A stretch of 64,000 bases of DNA from Kineothrix sp. MB12-C1 (lineage in GTDB: Bacteria > Bacillota > Clostridia > Lachnospirales > Lachnospiraceae). Position numbers and translations under genes: made by a program. Under the pieces are notes generated by a model, which saw only the letters and a program-made list of their open reading frames with translations, did no database searches and was not told the DNA's origin. Positions 1 through 64,000 of this stretch are shown one piece after another; within the stretch, counting starts at the first letter, position 1; the number at the start of each line of letters is the position of its first letter. The stretch lies in NCBI RefSeq assembly GCF_030863805.1, contig NZ_CP132957.1:124001-188000 (forward strand), read 5' to 3'.

Positions 1-1433
<1,433 letters not shown>

Positions 1434-1548
1434 CTAAAAACACACACTGTAGTATAGCATATCCACCATTTCTTGGAAAGAACAAAAGTGTGCTTCTTCA
1501 CTCTCGCGATTAAAACTTTTAGCTGCACAGCCCACTTCTTACTATGAC

Positions 1549-1592
1549 AAAAAAACGAGCGGCGTATTCAGTCTTCACCGAATATGCCGCCT
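1549..1592 (-). terminator. Rho-independent terminator after degV
   Basis: Read on the minus strand, GGCGGCATATTC pairs with GAATACGCCGC across a short loop and is followed by a T run (plus-strand A run at 1549-1555). It lies just past the degV stop codon and separates it from the topoisomerase gene. Confidence 0.8.
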
Positions 1593-1611
1593 ATGAAACT
1601 AATTTTCATTC

Positions 1612-2478
1612 CTAATTCTTCTTACAGCAGGCCACTGCCAGAGCACCTGGCCCTATATGGCAGGCCACGCTAAGAGATAATGGCGCCATATGCACATCGA
1701 ATCCGGGGAATACCTGGAGCAACTCTTCCTTAAATGCATGAGCAGCTTCCACATTGTGTGCATAAGCAACCTGCAGCCAGATGTTGTCCTTATCTGCACC
1801 GCCGAAACGATTTATCATATCGTTTTTAATGGCTGTCGTCATAATTGTTTTGCCCTGTGCTGTAGTACGTGCCTTGGCAAACGCATCCAGTTTTCCGCCT
1901 TGAATCTGCAATACCGGCTTTAACTTAAGGAGCGTGCCGAGTGCTGCTGCAGCCGGAGTGATTCGTCCGCCTTTTTTTAAATAGTATAAGGTGTCCAACA
2001 TAATATAAACACTGGAATTAGCCTTGTCCTTTTCCAGGAATTCTTTGATTTCTACCGCACTCTTTCCTTCTTTCACCAACTGAATAGCATCCAAAGCTGC
2101 CTGCCTCTGTGTTACAGAGATTCTCTGATTATCGACTACCTGCACTTTTCCTTCGTAGTCATGAGAAAGCATAATTGCACTCTGGCAAGAGCCGGAAAGG
2201 CTGCTGCTCATAGGAATATGCACGATTTCATCATAATCATCTAATAAATTATTCCATAAGTTCATCACCGCTTCCGGAGAAGGCTGGCTAGTTACCACCT
2301 GATCTCCCGCAGCGAGTCTTTCATAAAACTGCTCTTGAGATAAATCAATATCTTCAAAAAAGGTTTCTTCATTAATCATAAAAGGCATCGGTAGTATATG
2401 CAACCCAAGTTCCTTTGCCTGTACCTGCGTAATTCCACTGTTGCTGTCCGTTACAATTGCAATATTTGCCAATTTCAT
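1612..2478 (-). CDS. DegV family fatty-acid-binding protein (FakB type)
   Basis: DegV/FakB proteins hold a fatty acid while the FakA kinase phosphorylates it, feeding exogenous acyl chains into phospholipid synthesis. The protein has the typical length (288 residues from the chosen start), the N-terminal IVTDSNSGI motif and the SSSLSGSCQSA ligand-loop motif near residue 90. ATG 2478 is preferred over the ATG nine bases upstream because AGAGG sits 9 nt before it. The matching kinase FakA is encoded two genes upstream on the same strand (4715-6379), with recG between them. The specific fatty acid cannot be read from the sequence. Confidence 0.88.
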   Translation of the reverse strand: MKLANIAIVTDSNSGITQVQAKELGLHILPMPFMINEETFFEDIDLSQEQFYERLAAGDQVVTSQPSPEAVMNLWNNLLDDYDEIVHIPMSSSLSGSCQSAIMLSHDYEGKVQVVDNQRISVTQRQAALDAIQLVKEGKSAVEIKEFLEKDKANSSVYIMLDTLYYLKKGGRITPAAAALGTLLKLKPVLQIQGGKLDAFAKARTTAQGKTIMTTAIKNDMINRFGGADKDNIWLQVAYAHNVEAAHAFKEELLQVFPGFDVHMAPLSLSVACHIGPGALAVACCKKN

Positions 2479-2555
2479 TTCCGGCATCCTCTGCTCATTC
2501 CGGCACGGATACCTCTCCTTCCGCCTGTAAATTTTGCTCTTCTTATATCTTACTG

Positions 2556-4610
2556 TCAGATTGTTCTAAAGTCAACCGAATTTATTACCTTTTCCAGATA
2601 CTGCTTAAGGGGTAAATGCATAGGATTATCGAGCATTTCATCTTTCAAAAGAAGTTCATCCACACATTCTCCGGCTTGCTTTAATACATCTGAATCTTGA
2701 TAAATATCTCCTATTTTAAAGTCCATCAATCCGCTTTGCCGAATACCGAACAAATCGCCTGGTCCTCGTAGCTTCAAATCTTCTCCCGCAATAAAAAATC
2801 CATCGTTGGAGTGATTTAAAATATCCAAACGTTCCATCGTCTGCTTCTTATTCGAACCGCTTACAAAGATACAATAGGACTGATGTTCTCCACGACCAAC
2901 ACGTCCTCTTAACTGATGAAGCTGTGCTAAACCGAAACGTTCTGCGTTCTCCACCATCATCACCGTCGCATTCGGTACGTTAATTCCTACCTCAATTACG
3001 GTGGTGGATACAAGTACATCGATATGATGTGCTGCGTATGCCTCCATAATTTTATTTTTATCTGCAGGTCTCATTTTACCATGAAGGTAGGCTATTTGTA
3101 TGTTTGAAGAAAGGACATTTTTCAGCTTTTCCGTATAGGAAATTACATTTTCTGCGCCTTCTATTTCTCCTTCCTCCACCATCGGGCAAATGACATATAT
3201 CTGCCGCCCGGCCTGCACTTCTTTTTCTATAAACCGATAGGCTTTCTCCCTGTAATCCGTAGATACAACAGCATTCTTGATGGGAAGCCGATTAGCCGGA
3301 AGTTCATCTACAATGGAAATATCCAAATCTCCATATAAAATAATGGCGAGAGTTCGAGGAATAGGGGTCGCACTCATTACTATAACGTGTACATTCTCTC
3401 CTTTTCCCGCAAGGGTTTCCCTCTGTCTCACTCCGAAGCGATGCTGCTCATCCGTTACTACGAGAGCGAGCCTGTGGTAGTTGACCTTCTCCTGGATAAG
3501 CGCATGTGTGCCGATAATCAAGTTGACGCCGCCGCTTTCTATTTCTTTATATGCCTCTTTTTTTTCTTTCACAGTCATAGAACCGGTCAGTAATATAGGA
3601 ATAAAAGGCAGATTATGTGCTTTTGTAAGTTCTGTTACTGCTTCGAAATGCTGCCTTGCCAACACTTCGGTCGGAGCCATGAAAGCACTTTGATAGCCGT
3701 TGGATACACACATTAAAAGAGCAAGAAAGGCAAGAATTGTCTTACCGGATCCAACATCGCCTTGTATGAGTCTATTCATCACTCTGTCGCTCAATAAATC
3801 TTCCTTGATTTCTTCCCATACCTTTTGCTGGGCATTGGTCAACGCATAAGGAAGCCCTTCGATTAACCGATTCGTCTGAGCGACCTCCATCATTGGATAA
3901 GAGTTCGTAAGAACTTCATTGTGCTCTCTACATTTGCGAAGCATTAATATGAATAAAAAGAACTCATCGAACACAAGCCGCTTTCTGGCCGCCAGCATCT
4001 TTTCATAGTCGGGCGGAAAATGAATATGTTCTATCGCCTGTTCATAGGAAATAAGTTCTTGAGACTCTTTGATATCCTCCGGTAAATAGTCCTCGCCAAA
4101 ATGATAATGGGACAATGCCTGCTTTACAGACTTTGTAATCATATTGTTCGTCAGTCCGGCTGTAAGAGAATATTTAGGCTGCAAAATTCCGGTTAGTTTG
4201 AGATATTCTTCCGGTTTATATATTTTCGCCTGCTCCATAATTAACCGGCCGCCCCTCATCTGAGGAATTCCGCGAAAAATATAGAAAAGTCCCTTTTTCA
4301 ACATACTTTTTACATAAGGAGTATTAAAGTATGTCATAGCAACTTGTCCGCCTGCATCCTTAATGACAAAATTCAGTATAGTCAGATTACCTGCCTTTTT
4401 CGTGCTAATATTACCTACAAGGCAGGCACGTATCGAACAAACCTCCCCAATAGGCGCCTCGCTAATCATAACAGGCTCCTGAAAAGTCTCATAATCTCTT
4501 GGATATTCGTGTAAAAGTTCTCCTACATTACTTATATTAAGCTTTGCAAAAAGCTTTACCGTCTTCTCTCCCACACCTTTAATATCAATAATATTCGTAC
4601 TATCATTCAT
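2556..4610 (-). CDS. recG: ATP-dependent DNA helicase RecG
   Basis: RecG remodels stalled forks and Holliday junctions. At 684 residues the length matches the family. An N-terminal helix-hairpin-type DIKGVGEKT segment and wedge/OB region are followed by the helicase core: Walker A GDVGSGKT near residue 285, the DEQH box near 387, SATPIPRT and the motif VI region QLRGRVGRGEHQS. Starts at ATG 4616 or 4610 are better than the TTG at 4628, which lies inside a terminator. No strong Shine-Dalgarno precedes any of them, which is unusual here. It lies between fakA and degV. Confidence 0.95.
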   Translation of the reverse strand: MNDSTNIIDIKGVGEKTVKLFAKLNISNVGELLHEYPRDYETFQEPVMISEAPIGEVCSIRACLVGNISTKKAGNLTILNFVIKDAGGQVAMTYFNTPYVKSMLKKGLFYIFRGIPQMRGGRLIMEQAKIYKPEEYLKLTGILQPKYSLTAGLTNNMITKSVKQALSHYHFGEDYLPEDIKESQELISYEQAIEHIHFPPDYEKMLAARKRLVFDEFFLFILMLRKCREHNEVLTNSYPMMEVAQTNRLIEGLPYALTNAQQKVWEEIKEDLLSDRVMNRLIQGDVGSGKTILAFLALLMCVSNGYQSAFMAPTEVLARQHFEAVTELTKAHNLPFIPILLTGSMTVKEKKEAYKEIESGGVNLIIGTHALIQEKVNYHRLALVVTDEQHRFGVRQRETLAGKGENVHVIVMSATPIPRTLAIILYGDLDISIVDELPANRLPIKNAVVSTDYREKAYRFIEKEVQAGRQIYVICPMVEEGEIEGAENVISYTEKLKNVLSSNIQIAYLHGKMRPADKNKIMEAYAAHHIDVLVSTTVIEVGINVPNATVMMVENAERFGLAQLHQLRGRVGRGEHQSYCIFVSGSNKKQTMERLDILNHSNDGFFIAGEDLKLRGPGDLFGIRQSGLMDFKIGDIYQDSDVLKQAGECVDELLLKDEMLDNPMHLPLKQYLEKVINSVDFRTI

Positions 4611-4627
4611 AATCATACCATCTGTCA

Positions 4628-4656
4628 AAAAAAGGACGGTGTCACTCCGTCCTTCT
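4628..4656 (-). terminator. Rho-independent terminator after fakA
   Basis: On the minus strand AAGGACGG and CCGTCCTT form a stem followed by seven T residues (plus-strand A run from 4627). It ends only about 12-18 nt before the recG start, so recG expression needs read-through or a promoter close to the hairpin. Confidence 0.8.
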
Positions 4657-4714
4657 TACACCTGCTTTTATTTATCCTACTTGGATGTGAAGAGTAACAT
4701 CCTAATTACCAGCT

Positions 4715-6379
4715 CTATTCCGCAGAAACAATATAATAGTAAATGGGCTGGCCGCCATATTGCAGCTCCACATCACATTTCGGATATGTCTCTTCTACTT
4801 TGGCTCGTAGATCTTCCGCCGCTTCCTCAGAGATTTCTTTTCCATAATAGATACTGATAAGCTCTTTGTCAGCATCCATAATACCTTCAATCATGGAGAA
4901 AGTAACGGCCTTCATATCCACACCGTTAGAAAGAATACCGCTATCTCCGATTCCCATGTAATCGCCTTCTTTAATCTCTTTATCGTCGATGACGGTATCG
5001 CGCACTGCGTAAGTGACCTGCCCGGTGCTGACTGCCTTGATTTCTTCCATCATCGTCTCTGTATTCTCTTTTACAGAAAGATCAGGTATATAATTAATAA
5101 CAGCCGTAATACCCTGCGGTACCGTTTTTGTAGGAATTACAACGATTTTCTTGTCTTCCGACATATGAACCGCTTGCTCTGCAGCGAGTATAATGTTCTT
5201 ATTGTTTGGAAGAATATAGATAGTATCCGCATTTACCTTATCGATAGCATTGAGCATATCCTCAGTACTCGGATTCATTGTCTGTCCGCCTTCTATAATA
5301 TAATCAACGCCCAGACCGGTGAAAATCTCATTGATTCCCTCGCCAACTGAAACAGCAATAAATCCAACATCCTTTTTAGGCATCTGGGCAGCAACTGCTT
5401 CCTGGCTCTTTTCTGCCATTTTAAACAGCTTTTCCTCATGTTCCAAACGCATATTATCAATCTTCATATTAGATAAAGAACCATATTTCAGCGCTCTTTG
5501 GATAGCGAGCCCCGGATCATTGGTATGTACGTGTACCTTTACCACATCATCATCCGCCACTACTACAAGAGAATCACCGATGGATTCCAAATACGCCTTA
5601 AAGTCAATTTCCTGTTTGATATTAAAATTCTTACCACCCAGCATAATAATAAACTCTGTGCAGTAACCGAATTTGATATCCGCCTGTGCATGGGTATCCA
5701 TGTTCATCAAAAGTCCTGATAAGTCAGCTGGTTTCGCATCCGGTATTGTCAGATCGATTTCTTTTCCAAGGAAGGCATCGTAAGCGCCTTTTAACACTTG
5801 CATAAGACCCTGTCCGCCGGAATCCACAACCCCTGCCTGCTTTAATACGGGTAACATATCGGGAGTCTTACTTAAAACTTCATCCGCATATTGAATAATT
5901 TCTCCAAAGAAAATCTCTAAATCTTCCTGACCGTTATCTGCAAGCTCACGTGCTTTCTCAGCCGCACCTTTCGCAACAGTAAGGATCGTTCCCTCCTTCG
6001 GCTTCATAACAGCTTTATAGGCAGTCTCTACTGCCTTATCGAAGGCTTCAGCAATTACATCTGCGTTCAATTCTTCATATTCTCTTACGACTTTTGTAAA
6101 TCCGCGAAACAACTGGGAAAGAATTACGCCGGAGTTACCTCTTGCCCCGCGCAAAGAACCGGAAGAAATTGCTTTGCATAAAGAAACCATATCCGCATTC
6201 TCCATAAGGGATACTTCTTTCGCTGCCGCCATAATGGTCAATGTCATATTCGTACCGGTATCGCCATCCGGTACCGGGAACACATTCAAATCATTGATCC
6301 ATTCCTTCTTCGCCTCTAAATTTTTCGCACCAGCCAAGAACATCTTGGAAAGTATCTTAGCATCGATTGTATTAACCAC
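4715..6379 (-). CDS. fakA: Fatty acid kinase FakA (DAK2 domain protein, YloV)
   Basis: FakA phosphorylates FakB-bound fatty acids to acyl-phosphate. The DhaL/DAK2 nucleotide-binding domain at the N-terminus has PVPDGDTGTNM at residues 35-45 and a GARGNSGVILSQ loop near 80. A middle domain and a C-terminal DegV-like EDD region follow, giving 554 residues, the family norm. The start is GTG 6379 with AAGGAGG 8 nt upstream. It directly follows the Asp23 gene (33 nt gap), the usual asp23-fakA pair of Firmicutes, and a terminator follows it. A FakB-type partner is encoded at 1612-2478. Confidence 0.93.
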   Translation of the reverse strand: MVNTIDAKILSKMFLAGAKNLEAKKEWINDLNVFPVPDGDTGTNMTLTIMAAAKEVSLMENADMVSLCKAISSGSLRGARGNSGVILSQLFRGFTKVVREYEELNADVIAEAFDKAVETAYKAVMKPKEGTILTVAKGAAEKARELADNGQEDLEIFFGEIIQYADEVLSKTPDMLPVLKQAGVVDSGGQGLMQVLKGAYDAFLGKEIDLTIPDAKPADLSGLLMNMDTHAQADIKFGYCTEFIIMLGGKNFNIKQEIDFKAYLESIGDSLVVVADDDVVKVHVHTNDPGLAIQRALKYGSLSNMKIDNMRLEHEEKLFKMAEKSQEAVAAQMPKKDVGFIAVSVGEGINEIFTGLGVDYIIEGGQTMNPSTEDMLNAIDKVNADTIYILPNNKNIILAAEQAVHMSEDKKIVVIPTKTVPQGITAVINYIPDLSVKENTETMMEEIKAVSTGQVTYAVRDTVIDDKEIKEGDYMGIGDSGILSNGVDMKAVTFSMIEGIMDADKELISIYYGKEISEEAAEDLRAKVEETYPKCDVELQYGGQPIYYYIVSAE

Positions 6380-6412
6380 AACAAAATCCTCCTTACGAGT
6401 GTTTTCTACTCA

Positions 6413-6772
6413 TTAATCAATTACTCTTACACCTTCTACAAAGATGTTAATCTTCTCAATTTCAATACCGGTAAATTCCTCCACCTTATATTTCACATTA
6501 CTGATCAAGTTATCGGAAACCGCGAGAATACCCACTCCGTAAGAAACTATCACATGAAAATCAAGTATCAGTTTGTTATTATCAAGAGTAACCTTAATTC
6601 CTCTTGTCATGCTCTCCATCTTTAAAAGCTTCACCAGGCCGTCTTTCACATTAACACTGGCCATACCTACAATGCCAAAACATTCCATTGCCACCGAACC
6701 GGCATACTGTGCAATTACTTCATTATCAATAGCGATATTTCCCATATGGGTATCCATAGAAGAAGCTCTCAT
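6413..6772 (-). CDS. Asp23/Gls24 family envelope stress response protein
   Basis: Asp23/Gls24 (YloU-like) proteins are small cytosolic or membrane-peripheral proteins tied to the envelope and commonly encoded before fakA. At 119 residues it is a single domain: an N-terminal GNIAIDNEVIAQYAG segment, then MECFGIVGM, and a C-terminal IEKINIFVEGVRV strand. ATG 6772 is chosen because AAGGAGG precedes it at a good distance. It is divergent from rpmB, a common arrangement in Clostridia. Molecular role not defined by sequence. Confidence 0.9.
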   Translation of the reverse strand: MRASSMDTHMGNIAIDNEVIAQYAGSVAMECFGIVGMASVNVKDGLVKLLKMESMTRGIKVTLDNNKLILDFHVIVSYGVGILAVSDNLISNVKYKVEEFTGIEIEKINIFVEGVRVID

Positions 6773-6881
6773 AACATACCTCCTTATATTTTAATCGTAG
6801 ACATATAATATGTATTATAACCGCTTCGTTCCAAAAAAGAAACTAAAATAATAAAAAAGTTTACCCTTTGGAAATTTAGGC

Positions 6882-6910
6882 TTGCATTCCGTTATCTTTT
6901 CTGATATTAT
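6882..6910 (+). promoter_or_regulatory. Promoter of rpmB
   Basis: TTGCAT at 6882-6887 and TATTAT at 6905-6910 are separated by exactly 17 bp, 40 bp before the rpmB start codon. Pattern match only. Confidence 0.6.
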
Positions 6911-6950
6911 ACTACTGTTGTGAGTATAAATTCCGAGGAGGTGCAAGACG

Positions 6951-7136
6951 ATGGCTAAATGTGATATCTGCAGTAAAGGCGCTCATTTTGGTAATAATGT
7001 AAGCCATTCCAATAGAAAAACTAACAGAATCTGGAATTCGAACGTAAAAAGCGTAAAATGCAAAGTGAACGGAGCTTCTAGAAAATTGCATGTTTGTACA
7101 AGCTGCTTGAAATCAGGCAAAGTGGAAAGAGCATAA
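6951..7136 (+). CDS. rpmB: 50S ribosomal protein L28
   Basis: Structural protein of the large ribosomal subunit, 61 residues. It begins MAKCDICSKGAHFGNNVSHS and carries two CxxC pairs (CDIC near residue 4, CTSC near residue 49), so it is the zinc-binding (C+) form of L28. GAGGAGG lies about 9 nt before ATG 6951. It is monocistronic: a 17-bp-spaced promoter upstream and a strong terminator directly downstream. Four-cysteine L28 proteins are the form usually replaced under zinc limitation where a C- paralogue exists; none is seen here. Confidence 0.97.
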   Translation: MAKCDICSKGAHFGNNVSHSNRKTNRIWNSNVKSVKCKVNGASRKLHVCTSCLKSGKVERA

Positions 7137-7157
7137 TTTTACTAAAGTATTCAAATC

Positions 7158-7185
7158 AAAAAACAGCTTAATAAGCTGTTTTTTT
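7158..7185. terminator. Bidirectional terminator between rpmB and the J-domain gene
   Basis: AAAAAACAGCTTA and TAAGCTGTTTTTTT flank a single base, giving an A-stem-T structure that can terminate both strands. The stop codon and last codons of the convergent J-domain gene (7168-7170 and up) lie inside the hairpin, so coding sequence and terminator overlap. Confidence 0.9.
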
Positions 7186-7740
7186 AATGTCATAAACCTT
7201 TTTAAGTTCCTCATATTCCCTGTTGATCAGTTGAACCATATCATGGTCTCCTGCCACATTATCCGGATGGAACATCTTCATCAAATCCTTATATCTCTTC
7301 TTCAAGGCAAGACGATTATTTACTCCGCGAAAAAGCATACCCACCATATTAGAACTGCCAAAAAATGATGGTTCTTCCTCGTAAAGTTCCTTTTTTGCAT
7401 TGAACATGTCCTTCTCTTTTAGAAATTTACGGCGGTCTTCTTCTAAATCTTCAAATCCACTTTTTAGAAGTTTCATCTTCTGGTCGAAGAAAACATTTTC
7501 CCTTTCCAACCTTTTCCGGTCAGCTTCCAGTAAACGGTTCTGAGACTCCGAATGCTTTATAAACTGTTTCTTCTCCTCTTCCAGCATCTCTTCTCTATGA
7601 TCGAGATCCTTTCTAAGGTTATTCAAACGAACATTTTCTTTAAATAACCATACCTTCAATTCATTCCATTCATCGCTGGAACCATCTCTTAATATTTCTG
7701 CCAACTCGCGTTCAAGGTCCTTTTCCCTTTGATAACTCAT
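7168..7740 (-). CDS. Coiled-coil protein with C-terminal J domain
   Basis: 190 residues. Residues about 30-125 are rich in E, K, R and L with heptad character, suggesting a long coiled coil. The last 50 residues look like a J domain: ALKKRYKDLMKMFHPDN holds the HPD motif that stimulates DnaK, followed by INREYEELKKVYD as the last helix. There is no zinc-finger or substrate-binding region as in DnaJ, so it is probably a specialised DnaK co-chaperone or scaffold of unknown target. It is convergent with rpmB, and its last codons form one arm of their shared terminator. Confidence 0.7.
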   Translation of the reverse strand: MSYQREKDLERELAEILRDGSSDEWNELKVWLFKENVRLNNLRKDLDHREEMLEEEKKQFIKHSESQNRLLEADRKRLERENVFFDQKMKLLKSGFEDLEEDRRKFLKEKDMFNAKKELYEEEPSFFGSSNMVGMLFRGVNNRLALKKRYKDLMKMFHPDNVAGDHDMVQLINREYEELKKVYDIKKTAY

Positions 7741-7774
7741 TGTAAAATAATACCCCTCTTTATAATCCCTTATC

Positions 7775-7915
7775 TCAATCGCAATAATAGAAATTGTAAC
7801 CGACTAATAGTAGCAGCGCACATACGATTAAACCGAGAAATCTACTTGCAAAAAAAAGCATAAGTAACATGCCTACCGCAATCCAAAAAGCGATAAAACC
7901 AATCATTTTTTTCAT
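7775..7915 (-). CDS. Small membrane protein, 46 residues
   Basis: An ORF of 46 codons plus stop. It begins MKKMIGFIAFWIAVGMLLML and runs through a short charged turn (ASRF) into a second hydrophobic stretch (LGLIVCALLLLVGYNF), so one long or two short membrane helices are likely. GGAG lies 8 nt before ATG 7915, which supports translation. It sits 62 nt downstream of the gerW-like gene and 34 nt before the J-domain gene, all on the minus strand, so it may be co-transcribed with the sporulation pair. No family recognised. Confidence 0.6.
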   Translation of the reverse strand: MKKMIGFIAFWIAVGMLLMLFFASRFLGLIVCALLLLVGYNFYYCD

Positions 7916-7977
7916 GCAACCATCTCCGCTTATGCTTCTTACTTTATCTTATGCAATTTCTGCACAATAGATACCCA

Positions 7978-8376
7978 TTACTCTTCACCTTCAGGAAATG
8001 CAATTTCTACCGCATCTTCATCGTTCATCATTTCTTCTTTCTCCGATGGCTTTGTAAACTTATCTACAATGTCAGGAATCATATCGAGAACCTTCGTTAT
8101 CGTATCCTGATTCTTAATATTTACCAACTTAGTCGTGCCGTTCTTGATAACGAGTACTGCGCTCGGTGTCATCTTCCCGGTAAAACCACCCGCTCCTCCG
8201 CTCTTCTTATCAGCAGCACTGGATCCTGCTCCTACACCAAATGTCACATCCACGAGCGGCAATATGATCGTATCGCCTACCTGTGTCGCTTCACCAACTA
8301 CCGTCTTTGTAGAAAGTACAGAATCAATACCCTTCATCAACGATTCTATTACTCCTGAGAAATTATTTTCTGCCAT
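7978..8376 (-). CDS. ytfJ: GerW family sporulation protein (YtfJ)
   Basis: GerW/YtfJ proteins occur in endospore formers and are needed for normal germination in Bacillus. The 132-residue protein has the family features: an N-terminal helix SLMKGIDSVL, the strand TIILPLVDVTFGVGAGS, a glycine-rich centre (KKSGGAGGFTG) and an acidic tail. Its start codon follows directly on the stop codon of the DUF2953 gene (8377), with a GGGAGGA site inside that gene's end, so the two are translationally linked. This pairing is conserved in sporulating Firmicutes. Confidence 0.92.
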   Translation of the reverse strand: MAENNFSGVIESLMKGIDSVLSTKTVVGEATQVGDTIILPLVDVTFGVGAGSSAADKKSGGAGGFTGKMTPSAVLVIKNGTTKLVNIKNQDTITKVLDMIPDIVDKFTKPSEKEEMMNDEDAVEIAFPEGEE

Positions 8377-9471
8377 TTAAGCGTCCTCCCTTTTTAACAT
8401 TTTTAACAGTTGTCTTATATTCTTATCGCGATATAACCGCAAGGCTACTATAAGTAGCGTAAAAGCGGTGACTTTTCCTCTTATCTTCAGGTTTCCTTTT
8501 ATTATCATCTCTTCAAAATCAGCCTGTAGCGAAACGTTTCTTCCTATGAAAGGATAAAGCATGCCATAAATGGCAAATATCTGTCCCGTACTGGCAGGAT
8601 CTCCCGTTCCTATGGTCAAACAGATATCGCATTTTCTCGGACGAATACTTCTTATCACTCGAAAAAGCTGATTCTTCGAGAAACCAAAGACCTCTTTAAA
8701 CAGTTCCCCTTGTATGATTTCTGCATAATATCCTATGTTTCCAATAACTTTTTTTATTTTATCACATATGCTCGTTATTGTGTACTCAATATTTCTTATT
8801 ATATCCAAAAGTTTCAGAAAGAGACTTACGATTTTGGCAAAAAGATTCTTTATTTTTATCCAGAGGCTGTCTTTCTCTTCCGCATCATCTCGCACTTCTC
8901 TTGTATTTCCATCTTCCGCTTCTGTCCCAGACGCATCTCCATGGTATTCATCTTCAACTTTTATACTTTCTTTTTTGTTTATATTGTCATTTATTGTATT
9001 ATCTATATCCTCATTTTTTTCATTATCCGTATTATCATTTCTTCCGTCATCTATATCGTTGTCACTTACTTCTCCATTAATATTACTAGTTATACGGTCA
9101 CTTTCCATTTCTTCTGTTTTATTCTTTTTATCAGCTCTTTTTTTCCTGTTTTCCCTGCTTTCTTTTCTTTGGCTCTTCCCTTTATCCTTGGATATCCTTG
9201 GCTTTGAGGAATCAAAAATAGTAAATATAAGAATTCTGGCTTTTATATAGGAAGCATTAGGATAAGACAGAAGAATATTTACGAGATGAAGCAGCCATGT
9301 GACTCTGATTTCCACATGAAACGGCTCATCTTTTCCCCATTCCCCCTCCGCATTAACGCGGTATCTGACTGGAACGAACAATATGAGGATAATAGCAAAA
9401 AGCAAAACACCAATAATAATTGCCAGTACTATTCCTATTATTTTCAATATCAACAATAATATGTGCAGCAT
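8377..9471 (-). CDS. DUF2953 domain membrane protein (YtfI-like)
   Basis: 364 residues. An N-terminal membrane helix (about residues 3-33) leads into RYRVNAEGEW and the first DUF2953 segment. A long low-complexity insert at about residues 95-200 is dominated by N, D, E and K (for example DNDIDDGRNDNTDNEKNED). The C-terminal part carries the conserved RPRKCDICLTIGTGDPASTG region. DUF2953 proteins are encoded beside YtfJ in spore formers and probably act in the same process, but their role is not established. The insert is a likely flexible linker. Confidence 0.8.
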   Translation of the reverse strand: MLHILLLILKIIGIVLAIIIGVLLFAIILILFVPVRYRVNAEGEWGKDEPFHVEIRVTWLLHLVNILLSYPNASYIKARILIFTIFDSSKPRISKDKGKSQRKESRENRKKRADKKNKTEEMESDRITSNINGEVSDNDIDDGRNDNTDNEKNEDIDNTINDNINKKESIKVEDEYHGDASGTEAEDGNTREVRDDAEEKDSLWIKIKNLFAKIVSLFLKLLDIIRNIEYTITSICDKIKKVIGNIGYYAEIIQGELFKEVFGFSKNQLFRVIRSIRPRKCDICLTIGTGDPASTGQIFAIYGMLYPFIGRNVSLQADFEEMIIKGNLKIRGKVTAFTLLIVALRLYRDKNIRQLLKMLKREDA

Positions 9472-9480
9472 AGATACCCC

Positions 9481-9795
9481 TTAATGATTTACTTGAGAGA
9501 ACAGAAACTTCTTAATGTCAGGACTTCCACTTTTTTCTATCGCCGCTTGTACGATTCCTATTACAGTATCTAGCGCTTCCTCATATCCTTTGCAAATGCC
9601 TATAATATAAGGAGGATGTTTGCGATAATATTTCTGCCGCAGAAAAATACTATGATAAATCTCAAGCTGGTCACTCCCTTTGGCTAGGGTGATTACATAT
9701 ATGTTCGGCTGCAGAGCTCCATAGCGCAGCTTCCATTTCACCTTATACGGTTTTTTTATAGTTTGACCAATATATAGACTTTTATAAAATTTCAT
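9481..9795 (-). CDS. Conserved hypothetical protein, 104 residues
   Basis: A basic, soluble-looking protein beginning MKFYKSLYIGQTIKKPYK, with aromatic-rich strands (IYVITLAKGSDQLEIYH) and a C-terminal helix (EALDTVIGIVQAAIEKSG). No transmembrane or signal segment. It lies 9 nt before the DUF2953 gene on the same strand and so is probably first in the DUF2953-ytfJ unit; its start codon is about 50 bp from a MITE-like element. I do not recognise a family. Confidence 0.6.
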   Translation of the reverse strand: MKFYKSLYIGQTIKKPYKVKWKLRYGALQPNIYVITLAKGSDQLEIYHSIFLRQKYYRKHPPYIIGICKGYEEALDTVIGIVQAAIEKSGSPDIKKFLFSQVNH

Positions 9796-9853
9796 TCTGG
9801 GAACGCCTTTCTGGCAAATGTTTATAAAAACTAGAATCTATTAGATAAAGGGA

Positions 9854-9995
9854 TTACTGTTCACAGGTACTATTCCGCGAGGCGTTTTGTGCACAATGTG
9901 CACAAAATCCCGAGTTTAACAGACGCCAAATTGCATGTTCTTGATGCAATTTGTGTGATATTGTTACTGTGAGCACCATAGGTGTGAACAGTAAC
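9854..9995 (+). mobile_element. MITE-like palindromic element, copy 1 (142 bp)
   Basis: The element begins TTACTGTTCACA (9854-9865) and ends TGTGAACAGTAAC (9983-9995), a terminal inverted repeat. It is flanked by the 9-bp direct repeat ATAAAGGGA (9845-9853 and 9996-10004), a probable target-site duplication. Inside are TTTTGTGCAC/GTGCACAAAA and CAAATTGCAT/ATGCAATTTG hairpins plus a third hairpin at 9963-9995. It has no coding capacity. Its core (CGCGAGG...CCCGAGTTTA) recurs in reverse orientation at 21157-21297. It occupies most of the 317-bp gap between the 104-residue gene and the HD-GYP gene; the rest holds that gene's promoter. Confidence 0.8.
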
Positions 9996-10034
9996 ATAAA
10001 GGGATTATACCACAATACTTCCGGGAAAAAAACA

Positions 10035-10062
10035 TTGACATTTTTTTGGAGTAATTTATACT
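10035..10062 (+). promoter_or_regulatory. Promoter of the HD-GYP gene
   Basis: A consensus TTGACA at 10035-10040 and TATACT at 10057-10062 with 16 bp between, 50 bp before the start codon and 30 bp past the MITE-like element's right direct repeat. Confidence 0.65.
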
Positions 10063-10112
10063 TTATATTATAATATACATAATTATTTCATCGCAAAGGA
10101 GGAAATAAACTT

Positions 10113-11168
10113 ATGATAAATACTGCGTGTATTGCTCTGAAACCCGGCATGGAAGTGGGTGAGGATGTTTTTAATTATAAAAATGAACTTCTAGTTCCGA
10201 TAAATACTATACTTACCGAAGAACATATTAAAAAGATCACTAGGCATTCTGTTATGTGTGTCCTTATAAAAGAACCTGTTGACTATGCTACAACTCATTT
10301 TGAGAGGGTGCGGCTAAGCCAGGAATTCCAAATATTTGAAGTTATTTATAAAGAAAATCTCACTCGTTATAAAGAGCTTATGAACGACTTTGTTATAAAT
10401 GGTACTCCTTTGGAGATCAGAGAGCTTATGGATATCTATAACACACTGGTTCCTCATGCCAAAAATGACGATTTTCTGTTGGACTATCTGTACCATATGC
10501 TGCCGAGTGAAGATGATATGACTCACGCACACTGCCTGAACTCAGCTTTGATTGCCGGAGTATTTGCAAAATGGCTTAATCTTTCGAATGAAGATACCGA
10601 CATCCTAATCCAATGCGGCTTCTTCTATGATATTGGCAAGCTAAAGCTTTCCAGCGACCTGCTGTGGAAACCCGGGAAGCTGACAGATCTGGAATTCGCT
10701 CAAATGAAAACACATACTTTAATCGGATTCAATTTATTAAAAGAACTGGATTTAAATCAGCATATACTAAATGCTACACTGATGCATCATGAACGTTGCG
10801 ACGGCTCCGGTTATCCTTCCCGGCTTAGAGGGGATAAAATAGACCGTTTTGCCAAATATATTGCTATTATCGATTCCTATGAGGCGATGACCTCTGCCCG
10901 AATGTATCGTCAGTCCATGCATCCCTTTCAAGTGATCGAACGTTTTGAAAAAGCCGGATTTATCATTTATGAAGAATCGATCCTTCGTCCTATACTCTCC
11001 CATATCGCCGGCACCCAGATGGGTTATAACGTACGGCTAAGCGATGGAAGAATCGCAGAAGTTATTGTAATTAATCAAAAGCATCTTTCCCGGCCGCTTC
11101 TGCGTGCCGGTAATAGTATTATCGACTTATCATCGGATCTATCCTTACAGATAGAAGTTATTTGCTAA
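10113..11168 (+). CDS. HD-GYP domain protein with altered HD motif
   Basis: HD-GYP proteins hydrolyse cyclic di-GMP using a metal centre. The 351-residue protein has an N-terminal PilZ/DUF3391-like region and a C-terminal HD-GYP core: HHERCDGSGYP at 225-235 and DSYEAMTSARMYR further on. The usual HD pair reads YD (FFYDIGK, residues 171-177), so one metal ligand is replaced; His 140 and His 201 in the flanking helices remain. Activity may be lost or changed, leaving possible c-di-GMP binding. AAAGGAGG precedes ATG 10113. It is a single plus-strand gene among minus-strand neighbours. Confidence 0.85.
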   Translation: MINTACIALKPGMEVGEDVFNYKNELLVPINTILTEEHIKKITRHSVMCVLIKEPVDYATTHFERVRLSQEFQIFEVIYKENLTRYKELMNDFVINGTPLEIRELMDIYNTLVPHAKNDDFLLDYLYHMLPSEDDMTHAHCLNSALIAGVFAKWLNLSNEDTDILIQCGFFYDIGKLKLSSDLLWKPGKLTDLEFAQMKTHTLIGFNLLKELDLNQHILNATLMHHERCDGSGYPSRLRGDKIDRFAKYIAIIDSYEAMTSARMYRQSMHPFQVIERFEKAGFIIYEESILRPILSHIAGTQMGYNVRLSDGRIAEVIVINQKHLSRPLLRAGNSIIDLSSDLSLQIEVIC

Positions 11169-11187
11169 GTCAACCGATATCTTGCTG

Positions 11188-12633
11188 TCATGTTCCAAAA
11201 TAGGCGTCGAAGATTCTCTTGGCAATAGGCACTGCATAATCGCCGCCGGAGCCGGCGCCTTCTATAATGATAGTTACACATATCTCCGGATTTTCAGCCG
11301 GAGCAAATCCGGTAAACCACGCATGTGAATCTTCTTTCACATTATTATATTCTGCAGATCCCGTCTTTCCTGCCGCTGTATAGGATAAGCCCTTTAAACG
11401 GGTAGCTGTTCCTTCTTCTACAACGTTTGTCATTAGCTCAGTAAGCGCAGCCGCTTCTTCTTCCGATATTATTTTGCGATAAGAAGAAGGTGCAAACTGT
11501 TTCACTACCGTTCCTGTACTATTTTCCACTCGTTCAATCAAGTATGGCCGCATCACATTCCCTTTATTTGCGATAGCACTCGTAATCATATTTAAATGAA
11601 TAGGAGTCATTCCCGTCGTTCCTTGTCCGATAGCGACCTGCATCATATCTGCATTGGTGGAGTCCTCATTCACTGCAATTCTACTTTTGCTGTAGTTCAT
11701 CTTCAAAGGGAGTTCCTCGTTAAACATCAGATTCGCCAGAGTGCTTTGAAAGCTTTTTCTGTCTAAATTAAGACCGATATTCGCAAAGGAGGAGTTGCAT
11801 GATTTCGCAAAGGACTTAACAAGATCCTCATTGCCATGACTCTGCCCATGGTAGCAATTAATCCGGTCCGCCCCATTTGTAAAGCTTCCGGTGCAATTAA
11901 AATGATAGTCATGGTAATTACCCGGATTTTCTTTTATATATTCGAGCGCTGTAATGATCTTAAAGGTAGAGCCGGGAGGATAGAGCCCTTGTGTCGTGCG
12001 GTTTAATAAAATACTATTATCTTTATCCTCGACCAGTCCATCCCACAATGCCTCAATTTCATTCGGATTAAAATCCGGTTTGGATACCATGGCCAATACC
12101 TTTCCTGTGGAAGGCTCTGTCACGATAATCGCTCCTTTATAAACCCCGAGTGCGTTATAAGCCACTTCCTGAAGCTCTACGCTTAACGTCGTATATACAC
12201 TGTCCCCCGGATATTTTTCCCCGGAGACTTCATTAGCGACCTTGTCGGAAAGGGGCGCATTAGAATTAATCAAATAATAATTCCCCAAGGCTTCCACCCC
12301 TGCCCTTCCATTGGTGGAATAACCTACCGCATGAGCGAACAGATTCGTATACGGATATTCCCTCACTTCCCTGCCATCTTCCTGCGTTATTGTCTCGGCA
12401 AGAATATCTCCATCCTTTGAATAGATGGTTCCCCTCGTATTTTTGGCAATCAACATTTTCTGCCTGCTGTTATAGCTATTATTAATCAACTCCTGTTTAT
12501 TGGTCACTGAATAATAACAGATATAAGACATCATACTTACGAAAAGGCCAATGAATAAAATGGTCACTGTTACAATCTGCAAATTTACTTTTTTTCTATC
12601 TTTATTTTCATTTTTATTCTTCTTCGTTCTCAT
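11188..12633 (-). CDS. Class B penicillin-binding protein (peptidoglycan transpeptidase)
   Basis: Crosslinks peptidoglycan stem peptides outside the membrane. 481 residues: a basic cytoplasmic tail, one membrane helix at about 20-42, an N-terminal dimerisation region, then the transpeptidase with STFK at 222-225 (catalytic serine), SCN at 278-280 and KTG at 423-425. The length and architecture resemble PbpA/PBP2-type enzymes. Its start overlaps the end of the FtsW/RodA-type gene by 20 nt, so the pair is translationally coupled, as expected for a polymerase-transpeptidase complex. Whether it serves elongation, division or sporulation is not clear. Confidence 0.92.
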   Translation of the reverse strand: MRTKKNKNENKDRKKVNLQIVTVTILFIGLFVSMMSYICYYSVTNKQELINNSYNSRQKMLIAKNTRGTIYSKDGDILAETITQEDGREVREYPYTNLFAHAVGYSTNGRAGVEALGNYYLINSNAPLSDKVANEVSGEKYPGDSVYTTLSVELQEVAYNALGVYKGAIIVTEPSTGKVLAMVSKPDFNPNEIEALWDGLVEDKDNSILLNRTTQGLYPPGSTFKIITALEYIKENPGNYHDYHFNCTGSFTNGADRINCYHGQSHGNEDLVKSFAKSCNSSFANIGLNLDRKSFQSTLANLMFNEELPLKMNYSKSRIAVNEDSTNADMMQVAIGQGTTGMTPIHLNMITSAIANKGNVMRPYLIERVENSTGTVVKQFAPSSYRKIISEEEAAALTELMTNVVEEGTATRLKGLSYTAAGKTGSAEYNNVKEDSHAWFTGFAPAENPEICVTIIIEGAGSGGDYAVPIAKRIFDAYFGT

Positions 12634-13996
12634 CCAAATCCTCGAAATAAGTCACTTTCTGCTTTTTCTTTTTTCGCGCCTTCCGATTCTCCCTCTCCTC
12701 ATCTCGCTTGATCATACATAGCCCTTCAATAATGGCAAACATAATCAATGTCGTTAAGACAGAACTTCCACCATAACTGATTAGCGGTAACGTAACGCCG
12801 GTCAACGGAATGAACTTGCTTCCTCCACCAATCGTAAGAAATACCTGAAAAATATAAGTCACTCCAAGGCCAAAAGCAATCAATTGATAAAATCGATCTT
12901 CAAGATTCATGGATATATTCATAAACATAAGAAAACAACTTATGCATATGAGAATCATACACATAGAAAATACAATACCGAGTTCTTCGGCAATTGCTGA
13001 GAAAATAAAATCAACCTCCACAAAAGGAATCGATTCCGGCGTTCCCTGAAATAATCCAAGCCCGAACCAGCCGCCGCTTCCGATAGCGAACAGCGATTGT
13101 GTAATCTGAAAACCGCCTGAGTCAATCTGACTCCACGGGTCACTCCATGCCTGCACTCTCACTTGAACATGGGTAAACACCTTATAAGCGATGAAAGCAG
13201 CACCCGCTCCCCCTATTCCTCCTGCCAAAAGATAGAGCGGATTCTTCGTCGCTACGAATACCATAAATACATATACAATAAAAAAGATAAGAGCACTCCC
13301 TAAATCTTTCGATATAACCAGCACAATTACATGAATTCCTGCCACTACGGCTGTCGTGAATACTTCAAAAAAAGAAGATGCTTCATACAATGCGCTCGCT
13401 ACAAAAAATACAAAAATAATCTTCACAAATTCTGATGGCTGAAACGTCACACCACCGATAGAATACGATATCTTCGATCCGTATGTGGCCGAGCCTAAGA
13501 TAAGTACTATACCGAGCGCTCCAATGCCGAACAGTGCATAGATCCATGTTAAGTTCTTCAAAAACTTCAACTTATGAACAAAAAAAGGAATGAGCATAGC
13601 AACCACAAGGGAAAATGCTACAATCATAAATTGTTTTACCGCTTTTTCATAAGAAATTCTCGTTAAAATGACAAAACCAATACTTAAAAGCATGCACATA
13701 TTGTTAACGATTAATCGGTTTGCTTTCGGATAAATCAAATGAAAGAGAACGACTGTCGCAAACAATACAATCTGCTGAAAAGCATAAAAAATCAAATAAC
13801 TCATCTCTCCCGTTTCGAAGCAAATAGCCATAAAACAGGAGAAGTGAATACTTAGCATCAAAAGATTCTGTCTTGTATAAATACCGCTTCGCGCTTCCTC
13901 ATCCCGATACCGGAATACCGCAAAGCATTCATATGTGTATAAGGCCATCAGAAGTGCAATGACATATTTGGATAATTCCGTTATATATAATTCCAT
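12614..13996 (-). CDS. FtsW/RodA/SpoVE family peptidoglycan glycosyltransferase
   Basis: A SEDS polymerase that elongates glycan strands from lipid II. The 460-residue protein has about ten to twelve hydrophobic segments. SEDS landmarks are present: GGVTFQPSEFVKI, the SKDLGSALIFF loop with the essential Asp, GGWFGLGLFQGTPE, the EELGI segment and a C-terminal PLTGVTLPLISYGGSS. An acidic and basic cytoplasmic tail follows. It overlaps the downstream class B PBP gene by 20 nt. The N-terminal ~130 residues are longer than in FtsW. Confidence 0.93.
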   Translation of the reverse strand: MELYITELSKYVIALLMALYTYECFAVFRYRDEEARSGIYTRQNLLMLSIHFSCFMAICFETGEMSYLIFYAFQQIVLFATVVLFHLIYPKANRLIVNNMCMLLSIGFVILTRISYEKAVKQFMIVAFSLVVAMLIPFFVHKLKFLKNLTWIYALFGIGALGIVLILGSATYGSKISYSIGGVTFQPSEFVKIIFVFFVASALYEASSFFEVFTTAVVAGIHVIVLVISKDLGSALIFFIVYVFMVFVATKNPLYLLAGGIGGAGAAFIAYKVFTHVQVRVQAWSDPWSQIDSGGFQITQSLFAIGSGGWFGLGLFQGTPESIPFVEVDFIFSAIAEELGIVFSMCMILICISCFLMFMNISMNLEDRFYQLIAFGLGVTYIFQVFLTIGGGSKFIPLTGVTLPLISYGGSSVLTTLIMFAIIEGLCMIKRDEERENRKARKKKKQKVTYFEDLDENEEE

Positions 13997-14026
13997 AATT
14001 CACCCGTACGCCTAAAAAGCGTAATT

Positions 14027-16303
14027 TTATTCTACCCCTCGATTGAAATGCCCATTTGTAAATTCCATAAAAGGAGGCTGTAATTGCCCTTTTTTCCTTC
14101 CCTTTACAAACTCTTCATAAAAAGTGAGAATATCTTTCGTCTCTTCCTTTGTTTCTGTCGTAAAATCCAAACGAAACGATGAGATTCCAAGACCTTCCAG
14201 TTTAGTAAGTCCATTGTGTAATGACATCGGCACTGAATTATAAATTATATTATAACAGTGTCTGCAGTTACAATAAACAGGAAATTCTTTACGATATCTA
14301 TCCCTTAGGAAATCGGCAATATCCTCATGCGCAGTCTCCGCTCCCGCCAGTCCCTTCCTGCAGCGTCCCATCGTTTTGGTAATGCAGTTGGCAGTTATCA
14401 TCATCGGAATCCTACCGTAAACAATCTGCGACAGATTTTCATTTCCCACTGTATCTATAAGCCTTGCCGTCTCTTTAAAGTTCAGTTCATAAGGAAGATA
14501 TCTTTCCTGACAGACATCCATGTAAGCATCATAAGCTTCCTTATTCCAAATGTATAAGTTAGCATCTGAAACAATTCCTTTTTTCCATGAAATCTCCTGC
14601 AACCATTGAAGTTGCTCCTGATTACGGATCAATACTCCTGTAAACGGATTTTCTTGCAGCAATCTTTCCATTTGATTTAGAAATAGAGTATCGTAATCTC
14701 TTATAACATAAGGCAAAGCCAAATAAATTTCCACATCTTTTTTGAAATTTTCAAGAAGTTTTATGGAATCCTCTTCCATAAATAAGTCGGAAGAAAGATA
14801 GATTCTTGCCACTTCGCTCCCCCTTACCGCCTGAAGCTGCCCTTTATTTTGCACAAAGGCGTGCAACTTTGTTTCTGCTTTCCTATTTTCAGTTTTGGGT
14901 TGCGCTGAAGTCGTGTCCTCTTTCTCAAAGCTATCTCCGACAGCTTTGATATCCCTGATAGCTTTGATATCCTGTGTACTCTGCGGCCTATTCCTATAAG
15001 CAAGCTCATTTCTTTCTCTTATTTTCTCTTCCAGTTCCTCACAGGCTGTGCGCCTTAATTCATTAAGGGCCTTTACCGGAATAAAAATATCGGACTCCAT
15101 GTCGATATCCATATGCTCAAAGAAAAAAGCTGTATTTCCGCTTTTTATGAGTTGCTTTTTAACACCATCTTCGGTTAAAGGCTGCTTTTGAGCCTTATCT
15201 ACCACATTTCCATAACTAACAGCCTCTATATCTTTATAAGTAACCGTAAAACGAGCCGGTCGATTCTTGTATAACACTGCTTTCCCTATGATAGGAAGCC
15301 TGAAATCGCCTTCTAAATATTCCTGCCTGATCTCCTGCAATACAGCCTCATCCTGCCCCCGATAGCTGGGATTATCCAAAGTTATCATATCCCTGCCATT
15401 ATGCTTATGATAATATCCTTCACTAATTTCGCTTCGGATATACAAACTGCGTAACTTATCCATGTCGGCTTTATCCACTTGAAATCCTTCTAAGTCTTCC
15501 GCATAATATTTATCAATATATTTACGATAAAGTGAAGTTACTCCTGCCACATACTCGGGGCTTTTCATTCTTCCTTCTATTTTAAAGGAATCAATTCCTG
15601 CTTCAATCAACTCCGGGACAAGTTCTATGCTGCACATATCTTTTGCGCTGAGGGGATACGTCTTTCCATCCTGCCTCTTTTTGCCTTCTTTTAATTCCAC
15701 TTCATAGGGCAGGCGACAGGGTTGTGCGCATCTTCCTCTATTACCGCTCCTTCCCCCTAAGATACTGCTGAACAAACATTGTCCTGAATAACAATAACAG
15801 ACAGCTCCATGGACAAAGGTTTCTATCTCAATGTCCACCGTATCTTTTATTTTCTTAATTTCCGCCAAAGACAGTTCCCTTGCCGGAACAATCCTTTTCG
15901 CTCCCAATTTCTTTAAATAGGAGGCACCATAGGAACCCGTCACGCTCATCTGCGTACTGATATGGAGTTCCAGATCGGGAAACCACCTTCCGATCGCATG
16001 AAAGACTCCCATATCCTGAACGATTACGGCATCCAATCCTGCAAGATAAAGAGGAGACAGATAATCATATATTTCACCGAACTCCTCTTCTTTTACTAAT
16101 GTATTTAAAGTTAGATACACTTTGCTTCCATATACATGAGCATATTTTATTGCGCTGATAATATCCTCCCTGGAAAAGTTATCCGCATAAGCCCTTGCAC
16201 CGAACTTATTGCCGCCTAAATAGACCGCATCCGCTCCGGCATGTATCGCGCCGAGAAAGCATTCATAATTGCCTGCCGGTGCCAATAGTTCTACTTTTTT
16301 CAT
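14027..16303 (-). CDS. U32 family peptidase-like protein (RNA hydroxylation type)
   Basis: 758 residues. The U32 core (residues 1-330) starts ELLAPAGNYECFLGAIHAGA and contains HISTQMSVTG, ETFVHGAVCYCYSGQC and the GRCAQPCRLPYE cysteine cluster. A C-terminal extension ends with a second cysteine group, CNCRHCYN. U32 relatives RlhA and TrhP need iron-sulfur cysteines of this kind for 23S rRNA or tRNA hydroxylation, so an RNA-modifying role is more likely than proteolysis; that is an inference from family knowledge. It lies between the zapA and ftsW-like genes. Confidence 0.85.
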   Translation of the reverse strand: MKKVELLAPAGNYECFLGAIHAGADAVYLGGNKFGARAYADNFSREDIISAIKYAHVYGSKVYLTLNTLVKEEEFGEIYDYLSPLYLAGLDAVIVQDMGVFHAIGRWFPDLELHISTQMSVTGSYGASYLKKLGAKRIVPARELSLAEIKKIKDTVDIEIETFVHGAVCYCYSGQCLFSSILGGRSGNRGRCAQPCRLPYEVELKEGKKRQDGKTYPLSAKDMCSIELVPELIEAGIDSFKIEGRMKSPEYVAGVTSLYRKYIDKYYAEDLEGFQVDKADMDKLRSLYIRSEISEGYYHKHNGRDMITLDNPSYRGQDEAVLQEIRQEYLEGDFRLPIIGKAVLYKNRPARFTVTYKDIEAVSYGNVVDKAQKQPLTEDGVKKQLIKSGNTAFFFEHMDIDMESDIFIPVKALNELRRTACEELEEKIRERNELAYRNRPQSTQDIKAIRDIKAVGDSFEKEDTTSAQPKTENRKAETKLHAFVQNKGQLQAVRGSEVARIYLSSDLFMEEDSIKLLENFKKDVEIYLALPYVIRDYDTLFLNQMERLLQENPFTGVLIRNQEQLQWLQEISWKKGIVSDANLYIWNKEAYDAYMDVCQERYLPYELNFKETARLIDTVGNENLSQIVYGRIPMMITANCITKTMGRCRKGLAGAETAHEDIADFLRDRYRKEFPVYCNCRHCYNIIYNSVPMSLHNGLTKLEGLGISSFRLDFTTETKEETKDILTFYEEFVKGRKKGQLQPPFMEFTNGHFNRGVE

Positions 16304-16339
16304 CTTTATACCCCACGCTGATACATTTCTATTTGACTA

Positions 16340-16368
16340 GAAAAAGCTGCCTTTTCTTAAGACAGCCT
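16340..16368 (-). terminator. Terminator after zapA
   Basis: On the minus strand GCTGTC and GGCAGC (one G-T pair) close a ten-base loop and are followed by TTTTTC. Located between the zapA stop and the U32 gene. Confidence 0.65.
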
Positions 16369-16390
16369 GTACGCTACGGTTCTCTTTATA

Positions 16391-16798
16391 TTACTTTTTC
16401 GCTTCCTTCAGTTCCATTTCCATACGAATCATCTTCTTGGCACTCTCATTGATTTCTGCTTGCAGACCTTTTACATTCTTCTCTGTATTTTCCAATTTCA
16501 TCTGCGAAGTAATCAACTCGTGTTTCAAATCATATAGTTCCTTTTCCTTGCTCTGAATCTCTTCTTCTAAAAGGCTGATTTGCTTCTTAGCCTTAAAGTA
16601 ATCGTCGGCAATGTTAAGCTGCAACAACACATTCTGGGTGTCGGAAGGCTGTCTTCTGAAGCTGTCAACTTTACCATATTCTATCATTTTATTATTAATA
16701 TAGGATGCTACCCGCTGTAAATACTCTTCACTTTCATAACCGCTTAGCGTGAATACCTTGCCGCCGATAATCACTTCCGTATCCGTTTTTGTTGACAT
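16391..16798 (-). CDS. zapA: Cell division protein ZapA
   Basis: ZapA binds and bundles FtsZ at the division site. The N-terminal domain (VIIGGKVFTLSGYESEEYLQ, then VASYINNKM) is typical, and a C-terminal coiled coil rich in E, K and L runs from about residue 65 to 135. The start is ATG 16798, preceded by AAGGGGTGGG; a TTG seven codons upstream in the same frame lacks a ribosome site. At 135 residues it is longer than enterobacterial ZapA because of the extended coiled coil. Confidence 0.85.
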   Translation of the reverse strand: MSTKTDTEVIIGGKVFTLSGYESEEYLQRVASYINNKMIEYGKVDSFRRQPSDTQNVLLQLNIADDYFKAKKQISLLEEEIQSKEKELYDLKHELITSQMKLENTEKNVKGLQAEINESAKKMIRMEMELKEAKK

Positions 16799-16868
16799 TT
16801 TCCCACCCCTTAACACCAAAATATGCCATAATGTGTTCTTAAATTACACAATATTTATTATATAGATA

Positions 16869-17867
16869 TTAAGAGGGAATTTCAAGTCCTAAATGATGAT
16901 ATGCCAAATCTGTCGCCATCCGCCCTTTCGGAGTCCGATTCAAAAACCCGTTTTTCAAAAGATAAGGCTCATATACATCCTCCAACGTTCCTGCATCCTC
17001 TCCAATGGAAGCCGCAAGGGTATCCAGCCCTACGGGGCCACCCTTAAATTTATCGATAATAGTCGTCAAAATATTGCGATCGATATAATCCAATCCCATA
17101 CGATCCACATCCAGAAGATCCAGTGCTGTTCTGGCAACTTCCCCGGTAATAACACCATCATATTTAATCTGTGCGAAGTCTCTCACTCTCTTTAACATTC
17201 GGTTCGCCAGACGAGGCGTTCCCCTGCTTCTCCTTGCCAGTTCCTCGGCGCCCTGCTCTTCGATTGCGACTTTTAAAATGCGTGCGGAATGGAGGATAAT
17301 AAGTTTAAGCTCCTCCACCGTATAAAATTCCAGTCGGTGTATCACGCCAAAACGATCTCTCAATGGAGCGGTCAGAAGACCTGCCCTCGTAGTGGCACCT
17401 ACCAAGGTAAACTGAGGCAGTTCCAAACGAATCGAACGTGCACCGGCGCCTTTTCCTATGATAATATCGATGGCATAATCTTCCATGGCCGGATAAAGCA
17501 CCTCTTCCACTTGCCGGTTGAGGCGGTGTATCTCATCTATGAACAACAGATCTCCGGGTTGCAAATTGTTCAAAATAGCTGCCATCTCCCCGGGTTTTTC
17601 TATCGCAGGTCCGCTGGTCACTTTCATATTAACGCCCATCTCAGTCGCAATAATCCCCGCAAGTGTCGTCTTGCCAAGCCCCGGAGGACCATAGAACAAT
17701 ACATGATCCAGAGAATCATTCCTAAGCTTTGCCGCGTCGATATATATCTTCAGATTCTCCTTAACTTTAGTCTGGCCGATATAATCGGAAAGACACCTGG
17801 GCCTTAAAGAGCCTTCTATTTTCATATCCTCTTCTGTTAAATTCGTTTCGATCATTCTCTTTGCCAT
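16869..17867 (-). CDS. ruvB: Holliday junction branch migration helicase RuvB
   Basis: AAA+ motor that drives branch migration with RuvA during recombination. 332 residues, full family length. Walker [10 protein letters not shown] lies near residue 58, Walker [11 protein letters not shown] near 108, the GATTRAG sensor region near 155, and the C-terminal winged helix ends with [11 protein letters not shown]. It follows ruvA with a 36-nt gap on the same strand, forming the usual ruvAB unit. Confidence 0.98.
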
Positions 17868-17903
17868 TTATATAACCGTATTCCTTCCAAACTCCGGCAC
17901 TTT

Positions 17904-18512
17904 TTAATACATCTTTTTCAGCGCCATCTTTAAAATTTCTTCCACGTCCATATCGGGAGTAAGATTGAGTTGCTTCACTGCCTTCAATGCTTCAGCAGAT
18001 GAATATCCGAGTGCTGTAAGGGCCTCTATCGCCTCATTTCTCGCACTCGTTTCGCCGGAAAAAGCTTCCAGCGCAGATCCATCGGTTCCTTTATCCATAA
18101 AGGCATCTTCGATGGAGACCTTGTCCCTCAAGTCTAAAATTACTCGCTCTGCCGTCTTCTTACCGATTCCGGGAGCTTTCGAAATAGCCTTAATATCCGC
18201 AGAAATAATCGCAAAGCGCAAATCATCCGCGCTCATAACGGACAAAATGGCGAGCCCGCCCTTAGGACCAATGCCATTAACCGTAATTAACTTCTTAAAA
18301 ATATCCAAATCATCCTTTGTCAGAAACCCGAACAATAAAAAGGCATCTTCTCTCACATGAGTATACGTATATATCTTCACTTCTTCACCGATTCTCGGAA
18401 GGCGTCCTGCCGTTCCTGATGAAATCTTAATATTATAACCGATATTATTCGCTTCCAGAATAAGATTCTCTTCCGTAATATCTACAACTTCACCTATTAT
18501 ATATGCTATCAT
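17904..18512 (-). CDS. ruvA: Holliday junction DNA-binding protein RuvA
   Basis: Binds four-way junctions as a tetramer and recruits RuvB. 202 residues: OB fold at the N-terminus (MIAYIIGEVVDI), helix-hairpin-helix motifs in the middle (VNGIGPKGGLAIL and APGIGKKTAERVILDL), and a C-terminal RuvB-binding domain ending DMDVEEILKMALKKMY. GGAGAG lies just before ATG 18512. Confidence 0.97.
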   Translation of the reverse strand: MIAYIIGEVVDITEENLILEANNIGYNIKISSGTAGRLPRIGEEVKIYTYTHVREDAFLLFGFLTKDDLDIFKKLITVNGIGPKGGLAILSVMSADDLRFAIISADIKAISKAPGIGKKTAERVILDLRDKVSIEDAFMDKGTDGSALEAFSGETSARNEAIEALTALGYSSAEALKAVKQLNLTPDMDVEEILKMALKKMY

Positions 18513-18571
18513 AATGATCTCTCCTGATTTTTATGTGATAAGTATATCACGGTGAACATATGTTTGCAAGT

Positions 18572-19552
18572 CTATCCCTCCATAATTTGTAAAGAACGGA
18601 TATAAGGATCTGCAATGCCTTCCATCAGCTTGGCAACATGATGTTCCAAAAAATTATCTTCTCCCTGAGTAAATCCTTGTGCAACTAGTTCTTGAAGCAC
18701 CAAATTACAGACTGCCTCTATAATGATTACTTTTTGATCGTTCATATTTAAAAGGTAAAGATAATCCTCTGTCTTTGTTCCCTCCCAGGCACTTGCCTGA
18801 CTGCCCATTTCTACAAGCAGATTCAAAATATCACCGATTTCCGACAATATGGGAAGGTCTTTCATTCCACGATGCATCCATTTATAAAAAGGAGTATATT
18901 TCCTATTCAGAAGATAGACCATAGAAATCGTAGTTTTTATAAATTCCGACAAAGAAAGTTGAGCTGCCACATATTCCCCTCTCTTCATCGCTCTGGCATA
19001 ATTATATTGTCCTGATTGTGCCATAACAGCCGCCCTTGCCGCTATTTTCTTAAGGCGTACATCTTCCGGATAAAAAGAAAGGAGCTTTTCTCTAATCGCA
19101 CTGAACTCTCCTAACGGATCCTCAAACACCTTGCCATTTACTGCGAGTCCAAGCCTTGATTCCGGTATTTCCATCCACTCCATCAGGCTATCAGGTGCCT
19201 TTTCCATGCCGATCAATCCATAATAGAAATCAGAAATCATATGCACGCCGACCCGTCCTTGTCCTCCTGCGCTAACGATTCGTCCTTTTAACCCCTCGAA
19301 TTCTGATGGGAGCCTATCATATTCCTCCGACAGTCTGCATCCATATTTCTCATAATCTTCTTTTGTCAGCCAGAGGCAAAAAGATGGACCATAATCATGA
19401 TCCATAGAAAAAGCATCATCAAATCCAAGGCATTCCGATCCTTGTCCTACCAGGCCTGCCGCTACTTTACCGACTAAATCAGGAAACTTCTCTTCCAGCA
19501 TCGGTCTTCCATATGCAAAATAATATCTCTCAGCTAGTTCCAAACCTTTCAT
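18572..19552 (-). CDS. DUF4037 protein, nucleotidyltransferase-like
   Basis: 326 residues. The N-terminal segment GSECLGFDDAFSMDHDYGP has the GS plus paired acidic residues expected of a nucleotidyltransferase fold, and the rest is helical, as in DUF4037 proteins. A substrate transfer role (for example antibiotic or small-molecule nucleotidylation) is possible but not shown. It starts 24 nt after the TPR gene stops, with AGAGG upstream, so the two are probably co-transcribed. Confidence 0.7.
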   Translation of the reverse strand: MKGLELAERYYFAYGRPMLEEKFPDLVGKVAAGLVGQGSECLGFDDAFSMDHDYGPSFCLWLTKEDYEKYGCRLSEEYDRLPSEFEGLKGRIVSAGGQGRVGVHMISDFYYGLIGMEKAPDSLMEWMEIPESRLGLAVNGKVFEDPLGEFSAIREKLLSFYPEDVRLKKIAARAAVMAQSGQYNYARAMKRGEYVAAQLSLSEFIKTTISMVYLLNRKYTPFYKWMHRGMKDLPILSEIGDILNLLVEMGSQASAWEGTKTEDYLYLLNMNDQKVIIIEAVCNLVLQELVAQGFTQGEDNFLEHHVAKLMEGIADPYIRSLQIMEG

Positions 19553-19576
19553 TTCTTTTCCGCCTACCTCTTGCCT

Positions 19577-20449
19577 TTACTGCTCCACTTTCAGCCCTTG
19601 ATAGATTTCCTCAGCTTTTGTACGGTACTGCTGCGCCTTTTCTTCCTCTTTTAGACATTCACAGACCGCCGCACAGTTCTCACAAAGAACTCCATAGCTT
19701 TGGTTTTCTCCAAAATGCTTTTTCACTTCTGCCAGCGCTTTTTCATAAGAAAGCAACGCATTCTTATAATCTCCCATACGATAATATGCCTCTCCGACCC
19801 CGGCAAGGGCTGCACTGTAATGAGCGTCTGTCTCGTCCCCATTCCCTGCCTGTTCAAAAAGCAAAAGAGCGTCCTTTAACGCCTCCGAAGCGTCCTTAGC
19901 CCTGTCCAACTTAAAATATAAAAGAGCTAGATTCGTTAGAGAAGTAGCTTGCTGTACTTCGCTGCCCTCCAGCTTTCTTACGATGGAAAGTGCTTTTTCC
20001 GTAAGTTCTATCGCTCCTTCATTTTTATCCATCTGTTCAAGAAGAAGGCTCATATTATTATAGAGGCCTGCGAATCGATAATCATCTTCCGCAAGCAGTT
20101 CTTCGTAAATCTTCAACGCCTGTAAATAATAACGGTAAGCAGACTCCAACTCCCCTGCCGCGCGGTAAGCAGTTGCCGTATTCAAAAGAGTAGTGGCGAA
20201 ATGCTCGCTCGTATCCAGCTGTATCTCTTCCATTAAAAGAAGAACATCCTCTGCGATATCGAACGCCTTTTTATAAGAAGATATACTGCGGTAAAACCCT
20301 ATCATTTCATTGCCGATTACAATATATCCGGGATAATCTTCCGCTTCCCTGGCCTTTTCCAATTCCCGGAGTAAATAAGGCTCCACCTTATCTATTTCAT
20401 TTTTTTGAAACAATTCATCCAACTGTTTAAAAAATATTTCCGCATTCAT
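19577..20449 (-). CDS. Tetratricopeptide repeat protein
   Basis: 290 residues built of about six TPR-type helix pairs, for example TTLLNTATAYRAAGELESAY, NNMSLLLEQMDKNEGAIEL and AGVGEAYYRMGDYKNALLSY. No signal peptide or membrane helix, so it is a cytosolic scaffold. It is directly upstream of the DUF4037 gene and probably its partner. No specific process can be assigned. Confidence 0.8.
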   Translation of the reverse strand: MNAEIFFKQLDELFQKNEIDKVEPYLLRELEKAREAEDYPGYIVIGNEMIGFYRSISSYKKAFDIAEDVLLLMEEIQLDTSEHFATTLLNTATAYRAAGELESAYRYYLQALKIYEELLAEDDYRFAGLYNNMSLLLEQMDKNEGAIELTEKALSIVRKLEGSEVQQATSLTNLALLYFKLDRAKDASEALKDALLLFEQAGNGDETDAHYSAALAGVGEAYYRMGDYKNALLSYEKALAEVKKHFGENQSYGVLCENCAAVCECLKEEEKAQQYRTKAEEIYQGLKVEQ

Positions 20450-20564
20450 AAATTTTCTTACCTTTCTCTCTGTTTTACCTGCATATTTGGTATTTTAACA
20501 TATAATGGCACATATGGAAAGAAAGCAAATACAGGGTATATTCTTATGATGATGGAATAAAAAT

Positions 20565-20613
20565 AAAAAGTCTTTCAAGAAACCGGAAGGATCCCGTATC
20601 TGAAAAACTTTTT
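20565..20613 (-). terminator. Terminator after leuD
   Basis: On the minus strand AAAAAGT-TTTTCA pairs with TGAAAG-ACTTTTT around an inner CGGGATCC/GGTTTC region and runs into TTTTTATTTTT. It lies 20 nt past the leuD stop codon. Confidence 0.65.
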
Positions 20614-20633
20614 ATATCATACATATTTTATTA

Positions 20634-21122
20634 TTACTTATTATTGATGTAATTGATCAATCCCTCAGAAGCAATAATCTTCTGCATGAATTCGGGAAAT
20701 GCCTGACCCTGGAATTTCGTACCCTTCGTCACATTTGTGATCATCCCTGAATCAAAATCTACTTCCACTTCATCACCTGCTTCAATTCCCTTGGAAGCCT
20801 CCGGGCATTCTATAATAGGAAGCCCGATATTAATTGCATTACGGTAAAAGATTCTGGCAAAGGTTTCAGCAATTACACAACTCACTCCGGCTGCTTTAAT
20901 AGCAATCGGCGCATGTTCCCTTGAGGAGCCGCATCCGAAGTTCTTATCCGCTACAATAATATCACCTTTTTTTACCTTTTCCACAAATTCTTTATCGATA
21001 TCCTCCATACAGTGAGTAGCAAGCTCCGCTGGATCAGAGGAGTTCAAATATCTTGCCGGAATAATTACATCCGTATCCACATTATCTCCATATTTAAAAA
21101 CTGTTCCTTTTGCTGATTTCAT
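20634..21122 (-). CDS. leuD: 3-isopropylmalate dehydratase small subunit
   Basis: Swivel-domain subunit that with LeuC isomerises 2- to 3-isopropylmalate in leucine synthesis. From the chosen start it is 162 residues: [17 protein letters not shown] at the N-terminus, then [15 protein letters not shown] in the middle, both family signatures. ATG 21122 is preferred over 21134 because GGAGGG lies 6 nt before it. It is downstream of leuC, but separated by a 141-bp MITE-like element, so the intergenic gap is about 200 bp instead of the usual tens. Confidence 0.95.
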
Positions 21123-21156
21123 ATATCCCTCCATACTGCCTTCCGGCAGCTTTTTA

Positions 21157-21297
21157 CTTACTATTCAGCCTTCGACTTCCTAGCAACACTTTATGCACAG
21201 AAATACTGCTATGCAGTATTTCGCGCTTGCTAAACTCGGGTTTTCTGTGTGCTTTGCGCACAAAAACACCTCGCGATATTGATGGCTGAACTGTTAC
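21157..21297 (-). mobile_element. MITE-like palindromic element, copy 2 (141 bp), inside leuC-leuD
   Basis: Reverse-oriented relative of the element at 9854-9995. Read on the minus strand it begins GTAACAGTTCAGCC, passes CGCGAGGTGTTTTTGTGC and CCCGAGTTTAGCAAG, and ends GGCTGAATAGTAAG. The 8-bp direct repeat GCTTTTTA flanks it (21149-21156 and 21298-21305). Internal hairpins include TTGTGCG/CGCAAAGCAC-type and AAATACTGC/GCAGTATTT pairings. It has no coding potential. Removing it and one repeat leaves a gap of about 51 bp between leuC and leuD, consistent with insertion into a formerly compact operon. Confidence 0.78.
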
Positions 21298-21322
21298 GCT
21301 TTTTATTCTTCATACCGTTTCC

Positions 21323-22588
21323 TTACTGCAATCTGTCCGGGCTGGAAATCTTCCCTTCGATAGCACTCGCCGCAGCGACTGCAGGACTAGCCAAGTAGAT
21401 TTCCGATTTCACATGTCCCATACGTCCTACAAAGTTACGATTCGTAGTGGATACGCATCGCTCGCCTTCTGCCAGGATTCCCATATATCCGCCAAGGCAG
21501 GGACCGCAGGTAGGTGTACTTATTACCGCACCGGCTTCGATAAAGGTCTTTAAGAGTCCTTCCTCCATCGCCTGCATGTAAATGGACTGAGTGGCAGGAA
21601 TAATGATACAACGCATCCCCTTTTTCACATGTCTTCCTTCGAACACTTCTGCTGCAATACGCAGATCATCCAGACGACCATTCGTACAAGAACCGATAAC
21701 TACCTGATCGATCGCCACATCTTCTTTCACTTCATCGATAGTTCTCGTATTCTCGGGAAGATGAGGAAAGGCGATTGTCGGCTGCAGAGCACTTAAATCA
21801 ATCGTATATTCTTCCTCATAGACCGCATCCGCATCCGCCTCATAAATGGTATACGGCTTCTTCGAGTGTTCCTTCATATAGAGAATGGCCAAGTCATCCA
21901 CAGGGAAAATTCCATTCTTTCCACCGGCTTCAATTGCCATATTGGCAATCGTAAACCTATCATCCATGGAAAGGTTCTTAATTCCCTCTCCGGTAAACTC
22001 CATAGATTTGTAGAGAGCGCCGTCCACCCCTATCATTCCGATGATATGTAAAATGACATCTTTACCGCTCACCCATTTGGACATTTTTCCTATTAAATTA
22101 AATTTAATTGCCGCAGGCACCTTAAACCATGCTTTTCCGGTTGCCATCCCTGCCGCCATATCTGTACTCCCCACACCGGTAGAAAATGCTCCGAGTGCTC
22201 CATAAGTACACGTATGAGAGTCCGCTCCGATAATAACATCGCCTGCAACAGTAAGTCCCTTTTCAGGTAAAAGTGCATGCTCAATTCCCATTTCCCCTAC
22301 TTCAAAGTAATTCGTAATGTCATTGCGGTATGCAAACTCACGCATACATTTACAATGCTCCGCCGATTTAATGTCTTTATTCGGTACGAAATGATCCGGC
22401 ACAAGCGCAATTTTATCTTTATCAAAAACGCTGTCTACCTTCATCTTTTCCATTTCTTTAATTGCCACCGGACTCGTAATATCATTGCCGAGAACTAAAT
22501 CCAAATCCGCCTCTATCAGCTGTCCAGCTTCTACTTTATCGAGTCCCGCATGTGCTGCCAGAATCTTCTGGGTCATTGTCATTCCCAT
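21323..22588 (-). CDS. leuC: 3-isopropylmalate dehydratase large subunit
   Basis: Aconitase-family [4Fe-4S] subunit of isopropylmalate isomerase. 421 residues, the short prokaryotic (archaeal-like) type. Cluster cysteines appear in IGSCTNGR near residue 300 and in PTCGPCLGG near 360, with [13 protein letters not shown] in the N-terminal half. ATG 22588 is chosen: AGGAGG lies 9 nt upstream, and the in-frame GTG just before is less likely. It is divergent from a LysR-type gene. Confidence 0.96.
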
Positions 22589-22736
22589 CACTTCATACCT
22601 CCTACAAATATTAATTTTCTATCTTCACCTATAAATTCTTTCATCTTTTATTCAACCTTTTCTATATTGGTGAATTCTTGTAATAATATTATCATAAAAG
22701 GGGCATTTTGAAAAATATCATGTATTCATATTTGCA

Positions 22737-22770
22737 ATAACTTGTAGTTATACCCACTAAGTGATACAAT
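22737..22770 (+). promoter_or_regulatory. Promoter of the LysR gene with overlapping LysR-type box
   Basis: TTGTAG (22742-22747), 17 bp and TACAAT (22765-22770) form a promoter for the LysR gene. The palindrome ATAAC-N5-GTTAT (22737-22751), a T-N11-A LysR-type box, covers the -35 hexamer, suggesting autorepression and control of the divergent leuC. Confidence 0.6.
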
Positions 22771-22811
22771 TACTAATATTTATTATTTATATAAAAGAAA
22801 GGCAAAGAACC

Positions 22812-23729
22812 ATGGAACAAAATCTCAACCTATATCAAATATTTTATGAAGTGGCAAACTGCCGCAACTTTTCTATTGCTGCCAAAAAATTATATATCAG
22901 CCAACCTGCCATCAGTAAATCGATTGCAAAGTTGGAAGAACATCTGCATACTGCTCTTTTTCACCGTTCTTCCCGTGGCGTCACCTTAACGACTGAAGGT
23001 GAAACTCTCTATAAACATGTGGAAAGCGCTATCCTCTCTCTGCGCTCGGGAGAAGATCTATTAAAATCTGCAACTTCCCAAGGAATCAGTCACCTTTCTA
23101 TCGGTGTCAGCACGACGCTATGTAAATATGTACTCCTTCCCTTATTAAAAGATTTTATCGCAACCAATCCTAATATTAAAATTACAATATCCTGTCAGTC
23201 AACCTTTGAGACCATTGCGGATTTAAAAAGCGGGGCTATCGATATCGGTCTGGTAGGTATCCCCTCAGGGGATATCTCGGAAGCTTCTTTCATTTCCTAT
23301 CTCCCGATTAAAACGATAGAAGATATTTTCGTCGCTACGGATACTTATTTAGCTCCCTTTCTTCATAAAAATAAAGCGGACTCATATGAATTCGAAGCAT
23401 TTTTCAAAGAAGCTTCATTTATTATGCTGGACAAAGAAAATATTTCGAGGAAGCATACCGATACCTTTTTGAATGAACATCAATTCACTTTGCATAACAT
23501 TATCGAAGTGAACAATATGGATCTATCCATCGAGTTCGCCAGAGCCGGCCTTGGCATCGCCTGTGTAATTAATGATTTCGTTAAAGAGGATTTGAAAAAC
23601 GGAACGCTTCGTGAATTAAAATTAGGACATAAGGTTTCCAAACGTCAAATCGGCTTTGCATATCCATCTAAGATACCGATGACAACATCTATGAATACTT
23701 TAATTCAATATTACCAGATGCTTATGTAA
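22812..23729 (+). CDS. LysR family transcriptional regulator
   Basis: 305 residues from the chosen start. The winged helix-turn-helix is at residues 1-60 (FSIAAKKLYISQPAISKSIAKLEE), followed by a periplasmic-binding-protein-like effector domain (LSIGVSTTLCKYVLLP onward). ATG 22812 replaces an upstream in-frame ATG (22761), which lies within the promoter; only a weak AAAGG ribosome site precedes it. Divergence from leuC and the LysR-type palindrome between them suggest it controls leuCD, perhaps with a leucine-pathway intermediate as effector; the effector is a guess. Confidence 0.9.
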   Translation: MEQNLNLYQIFYEVANCRNFSIAAKKLYISQPAISKSIAKLEEHLHTALFHRSSRGVTLTTEGETLYKHVESAILSLRSGEDLLKSATSQGISHLSIGVSTTLCKYVLLPLLKDFIATNPNIKITISCQSTFETIADLKSGAIDIGLVGIPSGDISEASFISYLPIKTIEDIFVATDTYLAPFLHKNKADSYEFEAFFKEASFIMLDKENISRKHTDTFLNEHQFTLHNIIEVNNMDLSIEFARAGLGIACVINDFVKEDLKNGTLRELKLGHKVSKRQIGFAYPSKIPMTTSMNTLIQYYQMLM

Positions 23730-23743
23730 AATAAGCATCTGGT
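23713..23743. terminator. Hairpin at the 3' end of the LysR gene
   Basis: ACCAGATGCTTA and TAAGCATCTGGT form a perfect 12-bp stem. The loop (23725-23731) contains the TAA stop codon of the LysR gene, so the last codons form the 5' arm. No long T run follows on either strand; it may terminate weakly or protect the 3' end. Confidence 0.6.
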
Positions 23744-23775
23744 ACGCAGTGCTTTCTATCTATATGCCGTAAACC

Positions 23776-26415
23776 CTATAACCATTCTCCAAAACGGCGT
23801 ATATAAACTACTTTTAGTAACTGCGTTGATAAACAGTACCCCACAAGAAGTATAATAAGCCATGGAGCAAATTCCAACGGCAAACGAACCATATCAAACC
23901 CCACTGCCATATCTGAAAAGGCAACTATCAGAGCCGCAATAGCAATGATTGTTGTTGAAGCCATTAATAGTCCGGTGGGCCAACTTTGGATAAACGGAAC
24001 CTTTGCAGTACGGATCATATGAATAACCAAAACTTGTGATACTGTACCGAATACGAACCATCCGCACTGGAACAATGGGGCATATTTCACACCGTTCGCC
24101 CCAATCATCCACCACATTACCAAAAAGCATAGAACATCGAATACCGAACTTAGCGGTCCCATAAATGCCATAAATGATTGAATGGATTTAGTCTCCCATT
24201 TGCGAGGTTTCAGTAAATACTCCCTGTCTATATTATCGAAAGGAATACCCATTTGAGAGAAATCACACAATAAGTTCTGCGTCAGGATCTGTATGGGCAG
24301 CATAGGTAGGAACGGCAGAAAAACAGAAGCAATAATTACGGAAATCATATTTCCAAAATTGCCGGACGCTGCCATTTTAATATATTTAACAATATTTCCG
24401 AATGTTTTTCGCCCTTCTATTACACCTTCCTCTAGTACCATTAAGTCCTTTTTAAGCAAGATTATATCGGCGGTTTCTTTTGCGATATCAACAGCAGAAT
24501 CTACTGAAATGCCGACATCTGCTTGCCGTAATGGCGGCGCATCATTAATTCCATCGCCCATGTAACCTACCGTATGCCCGTTCGCCTGAAATGCCTTGAC
24601 CACTCGTTCCTTTTGCGAAGGTGACAACTTCGCAAAAAGATTGCATGTATTAACGGCAGCCAGCAGCGCCGCATCGTCCATTGATTCAACATCTTTCCCT
24701 GAAAGGAAATGTTCGGATTCGACACCAACCTTACCGCAAACCTTCACCGCAACTCCTTCGCTGTCGCCTGTTAGAACTACGGTACGAACACCATGCTCAC
24801 GCAATGCAAGAATCGCTGCCTGTGCGCTTTCCTTAGGTGGATCAAGGAAGCCTACAAATCCTATTAAAACCATGTCACACTCATCGTCTACGCTGAAAAC
24901 TTCAATACCCGGCACTTCATTTTTCTGTGCTACGGCAATCATACGCAGGCCATCGGCATTATGCTTTTCATAGGTAATTCGAACACGTTTGCACATATCT
25001 TCCGTCAATTCAACAATCTGGTCATTCCATTCCACAAAAGAACAAATATCCAGCATTTCATCTACCGCCCCTTTGGTAACAAGCTGGCGTTTACCGCTTT
25101 TATCTTCTAAAACCACACTCATTCTGCGGCGTGAAAAATCAAATGGAATTTCATCTATACGCGTATAGGCCGCCAAAACACTTCTAAGGTTATTCTCCAC
25201 AGCTCGATTTATGATGGCTAAATCGATCAGGTTTTTAAGCCCCGTCTGAAAATGGCTGTTCAGATAGGCGTGTCGAAGAATACGGGCATCATCCTCGCCT
25301 GAAGCATTCATATATCTTTCCAATACAATTCGGTCTTCGGTCAACGTACCCGTCTTGTCGGTACATAGAATATCCATTTCTCCGAATGTTTGTATCGCTC
25401 CCAGTGTTTTGACGATCACTTGATGTTTCGACATGGAAACCGCACCCTTGGCTAACGTAGATGTCATAATGACCGGCAGCATTTCAGGCGTAAGCCCTAC
25501 TGCAATTGTAATAGCAAATAGAATCGCGCTGCTCCAGTCGCCTTTGGTAAATCCGTTAATAAGCAGTACTACAGGCACCATGATAATCATAAGACGAATG
25601 AGCAGCCTGCTCACCGAATCAACACCGCGTTCAAAACTATTTTTTGCCCTGTCCCCAGACAGAGATTCTGCCATAGAGCCGATATAGGTTTCATTACTCG
25701 TGGCCAGAACAATTCCTGTTGCACTGCCGCTCACCATGTTAGAACCCATAAATCCAATATTTTTTATATCAGTCAGCGCATCATCTAAGGCTGAGCGGAT
25801 GTCTGCAAACTTCTCGATCGGATTGGATTCCCCTGTGAGCGCCGCCTGCGCCACAAATGCGTCTTTTGCTGAAAGGAATCGTATATCCGCCGGAATCATA
25901 TCTCCCGAAGAAAGACGTACAATATCTCCCGGTACAATTTCATCTATTAAAATTTCAATCTGTTCACCATCTCTCAAGACATCTGCTTTGTTAGAAATCA
26001 TTTTTGACAGTTTCTCCGCAGCCGCATTCGAACGCTCCCCTTGTACAAAGGCTACCAAACTGGATAAAGCGATTAACGATAAAATAATACTAACGGTTAA
26101 ATAATCAGGGCGTGAGGAATAAATAACGTCTGTAAATAATGTTATGAGAGCAATGATGAACAACACTATATTAAATGGATTTATAACTGACTCCCTCAGT
26201 CGGTGCCGCATGGTATTGTTTTGGCCTGATGTGATTACATTCTTGCCATACTCTTCCTGTCGCTTTTCAACCTGTTCAGCGTTAAGACCGGAGGGCGAAG
26301 ACGAAAGCGTCACGTATAAGTCTTCCAAACGAAGAAAAGCATAGTTACGCAGGTTCTTTTCGCTTTCATTCTTTCTTTGTTGAAGTTGGACACTGCTTTT
26401 TCTTAGAATTTTCAT
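23776..26415 (-). CDS. mgtA: Magnesium-translocating P-type ATPase (MgtA/MgtB)
   Basis: Imports Mg2+ using ATP. 879 residues from ATG 26415 (AGGAG 8 nt upstream); upstream in-frame ATGs would add 17 residues without a good ribosome site. P-type landmarks: ALTGESNP actuator loop, DKTGTLTED phosphorylation site, VVLTGDSEGVA, and GYMGDGINDAPPLRQADVGIS hinge region. The segment QNLLCDFSQMGIPFDN in the last membrane block is typical of type IIIB Mg2+ ATPases. It lies downstream of ilvC but beyond a hairpin. I see no recognisable Mg2+ riboswitch in the 139 bp upstream. Confidence 0.95.
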   Translation of the reverse strand: MKILRKSSVQLQQRKNESEKNLRNYAFLRLEDLYVTLSSSPSGLNAEQVEKRQEEYGKNVITSGQNNTMRHRLRESVINPFNIVLFIIALITLFTDVIYSSRPDYLTVSIILSLIALSSLVAFVQGERSNAAAEKLSKMISNKADVLRDGEQIEILIDEIVPGDIVRLSSGDMIPADIRFLSAKDAFVAQAALTGESNPIEKFADIRSALDDALTDIKNIGFMGSNMVSGSATGIVLATSNETYIGSMAESLSGDRAKNSFERGVDSVSRLLIRLMIIMVPVVLLINGFTKGDWSSAILFAITIAVGLTPEMLPVIMTSTLAKGAVSMSKHQVIVKTLGAIQTFGEMDILCTDKTGTLTEDRIVLERYMNASGEDDARILRHAYLNSHFQTGLKNLIDLAIINRAVENNLRSVLAAYTRIDEIPFDFSRRRMSVVLEDKSGKRQLVTKGAVDEMLDICSFVEWNDQIVELTEDMCKRVRITYEKHNADGLRMIAVAQKNEVPGIEVFSVDDECDMVLIGFVGFLDPPKESAQAAILALREHGVRTVVLTGDSEGVAVKVCGKVGVESEHFLSGKDVESMDDAALLAAVNTCNLFAKLSPSQKERVVKAFQANGHTVGYMGDGINDAPPLRQADVGISVDSAVDIAKETADIILLKKDLMVLEEGVIEGRKTFGNIVKYIKMAASGNFGNMISVIIASVFLPFLPMLPIQILTQNLLCDFSQMGIPFDNIDREYLLKPRKWETKSIQSFMAFMGPLSSVFDVLCFLVMWWMIGANGVKYAPLFQCGWFVFGTVSQVLVIHMIRTAKVPFIQSWPTGLLMASTTIIAIAALIVAFSDMAVGFDMVRLPLEFAPWLIILLVGYCLSTQLLKVVYIRRFGEWL

Positions 26416-26514
26416 TAGAATCACTCCTTTCATTATTAGGATTCCCATAAAATACAAAGGCAACAAGAAAGCTGCCCCAAAAGGCTGTGCTAAAATAATA
26501 ATTCATTAATAAAT

Positions 26515-26550
26515 AAGGCATTGTAGGAAATATATTCCTTACAATGCCTT
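26515..26550 (-). terminator. Hairpin after ilvC
   Basis: AAGGCATTGTA pairs with TACAATGCCTT (11 bp), with an inner GGAA/TTCC extension. It begins 4 nt past the ilvC stop codon. The following minus-strand sequence (ATTTATTA) is only partly T-rich, so termination strength is uncertain. Confidence 0.6.
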
Positions 26551-26554
26551 AAGA

Positions 26555-27613
<1,059 letters not shown>

Positions 27614-27650
27614 TTATAACTGAAAGGGTTCTTCCCTAAGAGCTAACAGA

Positions 27651-28148
27651 TTATAAATAAGTAACGTTGTGGCTGCCTCGTCCAAGTCCCGTAATTCCGG
27701 TTCTTGCTAGTTCGAGGATATCATAGCCATCTAAAAGGCTTATAAAAGCTTCAATCTTAGACTGTGCCCCGGTCAATTCGATAATAAGACTTTCTGAAGC
27801 AACATCGATAATCTTGGCACGGAATACATCCGCTATGGCAATCACGGCTTGTCTTTCTTTCGCCTCCGCTTTCACCTTAATGAGAACAAGTTCTCTATAC
27901 ACGCTGTCGTCCGGTTCCAAAACCTTAATGTCCCTTACATCGACAAGTTTCGCTACCTGCTTTTCTATCTGATCCAATATTTCATCATCACCCGAAGCTA
28001 CAATTGTAATTCTTGTATATCTGGCATCTGCGGTCTCTCCCGCTGTAATGCTCTCAATGTTGTAACCGCGTCTGGAAAACAGACCCGATATTCTGCTTAA
28101 AACACCAGATGTATTATCTACCAAAAGCTGAAATACTTTCTTACGCAT
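27651..28148 (-). CDS. ilvN: Acetolactate synthase small (regulatory) subunit
   Basis: 165 residues. The N-terminal ACT domain begins FQLLVDNTSGVLSRISGLFS and includes RRGYNIESITAG; a C-terminal domain ends LELARTGITGLGRG. These subunits activate the catalytic IlvB and confer valine feedback. GGAGG lies 7 nt before ATG 28148. It has its own promoter at 28185-28213 and leads into ilvC. A second, diverged small subunit is encoded just upstream. Confidence 0.95.
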   Translation of the reverse strand: MRKKVFQLLVDNTSGVLSRISGLFSRRGYNIESITAGETADARYTRITIVASGDDEILDQIEKQVAKLVDVRDIKVLEPDDSVYRELVLIKVKAEAKERQAVIAIADVFRAKIIDVASESLIIELTGAQSKIEAFISLLDGYDILELARTGITGLGRGSHNVTYL

Positions 28149-28184
28149 GGAACGTCCTCCATTCTCATTTGTCGATTGACATCT

Positions 28185-28213
28185 ATTTTAACAATACTAT
28201 TTATAAAAGTCAA
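28185..28213 (-). promoter_or_regulatory. Promoter of ilvN-ilvC
   Basis: On the minus strand TTGACT (28213-28208) and TAAAAT (28190-28185) are separated by exactly 17 bp, about 37 bp before the ilvN start. It would let ilvN-ilvC be expressed apart from ilvB. Confidence 0.6.
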
Positions 28214-28283
28214 CAAAAATGCTTTAATTCTCTAAGACTTTAACTCGTTGAATTGCAAAATATATATTTACAGCAATTCTATC

Positions 28284-28769
28284 TTATTCCATATCTTTGC
28301 ATTTTTGAAGGGCCAAAGTACCAGTTCTCGCAACTTCTACAATACTGATAGACTGTAACATATTAATGAATAGCTGAATACGTTCCGGCACATCACAAAT
28401 CTGAATAATCATCATATTTTTCGACATATCTACAATTTGAGCTTTCATAATATCACAATTTTCCATAATATCGCGCCGGTTATTTTTATTGTATTTTACC
28501 TTAATCAGCATAAGCTCTCTGCTAATGCTCGCACTTTCATCGAAAGTTTTTACTTTAATAACGTCTAACTTTTTATTTAATTGTTTTTCTATCTGTTCAA
28601 TCGTTCTCTCATCACCACTGCTTACGATCGTCATACAAGACACTGTGGAATCGTCAGTTTCTCCTACGGCTAAAGAATCGATATTAAAGCATCTTCTGGA
28701 AAAAAGACCGGCCACTTTACAGAGAACGCCCGAGCGGTTTTCTACCAGTACGGAATATATTCTTTTCAT
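28284..28769 (-). CDS. Second acetolactate synthase small subunit (ACT domain), diverged
   Basis: 161 residues, clearly paralogous to the neighbouring ilvN product: YSVLVENRSGVLCKVAGLFS, RRCFNIDSLAVGETDD and IVEVARTG align with it along the whole length. It lies 14 nt downstream of ilvB and is translationally close to it (AGGAGG 9 nt before ATG 28769). Differences such as CFNID for YNIES and a shortened GTLALQK tail suggest altered effector binding. Two small subunits beside one catalytic gene is uncommon. Confidence 0.88.
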   Translation of the reverse strand: MKRIYSVLVENRSGVLCKVAGLFSRRCFNIDSLAVGETDDSTVSCMTIVSSGDERTIEQIEKQLNKKLDVIKVKTFDESASISRELMLIKVKYNKNNRRDIMENCDIMKAQIVDMSKNMMIIQICDVPERIQLFINMLQSISIVEVARTGTLALQKCKDME

Positions 28770-28782
28770 CTCATTCGTCCTC

Positions 28783-30399
28783 CTATTTTACTAAATCCAT
28801 CGGATCTATCAAGCATTCCAACAACATGGATTTATCCTCTTTTAAGAATGCATCAATAGTTTCTTCTGCCTTTTCCATATCGCACAGACGAAGGAAATCC
28901 AACTCATACGCGGATGCCAATTTCTCTAAATCAGGGCTTCCTGATAAATCTACAACAGAATAGTTATCCTTATAGGTATAATGCTGATATTCCCTCACCA
29001 TTCCCAGGTAATTATTCTTCAATACTACGATTTTAACCTGGATTCCATGCTGTTGCATCGTCGCCAATTCCATCATAGACATCTGGAAGGAACCATCACC
29101 GCATACAGCCACCACCTGCTTTTTCTTATCAGCAATCTTAGCTCCTATCGCCGCAGGAATAGAATATCCCATAGTTCCCATTCCTCCGGAAGTTAAGAAA
29201 CGACCTTTTTTTACAACATGATATGCACAGGACCAAATCTGGTTCTGGCCTACATCTGCAACATAGATACCGTCATCCTGCATTTTCTCAGAAAGTCTTG
29301 TAATGAACTTTGCCGGATCCACATAATCTTTGTTCGGGTTACGCCTAATTACCATAGACTCTCTATGCTCGTCCAACGCCTTCACCCATTCTTCATGTTC
29401 ACAAATCATTTCTTGCTGTTCCAAATCTTTAAAGATATGTCCTGCATCTCCAACAAGGGGGATATGAGGCCCTACATTCTTCCCTATTTCTACCGGATCC
29501 ACATCGATATGTATTAACACCTTATAATTCGTAATCATATTGGGATGGCTGACTGCTCTGTCCGCCACCCTAGCCCCTACTACAATGAGCAAATCCGACT
29601 CTTTTAATGCACGATTAGCACAAGGCGTGCCGTTATTTCCTACCATTCCATAATACATCGGATGTCCGGTGGGCATAATACCGATTCCCATCATCGTGGA
29701 TACTACCGGAATGCTATATTTTTCCGCAAATGCTCTTAACTCTTCTTCTGCATTGCTAAGAGATACTCCGCCACCGGCACAAATTAAGGGTTTCTTTGCT
29801 TTTTCCAGTTCCTTTGCCACCTTTTTTATCTGAGCCATGTTTCCTTTTACGGTAGGCTTATAAGTTCTCATATTAACGCTTTCCGGGTAGCTGAATCTGG
29901 CAAGGGCTGCCTTCTGTACATCGATCGGCACATCGATAAGGACAGGTCCTTTACGTCCTGTATTCGCAATATGGAATGCTTCCTTAAATACCTTAGGAAT
30001 CTCGTTGACATCTCGAATCAGATAGCTGTATTTTACAAAAGATTCCACCGCTCCTATGATGTCCGCTTCTTGAAAAGCATCACTTCCTAACAGCTCGCTA
30101 TCCACCTGCCCTGTAATACATATAAGAGGGATGCTATCGGCAAAGGCCGTTGCAATTCCCGTAATCACATTGGTTGCCCCGGGACCCGAGGTAACCGCGC
30201 ATACGCCTACTTTTCCTGACGCTCTTGCCAACCCGTTTGCCGCATGGGCCGCATTTTGTTCCGTGCGGACGAGTATTGTACGGATGTCAGAATCCAAAAT
30301 ACTATTATAAAACGGACATATTGCCACTCCGGGATAACCAAAAACAAACTCTACGCCTTCTTTTTCCAGGCATTTTACCATTGCATCTGCACCAATCAT
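28783..30399 (-). CDS. ilvB: Acetolactate synthase large (catalytic) subunit
   Basis: Thiamine-diphosphate enzyme condensing pyruvate to acetolactate. About 538 residues from ATG 30399, which has GAGGGA upstream; an upstream in-frame start at 30483 would add 28 atypical residues. The catalytic Glu is in VRTEQNAAHAANG near residue 48, and the ThDP/Mg motif is GDGSFQMSMMELAT near 425. The N-terminal motif FGYPGVAICPFYN departs from the usual FGYPGGAVLPIYD, so the enzyme is somewhat divergent, but the paired ACT subunits support biosynthetic ALS. Confidence 0.92.
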   Translation of the reverse strand: MIGADAMVKCLEKEGVEFVFGYPGVAICPFYNSILDSDIRTILVRTEQNAAHAANGLARASGKVGVCAVTSGPGATNVITGIATAFADSIPLICITGQVDSELLGSDAFQEADIIGAVESFVKYSYLIRDVNEIPKVFKEAFHIANTGRKGPVLIDVPIDVQKAALARFSYPESVNMRTYKPTVKGNMAQIKKVAKELEKAKKPLICAGGGVSLSNAEEELRAFAEKYSIPVVSTMMGIGIMPTGHPMYYGMVGNNGTPCANRALKESDLLIVVGARVADRAVSHPNMITNYKVLIHIDVDPVEIGKNVGPHIPLVGDAGHIFKDLEQQEMICEHEEWVKALDEHRESMVIRRNPNKDYVDPAKFITRLSEKMQDDGIYVADVGQNQIWSCAYHVVKKGRFLTSGGMGTMGYSIPAAIGAKIADKKKQVVAVCGDGSFQMSMMELATMQQHGIQVKIVVLKNNYLGMVREYQHYTYKDNYSVVDLSGSPDLEKLASAYELDFLRLCDMEKAEETIDAFLKEDKSMLLECLIDPMDLVK

Positions 30400-30497
30400 T
30401 TCAATTCCCTCGTCTTTCCATGTATTTTTACGGTCAGCACAGTAACTGCGCAGACCGGATAAATAGTCACTATGTATCCTCACCGGACCATACCGTA

Positions 30498-30959
30498 CTA
30501 TTTAAATCTATTCATAAAGTTGGCAAACGGAGATACAGCAGCCTCAAGGTCTTCAATCGCCTTATTAAGCTTTTCATAATCAATAGAACTGATATCTTCC
30601 ATCGTATCCGCGAGTACTGATGAATTTTCTTGTACGAAGGTATCCACGTTTCCACTCGTGCGAATCACATCCTGGCTCATTTTCCCTAAACCAGCCGCTG
30701 CATTTTCAGCTTCTGCCAGCGTAATCTTTGCCGCAGTAATTGCTTCGTCTGCATTGTTAATAAAATCATTGAATCTGGGAAGTAAGATAAACATACAGGC
30801 GACTACCACTGCCAGAATTCCTACTGCTGATATCGCAGTCACCTTAGAGTAGAGTGTACGCATTTTATTCTCACTTAAAATTTCTTCCAATAGCTCCCGT
30901 TCGCTTAATTCCTTCTTTTGCTCGTTTTCTAATATCAGATTATCCATGCCAATAACCAT
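30498..30959 (-). CDS. Membrane-anchored coiled-coil protein of unknown function
   Basis: 153 residues. A charged N-terminus (NEQKKELSERELLEEIL) precedes a single membrane helix at about residues 40-62 (ISAVGILAVVVACMFILL), then an alanine- and acid-rich extracellular or cytosolic helix (EAITAAKITLAEAENAAAG) suggestive of coiled coil, resembling DUF948-type or receptor-like helical domains. It is directly upstream of ilvB on the same strand, with 98 nt between its stop codon and ATG 30399. Function unknown. Confidence 0.65.
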   Translation of the reverse strand: MVIGMDNLILENEQKKELSERELLEEILSENKMRTLYSKVTAISAVGILAVVVACMFILLPRFNDFINNADEAITAAKITLAEAENAAAGLGKMSQDVIRTSGNVDTFVQENSSVLADTMEDISSIDYEKLNKAIEDLEAAVSPFANFMNRFK

Positions 30960-30973
30960 GCCTTTCTTACATA

Positions 30974-31051
30974 TATATTATGATGTTGGGGTTAAAAGGT
31001 ATTTTTACCTCATGATACCCATGATCTTTTGACCCTGGTATCATATTATAT
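30974..31051. repeat. Imperfect intergenic palindrome between metH and the membrane protein gene
   Basis: TATTATGATGTTGGGGTTAAAAG and CTTTTGACCCTGGTATCATATTATA are imperfect inverted arms around an inner AGGTA/TACCT hairpin and an ATGATACCCATGAT segment. The arms are about 25 nt each. It lies 56 nt past the metH stop codon (minus strand) and covers much of the 147-bp gap. No obvious T run; more like a dispersed palindromic repeat than a simple terminator. Confidence 0.55.
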
Positions 31052-31106
31052 TTTATAGTATATCGGCATTATTTATGTTCTTAATACCACTTTTTTATTT
31101 TCCGTC

Positions 31107-33560
31107 CTATTCTGAGATATGAAGTATCCGCTTTGTCAGCTTCACGGCATCTGCTGCATCTTTGGAGTATCCATCCGCTCCAATTTCATCCGCATAATCT
31201 TGTGTGATAACAGCGCCTCCGATAATTACCTTCGCCTTAACACCTTGTTCCCTCGCATGAGATATTACTTTTCTCATCTCCTGCATCGTTGTCGTCATAA
31301 GAGCAGAAAGTGCGATCACACTGGCATTATGCTCGATTGCCGCCTGAATGATATGTTCTTTTGGTACATCCTTTCCTAAATCAACCACACGGAATCCATA
31401 GTTTTTCAACATAAGGGCCACCAGATTCTTACCGATATCATGGATATCCCCTTCTACCGTCGCTATAATGACGGCCGGCATTTCCTGCTTTCCATTCCCT
31501 TCCTTCAAAAGGGGCTCCAAATATTCAATCGCCGCCTTCATTGCCTCCGCGCTGGAGATAAGCTGAGGAAGGAAGTATTTCCCTTTATCGAAAAGATCGC
31601 CCACCTCATTAATAGCAGGAAGCAATGCATCATTTAATATAGACTGCGGTGTTTTCCCTTCTTCCAAAGCGCTGATCGTATATTCCGTGATCTTTTTCCG
31701 GTTTCCTTTTAAGACAGCCTCCCATATAACATCCATTATGGACGCATTCCCGGACGTTTTCTCCTCACGTTTTACTGTACTTAAATTCTCACCGGGAGCT
31801 TCTTCTTTTTTCTTTTTCTCTTCAATACCGCCTATCAGCTCGATATAGCGAATATCAGCCTCTTCCTTATTCAGCAATAAATCGGCTGCAAATGCGCTGC
31901 AAACCAATAGCTCTTGTGAGGGATTCGCAATGGCCATCGTCAACCCTTCCTGAATAGCCATCGTTAAAAAGGCAGTATTGATATAACCTCTCTGAGGAAG
32001 TCCAAAGGAAATATTAGACAGTCCGCAAACCGTTGCATAACCATTTTCTTTGCAATAGCGTATTGTCTGGAGGGTTTCCAACGCCGCCCGCTTATCTGCA
32101 CCTACCGTTGCGACCAGACCATCCACCACAATATCCTTTTTATCCATACCAAGCGCCACTGCCCGTTTCGTTATTTTATGGATAATCTCCTTCTTTTCCT
32201 CCAGATTTTTCGGAAGTCCTTCATCCGAGACGGGAAGGAGAATGAACATAGCACCATATTTTTTCACAATGGGAAGCAATGATTCGAATTTCGCCGATTC
32301 ATACGAAACAGAATTCACCAGTGCCCTTCCGGGATAACGCCGGAGTGCTTCTTCCAGTACTTCTACGTGGCTGGAATCGATAGCCAACGGGAGATTTGTA
32401 ACTCCGCCTACCTCCTCTAAAGCCCGAAGCATCATTTCTTTTTCATTTATGCCGCTCATTCCCATATTAATATCTAAAATGGCAGCACCGCATGCTTCCT
32501 GAGCTTCCGCGAATTCCATAACCATATCCATATTTCCGGCACGAAGCTGTTCCTGAAGCTTCTTCTTACCGGTAGGGTTAATCCGCTCTCCGACGATCAT
32601 AAAGTTGTCATTCAGACCGAATTCGACCGCCTGACGTTCCGAGGTCAAATAACGTTTCTCAGCTTTTTTACGCTTCTTGATTTCCATTGCCTTTGTATGA
32701 GTACATAGTTTTTCAATATACTCGGGTGTCGTACCGCAGCATCCTCCCAATATGGAGGCTCCTGTTTCGACAAGCATCGCCATTCCTGCCGCAAAATCAT
32801 CGCTATTCATATCATAGACCGTATTGCCATCTTTATCGAGATAAGGAAGACCTGCATTCGGTTTCGCAATAATCGGTATGGAAGTGACTTCTGCCATGCT
32901 TCTTATCACTTCTGCCATTTTATCGGGACCGGTAGAGCAGTTGGCTCCTACCGCATCGGCACCGAGACTTTCCAAAACAATGGCCGCTGTCTTCGCGTCC
33001 GTTCCATAAAGGGTTCTTCCGTCCGCCTCAAAGGTCATCGTTACTATTACCGGTAACTCACAGACTTCCTTCGCGGCAATCAACGCTGCCCGGCTCTCCT
33101 GCAGACTCATCATCGTCTCAACAGCAAGTATGTCCACACCTGCACTGACAAGATAACCAATCTGCTCCTTATATATCGCAATCAGCTCTTCAAAATCCAT
33201 AGTTCCCATGGGGGAAAGCTGTTCTCCTGTCATAGTGATATCAGCGGCAACAAGACAACGCCCATCTGCCGCTTCTTTGGATATGGCAACCAGCTCTTTA
33301 TTCATCCACTCAATATCGTCGCCCAGTCCGTATTCCTTAAGCTTTACAGAATTGGCCGTGAAGGTAGGGGCGTAGATAATATTGCTGCCTGCCTCTATGA
33401 ATTCTTTTTGCAGTCCTATGAGCACATCTCTATGCTCTAAGATCCATTTTTCGGGGCAGACCCCTGCGGGCATTCCTCTTTTTAGCAGGTTTGACCCTGT
33501 GGCACCATCCAAATAAATAGGATGCTCTTTTATCAAATCTTTAAATTCATTTTTAGTCAT
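31107..33560 (-). CDS. metH: Cobalamin-dependent methionine synthase, without reactivation domain
   Basis: 817 residues with three of the four MetH modules. The homocysteine domain (residues 1-290) has DGATGSNLLKRGM and zinc cysteines in GGCCGTTPE. The pterin-binding domain (about 315-580) has FMIVGERINPTGKKKL. The cap and B12 domains (about 620-817) contain DIHDIGKNLVALML, with the His that ligates cobalt. The protein ends right after the B12 domain, so the AdoMet-binding reactivation domain is missing; many Clostridia have this short form and use a separate activation protein. No B12 or SAM riboswitch is evident in the 120 bp upstream. Confidence 0.95.
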   Translation of the reverse strand: MTKNEFKDLIKEHPIYLDGATGSNLLKRGMPAGVCPEKWILEHRDVLIGLQKEFIEAGSNIIYAPTFTANSVKLKEYGLGDDIEWMNKELVAISKEAADGRCLVAADITMTGEQLSPMGTMDFEELIAIYKEQIGYLVSAGVDILAVETMMSLQESRAALIAAKEVCELPVIVTMTFEADGRTLYGTDAKTAAIVLESLGADAVGANCSTGPDKMAEVIRSMAEVTSIPIIAKPNAGLPYLDKDGNTVYDMNSDDFAAGMAMLVETGASILGGCCGTTPEYIEKLCTHTKAMEIKKRKKAEKRYLTSERQAVEFGLNDNFMIVGERINPTGKKKLQEQLRAGNMDMVMEFAEAQEACGAAILDINMGMSGINEKEMMLRALEEVGGVTNLPLAIDSSHVEVLEEALRRYPGRALVNSVSYESAKFESLLPIVKKYGAMFILLPVSDEGLPKNLEEKKEIIHKITKRAVALGMDKKDIVVDGLVATVGADKRAALETLQTIRYCKENGYATVCGLSNISFGLPQRGYINTAFLTMAIQEGLTMAIANPSQELLVCSAFAADLLLNKEEADIRYIELIGGIEEKKKKEEAPGENLSTVKREEKTSGNASIMDVIWEAVLKGNRKKITEYTISALEEGKTPQSILNDALLPAINEVGDLFDKGKYFLPQLISSAEAMKAAIEYLEPLLKEGNGKQEMPAVIIATVEGDIHDIGKNLVALMLKNYGFRVVDLGKDVPKEHIIQAAIEHNASVIALSALMTTTMQEMRKVISHAREQGVKAKVIIGGAVITQDYADEIGADGYSKDAADAVKLTKRILHISE

Positions 33561-33786
33561 TTTACAGCTATACCCCTTTCAAGGTCTTCGGAACATATGT
33601 ATAGCACGAATTGCCCGTACAAAGGTTCGTTTGTTTTTCATGCTACCATATATTAAAAAAAACTACAATATTTGATATGTGTATTCTTGCTTTCATACAC
33701 TATATATGGTAATTTCTAATATGACAAATATTTATTTTTCTCGATACTTTTCGAATACATCATTATGCCAATGGAGGAAGAATCTC

Positions 33787-34260
33787 TTGAACAAAAAGCT
33801 TATATCTCTCTTATTTCTTTTCGCCTCATTTCTTTTGGCTGGATGCAATAGCCATAAAGAATTGGAGGAATACAAAAATAGTATGAATACTTTTTATTCG
33901 GATATTTGTGAATATAATAATATAATAAATGCTATAGATGCTACCTCCGAAAACTCTGTTAAAGAACTGCTATCCGCATTGGATAACGTGAAAGAACGCT
34001 TTGTATGGATGGCTTCTTTGCCTGTCCCGGAGGAATTCTCTTCCATTGAGATTCTTTCAGATGAAGCGAAAGAGTATATGACTAATGCTGTTTCGCTTTA
34101 TCATCAAGCTTTCAAAGGCGATATATTCGATCCCTCTGCCGCTGAAACTGCAAAGGAATATTATGACCAAGCCAATCAACGAATGCACGATATTCTAACC
34201 ATTCTTCATGGCAAGGACGATGATGGCGGTACGATTCCCTATTCCGAATCAATAGAGTAA
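33787..34260 (+). CDS. Small lipoprotein of unknown function
   Basis: 157 residues from TTG 33787, chosen because GGAGGA lies 7 nt upstream and it places the signal peptide at the very N-terminus; the longer in-frame ATG start would bury it. The signal (NKKLISLLFLFASFLLAGC) ends in a lipobox, so Cys 20 is probably lipidated. The mature part is helical and acidic, with a C-terminal low-complexity tail. It is a lone plus-strand gene, ended by two tandem terminators. No family recognised. Confidence 0.75.
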   Translation: MNKKLISLLFLFASFLLAGCNSHKELEEYKNSMNTFYSDICEYNNIINAIDATSENSVKELLSALDNVKERFVWMASLPVPEEFSSIEILSDEAKEYMTNAVSLYHQAFKGDIFDPSAAETAKEYYDQANQRMHDILTILHGKDDDGGTIPYSESIE

Positions 34261-34311
34261 GCTGCGTGAATACTTTTATACTTTACTACAGCGAGGTTTT
34301 TCCTATGGTAT

Positions 34312-34344
34312 AAAAAATATGCCGTTCATTTCGGCATATTTTTT
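34312..34344. terminator. Bidirectional terminator 1 downstream of the lipoprotein gene
   Basis: AAAAAATATGCCG and CGGCATATTTTTT around a 7-nt loop form an A-stem-T hairpin that can serve the lipoprotein gene (plus) and the small membrane protein gene (minus). Confidence 0.85.
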
Positions 34345-34383
34345 AAAACAGAAAAGTTATGCATTGCAAACTTTTCTGTTTTT
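34345..34383. terminator. Bidirectional terminator 2
   Basis: AAAACAGAAAAGTT and AACTTTTCTGTTTT are perfect 14-bp arms around a 10-nt loop, immediately adjacent to the first terminator and ending 33 nt before the convergent gene's stop codon. Confidence 0.8.
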
Positions 34384-34416
34384 ATTTTTATTCAAGTAAT
34401 AGAAAATTATCACCTG

Positions 34417-34683
34417 CTATTTTAAGAGCCTGATTTTACCAATAAGAGGAACCTCTTTCTCCTCTTCGTTAATTGCTGCTATGAGTCCAATAATCCAACA
34501 AACAAAAATGAAAATTGACCAAATTGCTCCTATGTAAGGAATAACTCCTAATAAACCAAATAAGAAGATAACTAATGCCTGATTCACATGAAATTTGGCT
34601 CCTTCCTTATCTCCTGCAAGAATAGCAATAAGTAAGCCTATCCAAGTGATGTACGCTACAATACCTGTCATTTTTTTATCCAT
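34417..34683 (-). CDS. DUF4870/TIC20-like small membrane protein
   Basis: 88 residues with three predicted membrane helices (about 6-24, 33-50, 54-72) and a charged C-terminal tail. The pattern AYITWIGLLIAILAGDKEGAKFHVNQAL matches DUF4870-type proteins: short loop with charged KEGAKFH before the second helix. A GGAGGGA site precedes the start. Function unknown; nearest minus-strand neighbour upstream is a MerR-type gene. Confidence 0.7.
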   Translation of the reverse strand: MDKKMTGIVAYITWIGLLIAILAGDKEGAKFHVNQALVIFLFGLLGVIPYIGAIWSIFIFVCWIIGLIAAINEEEKEVPLIGKIRLLK

Positions 34684-34831
34684 ATCTTTTCTCCCTCCAT
34701 AATAGATATTTTTGATATTCTATCACACTTATTTTCTTATTGCTATAAGAATATGAGAACTTTATGATGAAATATGACAAATTACTGATAAATGCGAAAT
34801 AAACAGAATATTGTTTGGCAATTAATATCTT

Positions 34832-35089
34832 CTACTTCGTTAATATTTCTTTAATATCAGAAATACTATGACCACTTTCTCTAAGATTCTTAATCTCTGC
34901 AATTCTTTGCAACGCCTCTTCTCTTAGAAACCTACGGGTCAAATTCTCTTCCTCCTGCCGGAAAGGCAGCAATCCTTCTTCCGTATAAAATTTCAGCGTA
35001 CTATAGCGGCAATTTGTAATCCTAACCAATTCTCCAATCGATACATATTCCGACGCCATAATCTTTTCTATTGTTCTTTGTCTGGACAT
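34832..35089 (-). CDS. MerR-type small transcriptional regulator
   Basis: 85 residues, only the DNA-binding part of a MerR protein: helix-turn-helix VSIGELVRITNCRYSTLKFYTEEGLL followed by a wing and the IAEIKNLRESGHSISDIKEIL segment. No effector domain, so it may act with another protein or as an accessory factor. AGGTAGGTG precedes ATG 35089. Its start is 7 nt from the stop codon of the upstream unknown 300-residue protein, so the pair is one transcription unit. Confidence 0.78.
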   Translation of the reverse strand: MSRQRTIEKIMASEYVSIGELVRITNCRYSTLKFYTEEGLLPFRQEEENLTRRFLREEALQRIAEIKNLRESGHSISDIKEILTK

Positions 35090-35096
35090 TTTTCAC

Positions 35097-35999
35097 CTAC
35101 CTATACGCTGGCAATAATTCAACCCCCTGAATCGGTAACTTACATGAACGGGTAGAGGGCCATATTCTATAGTATCTATTGTCCACTTTTACAAGTGTTT
35201 CCTCTCCACTTCGCAACTCTTCACAGGAGTGACCATGTTCGCATAAAAATTGCATCGCACTTTGACGCCTGTCTTTTACAGTCGTTCCCAGAATTACCAT
35301 ATCGATAAAAATTGCCTGTCTTCTATCAAAAAAAGGAAAGAGTAAATTAATGCCTTCTAGATAAGGATTCTTAAAAAGATTATGTTTCCAATTAAGAAAG
35401 CTCAGATAAGTTCTCCTTACACCGCTGTGAAATTCCTGTTCCAAAATTATTCTATAGAGTGGATTTTCTGCCATAAGCTTAATAAGTCTCGCTTGTATCT
35501 TTGTCTGCTCTTCAATGGAGAAGATATCATGGATACATCCGCACTCTCGAAAGAGCCAAAGGATAGCAATCGTCTCCAAAGGGATCTCACCCGGCTCCAG
35601 AATAATAGCACGCAATTCTTCCGTTACCCTCAAATATATCTCTTCCTTCCCCTTATATTCACGCATCGTTATATTTGCCGTATAGTAAGTCATATCACAA
35701 CCGAGGATATTAGGAACTTCTTCGAGAACTTTTCCTGCCTCCAAAATCGATGCCATCTCTTTTTCTACTGCCCGGCGCTTCCTGCTGCTCATCCGTTTTA
35801 TTTCTTTCAACTTCTCTGTAAAGCGAAGTTGAAATTCATCGACATCCGTTTGGACCTCTTCTATGAATAATTCTTGTAACATACCGGCCACAGCAATTCC
35901 AATCACAGCAGCTTTCTTTGCCTGTGTATTATGCTTGCTGTCTTGACCGTCCAAAGCAACCAAAGCAAACTGCTCCTTTATCGTATAATCTTTAATCAT
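35097..35999 (-). CDS. Conserved hypothetical protein, GPP34-like N-terminus, 300 residues
   Basis: Begins MIKDYTIKEQFALVALDGQD, and the N-terminal third (AAVIGIAVAGMLQELFIEE) loosely resembles GPP34/Golgi phosphoprotein-type helical proteins, but the similarity is weak and I would not transfer a function. No membrane segment; the C-terminal part is basic and aromatic (RYYRIWPSTRSCKLP). GGAAGGGAG precedes ATG 35999. It is co-transcribed with the MerR-type gene. A heptanucleotide tandem repeat lies 38-99 bp upstream of its start. Confidence 0.55.
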   Translation of the reverse strand: MIKDYTIKEQFALVALDGQDSKHNTQAKKAAVIGIAVAGMLQELFIEEVQTDVDEFQLRFTEKLKEIKRMSSRKRRAVEKEMASILEAGKVLEEVPNILGCDMTYYTANITMREYKGKEEIYLRVTEELRAIILEPGEIPLETIAILWLFRECGCIHDIFSIEEQTKIQARLIKLMAENPLYRIILEQEFHSGVRRTYLSFLNWKHNLFKNPYLEGINLLFPFFDRRQAIFIDMVILGTTVKDRRQSAMQFLCEHGHSCEELRSGEETLVKVDNRYYRIWPSTRSCKLPIQGVELLPAYR

Positions 36000-36036
36000 T
36001 ACAGTCTCCCTTCCTATACTCTATCATAATCATCCT

Positions 36037-36098
36037 ACTTACCACTTACTACTTACTACTTACTACTTACTACTTACTACTTACTACTTACTACTTAT
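36037..36098. repeat. Heptanucleotide tandem repeat (ACTTACT)n upstream of the 300-residue protein
   Basis: About nine copies of the 7-bp unit ACTTACT (minus-strand AGTAAGT) run from 36037 to 36098; the first reads ACTTACC and the last is partial. The array lies 38-99 bp before the start codon at 35999, so copy changes would alter promoter or leader spacing rather than reading frame. Confidence 0.85.
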
Positions 36099-36194
36099 GA
36101 TATATAAGGATAATAGAATTGTCAATACAATTTGCCAAATTTAAAGTGGAAAGAATTATATGAAAAACTTTCCGAGCGATATTAATTCACCCCA

Positions 36195-36253
36195 AAGCTG
36201 GCTGTGACCCTATTAATTTTATCTACTCGAATTAATAGGGCCGCAGCCAGCTT
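36195..36253. repeat. Long inverted repeat downstream of lacM
   Basis: Two 24-nt arms (36195-36218, 36230-36253) of the form AAGCTGGCTG...CCTATTAATT pair with 22 of 24 positions complementary, around an 11-nt loop. It starts 17 nt past the lacM stop codon. No T run follows, so it may stabilise the 3' end, act as an intrinsic terminator with poor tail, or be a dispersed palindromic element. Confidence 0.7.
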
Positions 36254-36270
36254 CTTCTAATAATATATAT

Positions 36271-37260
36271 TTACATCTTACTAATTTGAAATGAATAGTG
36301 AATATCCGATCCTGCATCTATGTGATAGTCAGGCTCCACATCTGCCCCCCAGCTATCGATTCCACCCACTCCTCGTACGGCTCCTAAGATAGAAACGACT
36401 GTCCTTCTTGCCGGAGGTAACTCTTCATGATGAGTGGCGCTTTCCAACTCGATCGGTGTATACGGAATACAGGAAAAAGCGAACTCCGCTCCCCCTTCCA
36501 GCATCGAAAAGCGAAGACCGAAAGATGAATTCGGCTCTTTTCTTTTGCTATTATTTAATGTTGTATTTCTATGAACTTCTACCCATTTCGTATTCATATG
36601 AACATTACAATCTTGAGGCACCAGATATTTCGTTACCGGCAATCCCTGTACTTCATAAATACCGGGAACTCCTCCTGCCATCCGATCCGGATAAGTCTCT
36701 CCCGACAAACCTTCATATCGATATCCGGTCGCTTTGGTAGGTATAATAAATCGCATACCGAATACAGGCAATTCAGGCAGGCTATCATTCCCGTGATACT
36801 TCACATGAACCTGTATCTTCCCATCGGCAAATACTTCATAAGTGACCTCTACCTTTGTCGAAGGGGTCGTTACTGTTTCATACAAGAATGTAATCTCTAC
36901 CTTTTTAGCTCGCTCATTCTTCGTATATCGGTTGTTTTCCGGCGCTATAGGCAGAGTGACTTCTCCTCCATCCACCGATAGCTTCGTATTAATGCAGTTA
37001 ATAAATGCATCCGCCCCCATCCACATCGCACTACGAAGCGGAAATCCATTCCCTCTATCGTTGTCAGTCACTGCACGCCAGAAGGCCGGACGAGGTATAC
37101 GATATAGCCATTCATTTCCTTCAATAACTAAAGACTCCATCCCTCCTTTGACATAGGAAAATAAATAACTGAAATCTTCCCCATGCAGCCCGAGCACTAC
37201 ATCTCCATATACGACACGCATCGTATCTTCCTCATGATTTTCTCTATTTATGTAGTCCAT
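36271..37260 (-). CDS. lacM: Beta-galactosidase small subunit
   Basis: 329 residues, equivalent to the C-terminal third of LacZ (domain 5, Bgal_small). The motif FWRAVTDNDRGNG near residue 60 is the conserved part of that domain. It is not a broken lacZ fragment: the AGGAGGTGA site before ATG 37260 sits inside the end of lacL, and the 17-nt overlap matches the LacL/LacM organisation of lactic acid bacteria. The alternative start ATG 37221 has a weaker site. Confidence 0.93.
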   Translation of the reverse strand: MDYINRENHEEDTMRVVYGDVVLGLHGEDFSYLFSYVKGGMESLVIEGNEWLYRIPRPAFWRAVTDNDRGNGFPLRSAMWMGADAFINCINTKLSVDGGEVTLPIAPENNRYTKNERAKKVEITFLYETVTTPSTKVEVTYEVFADGKIQVHVKYHGNDSLPELPVFGMRFIIPTKATGYRYEGLSGETYPDRMAGGVPGIYEVQGLPVTKYLVPQDCNVHMNTKWVEVHRNTTLNNSKRKEPNSSFGLRFSMLEGGAEFAFSCIPYTPIELESATHHEELPPARRTVVSILGAVRGVGGIDSWGADVEPDYHIDAGSDIHYSFQISKM

Positions 37261-39136
37261 AATAATATTTCACCTCCTGCATTGCGGGCTTTTCCATTCT
37301 GTCTGCAAATACAATTCCGTCCCCGGAAAACTCATAGTCAGAGGGACGATCATCAAAATCACCGCCATAACGGAGGACTTTCTCACCACTCACTTCATCC
37401 TCTACCCAAAGCGCCTGGTCGATATAATCCCAAATAAAGCCTCCCTGATACATTGGATACTCATCGAGCAAACTGATATAGGACTTCATTCCACCGAGAG
37501 AATTCCCCATATCATGCATATATTCACATAAAATAAAAGGCTTAGCCGGATCGTTATCCAAATATTCTCTGACCTGTAAAGGAGAAGCATACATGCGGCT
37601 TTCCACATCCGAAATAGCAGCCTCATATGCCCTGTTATGAACCACTCCTTCATAATGTACCAGACGGCTTTCATCCGTTTCTTTATAAAAGCGATTCATA
37701 CTCTCAATATTATCCCCCGCATAGGACTCATTTCCCAAAGACCAAAATAGTATGGATGTATGGTTCTTAAATACTTCGAAGTTCGTCTTCGCCCTGTCCA
37801 TCACTACATCTTTCCATTCGGGAATACTTCCCGGAATGTTCCATGACGGTTCAACGACCCCCATCTTCTGCCAGGATCCATGGGACTCCAAGTTCACTTC
37901 CGCCATCATGTAGATGCCATTTTGATCACACATATGATACCAGGAAATCTGATTCGGATAATGGCTCGTTCTGACGGAATTGATATTATTTTCCTTCATC
38001 GTCTTCATATCCCATTCCATCTCACTCCGACCAATACAACGGCCGTTTTCAGCGCTCCATTCATGCCGGTTAACACCATTTAAAATCAAGCGTTTGCCGT
38101 TGAGCAACATTATCTTATCCTTAATCTCAATTCTTCGAAAGCCGACCGGATAGGAAATGAACTCTTCCACCAGGCCATCTTTCGTTTCTAAGACTATCCC
38201 TAATTCATATAAGTAAGGATTCTCATTGCTCCATGCAACTACACCGTTAAGAGCTACGGATTCTATCTGAACCTCTTCTCCCATAGGAAGCCTCTGTTCC
38301 AAACAGACTCCTCCCTTCTTATCGGTTAAAGTCACTATCACAGTTCCTTCCTTTTCCATATCCTTAGAAGAAAGCTTAAGAGAAAGAGAGAAGCTCCCGG
38401 ATGTATTATCCTCTGCAAGTATAGGCTTCGCCCAGAAATCTTCCACATGCAGATCCGGCTTTGCATATAGGGTCACATTCCGGTAAATGCCAAAGAAACG
38501 AAAGAAGTCCTGATCTTCCAAAAAAGCTGCCGTGCTGCGTTTATGTACTTCTACAGAGATTACATTGCCTGTTTCCTTAATAAAAGGAGTTAGGTCAAAC
38601 TCGGAAGGGGTGAAACTATCTTCTGCATAGCCGACAAAATGCCCGTTTAACCATAGATACATGGCCTGTTCCACTCCTTCGAAGCAGATAATAACCCGCT
38701 TATTCTTAAGTCCCTCCTCCAGGTCGAACTCTTTACGGTAGGAGCCTACCGGGTTATAGTCGGCCATACTAAAGCTTCCTGCCTCAGTATTTTCCTGTAA
38801 AAGTGCATGAGCAGGCCTACGAAATACATGTCCTTCCCACGGGTACATCGTATTGATATAATGAATCTTATCATATCCGGAAAGCTCGATATGCCCCGGA
38901 ACCTTAATATCATGAAAGCCTTCTTCTACATATTCCTCCAGATAGAAATCCGCCGGACGCTCCATCGCATTTATGGAATAGCAGAACTTCCATTCGCCAT
39001 TCAATGACTGTTCCAGAGAACTTTCTCCTCTCTCGAACTCTTCCTGGCTGCGGTACCACTTATGGTCGCTGCGCGCCGGCAGCTGATTCACCCTGAAAAC
39101 CTCAGGTTGATCCAGCCATGCAATCTCTGCCTTCAT
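37244..39136 (-). CDS. lacL: Beta-galactosidase large subunit
   Basis: 630 residues, the N-terminal part of a GH2 beta-galactosidase: sugar-binding jelly roll, Ig-like domain and TIM barrel, ending EVKYYYGLHK where LacZ continues. The acid/base Glu is E470 in WSLGNES, the nucleophile E538 in FILCEYMH. The active enzyme needs LacM, encoded downstream with a 17-nt overlap. AGGAGG precedes ATG 39136. It is the last-but-one gene of the unit of transporter and regulator genes at 39171-44790. Confidence 0.95.
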   Translation of the reverse strand: MKAEIAWLDQPEVFRVNQLPARSDHKWYRSQEEFERGESSLEQSLNGEWKFCYSINAMERPADFYLEEYVEEGFHDIKVPGHIELSGYDKIHYINTMYPWEGHVFRRPAHALLQENTEAGSFSMADYNPVGSYRKEFDLEEGLKNKRVIICFEGVEQAMYLWLNGHFVGYAEDSFTPSEFDLTPFIKETGNVISVEVHKRSTAAFLEDQDFFRFFGIYRNVTLYAKPDLHVEDFWAKPILAEDNTSGSFSLSLKLSSKDMEKEGTVIVTLTDKKGGVCLEQRLPMGEEVQIESVALNGVVAWSNENPYLYELGIVLETKDGLVEEFISYPVGFRRIEIKDKIMLLNGKRLILNGVNRHEWSAENGRCIGRSEMEWDMKTMKENNINSVRTSHYPNQISWYHMCDQNGIYMMAEVNLESHGSWQKMGVVEPSWNIPGSIPEWKDVVMDRAKTNFEVFKNHTSILFWSLGNESYAGDNIESMNRFYKETDESRLVHYEGVVHNRAYEAAISDVESRMYASPLQVREYLDNDPAKPFILCEYMHDMGNSLGGMKSYISLLDEYPMYQGGFIWDYIDQALWVEDEVSGEKVLRYGGDFDDRPSDYEFSGDGIVFADRMEKPAMQEVKYYYGLHK

Positions 39137-39170
39137 AAAGCTTCCTCCTTACAAAATCTTTGTATTTTAC

Positions 39171-40004
39171 TTATTCCTTCACGGCCCCTGCCGCTACACC
39201 TGCCAATATGTATCTTTGGAAAAATACATAAATCGCTATAGTCGGTATCATAATAATGATAATACCGGCAGCCAACGTCTGCCACGAGCCTTGTTGTGCA
39301 TTCGCATAGTCCATCAAAAAGGTAGTGAGCGTGCGCAGCTTGTTTCTCGGCATGTATAGGTACGGAATATACATATCGTTAATAATATTAATCGCTTTGA
39401 TAATACATACGGTCGCTGTGGCCGGTGCCAGCAATGGGAAAATAATCTTGATAAACAATCCGAAATAACTGCAGCCATCGATGAGTGCCGCTTCATCCAG
39501 AGCAACCGATAATCCCGAAATGAATTGTCTGTAAATATAAAGCTGCATTAAATCGGATGCCACATAGATTACAATAGGCGCTCCCAGTGAATTGTATAAC
39601 CCAAGCCCTTGTATTACTTGAAAACGTGCAATCTCCGTTACGAAAGTCGGGATGAGCATCCCTATGAAAAACAAGGATACCACAAGCTTTTTCCCTCTGA
39701 ATTCGAATCGTTCAATAATAAAAGCTGTTATCGTACCGAACATTACATTAAAGAAAAGAGATACTATCAATATAATACCTGTATTCTTAAAGCCAATCAA
39801 TAGGTATTTGTTCGATAAAACATCTTTAAAGTTATCAAAGGTAACTCTATTCCATTCCGGCAATAGCAAAGGAGAAGTTGCCACCATATCAGCCTTTGTT
39901 TTCAATGCGGCGAACAAAGTAAGGATAATCGGAGCCATGACAAGTATTACCATGCCTACACAAAGAATCTGCTTTATCGCTTGTTCTGAAATTCTCTTTA
40001 TCAT
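39171..40004 (-). CDS. Carbohydrate ABC transporter permease, MalG type
   Basis: Inner-membrane subunit of a sugar ABC importer (CUT1). 277 residues, six hydrophobic segments, with the coupling EAA loop EAALIDGCSYFGLFIKIIFPLL near residue 165-190 and the C-terminal IIIIMIPTIAIYVFFQRYILAGVAAGAVKE tail typical of MalG-like proteins. GGAAGGG lies before ATG 40004, and the start is just past the stop codon of the other permease gene. The ATPase subunit is not encoded here, as is usual for CUT1 systems that share one ATPase. Confidence 0.9.
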   Translation of the reverse strand: MIKRISEQAIKQILCVGMVILVMAPIILTLFAALKTKADMVATSPLLLPEWNRVTFDNFKDVLSNKYLLIGFKNTGIILIVSLFFNVMFGTITAFIIERFEFRGKKLVVSLFFIGMLIPTFVTEIARFQVIQGLGLYNSLGAPIVIYVASDLMQLYIYRQFISGLSVALDEAALIDGCSYFGLFIKIIFPLLAPATATVCIIKAINIINDMYIPYLYMPRNKLRTLTTFLMDYANAQQGSWQTLAAGIIIIMIPTIAIYVFFQRYILAGVAAGAVKE

Positions 40005-40005
40005 A

Positions 40006-40902
40006 TCAACCCTTCCTCCTATCCTTAAGTATCAACCCATGAATCACTTTATTCTGAACGAGATAAATAGCCACAATCATAATCATAATCGCCACAGCCA
40101 TTGTAGATGCAAGACCGAAATTAGAATAAGTGAATGCCGTAGATATCGTGTAAAGCGTAAATGTAGAAGACGCATAGCCGGGGCCTCCTGACGTGATAAC
40201 GAAGGGTATATCGAACACTTGAAGGGCACCTCTAATGTTATCGAACAATACAAAGTCTACCATAAGCATAATTCCGGGGATCTGGATATACTTAAATAAC
40301 TGCCAGGAGGTCGCTCCATCCACTCGCGCCGCCTCCGCCACATCCTGAGGAATTGATTGCAACGCTGCCATAAAAAGAATTACGTGATATCCGCTGAAGC
40401 GCCATACGGAAACAAAGGCCAGCACATAATTTACTATTTTTGGATCCGACAGCCAGCTTCTGATTAAAAACTCCAGATTAAGCACTTCTAAAATAGCATC
40501 GAAGGCTCCGTTAATCGGGGAGAAAAAGTAAGAAAAGGCATAGGCGACCGCAACACCATTGATAATGTAAGGCATAAATACCATCGTCTTATAAAACTTG
40601 GCAGCACGAAGTTTTCCTGTCAAAATTACGGCAAATCCAAGTTCCACCGCAATCATAAAAAGATGAATGACGAAATAAACGGCATTATTTTTCAGCGATA
40701 GCCATAAATCTTTATTTTTCAGCATGGAAACATAATTAGCCAGACCGACGATATCATTTTTATCCGAATAGCCATCCCAATTGGTGAAGCTCATACGAAA
40801 CAGATCCATCGCCGGAACGACAACAAATATGATTAATAATATAATAGGAACGACCAATGCCGTTATTATGAACTGCATCCTCTTTTTTCTTAATCTGCTC
40901 AT
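40006..40902 (-). CDS. Carbohydrate ABC transporter permease, MalF type
   Basis: 298 residues; six hydrophobic segments. The EAA loop DVAEAARVDGATSWQLFKYI near residues 194-213 is the site that contacts the ATPase. It starts FIITALVVPIILLIIFVVVP after a basic N-terminus. It is encoded 83 nt downstream of the solute-binding lipoprotein gene and immediately before the MalG-type gene, giving the standard CUT1 order. Confidence 0.9.
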   Translation of the reverse strand: MSRLRKKRMQFIITALVVPIILLIIFVVVPAMDLFRMSFTNWDGYSDKNDIVGLANYVSMLKNKDLWLSLKNNAVYFVIHLFMIAVELGFAVILTGKLRAAKFYKTMVFMPYIINGVAVAYAFSYFFSPINGAFDAILEVLNLEFLIRSWLSDPKIVNYVLAFVSVWRFSGYHVILFMAALQSIPQDVAEAARVDGATSWQLFKYIQIPGIMLMVDFVLFDNIRGALQVFDIPFVITSGGPGYASSTFTLYTISTAFTYSNFGLASTMAVAIMIMIVAIYLVQNKVIHGLILKDRRKG

Positions 40903-40985
40903 AGCAATAACTGTGCTCCTTCTATTGTTTCATTTGATTTGAAAATTTGAGGACTGCTTTTGGCAGTCCTCGCATCGTTTCCTTC

Positions 40986-42362
40986 TTACTTAATTTGCAA
41001 TTTACTTCTGGCATCTGTCCATTTTGCGTTCAATTCATCGAATGCAGCATTTAAGTCAAAGCCATCTGTCATCATCTGCGCACCAAGTTTCTTATAATCG
41101 AAAGTTGTTTCATTTTGTATCGCTGTAAAGTCATCCCCACCGCCATCATACATAATCAATACTTTATCAGGAGTGAGTTCGTCTGCCTGTGCCAATACAG
41201 GATCTTTATCCTTAGGGAAGTTTGTCATGGATGATGCTGAGGATACATAATTGATGTAATCCGGATACCATGCATCTGAGTAGAACCATTCCACGAAAGC
41301 AATCGCTGCTTCCTGATTCTTAGAATGTGTTGTTACACCCATGAAGGAGTCTCCCTGTACAATTACATTATAAGGATCGGAGGTTGTATTTCTTGTAGGC
41401 AGATAGAATGTTCCGAGCTCAGAAATGTCTTCTGCTCCATTTTGTATGTTCTGAAGCCCCCAATCTCCTAAAGCAATAATCGCTGCACTTTTAGCTGCGA
41501 ATAAAGAAGTTACCTGATCATTACCAAGCCCCAATGGATCTTTGCCGAGCACACCTGATGTAAATAAGCTATATACCTTATTGTATGCCTTATTGATATC
41601 AGTTCCCTCTGCAAAAGGAGTATCCTCTCCCGCCATGGTATTCCAATTCTGTCCATTTCCGGCTTCCAGTGCAGGCATAAACTCCATATAAGGATAATCA
41701 GGCCATTCATCCTTTAATCCGCAAGCGATTGCCATAAAGTCTGCATTATCTTTCCCATAATAATCTTGTAACGTTTTAGCAGCTTCTTCCAGTTCTGTCC
41801 ATGTAGTAGGTACTTCCACACCCGCTTCTGCGAACATATCTTTCCAATAATATACATATTCATAACCGGAAGTCATAGGAATACCTAATACTTTACCGTC
41901 AATGGCATAGCCGGAAGCCAACTCGTTATTCACACTTGCCTCTGTTCCTGATAAATCTACAAGATAGTCTTTGAATCGCGATAAGGTAAAAGGTTTATTA
42001 AACATTACATCCGGTAATTGGTTCGCAGATGCACGCATCTTCATCGCATTCCAATATTCGCTGTCGTCTTTGATTTTCTCAACTTCAATGTCTACATTAG
42101 GATATCTCTCCTGAAATCTTCCTACCATATCATTGTCCTCGATAAAATCATTTAAATTGTTATCCCATATTGCAAAAGTAATGGTACCGCTTAAATCCGT
42201 CTTATCCGTCTGTGTTTCCGGAGCCTCCTCCTTCTTCGTTTCGGACACCGTTTCCTGTGCCGGAGTTTCTGTCGTCTCCGCTGTGTTCTTGTTTCCGCAT
42301 CCTGCAAGAGCAGATACAGCCATTACTCCGATTAATAAGGTTGCTAACATTCTTCTTTTCAT
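40986..42362 (-). CDS. Sugar ABC transporter substrate-binding lipoprotein
   Basis: 458 residues from ATG 42362 (GGGAGGA upstream). The signal peptide MKRRMLATLLIGVMAVSALAGC ends with a lipobox, so Cys 22 is lipidated and anchors the protein. A threonine/glutamate-rich linker (about residues 27-52) leads into a family 1 solute-binding domain. Given LacL/LacM downstream, a beta-galactoside or related oligosaccharide is the likely ligand; this is inference. Confidence 0.92.
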   Translation of the reverse strand: MKRRMLATLLIGVMAVSALAGCGNKNTAETTETPAQETVSETKKEEAPETQTDKTDLSGTITFAIWDNNLNDFIEDNDMVGRFQERYPNVDIEVEKIKDDSEYWNAMKMRASANQLPDVMFNKPFTLSRFKDYLVDLSGTEASVNNELASGYAIDGKVLGIPMTSGYEYVYYWKDMFAEAGVEVPTTWTELEEAAKTLQDYYGKDNADFMAIACGLKDEWPDYPYMEFMPALEAGNGQNWNTMAGEDTPFAEGTDINKAYNKVYSLFTSGVLGKDPLGLGNDQVTSLFAAKSAAIIALGDWGLQNIQNGAEDISELGTFYLPTRNTTSDPYNVIVQGDSFMGVTTHSKNQEAAIAFVEWFYSDAWYPDYINYVSSASSMTNFPKDKDPVLAQADELTPDKVLIMYDGGGDDFTAIQNETTFDYKKLGAQMMTDGFDLNAAFDELNAKWTDARSKLQIK

Positions 42363-42414
42363 TGAGCAATTCCTCCCTTTCATTTTGTGGCTTAATCATA
42401 GCAATCAAGGGAAA

Positions 42415-42485
42415 ATGATACCATCTCTTATCGTTATTTTTATTGATGTTTCTTCAGCTTTCCATTTTTCCGTTTCTTGATGTTT
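42415..42485 (-). promoter_or_regulatory. Candidate AraC-type operator and promoter of the sugar transporter genes
   Basis: The nonamer AAACATCAA (minus strand) occurs twice as a direct repeat, at 42443-42451 and 42477-42485, 34 bp apart, about three helical turns. A TATCAT -10-like hexamer lies at 42415-42420. The nearer box would occupy the -35 region, which otherwise matches poorly, as expected for AraC-dependent activation. Confidence 0.4.
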
Positions 42486-42510
42486 TGAAAGTTTTACTGA
42501 TATATCGTAA

Positions 42511-42538
42511 GAAAACCATGCGTATTTACATGGTTTTC
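42511..42538 (-). terminator. Hairpin overlapping the 3' end of the AraC-type gene
   Basis: GAAAACCATG and CATGGTTTTC are perfect 10-bp arms around an 8-nt loop, and the TAA stop codon (42526-42528) is in the loop. The last codons (KTM) form the 5' arm. The following minus-strand sequence is T-rich only in part (TTTTCTTACG). Confidence 0.65.
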
Positions 42539-44790
42539 CGGTACTGAGCGGGACTAATTCCATTTATCTTCTTGAACATCCTATTGAAATGTTCCACATT
42601 ATGATATCCTGTCATCTCAGCAATTTCATATACCTTAAAGCTAGTTGTCTTTAATAATTCCCTCGCCTTTTGCATCCGGAGACCTGTTACATACGAAGAG
42701 AAATTCTCTCCCGATTCCTTCGTAAAACGATTGGTAAAATATTTTTCATTTAAGCCCACATGTTCAGCTACTCGTCCGAGAGAAAGTTCCGTATCTTCAT
42801 AATGATCGGTAATATAACGCTTGGCTCTTACTACCATATCTGTTTCTGAGGCATTAAGCTTAGAAGCGGAATAATCCATAATCCATGCAAAATAATTGGT
42901 CAGCCATATTTTCAAACTTCTAGTATCTTCAATGTTACGAAATTTCTCAATATAGTCATATTGTTTTCCAAACACTTCAAAAAAACTGGAATTATCTTCG
43001 CCAAATCGGTTTCCTATCGCTAAAATAGCCGCGCTGACCCTTCTTGAAATTTCCTCCATGGAATGACCACGAAACCATTCGAATAACTTTTCCTTTTCCT
43101 CCACCATATTTTTCTCATCCGCAATATAAAGGGCTCCGGCCAGTTTTCCATATTCTTGTGATAACATAAGAATCTCATCCCAATGAAAGGATTCATCACT
43201 TAAATCAATAATTGCACATTCGCCTTTCAAATGACGAAGGCATATTCTATTCCTGATATCCGTAACTTGATAATCGAACTCTGTATATCCCAAAGTCTTC
43301 TGTCCAATTACTGCCGAAATCTTCACATCGAACTCCATTCGTCCGATTCTTTGCAGTTCTTGTATCATTTTCATAATTCCTGGCAGATAGTCTTTTTCAT
43401 TAATTCTATAATACACAAAAAAGAAGGAAGGCTGTTCTATGTATATGCTGCATCTGGAAGCGAACCTAGGGTTGCGTTCGAAGCTATCAGCAAGCTTAGA
43501 AGCACTCTTTCTCTCATTCTCCTCCCCACGGTATCCTTCTATAAAAAAGCCAAGTATCGCATAGCTTTCCGCAAAAAATTCTCCAAAGATCGAGTTTACT
43601 TCTTCCGGCGTCATTTCTCCTTGAATCATTGCCGCCAAATAGTCTTTTGCGCCCTTTCCTACACTCTTCATTCTATCTTCATATTCCTTAATTAACACAT
43701 TCAACCTTCTTACCATGGCATTGAACTGATGAATCATCATCCGAATCTCAGATTGACCGCTGGGTGATATATGCACCTCCAGATTCCCTTCCTCTACCTG
43801 CCTTAGTCCACTGCTGATTTCTTCTACCGGCTTTACAATGCTTCGCAGACAATACCTGGAAAAATATGCTGCAAACCCAAAAATCAGTATTGCAGCAGAA
43901 AGAAGGAACATTGCATTCTTCCAGTAATCAGCAGTAAGTTGCGAGGTCTTAATATAGCTCTCAATATACCATGCCATATCGTTAAACTCGATCGGTGTCC
44001 TCACGAGAGTATATTCTCCGCTTAAAAAATTGTTATCCTCTTCTTCATTCGTAGAAAAAACAATTTCACCATCATTATTCGTAATCTGTGTAATACCTAG
44101 TTTATTCTTTCCTGATTGATAATCAAGATTATATTTCTTAATTCTTTCCGCCGCTGCTGTTGAATGATAGAAGGTTACCATTTCTATCTTCTGAGAGCGG
44201 TCTGTCATCACATCCGGTGCGAGGGCAAATGCTAAAACGAGCATATCCTTCCTTCCGCCCATAAAAAGATCGTTAACTGAACCTGTATCGTAAGATCCAA
44301 CAAATACTCGATTGGGATTCACAAGTGCTGATTGATACCATTTTGTATCCTTAATTTCTTCTGCTGGACGTTGAATATCATTCTTAATATAAGTATCCCT
44401 GCCGCTTTTCATATAAAAACCCACAGAAATAATATCTTTCACCGGTTCCAATGCCAGATTCCCCGCTTGTGATAATTTCTGTTCATTTATATAGCGAATC
44501 TCCCTATCCGCCGTATCCGTTCCTGCCGCATAAGCTAATATTTCACTATTATTCGTATAAATCAAATGTGATAGACGCATAGACATTACATTGATATCCG
44601 ATAAAAGTTCAGTAATAACCGTTTCTTGCGCCCGCTTGATATTCTCAACTGCCTGATTCTTAAACTGCTGGTTCAACACGAGAAGCGAAATAATTAATAC
44701 GATTAATATCGGTATCATAATAAAAAGAAGAAATAGCATATTATATACTGTTTTTAATGGAAGCATTCTCATTTTTTGTTTTCTGAACAT
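42526..44790 (-). CDS. Membrane sensor with AraC-type DNA-binding domain
   Basis: 754 residues. A basic N-terminus and membrane helix (about 18-40) lead to an extracellular sensor domain (about 45-285), a second helix (about 290-312), a HAMP-like segment (SIVKPVEEISSGLRQVEEGN), a middle signalling region and a C-terminal double helix-turn-helix AraC domain (about 655-752, LGRVAEHVGLNEKYFTNRFTKESG). One-polypeptide sensor/regulators of this layout control neighbouring sugar ABC genes in Clostridia and Paenibacilli. It lies upstream of the transporter and lac genes and is probably their activator. Not recognised as a characterised member. Confidence 0.85.
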   Translation of the reverse strand: MFRKQKMRMLPLKTVYNMLFLLFIMIPILIVLIISLLVLNQQFKNQAVENIKRAQETVITELLSDINVMSMRLSHLIYTNNSEILAYAAGTDTADREIRYINEQKLSQAGNLALEPVKDIISVGFYMKSGRDTYIKNDIQRPAEEIKDTKWYQSALVNPNRVFVGSYDTGSVNDLFMGGRKDMLVLAFALAPDVMTDRSQKIEMVTFYHSTAAAERIKKYNLDYQSGKNKLGITQITNNDGEIVFSTNEEEDNNFLSGEYTLVRTPIEFNDMAWYIESYIKTSQLTADYWKNAMFLLSAAILIFGFAAYFSRYCLRSIVKPVEEISSGLRQVEEGNLEVHISPSGQSEIRMMIHQFNAMVRRLNVLIKEYEDRMKSVGKGAKDYLAAMIQGEMTPEEVNSIFGEFFAESYAILGFFIEGYRGEENERKSASKLADSFERNPRFASRCSIYIEQPSFFFVYYRINEKDYLPGIMKMIQELQRIGRMEFDVKISAVIGQKTLGYTEFDYQVTDIRNRICLRHLKGECAIIDLSDESFHWDEILMLSQEYGKLAGALYIADEKNMVEEKEKLFEWFRGHSMEEISRRVSAAILAIGNRFGEDNSSFFEVFGKQYDYIEKFRNIEDTRSLKIWLTNYFAWIMDYSASKLNASETDMVVRAKRYITDHYEDTELSLGRVAEHVGLNEKYFTNRFTKESGENFSSYVTGLRMQKARELLKTTSFKVYEIAEMTGYHNVEHFNRMFKKINGISPAQYRKTM

Positions 44791-44884
44791 CCCTGGCCCT
44801 CATATAGTCATCGATATCGTAAAGTTTCTGCTGCATACTTCTTTATCTACTGAAAATTCTATCAGAATTTATTTCACGCTTTTC

Positions 44885-44893
44885 ATTATATCA
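44885..44893 (-). promoter_or_regulatory. Extended -10 promoter of the AraC-type gene
   Basis: On the minus strand TGATATAAT (extended -10) lies 95 bp before the start codon. Its -35 region falls inside the terminator hairpin of the neighbouring gene and is not a consensus match. Confidence 0.45.
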
Positions 44894-44894
44894 T

Positions 44895-44934
44895 AAAAAA
44901 GGTATCGTAGCCTCTCGAGATTACGATACCTTTT
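44895..44934 (-). terminator. Terminator of the GGGtGRT-protein gene
   Basis: AAAAGGTATCGTA pairs perfectly with TACGATACCTTTT (13 bp) around a 12-nt loop and ends in a run of T on the minus strand. It follows the gene's stop codon by about 27 nt. Confidence 0.9.
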
Positions 44935-44961
44935 AATTTTATTATTATCCGCTTAGATTAA

Positions 44962-45972
44962 TTAAAACTTTCCTGCATTAGCAGCTTCTTCGATGGAAAC
45001 TGCAACTGCAACAGTCATACCGACCATCGGGTTGTTACCAGCTCCGATAAGACCCATCATTTCAACGTGAGCCGGTACAGAAGAAGAACCTGCAAACTGT
45101 GCGTCAGAGTGCATACGTCCCATAGTATCTGTCATACCATAAGAAGCAGGACCTGCCGCCATGTTATCCGGGTGAAGGGTACGTCCCGTACCGCCGCCGG
45201 ATGCAACAGAGAAATATTTCTTGCCCTGTTCCATACATTCTTTCTTGTATGTACCTGCAACGGGATGCTGGAATCTTGTAGGATTGGTGGAGTTACCTGT
45301 GATGGAAACATCAACACCTTCCTTGTGCATAATTGCAACGCCTTCACAAACATCGTTTGCACCATAGCAGTTAACTTTTGCACGAAGTCCTTCAGAATAA
45401 GACTTTCTGTATACTTCTTTTACCTCATTGGTATAAGGATTATATTCCGTCTCAACGAAGGTAAATCCGTTAATTCTGGAAATAACTTGAGCAGCATCTT
45501 TTCCAAGACCGTTCAAGATAACTCTTAAAGGTTTTTTACGAACTTTGTTCGCCTTTTCAGCGATACCGATAGCACCTTCTGCTGCTGCAAAAGATTCATG
45601 TCCTGCAAGGAAACAGAAGCATTCTGTCTCTTCTTCTAATAACATCTTGCCAAGGTTACCATGTCCAATACCTACAACACGTGTATCTGCAACGGAACCG
45701 GGAATACAGAAAGACTGAATACCTTCGCCAATTGCTGCTGCTGCATCTGCTGCTTTTCTGCAATCTTTTTTAATTGCGATTGCTGCACCTACGATATAAG
45801 CCCAGCAAGCATTCTCAAAACAGATAGGCTGAATAGCCTTAACCTGGTCATATACATTAAGACCTGCGTCTTTTGTGATTTTTTCTGCTTCTTCGATAGA
45901 AGAGATTCCATAGCTATTCAACACGGAATTAATTTTATCAATTCTTCTTTCATATGATTCAAATAAAGCCAT
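44962..45972 (-). CDS. GGGtGRT protein
   Basis: 336 residues. It carries the family signature SVASGGGTGRTLHPDNMA near residue 255, plus many alanine/glycine helices and cysteines (FCIPGSVAD, ETECFCFLAG). The family is named after this motif and is found in Clostridia next to an iron-sulfur scaffold-like protein; its biochemical role is not established. AGGAGGAC precedes ATG 45972, and the gene starts 12 nt after the scaffold gene ends. A strong terminator follows. No membrane helices or signal peptide. Confidence 0.9.
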   Translation of the reverse strand: MALFESYERRIDKINSVLNSYGISSIEEAEKITKDAGLNVYDQVKAIQPICFENACWAYIVGAAIAIKKDCRKAADAAAAIGEGIQSFCIPGSVADTRVVGIGHGNLGKMLLEEETECFCFLAGHESFAAAEGAIGIAEKANKVRKKPLRVILNGLGKDAAQVISRINGFTFVETEYNPYTNEVKEVYRKSYSEGLRAKVNCYGANDVCEGVAIMHKEGVDVSITGNSTNPTRFQHPVAGTYKKECMEQGKKYFSVASGGGTGRTLHPDNMAAGPASYGMTDTMGRMHSDAQFAGSSSVPAHVEMMGLIGAGNNPMVGMTVAVAVSIEEAANAGKF

Positions 45973-45984
45973 TTTTAAGTCCTC

Positions 45985-46677
45985 CTATTCTTCTCTTGGA
46001 TCGATAATCTTAACAGCATCAGCAACACGACCGTACTGACCTTTCGCTTTTTCCCAAGCGGTATTCGGATCATCGCCTTTTTTGATGAAATCTGTCATTT
46101 TACCGAGGCTTACGAACTGGTAACCGATAATCTGGTCTTCTGCATCGAGTGCAATACCTGTTACATATCCTTCAGCCATTTCGAGATAACGAGGACCTTT
46201 ACTCAAGGTACCATACATTGTACCTACCTGGCTTCTAAGACCTTTTCCTAAATCCTCAAGGCCAGCGCCAACCGGAAGTCCGTCTTCTGAGAACGCACTC
46301 TGAGTTCTTCCGTATACAATCTGTAAGAATAATTCTCTCATAGCGGTATTGATAGCATCGCATACAAGGTCTGTGTTCAACGCTTCCATAACAGTTCTGC
46401 CCGGTAAGATCTCTGCTGCCATAGCTGCGGAATGTGTCATTCCCGAACATCCGATCGTCTCTATCAACGCTTCCTGAACAATACCTTCTTTAACGTTAAG
46501 TGTCAACTTACAAGCACCCTGCTGAGGAGCGCACCAGCCCACACCATGTGTTAAACCGGAGATATCTTTTACATCTTTCGCCTTTACCCATTTTGCTTCT
46601 TCTGGGATAGGAGCACAGCCGTGATTTACGCCTTGTGCTACTATACACATTTCTTCAACTTCCTTTGAATAAATCAT
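45985..46677 (-). CDS. NifU/IscU-like iron-sulfur scaffold protein
   Basis: 230 residues from ATG 46677, which has AAAGGAG 7 nt upstream (the longer in-frame start has none). The IscU-like part includes GVGWCAPQQGACKLTLNVKEG and ETIGCSGMTHSAAMAAEIL, with cysteines in positions that resemble IscU cluster ligands; the C-terminal part is specific to this family. It is co-transcribed with the GGGtGRT gene. Canonical cysteine desulfurase is not encoded nearby. Confidence 0.85.
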   Translation of the reverse strand: MIYSKEVEEMCIVAQGVNHGCAPIPEEAKWVKAKDVKDISGLTHGVGWCAPQQGACKLTLNVKEGIVQEALIETIGCSGMTHSAAMAAEILPGRTVMEALNTDLVCDAINTAMRELFLQIVYGRTQSAFSEDGLPVGAGLEDLGKGLRSQVGTMYGTLSKGPRYLEMAEGYVTGIALDAEDQIIGYQFVSLGKMTDFIKKGDDPNTAWEKAKGQYGRVADAVKIIDPREE

Positions 46678-46780
46678 GTGAAAACTCCTTTCAATATGTA
46701 ACATGTGAATATTTTGTCATAATCGCAACTATTATTCTCGCATACTTTCTACAAAAAATCTAGTACAATTTCAAATTATC

Positions 46781-47458
46781 TTATATTTTTTGGATTTTCC
46801 TTATTACTACTTCGCCCTTATCCTTGTAAATGCTGTCTGAAGGAATATAACCTCTTACGGAAGAAGTCGGATATACACTGGAGTTTTTCCCGATTACCGT
46901 TCCCGGGTTCAACACTGAATTACAGCCTACTTCCACCCCATCGCCCAACATGGCACCGAATTTTTTAAGAGCTGTTTCCACACAACATTCTGCTAATTTC
47001 ACCGTGACCAATGTTTTATCACTCTTCACATTGGAAGTAATAGCACCTGCTCCCATATGAGCCTTATAACCCAGTATGCTATCACCTACATAATTATAAT
47101 GAGGAACCTGGACTTTATTAAAAAGGATAACATTTTTCAGTTCTGTAGAGTTACCCACTACCGCTCCTTTTCCTACAATCGCATTTCCTCTGATAAAAGC
47201 ACAGTGACGAACTTCTGCCTCCTCATCGATAATGGCAGGGCCTGCAATATAAGCACTGGGGAAGATAGTCGCAGACTTTGCAATCCATATATTATCTCCT
47301 CTTTTCTCATACCTTTCTACCGGAAGACTATTTCCCAGCCGGATAATGAATTCTCCAATCTTTGGCAATACCTCCCATGGATAGGTCACTCCCTTGAAAA
47401 TATCCGTTGCAATCGTCTCCGAAATTGTATAAAGAGCTTCCACTTTTAAACGTTCCAT
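46781..47458 (-). CDS. Left-handed beta-helix (hexapeptide repeat) protein
   Basis: 225 residues. From about residue 60 it shows hexapeptide repeats ([LIV]-G-x4), for example IVGKGAVVGNSTELKNVILF and MLGDGVEVGCNSVLNPGTVIG, forming a beta helix like that of GlmU-type acyltransferases. The N-terminal ~55 residues are helical; no nucleotidyltransferase signature is seen. The acceptor is unknown. GAAGGAG precedes ATG 47458 and lies just after topB on the same strand. Confidence 0.75.
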   Translation of the reverse strand: MERLKVEALYTISETIATDIFKGVTYPWEVLPKIGEFIIRLGNSLPVERYEKRGDNIWIAKSATIFPSAYIAGPAIIDEEAEVRHCAFIRGNAIVGKGAVVGNSTELKNVILFNKVQVPHYNYVGDSILGYKAHMGAGAITSNVKSDKTLVTVKLAECCVETALKKFGAMLGDGVEVGCNSVLNPGTVIGKNSSVYPTSSVRGYIPSDSIYKDKGEVVIRKIQKI

Positions 47459-47472
47459 CGCATTCTCCTTCT

Positions 47473-49503
47473 TTATTTCTTATAATTTTTTGCTGCCATA
47501 TCAAACTGTGCATATAACGAAGTTTGATTCCCTAACTGCTTCACAATATTCGTTCTGCGGGATACAAAATCATCTAATTTCTGCATATATTCTTCTTCCG
47601 TGATATCTCCTTGCGCTACCAAAGTCAATCCTTTTTCCCAACTGGCAGTAAGAGCAGGATCCAGCAAAGGCTTAATAGAACCGGCAACCACATCGTATAT
47701 CATTTCTCCCATCAAAGTTGGTGTGATCATCTGTGTTTTTTTATTTAAAGATAGATATTCGATATGTACAAGCTTCTTTAATATTTCCGCTCTCGTCGCA
47801 GAAGTACCGATTCCGCTTCCTTTCATCTGAGCCCGAAGCTCCTCATCTTCGATAAATTGTCCTGCATTTTCCATAGTAAGTATCATTGTTCCGGAATTAT
47901 AGCGCTTAGGTGGCGAAGTTTCTCCTTCCTTAATATCGAACTTTCGGAGGAAAAGTTCATCTCCCTTTTTCAGACGTTGTATCATCTCAATAAATTCAGG
48001 ATCCTTTGTATCGCTTCCTTCTTCCGTATTTTCTGTATTTTCTATCTCTTCATTCTGCAGCGTTCTCTCTTCTTTCTTTTTAGAAAAAGAGAATTCTGTA
48101 ACTTTCAAGTAGCCTTCCTGCTCCAATACTTTGAAGTTGGCGAAGAATTTTTCCTGTTTTAAGGAGAGCGTAAGCGCTATTTTTCTATATATTGCAGCCG
48201 GATAGAAAATACTTAAAAAACGCCGTACAATAATTTCATAGACCTTTGTTGCCGTAGGGTGAAGGCTACCTACATTATTAATTCCTTGTCCTGTAGGAAC
48301 GATCGCATAGTGATCTGTAATCTGCTTATCATTTACATATCTCGTTTTGGCAATATTTTTGTAAGTCCCGCTTTTAAGTACTTCTTCAACAAATACTGCC
48401 GTTTCAGAATATCCCTTCAAGCCATTAATATTTTTATATATTTCCTTAGCAACTGCGCTGGATAATACTCTGGCATCCGTTCTCGGATAAGTTACCATTT
48501 TCTTTTCATATAACTCTTGCACGATGCGGAGTGTCTCATCAGGACTGATTTTAAAATATCTGGCACAATCATTTTGAAGTTCAGCCAAGTTATATAAGAG
48601 AGGCGGATTCTTCGTCTCTTTTTTCTTTTCCACCGATTCCACGACTGGAATAGCCCTTGGTTCTTCCTCCAGCGAAGCAATTAACTCTTCTGCTGTCTTT
48701 TTTTCCTTAAATCCATTTTCTTTATACAGAAGGGGAGAATTGTAATATTTGGTGCCCTCTACCGCCTTCCATTCACATTCGAAGTTCTTATCTTCCGACT
48801 CTACCCCTGCAATTACCCTGTAAAAGGAGGTTTTGACAAAATTCCTGATTTCCCTTTCCCGGTTAACGACCATTCCAAGTACACAGGTCATAACCCTGCC
48901 CACAGAGATTACCGCCTTATCCGCCTTCAAGTAGGATTTGATGGAATTACTATACCTTAAAGTAAGCACCCTTGAGAAATTAATTCCCATTAGGTAATCT
49001 TCTTTCGCCCTAAGATAAGCCGCCGAGGAAAGATTATCATAGTCGGATAGGTCCTTAGCTTCTCGTATCCCTCGTAAGATTTCCTCTTCTGTCTGGGAAT
49101 CGATCCATACCCGTTTTCTTTGTTTACCACTTACTCCTGCCTGCTGTTCCACAAGACGATAAATATATTCTCCTTCTCTTCCGGAGTCTGTACACACATA
49201 TATAATATCTACCTCTTTGCGATTTAACAGCCCACTTACGATGGCAAACTGCTTCTTTACATTCTCAATCACTTCGTATTTGAATTCCCTGGGGATAAAA
49301 GGAAGCGTATGTAATGTCCATCTTTTATATTTTTCATCGTATGCCTCCGGGTAGCTCATCGTTACCAGATGGCCCACACACCATGTGATGATCGCTTCTT
49401 CAGATTCCATGTAGCCGTCTCTGTTGCTCATATTCAATTTTAATGCTTTTGCAAATTCTCGTGCCACACTAGGCTTTTCCGCAATATATAAACTTTTTCC
49501 CAT
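47473..49503 (-). CDS. topB: DNA topoisomerase III
   Basis: Type IA topoisomerase that decatenates single-stranded DNA and works with RecQ-type helicases. 676 residues from ATG 49503 (MGKSLYIAEKPSVAREFAKA, the family's TOPRIM start); an upstream in-frame start has no ribosome site at good distance. TOPRIM acid residues lie in ICTDSGREGEYI-like VCTDSGREGEYIYR near 100, and the catalytic tyrosine is in KMVTYPRTDARVL near 325. An acidic insert (about 515-535) is unusual but typical of clostridial forms. The zinc-finger tail is absent. Confidence 0.95.
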   Translation of the reverse strand: MGKSLYIAEKPSVAREFAKALKLNMSNRDGYMESEEAIITWCVGHLVTMSYPEAYDEKYKRWTLHTLPFIPREFKYEVIENVKKQFAIVSGLLNRKEVDIIYVCTDSGREGEYIYRLVEQQAGVSGKQRKRVWIDSQTEEEILRGIREAKDLSDYDNLSSAAYLRAKEDYLMGINFSRVLTLRYSNSIKSYLKADKAVISVGRVMTCVLGMVVNREREIRNFVKTSFYRVIAGVESEDKNFECEWKAVEGTKYYNSPLLYKENGFKEKKTAEELIASLEEEPRAIPVVESVEKKKETKNPPLLYNLAELQNDCARYFKISPDETLRIVQELYEKKMVTYPRTDARVLSSAVAKEIYKNINGLKGYSETAVFVEEVLKSGTYKNIAKTRYVNDKQITDHYAIVPTGQGINNVGSLHPTATKVYEIIVRRFLSIFYPAAIYRKIALTLSLKQEKFFANFKVLEQEGYLKVTEFSFSKKKEERTLQNEEIENTENTEEGSDTKDPEFIEMIQRLKKGDELFLRKFDIKEGETSPPKRYNSGTMILTMENAGQFIEDEELRAQMKGSGIGTSATRAEILKKLVHIEYLSLNKKTQMITPTLMGEMIYDVVAGSIKPLLDPALTASWEKGLTLVAQGDITEEEYMQKLDDFVSRRTNIVKQLGNQTSLYAQFDMAAKNYKK

Positions 49504-49618
49504 GAAACTTTTAAAAACTATCCTCTCTTGCAACAAGCCCTTGCCATAAAGATGACAGGGCCTGTTATTATTCAAGTTATCCTACTTTAATTTGTAACTG
49601 TTACGTAACTTTATCCTA

Positions 49619-51349
49619 TTAATTTGACTTCGGTAATTGTCTAAGCAATTCTTCCACTTTATCGGGAGGCATTGGTCTGCCCATAAAATATCCCTGAATA
49701 TTATCACATTCTATCGACTGTAGATATTCGAACTGCTCCTTAGTTTCCACACCTTCCGCTACTGTCTCAAACCCCAGCTTTTTCACCATATAAATAATGG
49801 ATTCCGTAATTATCTTTGAATTTTTATCGGAAACAACCGTATCGATGAATGTCTTGTCAATCTTCAGCGTATCAATCGGCAGCCCCTTCAAATAAGAAAG
49901 CGAGGAATATCCTGTCCCAAAATCATCGAGAGAAATACGGATACCATAATCGCGCAAAGCAATCAGCTTATTCGTAATCTCCTTAAGGTCATCGATAAGT
50001 ACGCTTTCCGTAATCTCAAGCTCTACCTCGGACGGCTTTACATGGTAGCGCTGCAGCGTTTTTATCAATTTGCTGACAAAGTCTGAACGTTTATATTGAA
50101 TGGACGATATATTCAGCGACAGAATCAATTTGTGCTGATATTTCTTCTTCCATTCTGCAAAAGTACGAACGCTTTCCTCAATCACCCATTCGCCAATCGG
50201 TACAATAGAACCATTCTTCTCCGCAATCGGTATAAATACAGATGGACTAATCATATTACCATCCTTGTCCCTCCAGCGAATCAATGCCTCTACACCGCGG
50301 AGGCCTCTATCCTTTGCATTATACTGCGGTTGAAAATACATCATAAAACTTCTGTCAAAGATAGCCTCTTTCAGCTTGTTCTCAATGCTGATATTCTGTC
50401 GAAAATCATCCACCATAGGCTCGTTAAAATATTGAATAGAATTCTTCCCCATGGCTTTTGAACGGAACATAACAATTTCGGCACAATTAATCAATTCCAG
50501 TGTTGTTTTCGTCGCTTCCGGATATTCCGCCACGCCCATACTAACCGTAATGCTAAGATCCAACGCATTACTGAGGGAAAAAGGCCATCGCAAACGCTCA
50601 CGAATCATCCGGTATATATGTTCCACACTCCTTGAACCGCAAGGATCATAAACAGCAATACAATAAATATCACTATTAAAATGTGATACAATGACGTGGC
50701 TGCTCGAAAAACTATTGAGGAACTGACCGAATTGCTGTATGATTTCATCGCCGGTCACGATGCTGAACCCATCGTTGATTTTGCGAAAATCATCGATGTC
50801 TATGAACATAACTGCCACACACTTGCGCTCTTCTTCCGCTTTTCTGACAAAATCACCTAAAAGGCGGACAAAATAATTTCGATTATACAACCCTGTCATA
50901 ATATCGTAGTAAGCCATATAGGTTAATTCTTCATGCTGATTCTTGAGTTTTGTTATATTTTGAAATCGGATTACTTTTTCTTTTGGTTCTTTCTTTTCAT
51001 TATAAGTTACTACTGTCTCACATTTCACCCATAAGTTCTTTTCTTTCATGCGGACTACGGCACTTTCATTTCTGCGGCTTTTCTTTTCAAGAAACAGAAG
51101 TTCCTTCAACTTCAGTATATATTTATCTTCAATACAATCATATAATTGCTTAATATCCTTCTGTTCCTGTATTTCTATAGGAAAGAAAAGTTTCCAATTA
51201 CCGAAAGTCCTTATAATATCATCTTCAAAACTACAATATAAAAACGCGCTGCTCGATGTATTACAGAGCATTTGAAACATCTTCTCATCGACACTTAATT
51301 TCTGGTCCATGGCACTTAGCAGTTCAAACTGATACTGTAATTCATCCAT
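49619..51349 (-). CDS. c-di-GMP phosphodiesterase with degenerate GGDEF domain
   Basis: 576 residues: a PAS-like sensor (1-140), a GGDEF fold (about 145-305) and an EAL domain (about 325-570). In the GGDEF domain the active-site loop reads SHFNSDIYC (222-230) where RxGGDEF is expected, so cyclase activity is lost. The EAL domain has VEALIRW (353-359), the LEITES, DDFGTGYSSLSYL and EGVET motifs, so phosphodiesterase activity is expected. No membrane segment, so it is cytosolic. GAAGGGTGA precedes ATG 51349. Confidence 0.92.
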   Translation of the reverse strand: MDELQYQFELLSAMDQKLSVDEKMFQMLCNTSSSAFLYCSFEDDIIRTFGNWKLFFPIEIQEQKDIKQLYDCIEDKYILKLKELLFLEKKSRRNESAVVRMKEKNLWVKCETVVTYNEKKEPKEKVIRFQNITKLKNQHEELTYMAYYDIMTGLYNRNYFVRLLGDFVRKAEEERKCVAVMFIDIDDFRKINDGFSIVTGDEIIQQFGQFLNSFSSSHVIVSHFNSDIYCIAVYDPCGSRSVEHIYRMIRERLRWPFSLSNALDLSITVSMGVAEYPEATKTTLELINCAEIVMFRSKAMGKNSIQYFNEPMVDDFRQNISIENKLKEAIFDRSFMMYFQPQYNAKDRGLRGVEALIRWRDKDGNMISPSVFIPIAEKNGSIVPIGEWVIEESVRTFAEWKKKYQHKLILSLNISSIQYKRSDFVSKLIKTLQRYHVKPSEVELEITESVLIDDLKEITNKLIALRDYGIRISLDDFGTGYSSLSYLKGLPIDTLKIDKTFIDTVVSDKNSKIITESIIYMVKKLGFETVAEGVETKEQFEYLQSIECDNIQGYFMGRPMPPDKVEELLRQLPKSN

Positions 51350-51394
51350 TTATAGTCACCCTTCCCAATACCTCTATGCCCTCTCATACCTCTC

Positions 51395-52480
51395 TTATTT
51401 TTTAGAAATATACCCCTGTGCTTTTAAAAGCTCTGCGCAAAGAACTGCACCCCCTGCAGCACCACGCACCGTATTATGCGATAAACCGACAAACTTCCAA
51501 TCATAGACACTATCTTCTCTCAAACGTCCTACGCTTACCCCCATTCCATTTTCGTAGTCTACATCAGATGTAACCTGAGGACGATTATCCTCTTCCAGAT
51601 ATTGAATAAACTGGCTGGGTGCACTGGGAAGTTTTAATTCCTGAGGTACTCCTTTGAAATTAACGAGTTTTTCAATTAACTGCTCTTTTGTCGCTTTCTT
51701 CTTTAGCTTTACAAAAACAGCCGCTGTATGCCCATTTAAAACGGGTACACGGATACACTGGCAGGTAATAACAGGAGTGGTCGCCGGAACAATCTCTCCG
51801 TCCTTAATCTCTCCCCAGATTCTAAGAGGTTCTTTCTCACTCTTTTCTTCCTCTCCTCCGATGTAGGGAATGATATTGCCTACCATTTCCGGCCAATCCT
51901 GGAAGTTCTTGCCGGCACCTGAAATCGCCTGATAAGTCGTTGCTACTACTTCATAGGGCTCGAATTCCTGCCATGCAGTAAGAATCGGTGCATAACTTTG
52001 AATGGAGCAGTTAGGCTTTACTGCGATAAACCCTCTTGTTGTTCCTAATCTCTTTTTCTGGAACTCAATCACATTCATATGCTCCGGATTCACTTCCGGA
52101 ATTACCATAGGAACATCCGGTGTCCATCTATGTGCACTGTTATTGGAAACTACAGGAGTCTCTGTCTGCGCATATTCTTCTTCTATTTTCTTAATCTCTT
52201 CTTTTGTCATATCTACTGCACTGAATACGAAATCAACGCCTGAAGCTACTTTTTCTACTTCATTTACATCCATTACCACAATATTTTTAACAGCTTCCGG
52301 CATCGGTGTAGTCATCTTCCATCTTCCACCTACAGCCTCTTCATAAGTCTTACCTGCAGATCTCGGACTCGCTGCGATTACCGTCACTTCAAACCATGGA
52401 TGGCTCTCTAATAAAGAGATGAACCTCTGACCCACCATTCCGGTCCCGCCTAAAATACCAACTTTTAATCTGTCGCTCAT
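51395..52480 (-). CDS. asd: Aspartate-semialdehyde dehydrogenase (archaeal/fungal-type)
   Basis: Reduces aspartyl phosphate for lysine, methionine, threonine and diaminopimelate synthesis. 361 residues from ATG 52480 with AGGAG upstream. Rossmann motif GILGGTGMVGQRF near residue 8-20; the catalytic Cys is in AVKPNCSIQSYAP near 150-162, and the substrate-binding His in GLSHNTVRGAAGG. The length and KPNCS context fit the archaeal/fungal branch rather than the E. coli type. The gene is flanked by argH and the c-di-GMP gene and probably has its own promoter. Confidence 0.95.
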   Translation of the reverse strand: MSDRLKVGILGGTGMVGQRFISLLESHPWFEVTVIAASPRSAGKTYEEAVGGRWKMTTPMPEAVKNIVVMDVNEVEKVASGVDFVFSAVDMTKEEIKKIEEEYAQTETPVVSNNSAHRWTPDVPMVIPEVNPEHMNVIEFQKKRLGTTRGFIAVKPNCSIQSYAPILTAWQEFEPYEVVATTYQAISGAGKNFQDWPEMVGNIIPYIGGEEEKSEKEPLRIWGEIKDGEIVPATTPVITCQCIRVPVLNGHTAAVFVKLKKKATKEQLIEKLVNFKGVPQELKLPSAPSQFIQYLEEDNRPQVTSDVDYENGMGVSVGRLREDSVYDWKFVGLSHNTVRGAAGGAVLCAELLKAQGYISKK

Positions 52481-52578
52481 TTTTATTCTCCTCATCTTTC
52501 TTAAGATTTATACTTGATTCTTTTATCCTAAAATTGTTATTCTTAACCTTTTATTTCCAAATCATTGACCTTAAACAT

Positions 52579-52607
52579 ATTATAATTCTTTATGCTATTT
52601 ATTTCCA
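52579..52607 (-). promoter_or_regulatory. Promoter of asd
   Basis: On the minus strand TGGAAA (52607-52602) and TATAAT (52584-52579) are 17 bp apart, 100 bp before the start codon. Four of six -35 positions match; the -10 is consensus. The 5' leader of about 90 nt shows no known riboswitch. Confidence 0.5.
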
Positions 52608-52653
52608 CCTATAAACGAATAATTATTCTCGGAAACTACTTTTCTCCTTATAC

Positions 52654-54045
52654 TTATTCATCCATCCACCTTTTTGACAGAAACTCGCGATTACTATCGA
52701 GCACTTTTTCCATTGCGTCTTTTCCCGGTGCCCCGATGGTCAGCCTTTTCTCCACACATGTCTTTAAGCTTATCGCGTCGTAAACATCATCTTCGAATAC
52801 CGGGCTGATTTCCTTTAACTCCCCGATACTCAAGGCGTCAATACACGTATCTTTGTCGATACAATAAAGAACGAGGCGGCCTACAATTTCATGTGCATCG
52901 CGAAATGCCACACCTTTTCCTACCAGATAATCTGCTGCGTCCGTAGCATTTGTAAATCCATTCATCGCACTAACCGCCATCGACTCTCGATGAAACTTCA
53001 TCGTCTTAAGCATACCGTTAAACAAAGCAAGACATCCCTTCACCGTATCAATTGCATCGAAAGTCAATTCCTTATCTTCTTGCATATCCTTATTGTAAGC
53101 AAGCGGAATCCCTTTCATCACGGTCAAGATAGAAACCAGGGAACCATACACTCTGCCAGTCTTTCCTCTGATCAGTTCTGCAATATCCGGGTTTTTTTTC
53201 TGAGGCATTATACTGCTTCCGGTAGAATATGCATCATCGATTTCTACAAAATGATATTCATTTGAATTCCAGATAATAATCTCTTCACAAAAGCGGCTTA
53301 AATGCATCATGATAGTGGAAAGTGCCGATAACAATTCAATCACATAATCTCTATCCGAAACAGAGTCCATACTGTTCAGAGTCGGTCCCTCGAAGCCCAT
53401 AAGCGATGCGGTATAATTCCTGTCGAGAGGATACGTTGTTCCCGCTAAAGCACCGGATCCCAAAGGACAATAATTCATCCTCGCATAAATATCCTTCAAC
53501 CGAAGGCTATCCCTTCGGAACATTTCAAAGTAAGCTCCCATATGATGGGCCAGCGTAATAGGCTGCGCTTTCTGCAAATGGGTAAAACCAGGCATATACG
53601 TATCTAAGTTATTATCCATGATAGTATGCAGTGTCGTCAAAAGTTCATAAACTTCTTCTGCAATATGAAGCACTTCCGCCCTTGTATAGAGCTTCATATC
53701 GAGCGCTACCTGATCATTACGGCTTCTTCCCGTATGAAGCTTCTTGCCCGCTTCACCGATTCTCTTAATCAGGTTGGCTTCTACAAAACTATGAATATCT
53801 TCGTATTCCTCTGTAATTGTAAGACTTCCTTCCTGTACATCATGTCTGATGCCGGTCAGTCCTTTCACAATGATATTCTTCTCTTCTTCTGTAAGAATAC
53901 CTTGTTTTTCCAGCATCACCACATGTGCGATGCTCCCCTCTATATCTTCTTCAAAGAATTTTTTATCAAAGGAAATGGAGGCGTTGAAATTATATACAAG
54001 CTGATCCGTTTCCTTCGTAAAGCGTCCACCCCAAAGTTGTGCCAT
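52654..54045 (-). CDS. argH: Argininosuccinate lyase
   Basis: Splits argininosuccinate to arginine and fumarate. 463 residues from ATG 54045, chosen because GGAGG lies upstream and the longer in-frame start would add an atypical tail. Signatures: GRSRNDQVA near residue 113 and the fumarase-family loop GSSIMPQKKNPD near 277. argG is not adjacent. An ISLre2-type element lies about 80 bp upstream, near its promoter. Confidence 0.96.
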   Translation of the reverse strand: MAQLWGGRFTKETDQLVYNFNASISFDKKFFEEDIEGSIAHVVMLEKQGILTEEEKNIIVKGLTGIRHDVQEGSLTITEEYEDIHSFVEANLIKRIGEAGKKLHTGRSRNDQVALDMKLYTRAEVLHIAEEVYELLTTLHTIMDNNLDTYMPGFTHLQKAQPITLAHHMGAYFEMFRRDSLRLKDIYARMNYCPLGSGALAGTTYPLDRNYTASLMGFEGPTLNSMDSVSDRDYVIELLSALSTIMMHLSRFCEEIIIWNSNEYHFVEIDDAYSTGSSIMPQKKNPDIAELIRGKTGRVYGSLVSILTVMKGIPLAYNKDMQEDKELTFDAIDTVKGCLALFNGMLKTMKFHRESMAVSAMNGFTNATDAADYLVGKGVAFRDAHEIVGRLVLYCIDKDTCIDALSIGELKEISPVFEDDVYDAISLKTCVEKRLTIGAPGKDAMEKVLDSNREFLSKRWMDE

Positions 54046-54080
54046 GGCATTCACCTCCATCGTCGTTAAATCTGTTTTTG

Positions 54081-54109
54081 ATACTAACATATTTTCTTTA
54101 TTTTTTCAA
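54081..54109 (-). promoter_or_regulatory. Promoter of argH
   Basis: On the minus strand TTGAAA (54109-54104) and TAGTAT (54086-54081) are exactly 17 bp apart, 36 bp before ATG 54045. The insertion sequence's left direct repeat starts 7 bp farther upstream, so the core promoter is intact but any upstream operator would be displaced. Confidence 0.5.
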
Positions 54110-54125
54110 TCTTTTCCGTCTTCAA

Positions 54126-55795
54126 GATAGCGTAAATTTACTGTAGGATTTAATTGGGTAGAGAATCCCCTTGATGTGTTTTAGATTTAACCTCTTTTCA
54201 CAATATACCTACTTTCTATTCTTTTTACAATCCCCAAATGTGGTTTTTAAAATAAGCTATCTTTTTCACTTCTGGAAAGGGAATGCTATGAGTTATCCTT
54301 TCTACATAGCGTTGTTCCTCTGTCAGTCGCTTGCTTTCCGATCGAAACATCTCGCTGCTTAAATAGATTCTTTCTTCTGTACCCACTGCTATGGGCAACT
54401 CCTGCTTTTGCATTCTCACCAACTCCAACATATTTCCTTTGTTTGCTTTATAAATCCTTAGCTTTGCCATTTGGTGAACTCCATGCTTACTCCACCCTAA
54501 TGGTCTGGAACTCATCCTGTCTGCGTAGATATGGCTCACATGTCCTTCTGCACTGCATCCCACTTGTGTTTCTTTATTTCTCAAACCCTGCATGATCCCA
54601 TCCCAATGCCCTAGGATATAAGCCATACTACTTTCTACCTTTTTCCTTTGTGCTTCGTTTTCTGTTATATTCAGGATTTTTTCAAAGGTCTCGGATGCCA
54701 TCCATTTCGCTCTCTTGTGTATGGCACCATACAGTTCACTTCTTGCATCCTCTGACGAATCCATTAAATGCGAAGTTGCTGCTGTGATATATTTCTGCAT
54801 ATGGAATTTATCCAGTACGAAGGTTGATCCGGCTATAAATTTACGTCCGCTTTTTATCCAGGCTGCACCATCTCCATTAATATAAATCTGTTTTATGGCA
54901 TCCATGTCATAGGTGGCGCTGATATACTCATAAATCTCTCGCCAGAACTGTTCTACTCCTTTGCTTCCCTCATATATGCCCCCAAAGTACTTCGGATTGA
55001 TCAGCTTAAACCTTTCGCTTTTAGGCGCTTCTGATTCCGCACCTTCATATACATAGGCTATTTTAGGCATACTGGTGTTGCTTCGAGGTTTCGTGATATC
55101 TCCCTTTTTCTCGAGATACTGCAATGACACATGATCTTCATCTGCATCAATATAAAGATAGGAAACCTGTTTTTTATTCTCTATTTTTTCTGGTTTTGTA
55201 TGAAATTTCAGATCATGTATCTTATTTTTTACTGTCTGTTTGCTGACTTTTTCGGAAAGACTGGCTCTGATTCCTCCTTTGCGATAGCTACTGTCGACCG
55301 CTTCCTCAAGCATCTGCGCCTGTGCATCTTCTGTCATCCTTACATGGCTTTCTAATCCCATGATCCGATCTAGCAGATATTCACAGGCTCCAGTCTTCTT
55401 GTTCTTAAACAGTGTCTTGCAATATCTCACAGTTCCAAGGCTGGTAATCAGGGATGTTTCATCTCGTCTGCTTATGACCCAGTTTCTCCTTCTGTATCCG
55501 CTGTTTCTCAGTTCTTCATCCATACTTTCAAAAGTCTCCGCAATCATGTCCAGTCCTAACTGTACTACACTATCTGTAATTCCATAGATAAACTCTGCTT
55601 GTTGTTGAGGATCTTTCAAAAACTTTTCCAGAACTCCTGTTAAATTTTTTGCCCCATTTTCTTCAAACTGTTGTATACTTTTAATCATAGAGAGCACCTT
55701 CCTTTGTGTCCGATTTTTTCTTAGTCGTTAAAATCATAACACAAAGAGGCGTTCTCTTTTTATTCAATTAATATCCTACAAAAACTTTACCCTAG
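54126..55795 (-). mobile_element. ISLre2-type insertion sequence, complete (1670 bp)
   Basis: The element is bounded by the 10-bp direct repeat CCGTCTTCAA (54116-54125 and 55796-55805), a target-site duplication. Its ends are imperfect inverted repeats: TAGCGTAAATTTACTGTAGG at the left and, read inward from the right, TAGGGTAAAGTTTTTGTAGG, then TATTAATTG/TTTAATTGGG further inside. It encodes one transposase. The direct repeats show a clean insertion into the region between argH and the ABC importer genes. Confidence 0.88.
54225..55688 (-). CDS. ISLre2 family transposase
   Basis: 487 residues from ATG 55688 (AAGGAAGG 8 nt upstream; an in-frame GTG three codons earlier is less likely). The pattern fits ISLre2/UPF0236 transposases: a helical N-terminal region with RRRNWVISRRDETSL, a central catalytic region containing YLYIDADEDHV and IYINGDGAAWIKSG, and DKFHMQKYI, then LGHWDGIMQGLRNKETQVGCSAEGH-like SAEGHVSHIYADRMSSRPLG. 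The ORF is uninterrupted, so the element may be active. Confidence 0.93.
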   Translation of the reverse strand: MIKSIQQFEENGAKNLTGVLEKFLKDPQQQAEFIYGITDSVVQLGLDMIAETFESMDEELRNSGYRRRNWVISRRDETSLITSLGTVRYCKTLFKNKKTGACEYLLDRIMGLESHVRMTEDAQAQMLEEAVDSSYRKGGIRASLSEKVSKQTVKNKIHDLKFHTKPEKIENKKQVSYLYIDADEDHVSLQYLEKKGDITKPRSNTSMPKIAYVYEGAESEAPKSERFKLINPKYFGGIYEGSKGVEQFWREIYEYISATYDMDAIKQIYINGDGAAWIKSGRKFIAGSTFVLDKFHMQKYITAATSHLMDSSEDARSELYGAIHKRAKWMASETFEKILNITENEAQRKKVESSMAYILGHWDGIMQGLRNKETQVGCSAEGHVSHIYADRMSSRPLGWSKHGVHQMAKLRIYKANKGNMLELVRMQKQELPIAVGTEERIYLSSEMFRSESKRLTEEQRYVERITHSIPFPEVKKIAYFKNHIWGL

Positions 55796-55918
55796 CCGTC
55801 TTCAACCATGCATAAAAATTACATACTTTGTCAAATTTCAACGGTATGCGGCACACCATTTCTCTTTCTTCATATAATAAGATATATCTAGCAGGAGGTC
55901 TTAATCAAAAATAACTTT

Positions 55919-56743
55919 ATGAGCAATATAATCTTAGAATTAAAAGATATCTGTTATTCTTATCATAATTTAAATGGCGAAACTCCCGCCTTATCACATA
56001 TATCCTTTCAAGTGAAGCAAGGGGAGTTTCTCGCAATTGTGGGACCGAGCGGATGCGGCAAATCTACTCTTTTATCGATTATCTTCGGCCTGCTGGCTCC
56101 GGAGAACGGCGAACTCATCTTTTCCGTTAATTCAGGAGAAATGCAGGCGGCAAGACACCAGACAGCAGGCATTTCTCCCCAGATCGGCTATATGCTTCAG
56201 CACGACCACCTTTTTGAATGGAGAACCATTTATCAGAACGTTATTCTCGGTTTGGAAATCAATAAACAACTCACCCCTGAGAAAATAGATCGGGTACTCG
56301 AACTTTTAAGGGATTATGATCTTTATAAATTTAAAGATAAAAAACCGAGCGAATTATCCGGCGGTATGAAGCAAAGAGCCGCTCTTATCCGTACTCTCGT
56401 TCTGGACCCTGAATTGCTTCTTTTAGATGAGCCATTCAGCGCACTCGACTATCAAACCCGCCTCTCCGTCTCTTCCGATATCTGTAATATTATTCGTTCT
56501 ACCGGCAAGACAGCAATTCTAATTACCCACGATTTGTCAGAAGCTATCAGTCTTGCTGACCGCATACTCGTTATGTCAAAGCGTCCCGCTACCATTAAGT
56601 GTGATATCCCGATTCACCTGACGCTTTCCGATCATTCTCCCTTAGCTTCTAGAAACGCACCGGAATTCCGGGAATATTTCAATCAATTATGGAAGGAGAT
56701 TTCCGATGAAACCTATACTCAGGACGCAAAAAACACTAAGTAA
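55919..56743 (+). CDS. ABC importer ATPase, nitrate/sulfonate/taurine (SsuB) type
   Basis: 274 residues. Walker A GPSGCGKST at residues 41-49, Q-loop YMLQHDHLFEWRT, signature LSGGMKQRAALIR near 153 and Walker B LLLLDEPFSALD near 175. The family supplies energy for SsuB/TauB/ThiZ-type uptake. The AGGAGG site is about 20 nt from ATG 55919, farther than usual, and no better in-frame start is seen. Its 3' end overlaps the permease start by 38 nt. The upstream TATAAT (55873-55878) is the only promoter hint. Confidence 0.87.
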   Translation: MSNIILELKDICYSYHNLNGETPALSHISFQVKQGEFLAIVGPSGCGKSTLLSIIFGLLAPENGELIFSVNSGEMQAARHQTAGISPQIGYMLQHDHLFEWRTIYQNVILGLEINKQLTPEKIDRVLELLRDYDLYKFKDKKPSELSGGMKQRAALIRTLVLDPELLLLDEPFSALDYQTRLSVSSDICNIIRSTGKTAILITHDLSEAISLADRILVMSKRPATIKCDIPIHLTLSDHSPLASRNAPEFREYFNQLWKEISDETYTQDAKNTK

Positions 56744-57521
56744 TCAGGAGAAATATGAACGTTCTCATAAAAGACATCATTGTATCGTTACCTTGGCACG
56801 TATTCTTATTCTCGTTGTATTCCTCACTCTCTGGGAAGTTTCTGCCAGAAAAGGGTATATTGACTCTTTCTTTTTCAGCAGCCCGAGCAATGTGGCTCTT
56901 TGCTTTATAGATATGGTAAAGGATCTATCCTTTTTTTCTAATACCGGCATTACTTTACTCGAAACGATTATCAGCTTTGCTCTCGTTTTTATTATAGGAA
57001 TCGTTTCGGCCACTATTTTGTGGTATTCCAAACGGTGTTCGAAAATCTTAGAGCCTTATCTCGTCATTTTAAATAGCTTACCGAAATCTGCTCTGGCACC
57101 TTTGTTCATCGTATGGCTCGGCACCGGAATAAACACCATTATTGTCGCAGGAATCTCTGTGGCGGTCTTCGGTTCCATTATCAATCTTTATACCGGTTTT
57201 AAACAAGTGGATGAAGAGAAAATTAAATTGATCTACACACTGGGAGGCAAAAAGAAAGATGCCTTTTTAAAGGTTGTCCTTCCCGGTTCCGTTCCTACTA
57301 TTTTAAGTAATATGAAGGTGAATATCGGCCTTGCCCTTGTGGGCGTTATTATCGGCGAATTCCTCGCCGCAAGAAGAGGACTTGGATATCTGATCATATA
57401 TGGTTCCCAGGTATTTAAGTTGAATCTGGTCATAACCTCTATTATTATCCTTTGCTTTATTGCAATGGGACTATACCAAATGATCCAGGGATTGGAACAT
57501 TATTATAAGAAAAAAATATAA
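56706..57521 (+). CDS. ABC importer permease, SsuC/TauC type
   Basis: 271 residues with about six hydrophobic segments and the BPD_transp EAA-like loop KIKLIYTLGGKKKDAFLKVVLP near residue 178-199. GGAAGGAG precedes ATG 56706 within the ATPase gene. Pairing with an SsuB-type ATPase indicates uptake of a small organic or inorganic ligand (sulfonate, nitrate, or thiamine precursor). No substrate-binding protein gene follows or precedes within the window, which is unusual. Substrate not assignable. Confidence 0.87.
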   Translation: MKPILRTQKTLSNQEKYERSHKRHHCIVTLARILILVVFLTLWEVSARKGYIDSFFFSSPSNVALCFIDMVKDLSFFSNTGITLLETIISFALVFIIGIVSATILWYSKRCSKILEPYLVILNSLPKSALAPLFIVWLGTGINTIIVAGISVAVFGSIINLYTGFKQVDEEKIKLIYTLGGKKKDAFLKVVLPGSVPTILSNMKVNIGLALVGVIIGEFLAARRGLGYLIIYGSQVFKLNLVITSIIILCFIAMGLYQMIQGLEHYYKKKI

Positions 57522-57576
57522 TTTATAAAAAAGTACAGGTTAACGAAAAGAAATTTATAATTTTTATGAAAATATG

Positions 57577-57605
57577 TTGACAAAAGTATGGGGAAATAGT
57601 AAGTT
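57577..57605 (+). promoter_or_regulatory. Promoter ahead of the 32-codon ORF
   Basis: A consensus TTGACA (57577-57582) is followed after 17 bp by TAAGTT (57600-57605), a poor -10. It lies about 52 bp before the small ORF. Moderate support only. Confidence 0.4.
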
Positions 57606-57656
57606 AATAATGGTACAAAAAATTACACGTAAATAAAAGGAAAGGAGGACGAAGTT

Positions 57657-57755
57657 ATGACGAATTTATACGATAAGTTTTTACTTGCTAATGCAGCAGG
57701 CGTACATCAATTAAATAGCCGTTCTAATGGAATTGCCTCCGGTAATATAGATTAG
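57657..57755 (+). CDS. 32-residue peptide, candidate leader peptide for the ABC exporter pair
   Basis: An ORF of 32 codons plus TAG, starting MTNLYDKFLLANAAGVHQLN. AAAGGAGGACGAAGTT places a near-perfect Shine-Dalgarno about 8 nt before ATG 57657, so it is very probably translated. The peptide is soluble, with no signal, membrane segment, or Cys/Ser-rich core expected of a lantibiotic. Directly after its stop codon come a perfect 11-bp hairpin and two strong terminators, then the heterodimeric ABC exporter genes. This mirrors the bmrB leader peptide upstream of bmrCD. It could instead be an exported signal peptide. No homologue recognised. Confidence 0.65.
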   Translation: MTNLYDKFLLANAAGVHQLNSRSNGIASGNID

Positions 57756-57758
57756 ATG

Positions 57759-57784
57759 ATTATTGATAATGAATTATCAATAAT
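57759..57784 (+). promoter_or_regulatory. Hairpin immediately after the 32-codon ORF
   Basis: ATTATTGATAA and TTATCAATAAT are perfect 11-bp arms around a TGAA loop, beginning 4 nt past the stop codon. It lacks a T run and so is more likely a pause or alternative structure than a terminator. Confidence 0.6.
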
Positions 57785-57815
57785 TAATCGTAAGATACTC
57801 ATATTCTGTTTACTG

Positions 57816-57848
57816 ATGCGGTTCAAATTTATTTGACCGCATTTTTTA
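57816..57848 (+). terminator. Rho-independent terminator 1 (attenuator candidate)
   Basis: ATGCGGTTCAAAT and ATTTGACCGCAT form a 12-bp stem with a single bulged T and a two-base loop, followed by six T. It lies 60 nt past the small ORF's stop codon. Confidence 0.88.
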
Positions 57849-57900
57849 TTACTTTATTATGAGTTATTCACTGCTATTACCCCATTGCGTCTTTTATTAA

Positions 57901-57931
57901 AAGCCACGGCATTTCCTGCCGGGGCTTTTTT
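57901..57931 (+). terminator. Rho-independent terminator 2 (attenuator candidate)
   Basis: AAGCCACGGCA and TGCCGGGGCTT pair at 10 of 11 positions around a TTTCC loop and run into TTTTTT. It ends 64 nt before the start codon of the first ABC gene, and I see no convincing promoter in that interval. Confidence 0.88.
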
Positions 57932-57994
57932 ATGTAATAAAAAAATTCTTTTAGAATTCTTAATAAACATCCATGTATTATGAGGAGGAACATT

Positions 57995-59755
57995 ATGGAA
58001 CCAACGCAACACAAGAAACTATCAACCTATATCTTCGAGCATAAATTTACCTATCTTTTCGCTATCCTATGCATGATTATCAGCGTATCGTTGGATTTAT
58101 TGTCTCCCCAACTCACTAAACGCATTATCGATGATGTCATTATCGGCGGCCAGACTTGGCAGCTTAAATATTTATTGACGGGTATCCTCATTATCGGTAT
58201 CGGTCGGTGTATTTTTCAATATGTGAAGGAATATCTCTTCGATGTGGCCGGTATCCGTATTGCCGCCAAGATGCGGCGTCATCTCTTCGATCATATTCAG
58301 TCGCTGAGTGCCGATTTCTTCGAAAGAACCAATACCGGAGAACTTATGGCGCGTATTAAAGACGATATCGATCGAATTGGCGACGGTCTTACCTTCGTGG
58401 GAATGCTTATTATTGAAGTTGTAATACATACATCCATCGTCCTTTTTTGTATGTACAATTTGGATATGAGACTGGCCCTCCTCCCTACTGCCTTTATGAT
58501 TGTTGCAGGAAGCATCGCTATTGCTATGGAGAAGAAGCTAGATTCTGTCTATGGGGCAATTATTGAAGAAAATGCTATTTTAAATACAGTAGCGGAAGAA
58601 AATCTGGCAGGTGTGCGTACCGTAAAGGCATTCGCCAGAGAAAAATTTGAAATCACTAAGTTTTTGTCTCATAACAAGAAATATTATGAACTTAACATGA
58701 AGCAATCCAAAATATTCGTTACATACTATCCTTATCTTTCTTTTATCACGAAGCTTCTTCCTCTCCTCGTTCTTTTATTCGGCGGTATGCTCGTTATGAA
58801 AGATGAGATTTCCCTCGGTTCTCTCGGTGCCTTCGTGGAGTACTCCATGAATATCGTATGGCCTATGGAAATGCTCGGATGGCTGACTAACAGCTTCTCT
58901 TCCGCTGTCGCCTCCAATCGCAAATTAAATAAGATTTATGAAGAATCCCCCTCTATTAGAGAAAAGGATACTCCTATCTCATTGGAGCAGGTGGCCGGAA
59001 AAATCGAATTTTCTCATGTCTCCTTTTCTAAAAAGGATGCCAATACTTCAGCGAATATCGATATTTTACAAGATATTTCCTTTTGTGTGGAGCCGGGAAA
59101 AACAATCGGTATCATGGGAGCTACCGGAGCCGGTAAAAGTTCTATCATCCATCTTCTTCAGCGTTTTTACGATGTTACAGATGGACAGATCCTTATTGAT
59201 GGCACGGATATTCGGGATATGAATCTGAAACAGTTGAGGGGATGTATTTCCCTCGTTATGCAGGAGGTTTTCCTCTTTTCCGATACAATTAATGAAAATG
59301 TGAAGTTAGGAAAAAGAGATTTCCTCGACACTGCTGCTGTAAAAATGGCTTCCTTCGAAGCGCAAGCCAGTAATTTCATCGAGCGGATGGATAAACAATA
59401 TGATACCGTTATCGGCGAACGCGGTGTAGGGCTTTCCGGCGGACAGAAACAGCGTATCAGTATCGCCAGAGCTCTCGCTAAAAAGAATCCTATTCTCGTT
59501 CTGGACGATTCCACCTCCGCCCTCGATATGGAGACGGAACAGATGATCCAACAAACATTAAAAGAACTGAATTCTACAACAAAACTAATTATTGCTCACC
59601 GCATCAGCTCTGTTGTCCATGCAGACGAAATCATCGTTCTTGAGAACGGAAGCATTAAAGAACGCGGTACCCATAAAACATTGCTCGCAGAAAAGGGACT
59701 TTACTATTCCACCTATGCAGCACAATATGAAGGAGGTGAACAAAATGCCCATTAA
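57995..59755 (+). CDS. ABC exporter half-transporter with degenerate ATPase site (BmrC-like)
   Basis: 586 residues from ATG 57995, chosen because GAGGAGG lies 6 nt upstream. Six membrane helices at about 15-310, then a nucleotide-binding domain: Walker A GATGAGKSS, signature LSGGQKQRIS and Walker B ILVLDDSTSALD. The residue after the Walker B aspartate is Asp rather than the catalytic Glu, which marks the impaired site of heterodimeric exporters such as BmrCD, LmrCD and TM287/288. Its last 11 nt overlap the second half-transporter gene. Exports drugs, lipids or peptides; substrate unknown. Confidence 0.92.
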   Translation: MEPTQHKKLSTYIFEHKFTYLFAILCMIISVSLDLLSPQLTKRIIDDVIIGGQTWQLKYLLTGILIIGIGRCIFQYVKEYLFDVAGIRIAAKMRRHLFDHIQSLSADFFERTNTGELMARIKDDIDRIGDGLTFVGMLIIEVVIHTSIVLFCMYNLDMRLALLPTAFMIVAGSIAIAMEKKLDSVYGAIIEENAILNTVAEENLAGVRTVKAFAREKFEITKFLSHNKKYYELNMKQSKIFVTYYPYLSFITKLLPLLVLLFGGMLVMKDEISLGSLGAFVEYSMNIVWPMEMLGWLTNSFSSAVASNRKLNKIYEESPSIREKDTPISLEQVAGKIEFSHVSFSKKDANTSANIDILQDISFCVEPGKTIGIMGATGAGKSSIIHLLQRFYDVTDGQILIDGTDIRDMNLKQLRGCISLVMQEVFLFSDTINENVKLGKRDFLDTAAVKMASFEAQASNFIERMDKQYDTVIGERGVGLSGGQKQRISIARALAKKNPILVLDDSTSALDMETEQMIQQTLKELNSTTKLIIAHRISSVVHADEIIVLENGSIKERGTHKTLLAEKGLYYSTYAAQYEGGEQNAH

Positions 59756-61517
59756 TTCCTTTAAAGATGATGAACAAACGATAGAGGTCAACAAACTGAA
59801 GACGCTCACAAGGCTTCTTTCCTATCTCTTACAATATAAGAAAGAAATTTTACTCGTGCTTATGATTATGGCATATTGCGTATTTGTTTCTCTATTAAAT
59901 CCCTTGATTATGGAATCGGCTATCGACAATTATATTTCTGTCGGTAATATGTCCGGGCTTTATCGACTTATAGCCCTTGCCCTTACTTTGAATATTTTAA
60001 TGGTAGCCGGAATTAAGATCCGTATGTATATTATGGCAAAAGTATGTAACAATATCCTCGTTACCATACGCCAGGATTTATATAGCCATATTCAGACGCT
60101 CGATTTTCATTTTTTCGACAGCCGTCCTACCGGAAAGATACTCGCCCGTATTATCGGTGATATCAATTCTTTAAAAGATGTACTTTCCAACTGTGTCACC
60201 ACATTAATTCCTGATTTTATAACGATACTTGCGGTAGTGATCATTATGTTCGTGAAGCATCCGGTATTGGCTGCTGCTTCCCTGATCAGTACCCCGCTTA
60301 TGGGACTTGGGCTTTTTCTTATTCAATATCATTCCCATAAAAGATGGCAGATTTTTCGAAAAAAGTCTTCCAATCTGAATGCATTCGTACATGAAGACTT
60401 TTCAGGAATTCGTATTATCCAAAGTTTCACTGCGGAGGAGGAAACGAAGCAAACCTTTGGGGAACTTGTAAAAGAATACAAAGATGCCTTCATCTCTGCA
60501 ATTCGCCTCAATGACGCCTTCGGTTCTGTTATCGACTTTTGTTGGGGTGTCGGTACGGTAATGCTTTATTTTACAGGTATTATTATTATCGGTACAGACA
60601 AAGTATCTATCGGTACCTTCATCGCTTTTGGTACGTATATTTCCATGTTCTGGCATCCCATTATGAACTTGAGTAATTTCTATACACAGCTTATTACGAA
60701 TATTTCAGGAGCAGAGCGCGTGTTCGATATTATGGACACGAAAGCAGAAATTACAGATGCTTCTTCCGTTATCGACATTCCCTCTATCGAAGGCGAAGTA
60801 CGTTTTGAACATGTTTCCTTCTCCTATGACGGAAGCACTAAAGTATTAGACGATGTGAGCTTCACTATTAAGCCCGGAGAAACGATCGCTCTTGTAGGCC
60901 CTACCGGAGCCGGTAAAACGACTATTGTCAACTTAATCAGCAGATTCTATGATGTACAGCAGGGAAATGTCTACGTTGATGGATATGATGTGAAAAAAGT
61001 CTCCATAGAGAGCCTTAGAAGACAGATGGGAATTATGACACAGGATAACTTTTTGTTCTCCGATAGCATAAAGGATAATATTCGCTATGGCAAGCTAGAT
61101 GCATCCGATGAGGAGATTATAACTGCAGCGAAAGCTGTTCATGCCCATGAATTCATTTCAAAACTGGAGAAAGGCTATGATTACGAGTTGTCCGAAAGAG
61201 GTGGCGGGCTGTCCGGCGGACAAAAGCAGCTTCTCGCCTTTGCCAGAACAATGGTATCCATGCCTAAGATACTTATTTTGGATGAGGCCACTTCCAGTAT
61301 CGATACACAGACGGAACTTCTCGTACAGGCGGGAATTGAAAACCTTTTGAAAGGAAGAACTTCTTTTGTTGTAGCACATCGCCTCTCTACCATCCAGAAA
61401 GCAGATCGTATTTTCTACGTGGATAGCGGACGTATTATCGAAGAGGGTTCCCCTGCTGAACTTATGAAGAAAAAGGGACATTATTATAATCTATACATGT
61501 CGCAGTATCACTACTAA
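59745..61517 (+). CDS. ABC exporter half-transporter with catalytic ATPase site (BmrD-like)
   Basis: 590 residues from ATG 59745, preceded by AAGGAGGTG inside the end of the first gene; the longer in-frame upstream start lies inside that gene and is rejected. Membrane domain at about 25-330, then Walker A GPTGAGKTT, signature LSGGQKQLLAFAR and Walker B ILILDEATSSID with the catalytic Glu. It complements the partner's degenerate site, so the two form one asymmetric exporter. Expression appears to depend on read-through of two upstream terminators. Confidence 0.93.
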   Translation: MPINSFKDDEQTIEVNKLKTLTRLLSYLLQYKKEILLVLMIMAYCVFVSLLNPLIMESAIDNYISVGNMSGLYRLIALALTLNILMVAGIKIRMYIMAKVCNNILVTIRQDLYSHIQTLDFHFFDSRPTGKILARIIGDINSLKDVLSNCVTTLIPDFITILAVVIIMFVKHPVLAAASLISTPLMGLGLFLIQYHSHKRWQIFRKKSSNLNAFVHEDFSGIRIIQSFTAEEETKQTFGELVKEYKDAFISAIRLNDAFGSVIDFCWGVGTVMLYFTGIIIIGTDKVSIGTFIAFGTYISMFWHPIMNLSNFYTQLITNISGAERVFDIMDTKAEITDASSVIDIPSIEGEVRFEHVSFSYDGSTKVLDDVSFTIKPGETIALVGPTGAGKTTIVNLISRFYDVQQGNVYVDGYDVKKVSIESLRRQMGIMTQDNFLFSDSIKDNIRYGKLDASDEEIITAAKAVHAHEFISKLEKGYDYELSERGGGLSGGQKQLLAFARTMVSMPKILILDEATSSIDTQTELLVQAGIENLLKGRTSFVVAHRLSTIQKADRIFYVDSGRIIEEGSPAELMKKKGHYYNLYMSQYHY

Positions 61518-61518
61518 A

Positions 61519-61572
61519 GCTACAGTTCAGACTTCGGCTAAACAGTAACCTATATGCACAATGCAGTATTCA
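61519..61572 (+). repeat. Truncated MITE-like element, copy 3
   Basis: The plus-strand stretch GCTACAGTTCAGACTTCGGC, then AACAGTAAC, TATGCACA and ATGCAGTATTC aligns with the left end of copy 2 as read on the plus strand (TTACTATTCAGCCTTCGAC, TATGCACAG, ATGCAGTATTTC) with several deletions. It stops near the thiN terminator; the rest of the element is missing. Assignment is by short similarity, so moderate. Confidence 0.5.
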
Positions 61573-61575
61573 AAA

Positions 61576-61600
61576 CAGGAGGCCCTTTTCAGGCCTCCTG
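61576..61600 (-). terminator. Terminator overlapping the 3' end of thiN
   Basis: CAGGAGGCC and GGCCTCCTG are perfect 9-bp arms around a 7-nt loop that includes the TGA stop codon of thiN (61589-61591). The last codons (QEA) form the 5' arm; TTTTG follows on the minus strand. It may also cap the plus-strand ABC transcript. Confidence 0.75.
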
Positions 61601-62257
61601 CTCTTCTTCATTCCAAGTGACAATCAGTAAGAGCATTCCCTCTTCTACTGTTATCTCTCCTTCTTCTCCTATAAATTCATTACTAATACCGATGGGATAA
61701 TCATTGGTTACCGTTATCTGATCCAGCAAATATTTCATCCCTTTAATAGTTACCCCTTTTGCCTCTTTTCCAAGAGCAAACAAGGATAAATATCCATCCA
61801 TACTTTTCGCAAACTTGACAGATTCATCCTTTATCACTGTTACCATTACGTTGGCATCCATCATATAGCCTTTTTTACCATTGTTCTTCAAATAACTGAG
61901 GCATTGAATATTGGCGATAGTATGCTCCAACCGTCCTCCCATCGCTCCATAAATTAAGAAGGTCTCATATCCCTTTTCGATACCTAGTTTAATGGCGGCC
62001 AAAGCATCCGTATCATCCTTTTCAGTATTTAACTCAATAACTTTTCCCGGATTCCTGCTTTTTATTTCTTCAATTTCCTCTTTCATACTCTCATCGATAG
62101 AATCCATATCTCCAATCAGAAAATCCGGTTCTATAGCAAGTAACTTACAATACAGATACCCTCCATCCACCGCAATGCATAAATCTTCTTTCTTTTTTTC
62201 TATCTCAGATAGGGTAAAATCTCCCGCTCCGATTATAATGCATCTTCCGTTTCCCAA
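61589..62257 (-). CDS. thiN: Thiamine pyrophosphokinase
   Basis: Converts thiamine to thiamine diphosphate with ATP. The motifs IAVDGGYLYC, FLIGDMDSID near residue 50, NTEKDDTDALAAI and YGAMGGRLEHTIANI are those of ThiN/TPK. A TTG start at 62257 is preferred: AAAGGAG lies 8 nt upstream, giving 222 residues; the GTG at 62302 overlaps the neighbouring gene and has no ribosome site. It is followed by a terminator and preceded by a TPR membrane protein gene on the same strand. Enzyme confidently identified; start less so. Confidence 0.93.
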   Translation of the reverse strand: MGNGRCIIIGAGDFTLSEIEKKKEDLCIAVDGGYLYCKLLAIEPDFLIGDMDSIDESMKEEIEEIKSRNPGKVIELNTEKDDTDALAAIKLGIEKGYETFLIYGAMGGRLEHTIANIQCLSYLKNNGKKGYMMDANVMVTVIKDESVKFAKSMDGYLSLFALGKEAKGVTIKGMKYLLDQITVTNDYPIGISNEFIGEEGEITVEEGMLLLIVTWNEEEQEA

Positions 62258-62270
62258 TCTGCTATCTCCT

Positions 62271-63638
62271 TTAATATGTTTTCTGCCATTGATAAGGCCC
62301 ACCCCAATCGCCTATCATAATCGTCGTCATTCCAACCTCTGTAAAGCTTCTTGTCTCCAAATGATAGTTCATCTCTGCCTCAAAGGCATTCTTCTTCTGC
62401 ACATTGCTATACATATAGCTGATCACATATTCCGTATGGGGATAATAACTTTCCGATTCCTTTGCCGGCTCGTAAGCAATTGCAGAGCGTTGTACACCGT
62501 CATCTTTCATCTGAGCTCCCCATACCGTAATGATACCGGCTGTATTTTCATTCGCCTTAAAATCCGGATATTCAAACGCCCACGCACCATTTTCCTGTCT
62601 CAAAATAACGTACTCTCTACTAACCGGAATATAGGTTGCACCTGTCCAATATTCCATCGTACCGTTGATAAAGGAATCACGGATTCCGGTATAAGTATCG
62701 GAAATGATAAATTCTTTCGCCGCTTCCAGATTCCCCGCATCGAACGCAAGGAACAGATCTGCAAAAATAGCTTGAACCTCCGCCTCTTTCTCCAAACAGA
62801 GAATTAAATTACTCCGGCTATCTGTCTCTATGAAGGAGTTCACCTGGTCCAGAATCGATTTATATTCTTTTAAGTGTTCCCTATTTATATGGAACTCCGG
62901 AACATCAACCATGGCAAATTGGGAAATAACCGTTTTTATTTCTTCCGAAGGATTCTGCGCATAAAGTTCAATAAGTTCCTTCATTATCTGTATATAAGAA
63001 TTAAAAGTACCGAATTCAGCCTCTTCCCGTTCCTCTAAAAAGAAGGTTTTACTTTCGTCCTCTCTCAATTTACTCGTAATACGTTCATATACCGTGTGCA
63101 TCAATGGAAGCGCATCCGCACTGTTACTATCCCGCTTCAATACCCCCAGAATCTTCTGGGCTGTTTCAAGCGTACACTGTCCGGCGTTAATTTCTGCCAC
63201 CGCCTCATTTAAAATAGCAGTACAATAATATTGCAAAAGACCTTCATCCTGAGTGTTTTCCCATCCTTCCAGAAGCACTTGCTTCGCATGCATATTATCT
63301 TCAAGATCAAAGTAGGCCTTAGCCATATAACGATAAGCTTTTACAGAAGTGGAATCTATTTTCAACGCATTTTCATAGGAATCAATAGCTTCCCCATATG
63401 CTTCCTCCTGAGTATACCCTTCTCCCGCTTTTAACTCCCTATTCAGGCGAATAACCGGCAAATTCCAAATAATAGCGGCACCACCACCAATAACAGCCAA
63501 TACACAAAGAAATAAGAACACTCGCTGCATCATGACAATTCGATGTCTTGCTTTTTTTCGTCTTGCCCTTTTCTCATTCACCGAAAGCCCTTGCATAGTT
63601 CTTCTTTCTTTTCCTGTATTAGTTTCTGCCCGTCTCAT
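62271..63638 (-). CDS. Membrane-anchored TPR protein
   Basis: 455 residues from ATG 63638 (GGGGGC upstream; the longer in-frame start adds residues that overlap the upstream promoter region). A basic cytoplasmic N-terminus (KRARRKKARHR) precedes one membrane helix at about 37-60. Two TPR units (YGEAIDSYENALKIDSTSVK and YMAKAYFDLEDNMHAKQVLL) follow, then a 300-residue extracellular domain of unknown fold. It starts 94 nt from the divergent YgjP-like gene and ends 14 nt before the thiN start. Probably surface-associated; no family assigned. Confidence 0.75.
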   Translation of the reverse strand: MRRAETNTGKERRTMQGLSVNEKRARRKKARHRIVMMQRVFLFLCVLAVIGGGAAIIWNLPVIRLNRELKAGEGYTQEEAYGEAIDSYENALKIDSTSVKAYRYMAKAYFDLEDNMHAKQVLLEGWENTQDEGLLQYYCTAILNEAVAEINAGQCTLETAQKILGVLKRDSNSADALPLMHTVYERITSKLREDESKTFFLEEREEAEFGTFNSYIQIMKELIELYAQNPSEEIKTVISQFAMVDVPEFHINREHLKEYKSILDQVNSFIETDSRSNLILCLEKEAEVQAIFADLFLAFDAGNLEAAKEFIISDTYTGIRDSFINGTMEYWTGATYIPVSREYVILRQENGAWAFEYPDFKANENTAGIITVWGAQMKDDGVQRSAIAYEPAKESESYYPHTEYVISYMYSNVQKKNAFEAEMNYHLETRSFTEVGMTTIMIGDWGGPYQWQKTY

Positions 63639-63717
63639 AACTTGCCCCCTATTTAATACCTGTACGATAAATTTTTCAACATTTTTCATACTACCATAGA
63701 AAACTTTCCTTGACAAT

Positions 63718-63725
63718 GATATAAT
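63718..63725 (+). promoter_or_regulatory. Extended -10 promoter of the YgjP-like gene
   Basis: TGATATAAT has both the TG extension (63717-63718) and a consensus TATAAT (63720-63725). The ATG follows 7 bp later, so transcription would start at or within 1-2 nt of the start codon, giving a leaderless mRNA. No Shine-Dalgarno is present. Confidence 0.55.
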
Positions 63726-63732
63726 TTGGCTT

Positions 63733-64000
63733 ATGAAGCGAACAATCTTATTAACGGACAAAAAAAATCATACGATAACTGCCGAATATGAAATCTTTCG
63801 CAGCAAAAGGAAAACATACTCTCTTTCCTTAAATGACAGCGGGATTTTACGGGTGCGTATCCCTATTCATGTAACTGATTATGAAGTGGAGCAAATTCTT
63901 CTCCAAAAGCAGTTTTGGATCACCGATAGAATTGCCGAATTTATGAAACAACAAAACAACCGGCCAAAGAATCACTTCACTCCAGAGCAACAGCTTGCCC
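63733..64000 (+). CDS. YgjP-like (SprT/M48-type) metallopeptidase, 5' part; cut by window edge
   Basis: Eighty-nine residues are visible, beginning MKRTILLTDKKNHTITAEYE and continuing RSKRKTYSLSLNDSGILRVR. The strand pattern and the segment VTDYEVEQILLQKQFWI match the N-terminus of YgjP/DUF45 proteins, whose HExxH zinc site comes later and is outside the window. There is no ribosome binding site, and the -10 element leaves no room for a leader. The reading frame upstream is closed by a TAA, so ATG 63733 is the only plausible start. Confidence 0.75.
   Translation, partial: MKRTILLTDKKNHTITAEYEIFRSKRKTYSLSLNDSGILRVRIPIHVTDYEVEQILLQKQFWITDRIAEFMKQQNNRPKNHFTPEQQLA

Follow-up and report, generated by a model that had tools for sequence, protein, structure and literature searches.

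A leader ORF before Lachnospiraceae ABC exporter genes as a candidate ribosome-mediated attenuator with its own Shine-Dalgarno sequence as a strand

In trp-type leader attenuators four mutually exclusive strands are read by the position of the ribosome, and stalling occurs at specific codons. A leader ORF also precedes the heterodimeric multidrug ABC exporter BmrCD of Bacillus subtilis, where, as described in PMC4191407, induction by lincomycin requires translation of the bmrB leader, other 50S drugs induce too, and an additional promoter is controlled by AbrB. As far as the published accounts describe them, bmrB, vmlR, cplR, toiL and the predicted ABC-leader of lactobacilli already establish ribosome-mediated attenuation itself. 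Drug-inducible control through a leader ORF is so far known from a few Bacilli and clostridial genes.

The original prediction for Kineothrix sp. MB12-C1 was that a BmrCD-like exporter pair is subject to translation-coupled attenuation. Here, the window, that is the whole stretch of 64,000 nucleotides analysed, was compared with its relatives. As in the published outline of the bmrB leader (PMC4191407), a leader ORF stands before a heterodimeric ABC exporter and is accompanied by terminator, antiterminator and predicted anti-antiterminator; sequence and prediction place leader ORF and terminators between a promoter and the exporter pair. Both exporter genes lie on the forward strand and encode half-transporters with ABC_membrane and ABC_tran domains, as expected of a heterodimeric exporter in which one ATPase site is degenerate. 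The last residue of Walker B is D in the first half (57995-59755; LDD, degenerate site) and E in the second (59745-61517; LDE, intact site), so that the LDD and LDE sites first noted can be read directly from the translations, and the two genes overlap by 11 nt. PDB matches of the two halves include the YheI and YheH (BmrC and BmrD) chains; since other chains score higher, 'BmrCD-like' is used as a description without a claim of orthology.

The leader elements are all on the forward strand. The promoter (57577-57605) consists of TTGACA at 57577-57582, a 17-nt spacer and TAAGTT at 57600-57605, and the same promoter type is found before the leaders of relatives. The Shine-Dalgarno sequence (SD) AAAGGAGG at 57641-57648 is part of R1 (57641-57650), the proposed attenuator strand 1, which is complementary to R2 across relatives, and is followed by an ORF of 32 codons and a stop (57657-57755; MTNLYDKFLLANAAGVHQLNSRSNGIASGNID); reading of the sequence thus found the promoter-like TTGACA, the SD and the ORF where they had been reported. 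Within the ORF, complementarity, covariation and folding point to R2 (GGAATTGCCTCC, 57729-57740) as the putative partner of either R1, as anti-antiterminator, or R3, as antiterminator. The hairpin reported directly after the stop codon exists (57757-57786), with 13 predicted pairs, one of them G-U, in place of the 11 bp first counted. Two intrinsic terminators are predicted before the exporter, each followed by a U run, as had been described: T1 (57815-57848; -12.3 kcal/mol for 57815-57843), which starts 60 nt past the end of the leader ORF, and T2 (57899-57931; -16.3 kcal/mol for 57899-57929), which is similar to the GCCGTGGTA...TACCACGGC terminator of several relatives. R3a (GCGGTTC, 57818-57824) in T1 is a predicted partner of R2, and R3b (GGCATTTCC, 57908-57916) in T2 is complementary to it.

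A generic promoter scan of the window was uninformative, with 18 matches found and 17.6 expected, and gave no match on the forward strand between 57931 and 57995, in keeping with the earlier remark that no convincing promoter stands just before the exporter. The generic terminator scan found eight against 4.1 +/- 2.5 expected, detecting T2 and missing T1, and the 385-nt leader fold has a z-score of -2.64 relative to 100 shuffles. A riboswitch or other Rfam family was rejected as an explanation: among the Rfam 15 families no match reached the curated cut-off in the window (ten weak matches were far below their cut-offs), and none was found at the leaders of 20 related loci. The sole Rfam match in those 20 loci is a THF riboswitch at 3012-3070 of L132, far downstream of the leader. 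The real evidence that the leader region is more than a product of chance is comparative.

We propose, with a probability of about 0.7, that the leader is a ribosome-mediated transcription attenuator in which the Shine-Dalgarno sequence of the leader ORF itself serves as strand 1. R2, an anti-SD inside the ORF, would be strand 2, and the 5' and 3' arms of the terminator strands 3 and 4. With no ribosome on the leader, 1:2 would form, 3:4 would terminate transcription and the exporter would be off; it would equally be off during fast translation, when a ribosome at the stop codon would cover R2 and 3:4 would form. A ribosome stalled at or soon after the start, for instance by a translation inhibitor, would cover R1 and leave R2 free; 2:3 could then form, the terminator would fail and the exporter would be transcribed. 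We infer that termination is real, that ribosome position decides the outcome, that drugs act as inducers and are removed by the exporter.

The exporter is widely kept within the genus. An orthologue of its first half occurs in 13 of 16 Kineothrix genomes, one of them that of the window, with 76-86% identity in the 12 others; in the remaining three, of 65-90% completeness, there are just matches of 31-33%. The leader ORF is upstream of the exporter in all 13 orthologue-bearing genomes (the leader of G006 was read from L051, assumed from its number to be the same contig). Conservation of the ORF in relatives that keep the exporter had been set beforehand as the test by which the original prediction could fail, and the ORF is kept. 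The 3' portion of the leader carries the DNA GAATTGCCTCCGG in 12 of the 13 and GAACTGCCTCCAG in G004. When 84,980 species were scanned for an SD, ATG and the Kineothrix motif, 15 loci were found, ten of which are Lachnospiraceae leaders; in the stretches printed for the remaining five, from other bacteria, the leader layout is absent.

Beyond the genus, the exporter is matched at E <= 1e-170 in 54 of 299 Lachnospiraceae genomes (one per genus, own included). Among the 53 matches from other genera, two (G207 and G031) were left out as unreadable upstream at contig ends, and 45 of the 51 readable orthologues have a leader ORF, called by reading as a small ORF with an SD; none was found upstream of the other six (G075, G367, G146, G188, G167 and G257, with only ~0.4 kb to read in G167). 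A second set of 21 leaders was collected after the hypothesis had been formed; one of these (L182) had earlier been seen as L137, and in another (L172) the ORF was hand-picked among several small ORFs. For 54 of 66 leaders, one of which entered the count twice, a promoter of the form TTGA-N16-18-TAnnnT is present within the preceding 120 nt; base-shuffled upstream regions contain one in 5.9% of cases. Leaders of relatives are 21-54 codons long, and in 40 of 45 leaders, as in 20 of 21 of the second set, the SD-complementary segment ends 8-30 nt short of the stop; in many, a CATG before R2 also matches the start codon region. The observation of a leader ORF, hairpin and terminators before the exporter is thereby confirmed as real and as wider than first noted. 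The idea of bmrB-like control with an unrelated leader sequence is supported; the leader is no one-off, and its plan recurs across Lachnospiraceae.

The pattern searches are of less weight. The first family-wide pattern matched 8 of 299 genomes, seemingly by chance to judge from the matched strings, and was too narrow because its gap range excluded the window itself. A later pattern gave 12 matches in 9 of 299 genomes, seven judged to be leaders. With another there were 16 matches, spread over 14 of the 299 genomes, 13 of them judged leaders by context, against 15 by count alone in a reversed control; such counts are not taken as evidence. An exact pattern applied class-wide gave nine matches in 8 of 291 genomes, with one leader, from the same family, among the three loci opened, and with this one pattern no leader was recognised in the 281 genomes outside Lachnospiraceae (two of eight outside matches opened).

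The same kind of leader is found before other genes. It precedes other ABC exporters at L133 and L141, assigned by Pfam, and at L145, assigned by likeness to L133, and it stands before a divergent second RsgA-type GTPase gene in G062, G199 and G584. The cases in G062 and G199 were found through the leader, that in G584 independently by a search for RsgA; the upstream regions of canonical rsgA, read in two loci (L155 and L152), have no such leader. A link to an NFACT/RqcH-like gene at L142 is doubtful, as another ORF intervenes.

Leader peptides share little across the family. Of the first 39 leaders, 33 have R2 in frame 0, two in frame 1 and four in frame 2; for the second set of 21 the numbers are 9, 10 and 2. 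These counts bear on the possibility of an arrest peptide, in which a drug or substrate would stall the ribosome at the C-terminal QLNxxx[RG]IASG of the Kineothrix peptide and the stall would set the RNA fold. The last residues are indeed the most conserved part of the peptide in Kineothrix, and the single frame of R2 in 33 of the first 39 leaders is mostly read as I/V-T/A-S. However, 6 of these 39 leaders, including one Kineothrix (G002), and 12 from the second set of 21 retain the R2 RNA in other frames, and the remainder of the peptide is little conserved. The same ATT GCC TCC codons are moreover used in 11 of 13 Kineothrix leaders, as a constraint on RNA would give, and a ribosome stalled on R2 would itself cover R2. 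An arrest peptide is accordingly regarded as unlikely. Judged from the leaders compared, the conserved element is the RNA and not the peptide, and the sensor looks to be RNA-based, relying on the SD and the anti-SD inside the ORF and not on a peptide motif.

The pairing of strands 1 and 2 was scored as complementarity between SD and R2. A score of at least 17 is reached in 29 of 39 leaders, or in 26 of 36 without the three found by a pattern that demanded complementarity (L135, counted as anchored, was also seen through a pattern requiring R1:R2), as compared with 3.7% among 270 ordinary genes from the genome of the window, the mean of these genes being 12.4. In the second set the same score is reached in 17 of 21 leaders, and the other four score only 14-15, near ordinary genes. 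When partners were permuted between leaders, with a fresh choice of the best site for each permuted pair and genera treated as independent, the cognate mean was 17.68 against 16.36 and was reached in 1 of 20000 permutations (n = 38); it was reached in none of 20000 for non-Kineothrix leaders (n = 25) and in none of 20000 for the second set (18.71 against 16.16, n = 21). Within Kineothrix no covariation of 1:2 was detected (20000/20000) by an older, circular test in which R2 was pre-chosen as the best partner of its own R1. The position after GGAGG is paired in 40 of 45 leaders (U-A in 25, C-G in 11 and U-G in 4) and unpaired in five, among them the window and its nearest relatives, and the position before GAGG is paired in 30 of 45 in G-C, G-U, A-U, U-A, U-G and C-G forms. 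Shuffles of individual leaders gave modest results, with p below 0.05 in 23 of 39 leaders and 0.19 in the window.

Nearly every leader is followed by a terminator-like hairpin with a U run; in three of the second 21 the finder gave no terminator. In the permutation test of 2:3, R2 was paired with the 5' arm and loop of the terminator, again with genera treated as independent. R2 was set by hand in the window, L067 and L081, six hairpins missed by the finder were added (L080, L104, L099, L083, L033 and L018), weak hairpins, those overlapping ORF ends and those inside a gene were dropped, and six later terminators were chosen by eye. Cognate pairs averaged -8.39 kcal/mol against -6.35 kcal/mol when permuted, a value reached in none of 20000 permutations (n = 45), nor in any of 20000 for the 32 non-Kineothrix leaders, and in the second set -10.18 against -8.75 kcal/mol (110/20000, n = 18); within Kineothrix no covariation of 2:3 was seen (4924/20000). 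Clear cases are L078, where GAAATTACC pairs with GGTAATTTC, L089, where GAAATACC pairs with GGTATTTC, and L094, where CCATAG-C-CTGC pairs with GCAG-T-CTATGG. Strand 2 is thus similar to strand 4, and strand 1 to strand 3, as in a classical attenuator.

Folding of partial transcripts of the leaders, at equilibrium and with neither kinetics nor a shuffled control, predicts an early 1:2 helix with four or more pairs for 38 of the 39. With a ribosome modelled on the start, 30 of the 39 form 2:3 with four or more pairs and 9 form it poorly, and with R1 free it is weaker in 35 of 39. Anti-antiterminator, antiterminator and terminator are thus predicted to be mutually exclusive and covary family-wide, the anti-antiterminator being weak in the window alone. 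Comparison of the predicted elements shows covariation of both 1:2 and 2:3 between genera, together with the recurrence of leader and terminator, and these findings argue for the translation-coupled attenuation originally suggested for the exporter.

In the window itself the bare 1:2 duplex has -11.0 kcal/mol, with GGAGG in five contiguous pairs and three more beyond a bulge. Against the 5' arm of T1, R2 can form seven pairs plus two (-9.3 kcal/mol); its bare duplex with T2, which takes in both 5' arm and loop, has eight of nine pairs (-11.5 kcal/mol). Folding places R2 on R1 before T1 is made; once the T1 5' arm is out, R2 shifts to T1, with or without a ribosome, and a long antiterminator forms, capped by the post-stop hairpin as its apex. 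An antiterminator, which had not been seen by eye, is in this way predicted to exist. As equilibrium favours R2:T1 over 1:2 even without a ribosome, 1:2 in the window must act by timing, if at all. In the full transcript both terminators close, and in the fold of the longer transcript R2 is not on T2. A single R2 cannot hold T1 and T2 at once, and the model does not account for the passage of T2.

The terminators could alternatively serve only to insulate the exporter from the importer genes upstream, the ORF being incidental and the exporter being expressed from a weak promoter of its own or by constant read-through. A promoter-like match of 10/12 at 57833-57860 could provide such a promoter; it overlaps T1, is at background level and has lost its -10 half in G009. 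Insulation alone would however leave aside that other genera have promoter, leader, R2 and terminator together as a recurrent unit, which stands before the GTPase gene too, and that R2 covaries with the terminator arms, and we consider it improbable. It is also conceivable, with rather little probability, that R1:R2 lets the leader tune its own translation, with an effect on the exporter by way of RNA stability or Rho instead of intrinsic attenuation; the strength of R1:R2 in most leaders, where it often covers the start codon too, would suit such tuning, and the hairpins with U runs whose 5' arms covary with R2 speak against it. It is very improbable that the ABC pair exports the peptide as a secreted signal or as the precursor of a bacteriocin, despite the small ORF adjoining an ABC exporter, given the low conservation of the peptide, the use of all frames, the lack of a peptidase domain in the exporter by domain search and the same kind of leader before a GTPase gene.

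More tentatively, and at somewhat less than even odds, the attenuator just proposed may represent an undescribed Lachnospiraceae class in which the leader's ribosome-binding site is the sensor strand, reports elongation stalls of any kind, irrespective of drug or codon, and controls a small translation-stress regulon of several kinds of ABC exporter and the second RsgA GTPase. Such general reporting would come about through a queue of stalled ribosomes reaching back to the start. The recurring plan in this large gut family would link exporters and a ribosome-linked GTPase to ribosome stalling by one rule, in which the leader ribosome-binding site and the terminator compete for a single RNA segment. 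If this is true, genes responsive to translation stress would be predictable from sequence alone, and a drug-specific peptide would be unnecessary. The literature covered, mostly that outside subscription, holds no report of this Lachnospiraceae element or of an attenuator with the leader's own SD as strand 1. A figure legend in PMC10201436 names an 'anti-SD element', with the SD partner unstated in the accessible text; since 'anti-SD elements' are named there for cplR, part of the idea of an SD strand may already be in print.

Compared with the systems described, the Lachnospiraceae leader differs from bmrB, whose three structures all lie inside the ORF (nt 60-162) in the account of PMC4191407, in that its terminators are past the stop and its anti-antiterminator would be formed by the SD and the end of the ORF, with strand 1 before the start codon. 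According to the description in PMC9226507, the vmlR uORF attenuator of B. subtilis likewise relies on a stalled ribosome to prevent an anti-antiterminator, and on an antiterminator that carries a hairpin at its apex to block an intrinsic terminator; there, however, a three-codon uORF lies inside a hairpin, its SD is single-stranded and the gene is of the ABCF type, whereas here the SD would be strand 1, leaders have 21-54 codons and the targets are exporters and a GTPase. The leaders of cplR in Clostridioides and of lmo0919/vgaL in Listeria, as outlined in PMC10201436, share a uORF, a 5' hairpin hiding the uORF and a terminator, but their uORF has three codons (MRI) and precedes ABCF genes; with 32 codons, the window's ORF is unlike the three or four codons of the vmlR/cplR kind. 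The predicted ABC-leader of lactobacilli is also a predicted attenuator before a multidrug export operon and is set apart by its description, the accessible portion of PMC2965389 mentioning neither a leader ORF nor SD pairing. The toiL uORF of E. coli topAI, as presented in PMC12121999, similarly reports stalls caused by several drug classes, but acts on a ribosome-binding site and Rho rather than on an intrinsic terminator. Specific stalling codons such as those of trp-type leaders are not evident in the Lachnospiraceae leaders, and it is the plan of four strands that the two have in common.

The exporter pair in Kineothrix sp. MB12-C1 (half 1 at 57995-59755 and half 2 at 59745-61517, plus strand) and its leader, whose small ORF occupies 57657-57755, are preceded directly by importer ATPase and permease genes (55919-57521) that resemble SaoA and SaoP with matches below the curated cut-offs. 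A similar permease end lies at the corresponding place in three relatives (G007, G009 and G014). On the other side a thiamine diphosphokinase gene on the minus strand (61589-62302) converges with the exporter genes. The orthologue of exporter half 1 on contig 58 of G007 (loci L024 and L033) was matched as two overlapping pieces, which could reflect a disrupted gene or an assembly error.

In raw composition, the bodies of the 66 leader peptides are rich in Asn (14.2% of 1404 residues) and poor in Gly, Asp and Glu. Such a composition may leave the RNA unpaired or influence stalling.

Leaders of this kind were also observed upstream of other genes. In three relatives, G062 (loci L132 and L159), G199 (L102 and L157) and G584 (L158), a leader and terminator of this type stand in front of a second, divergent gene for an RsgA-type GTPase, and these leaders share the peptide end TEY...TSVC. 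Such a leader was absent from canonical rsgA in both copies examined (n = 2). Locus L132 also holds the start of a THF riboswitch (3012-3070, Rfam RF01831), the element being cut by the locus end.

In G214 (locus L142, 1500-3087) a leader with terminator was also seen upstream of an NFACT/RqcH-like gene, but the link between them is doubtful, as a 54-codon ORF and approximately 0.5 kb lie in between. On contig 105 of G231 (L104/L141) a different kind of ABC exporter is preceded by a near copy of that genome's own exporter leader, an arrangement that would fit duplication or relocation of the leader.
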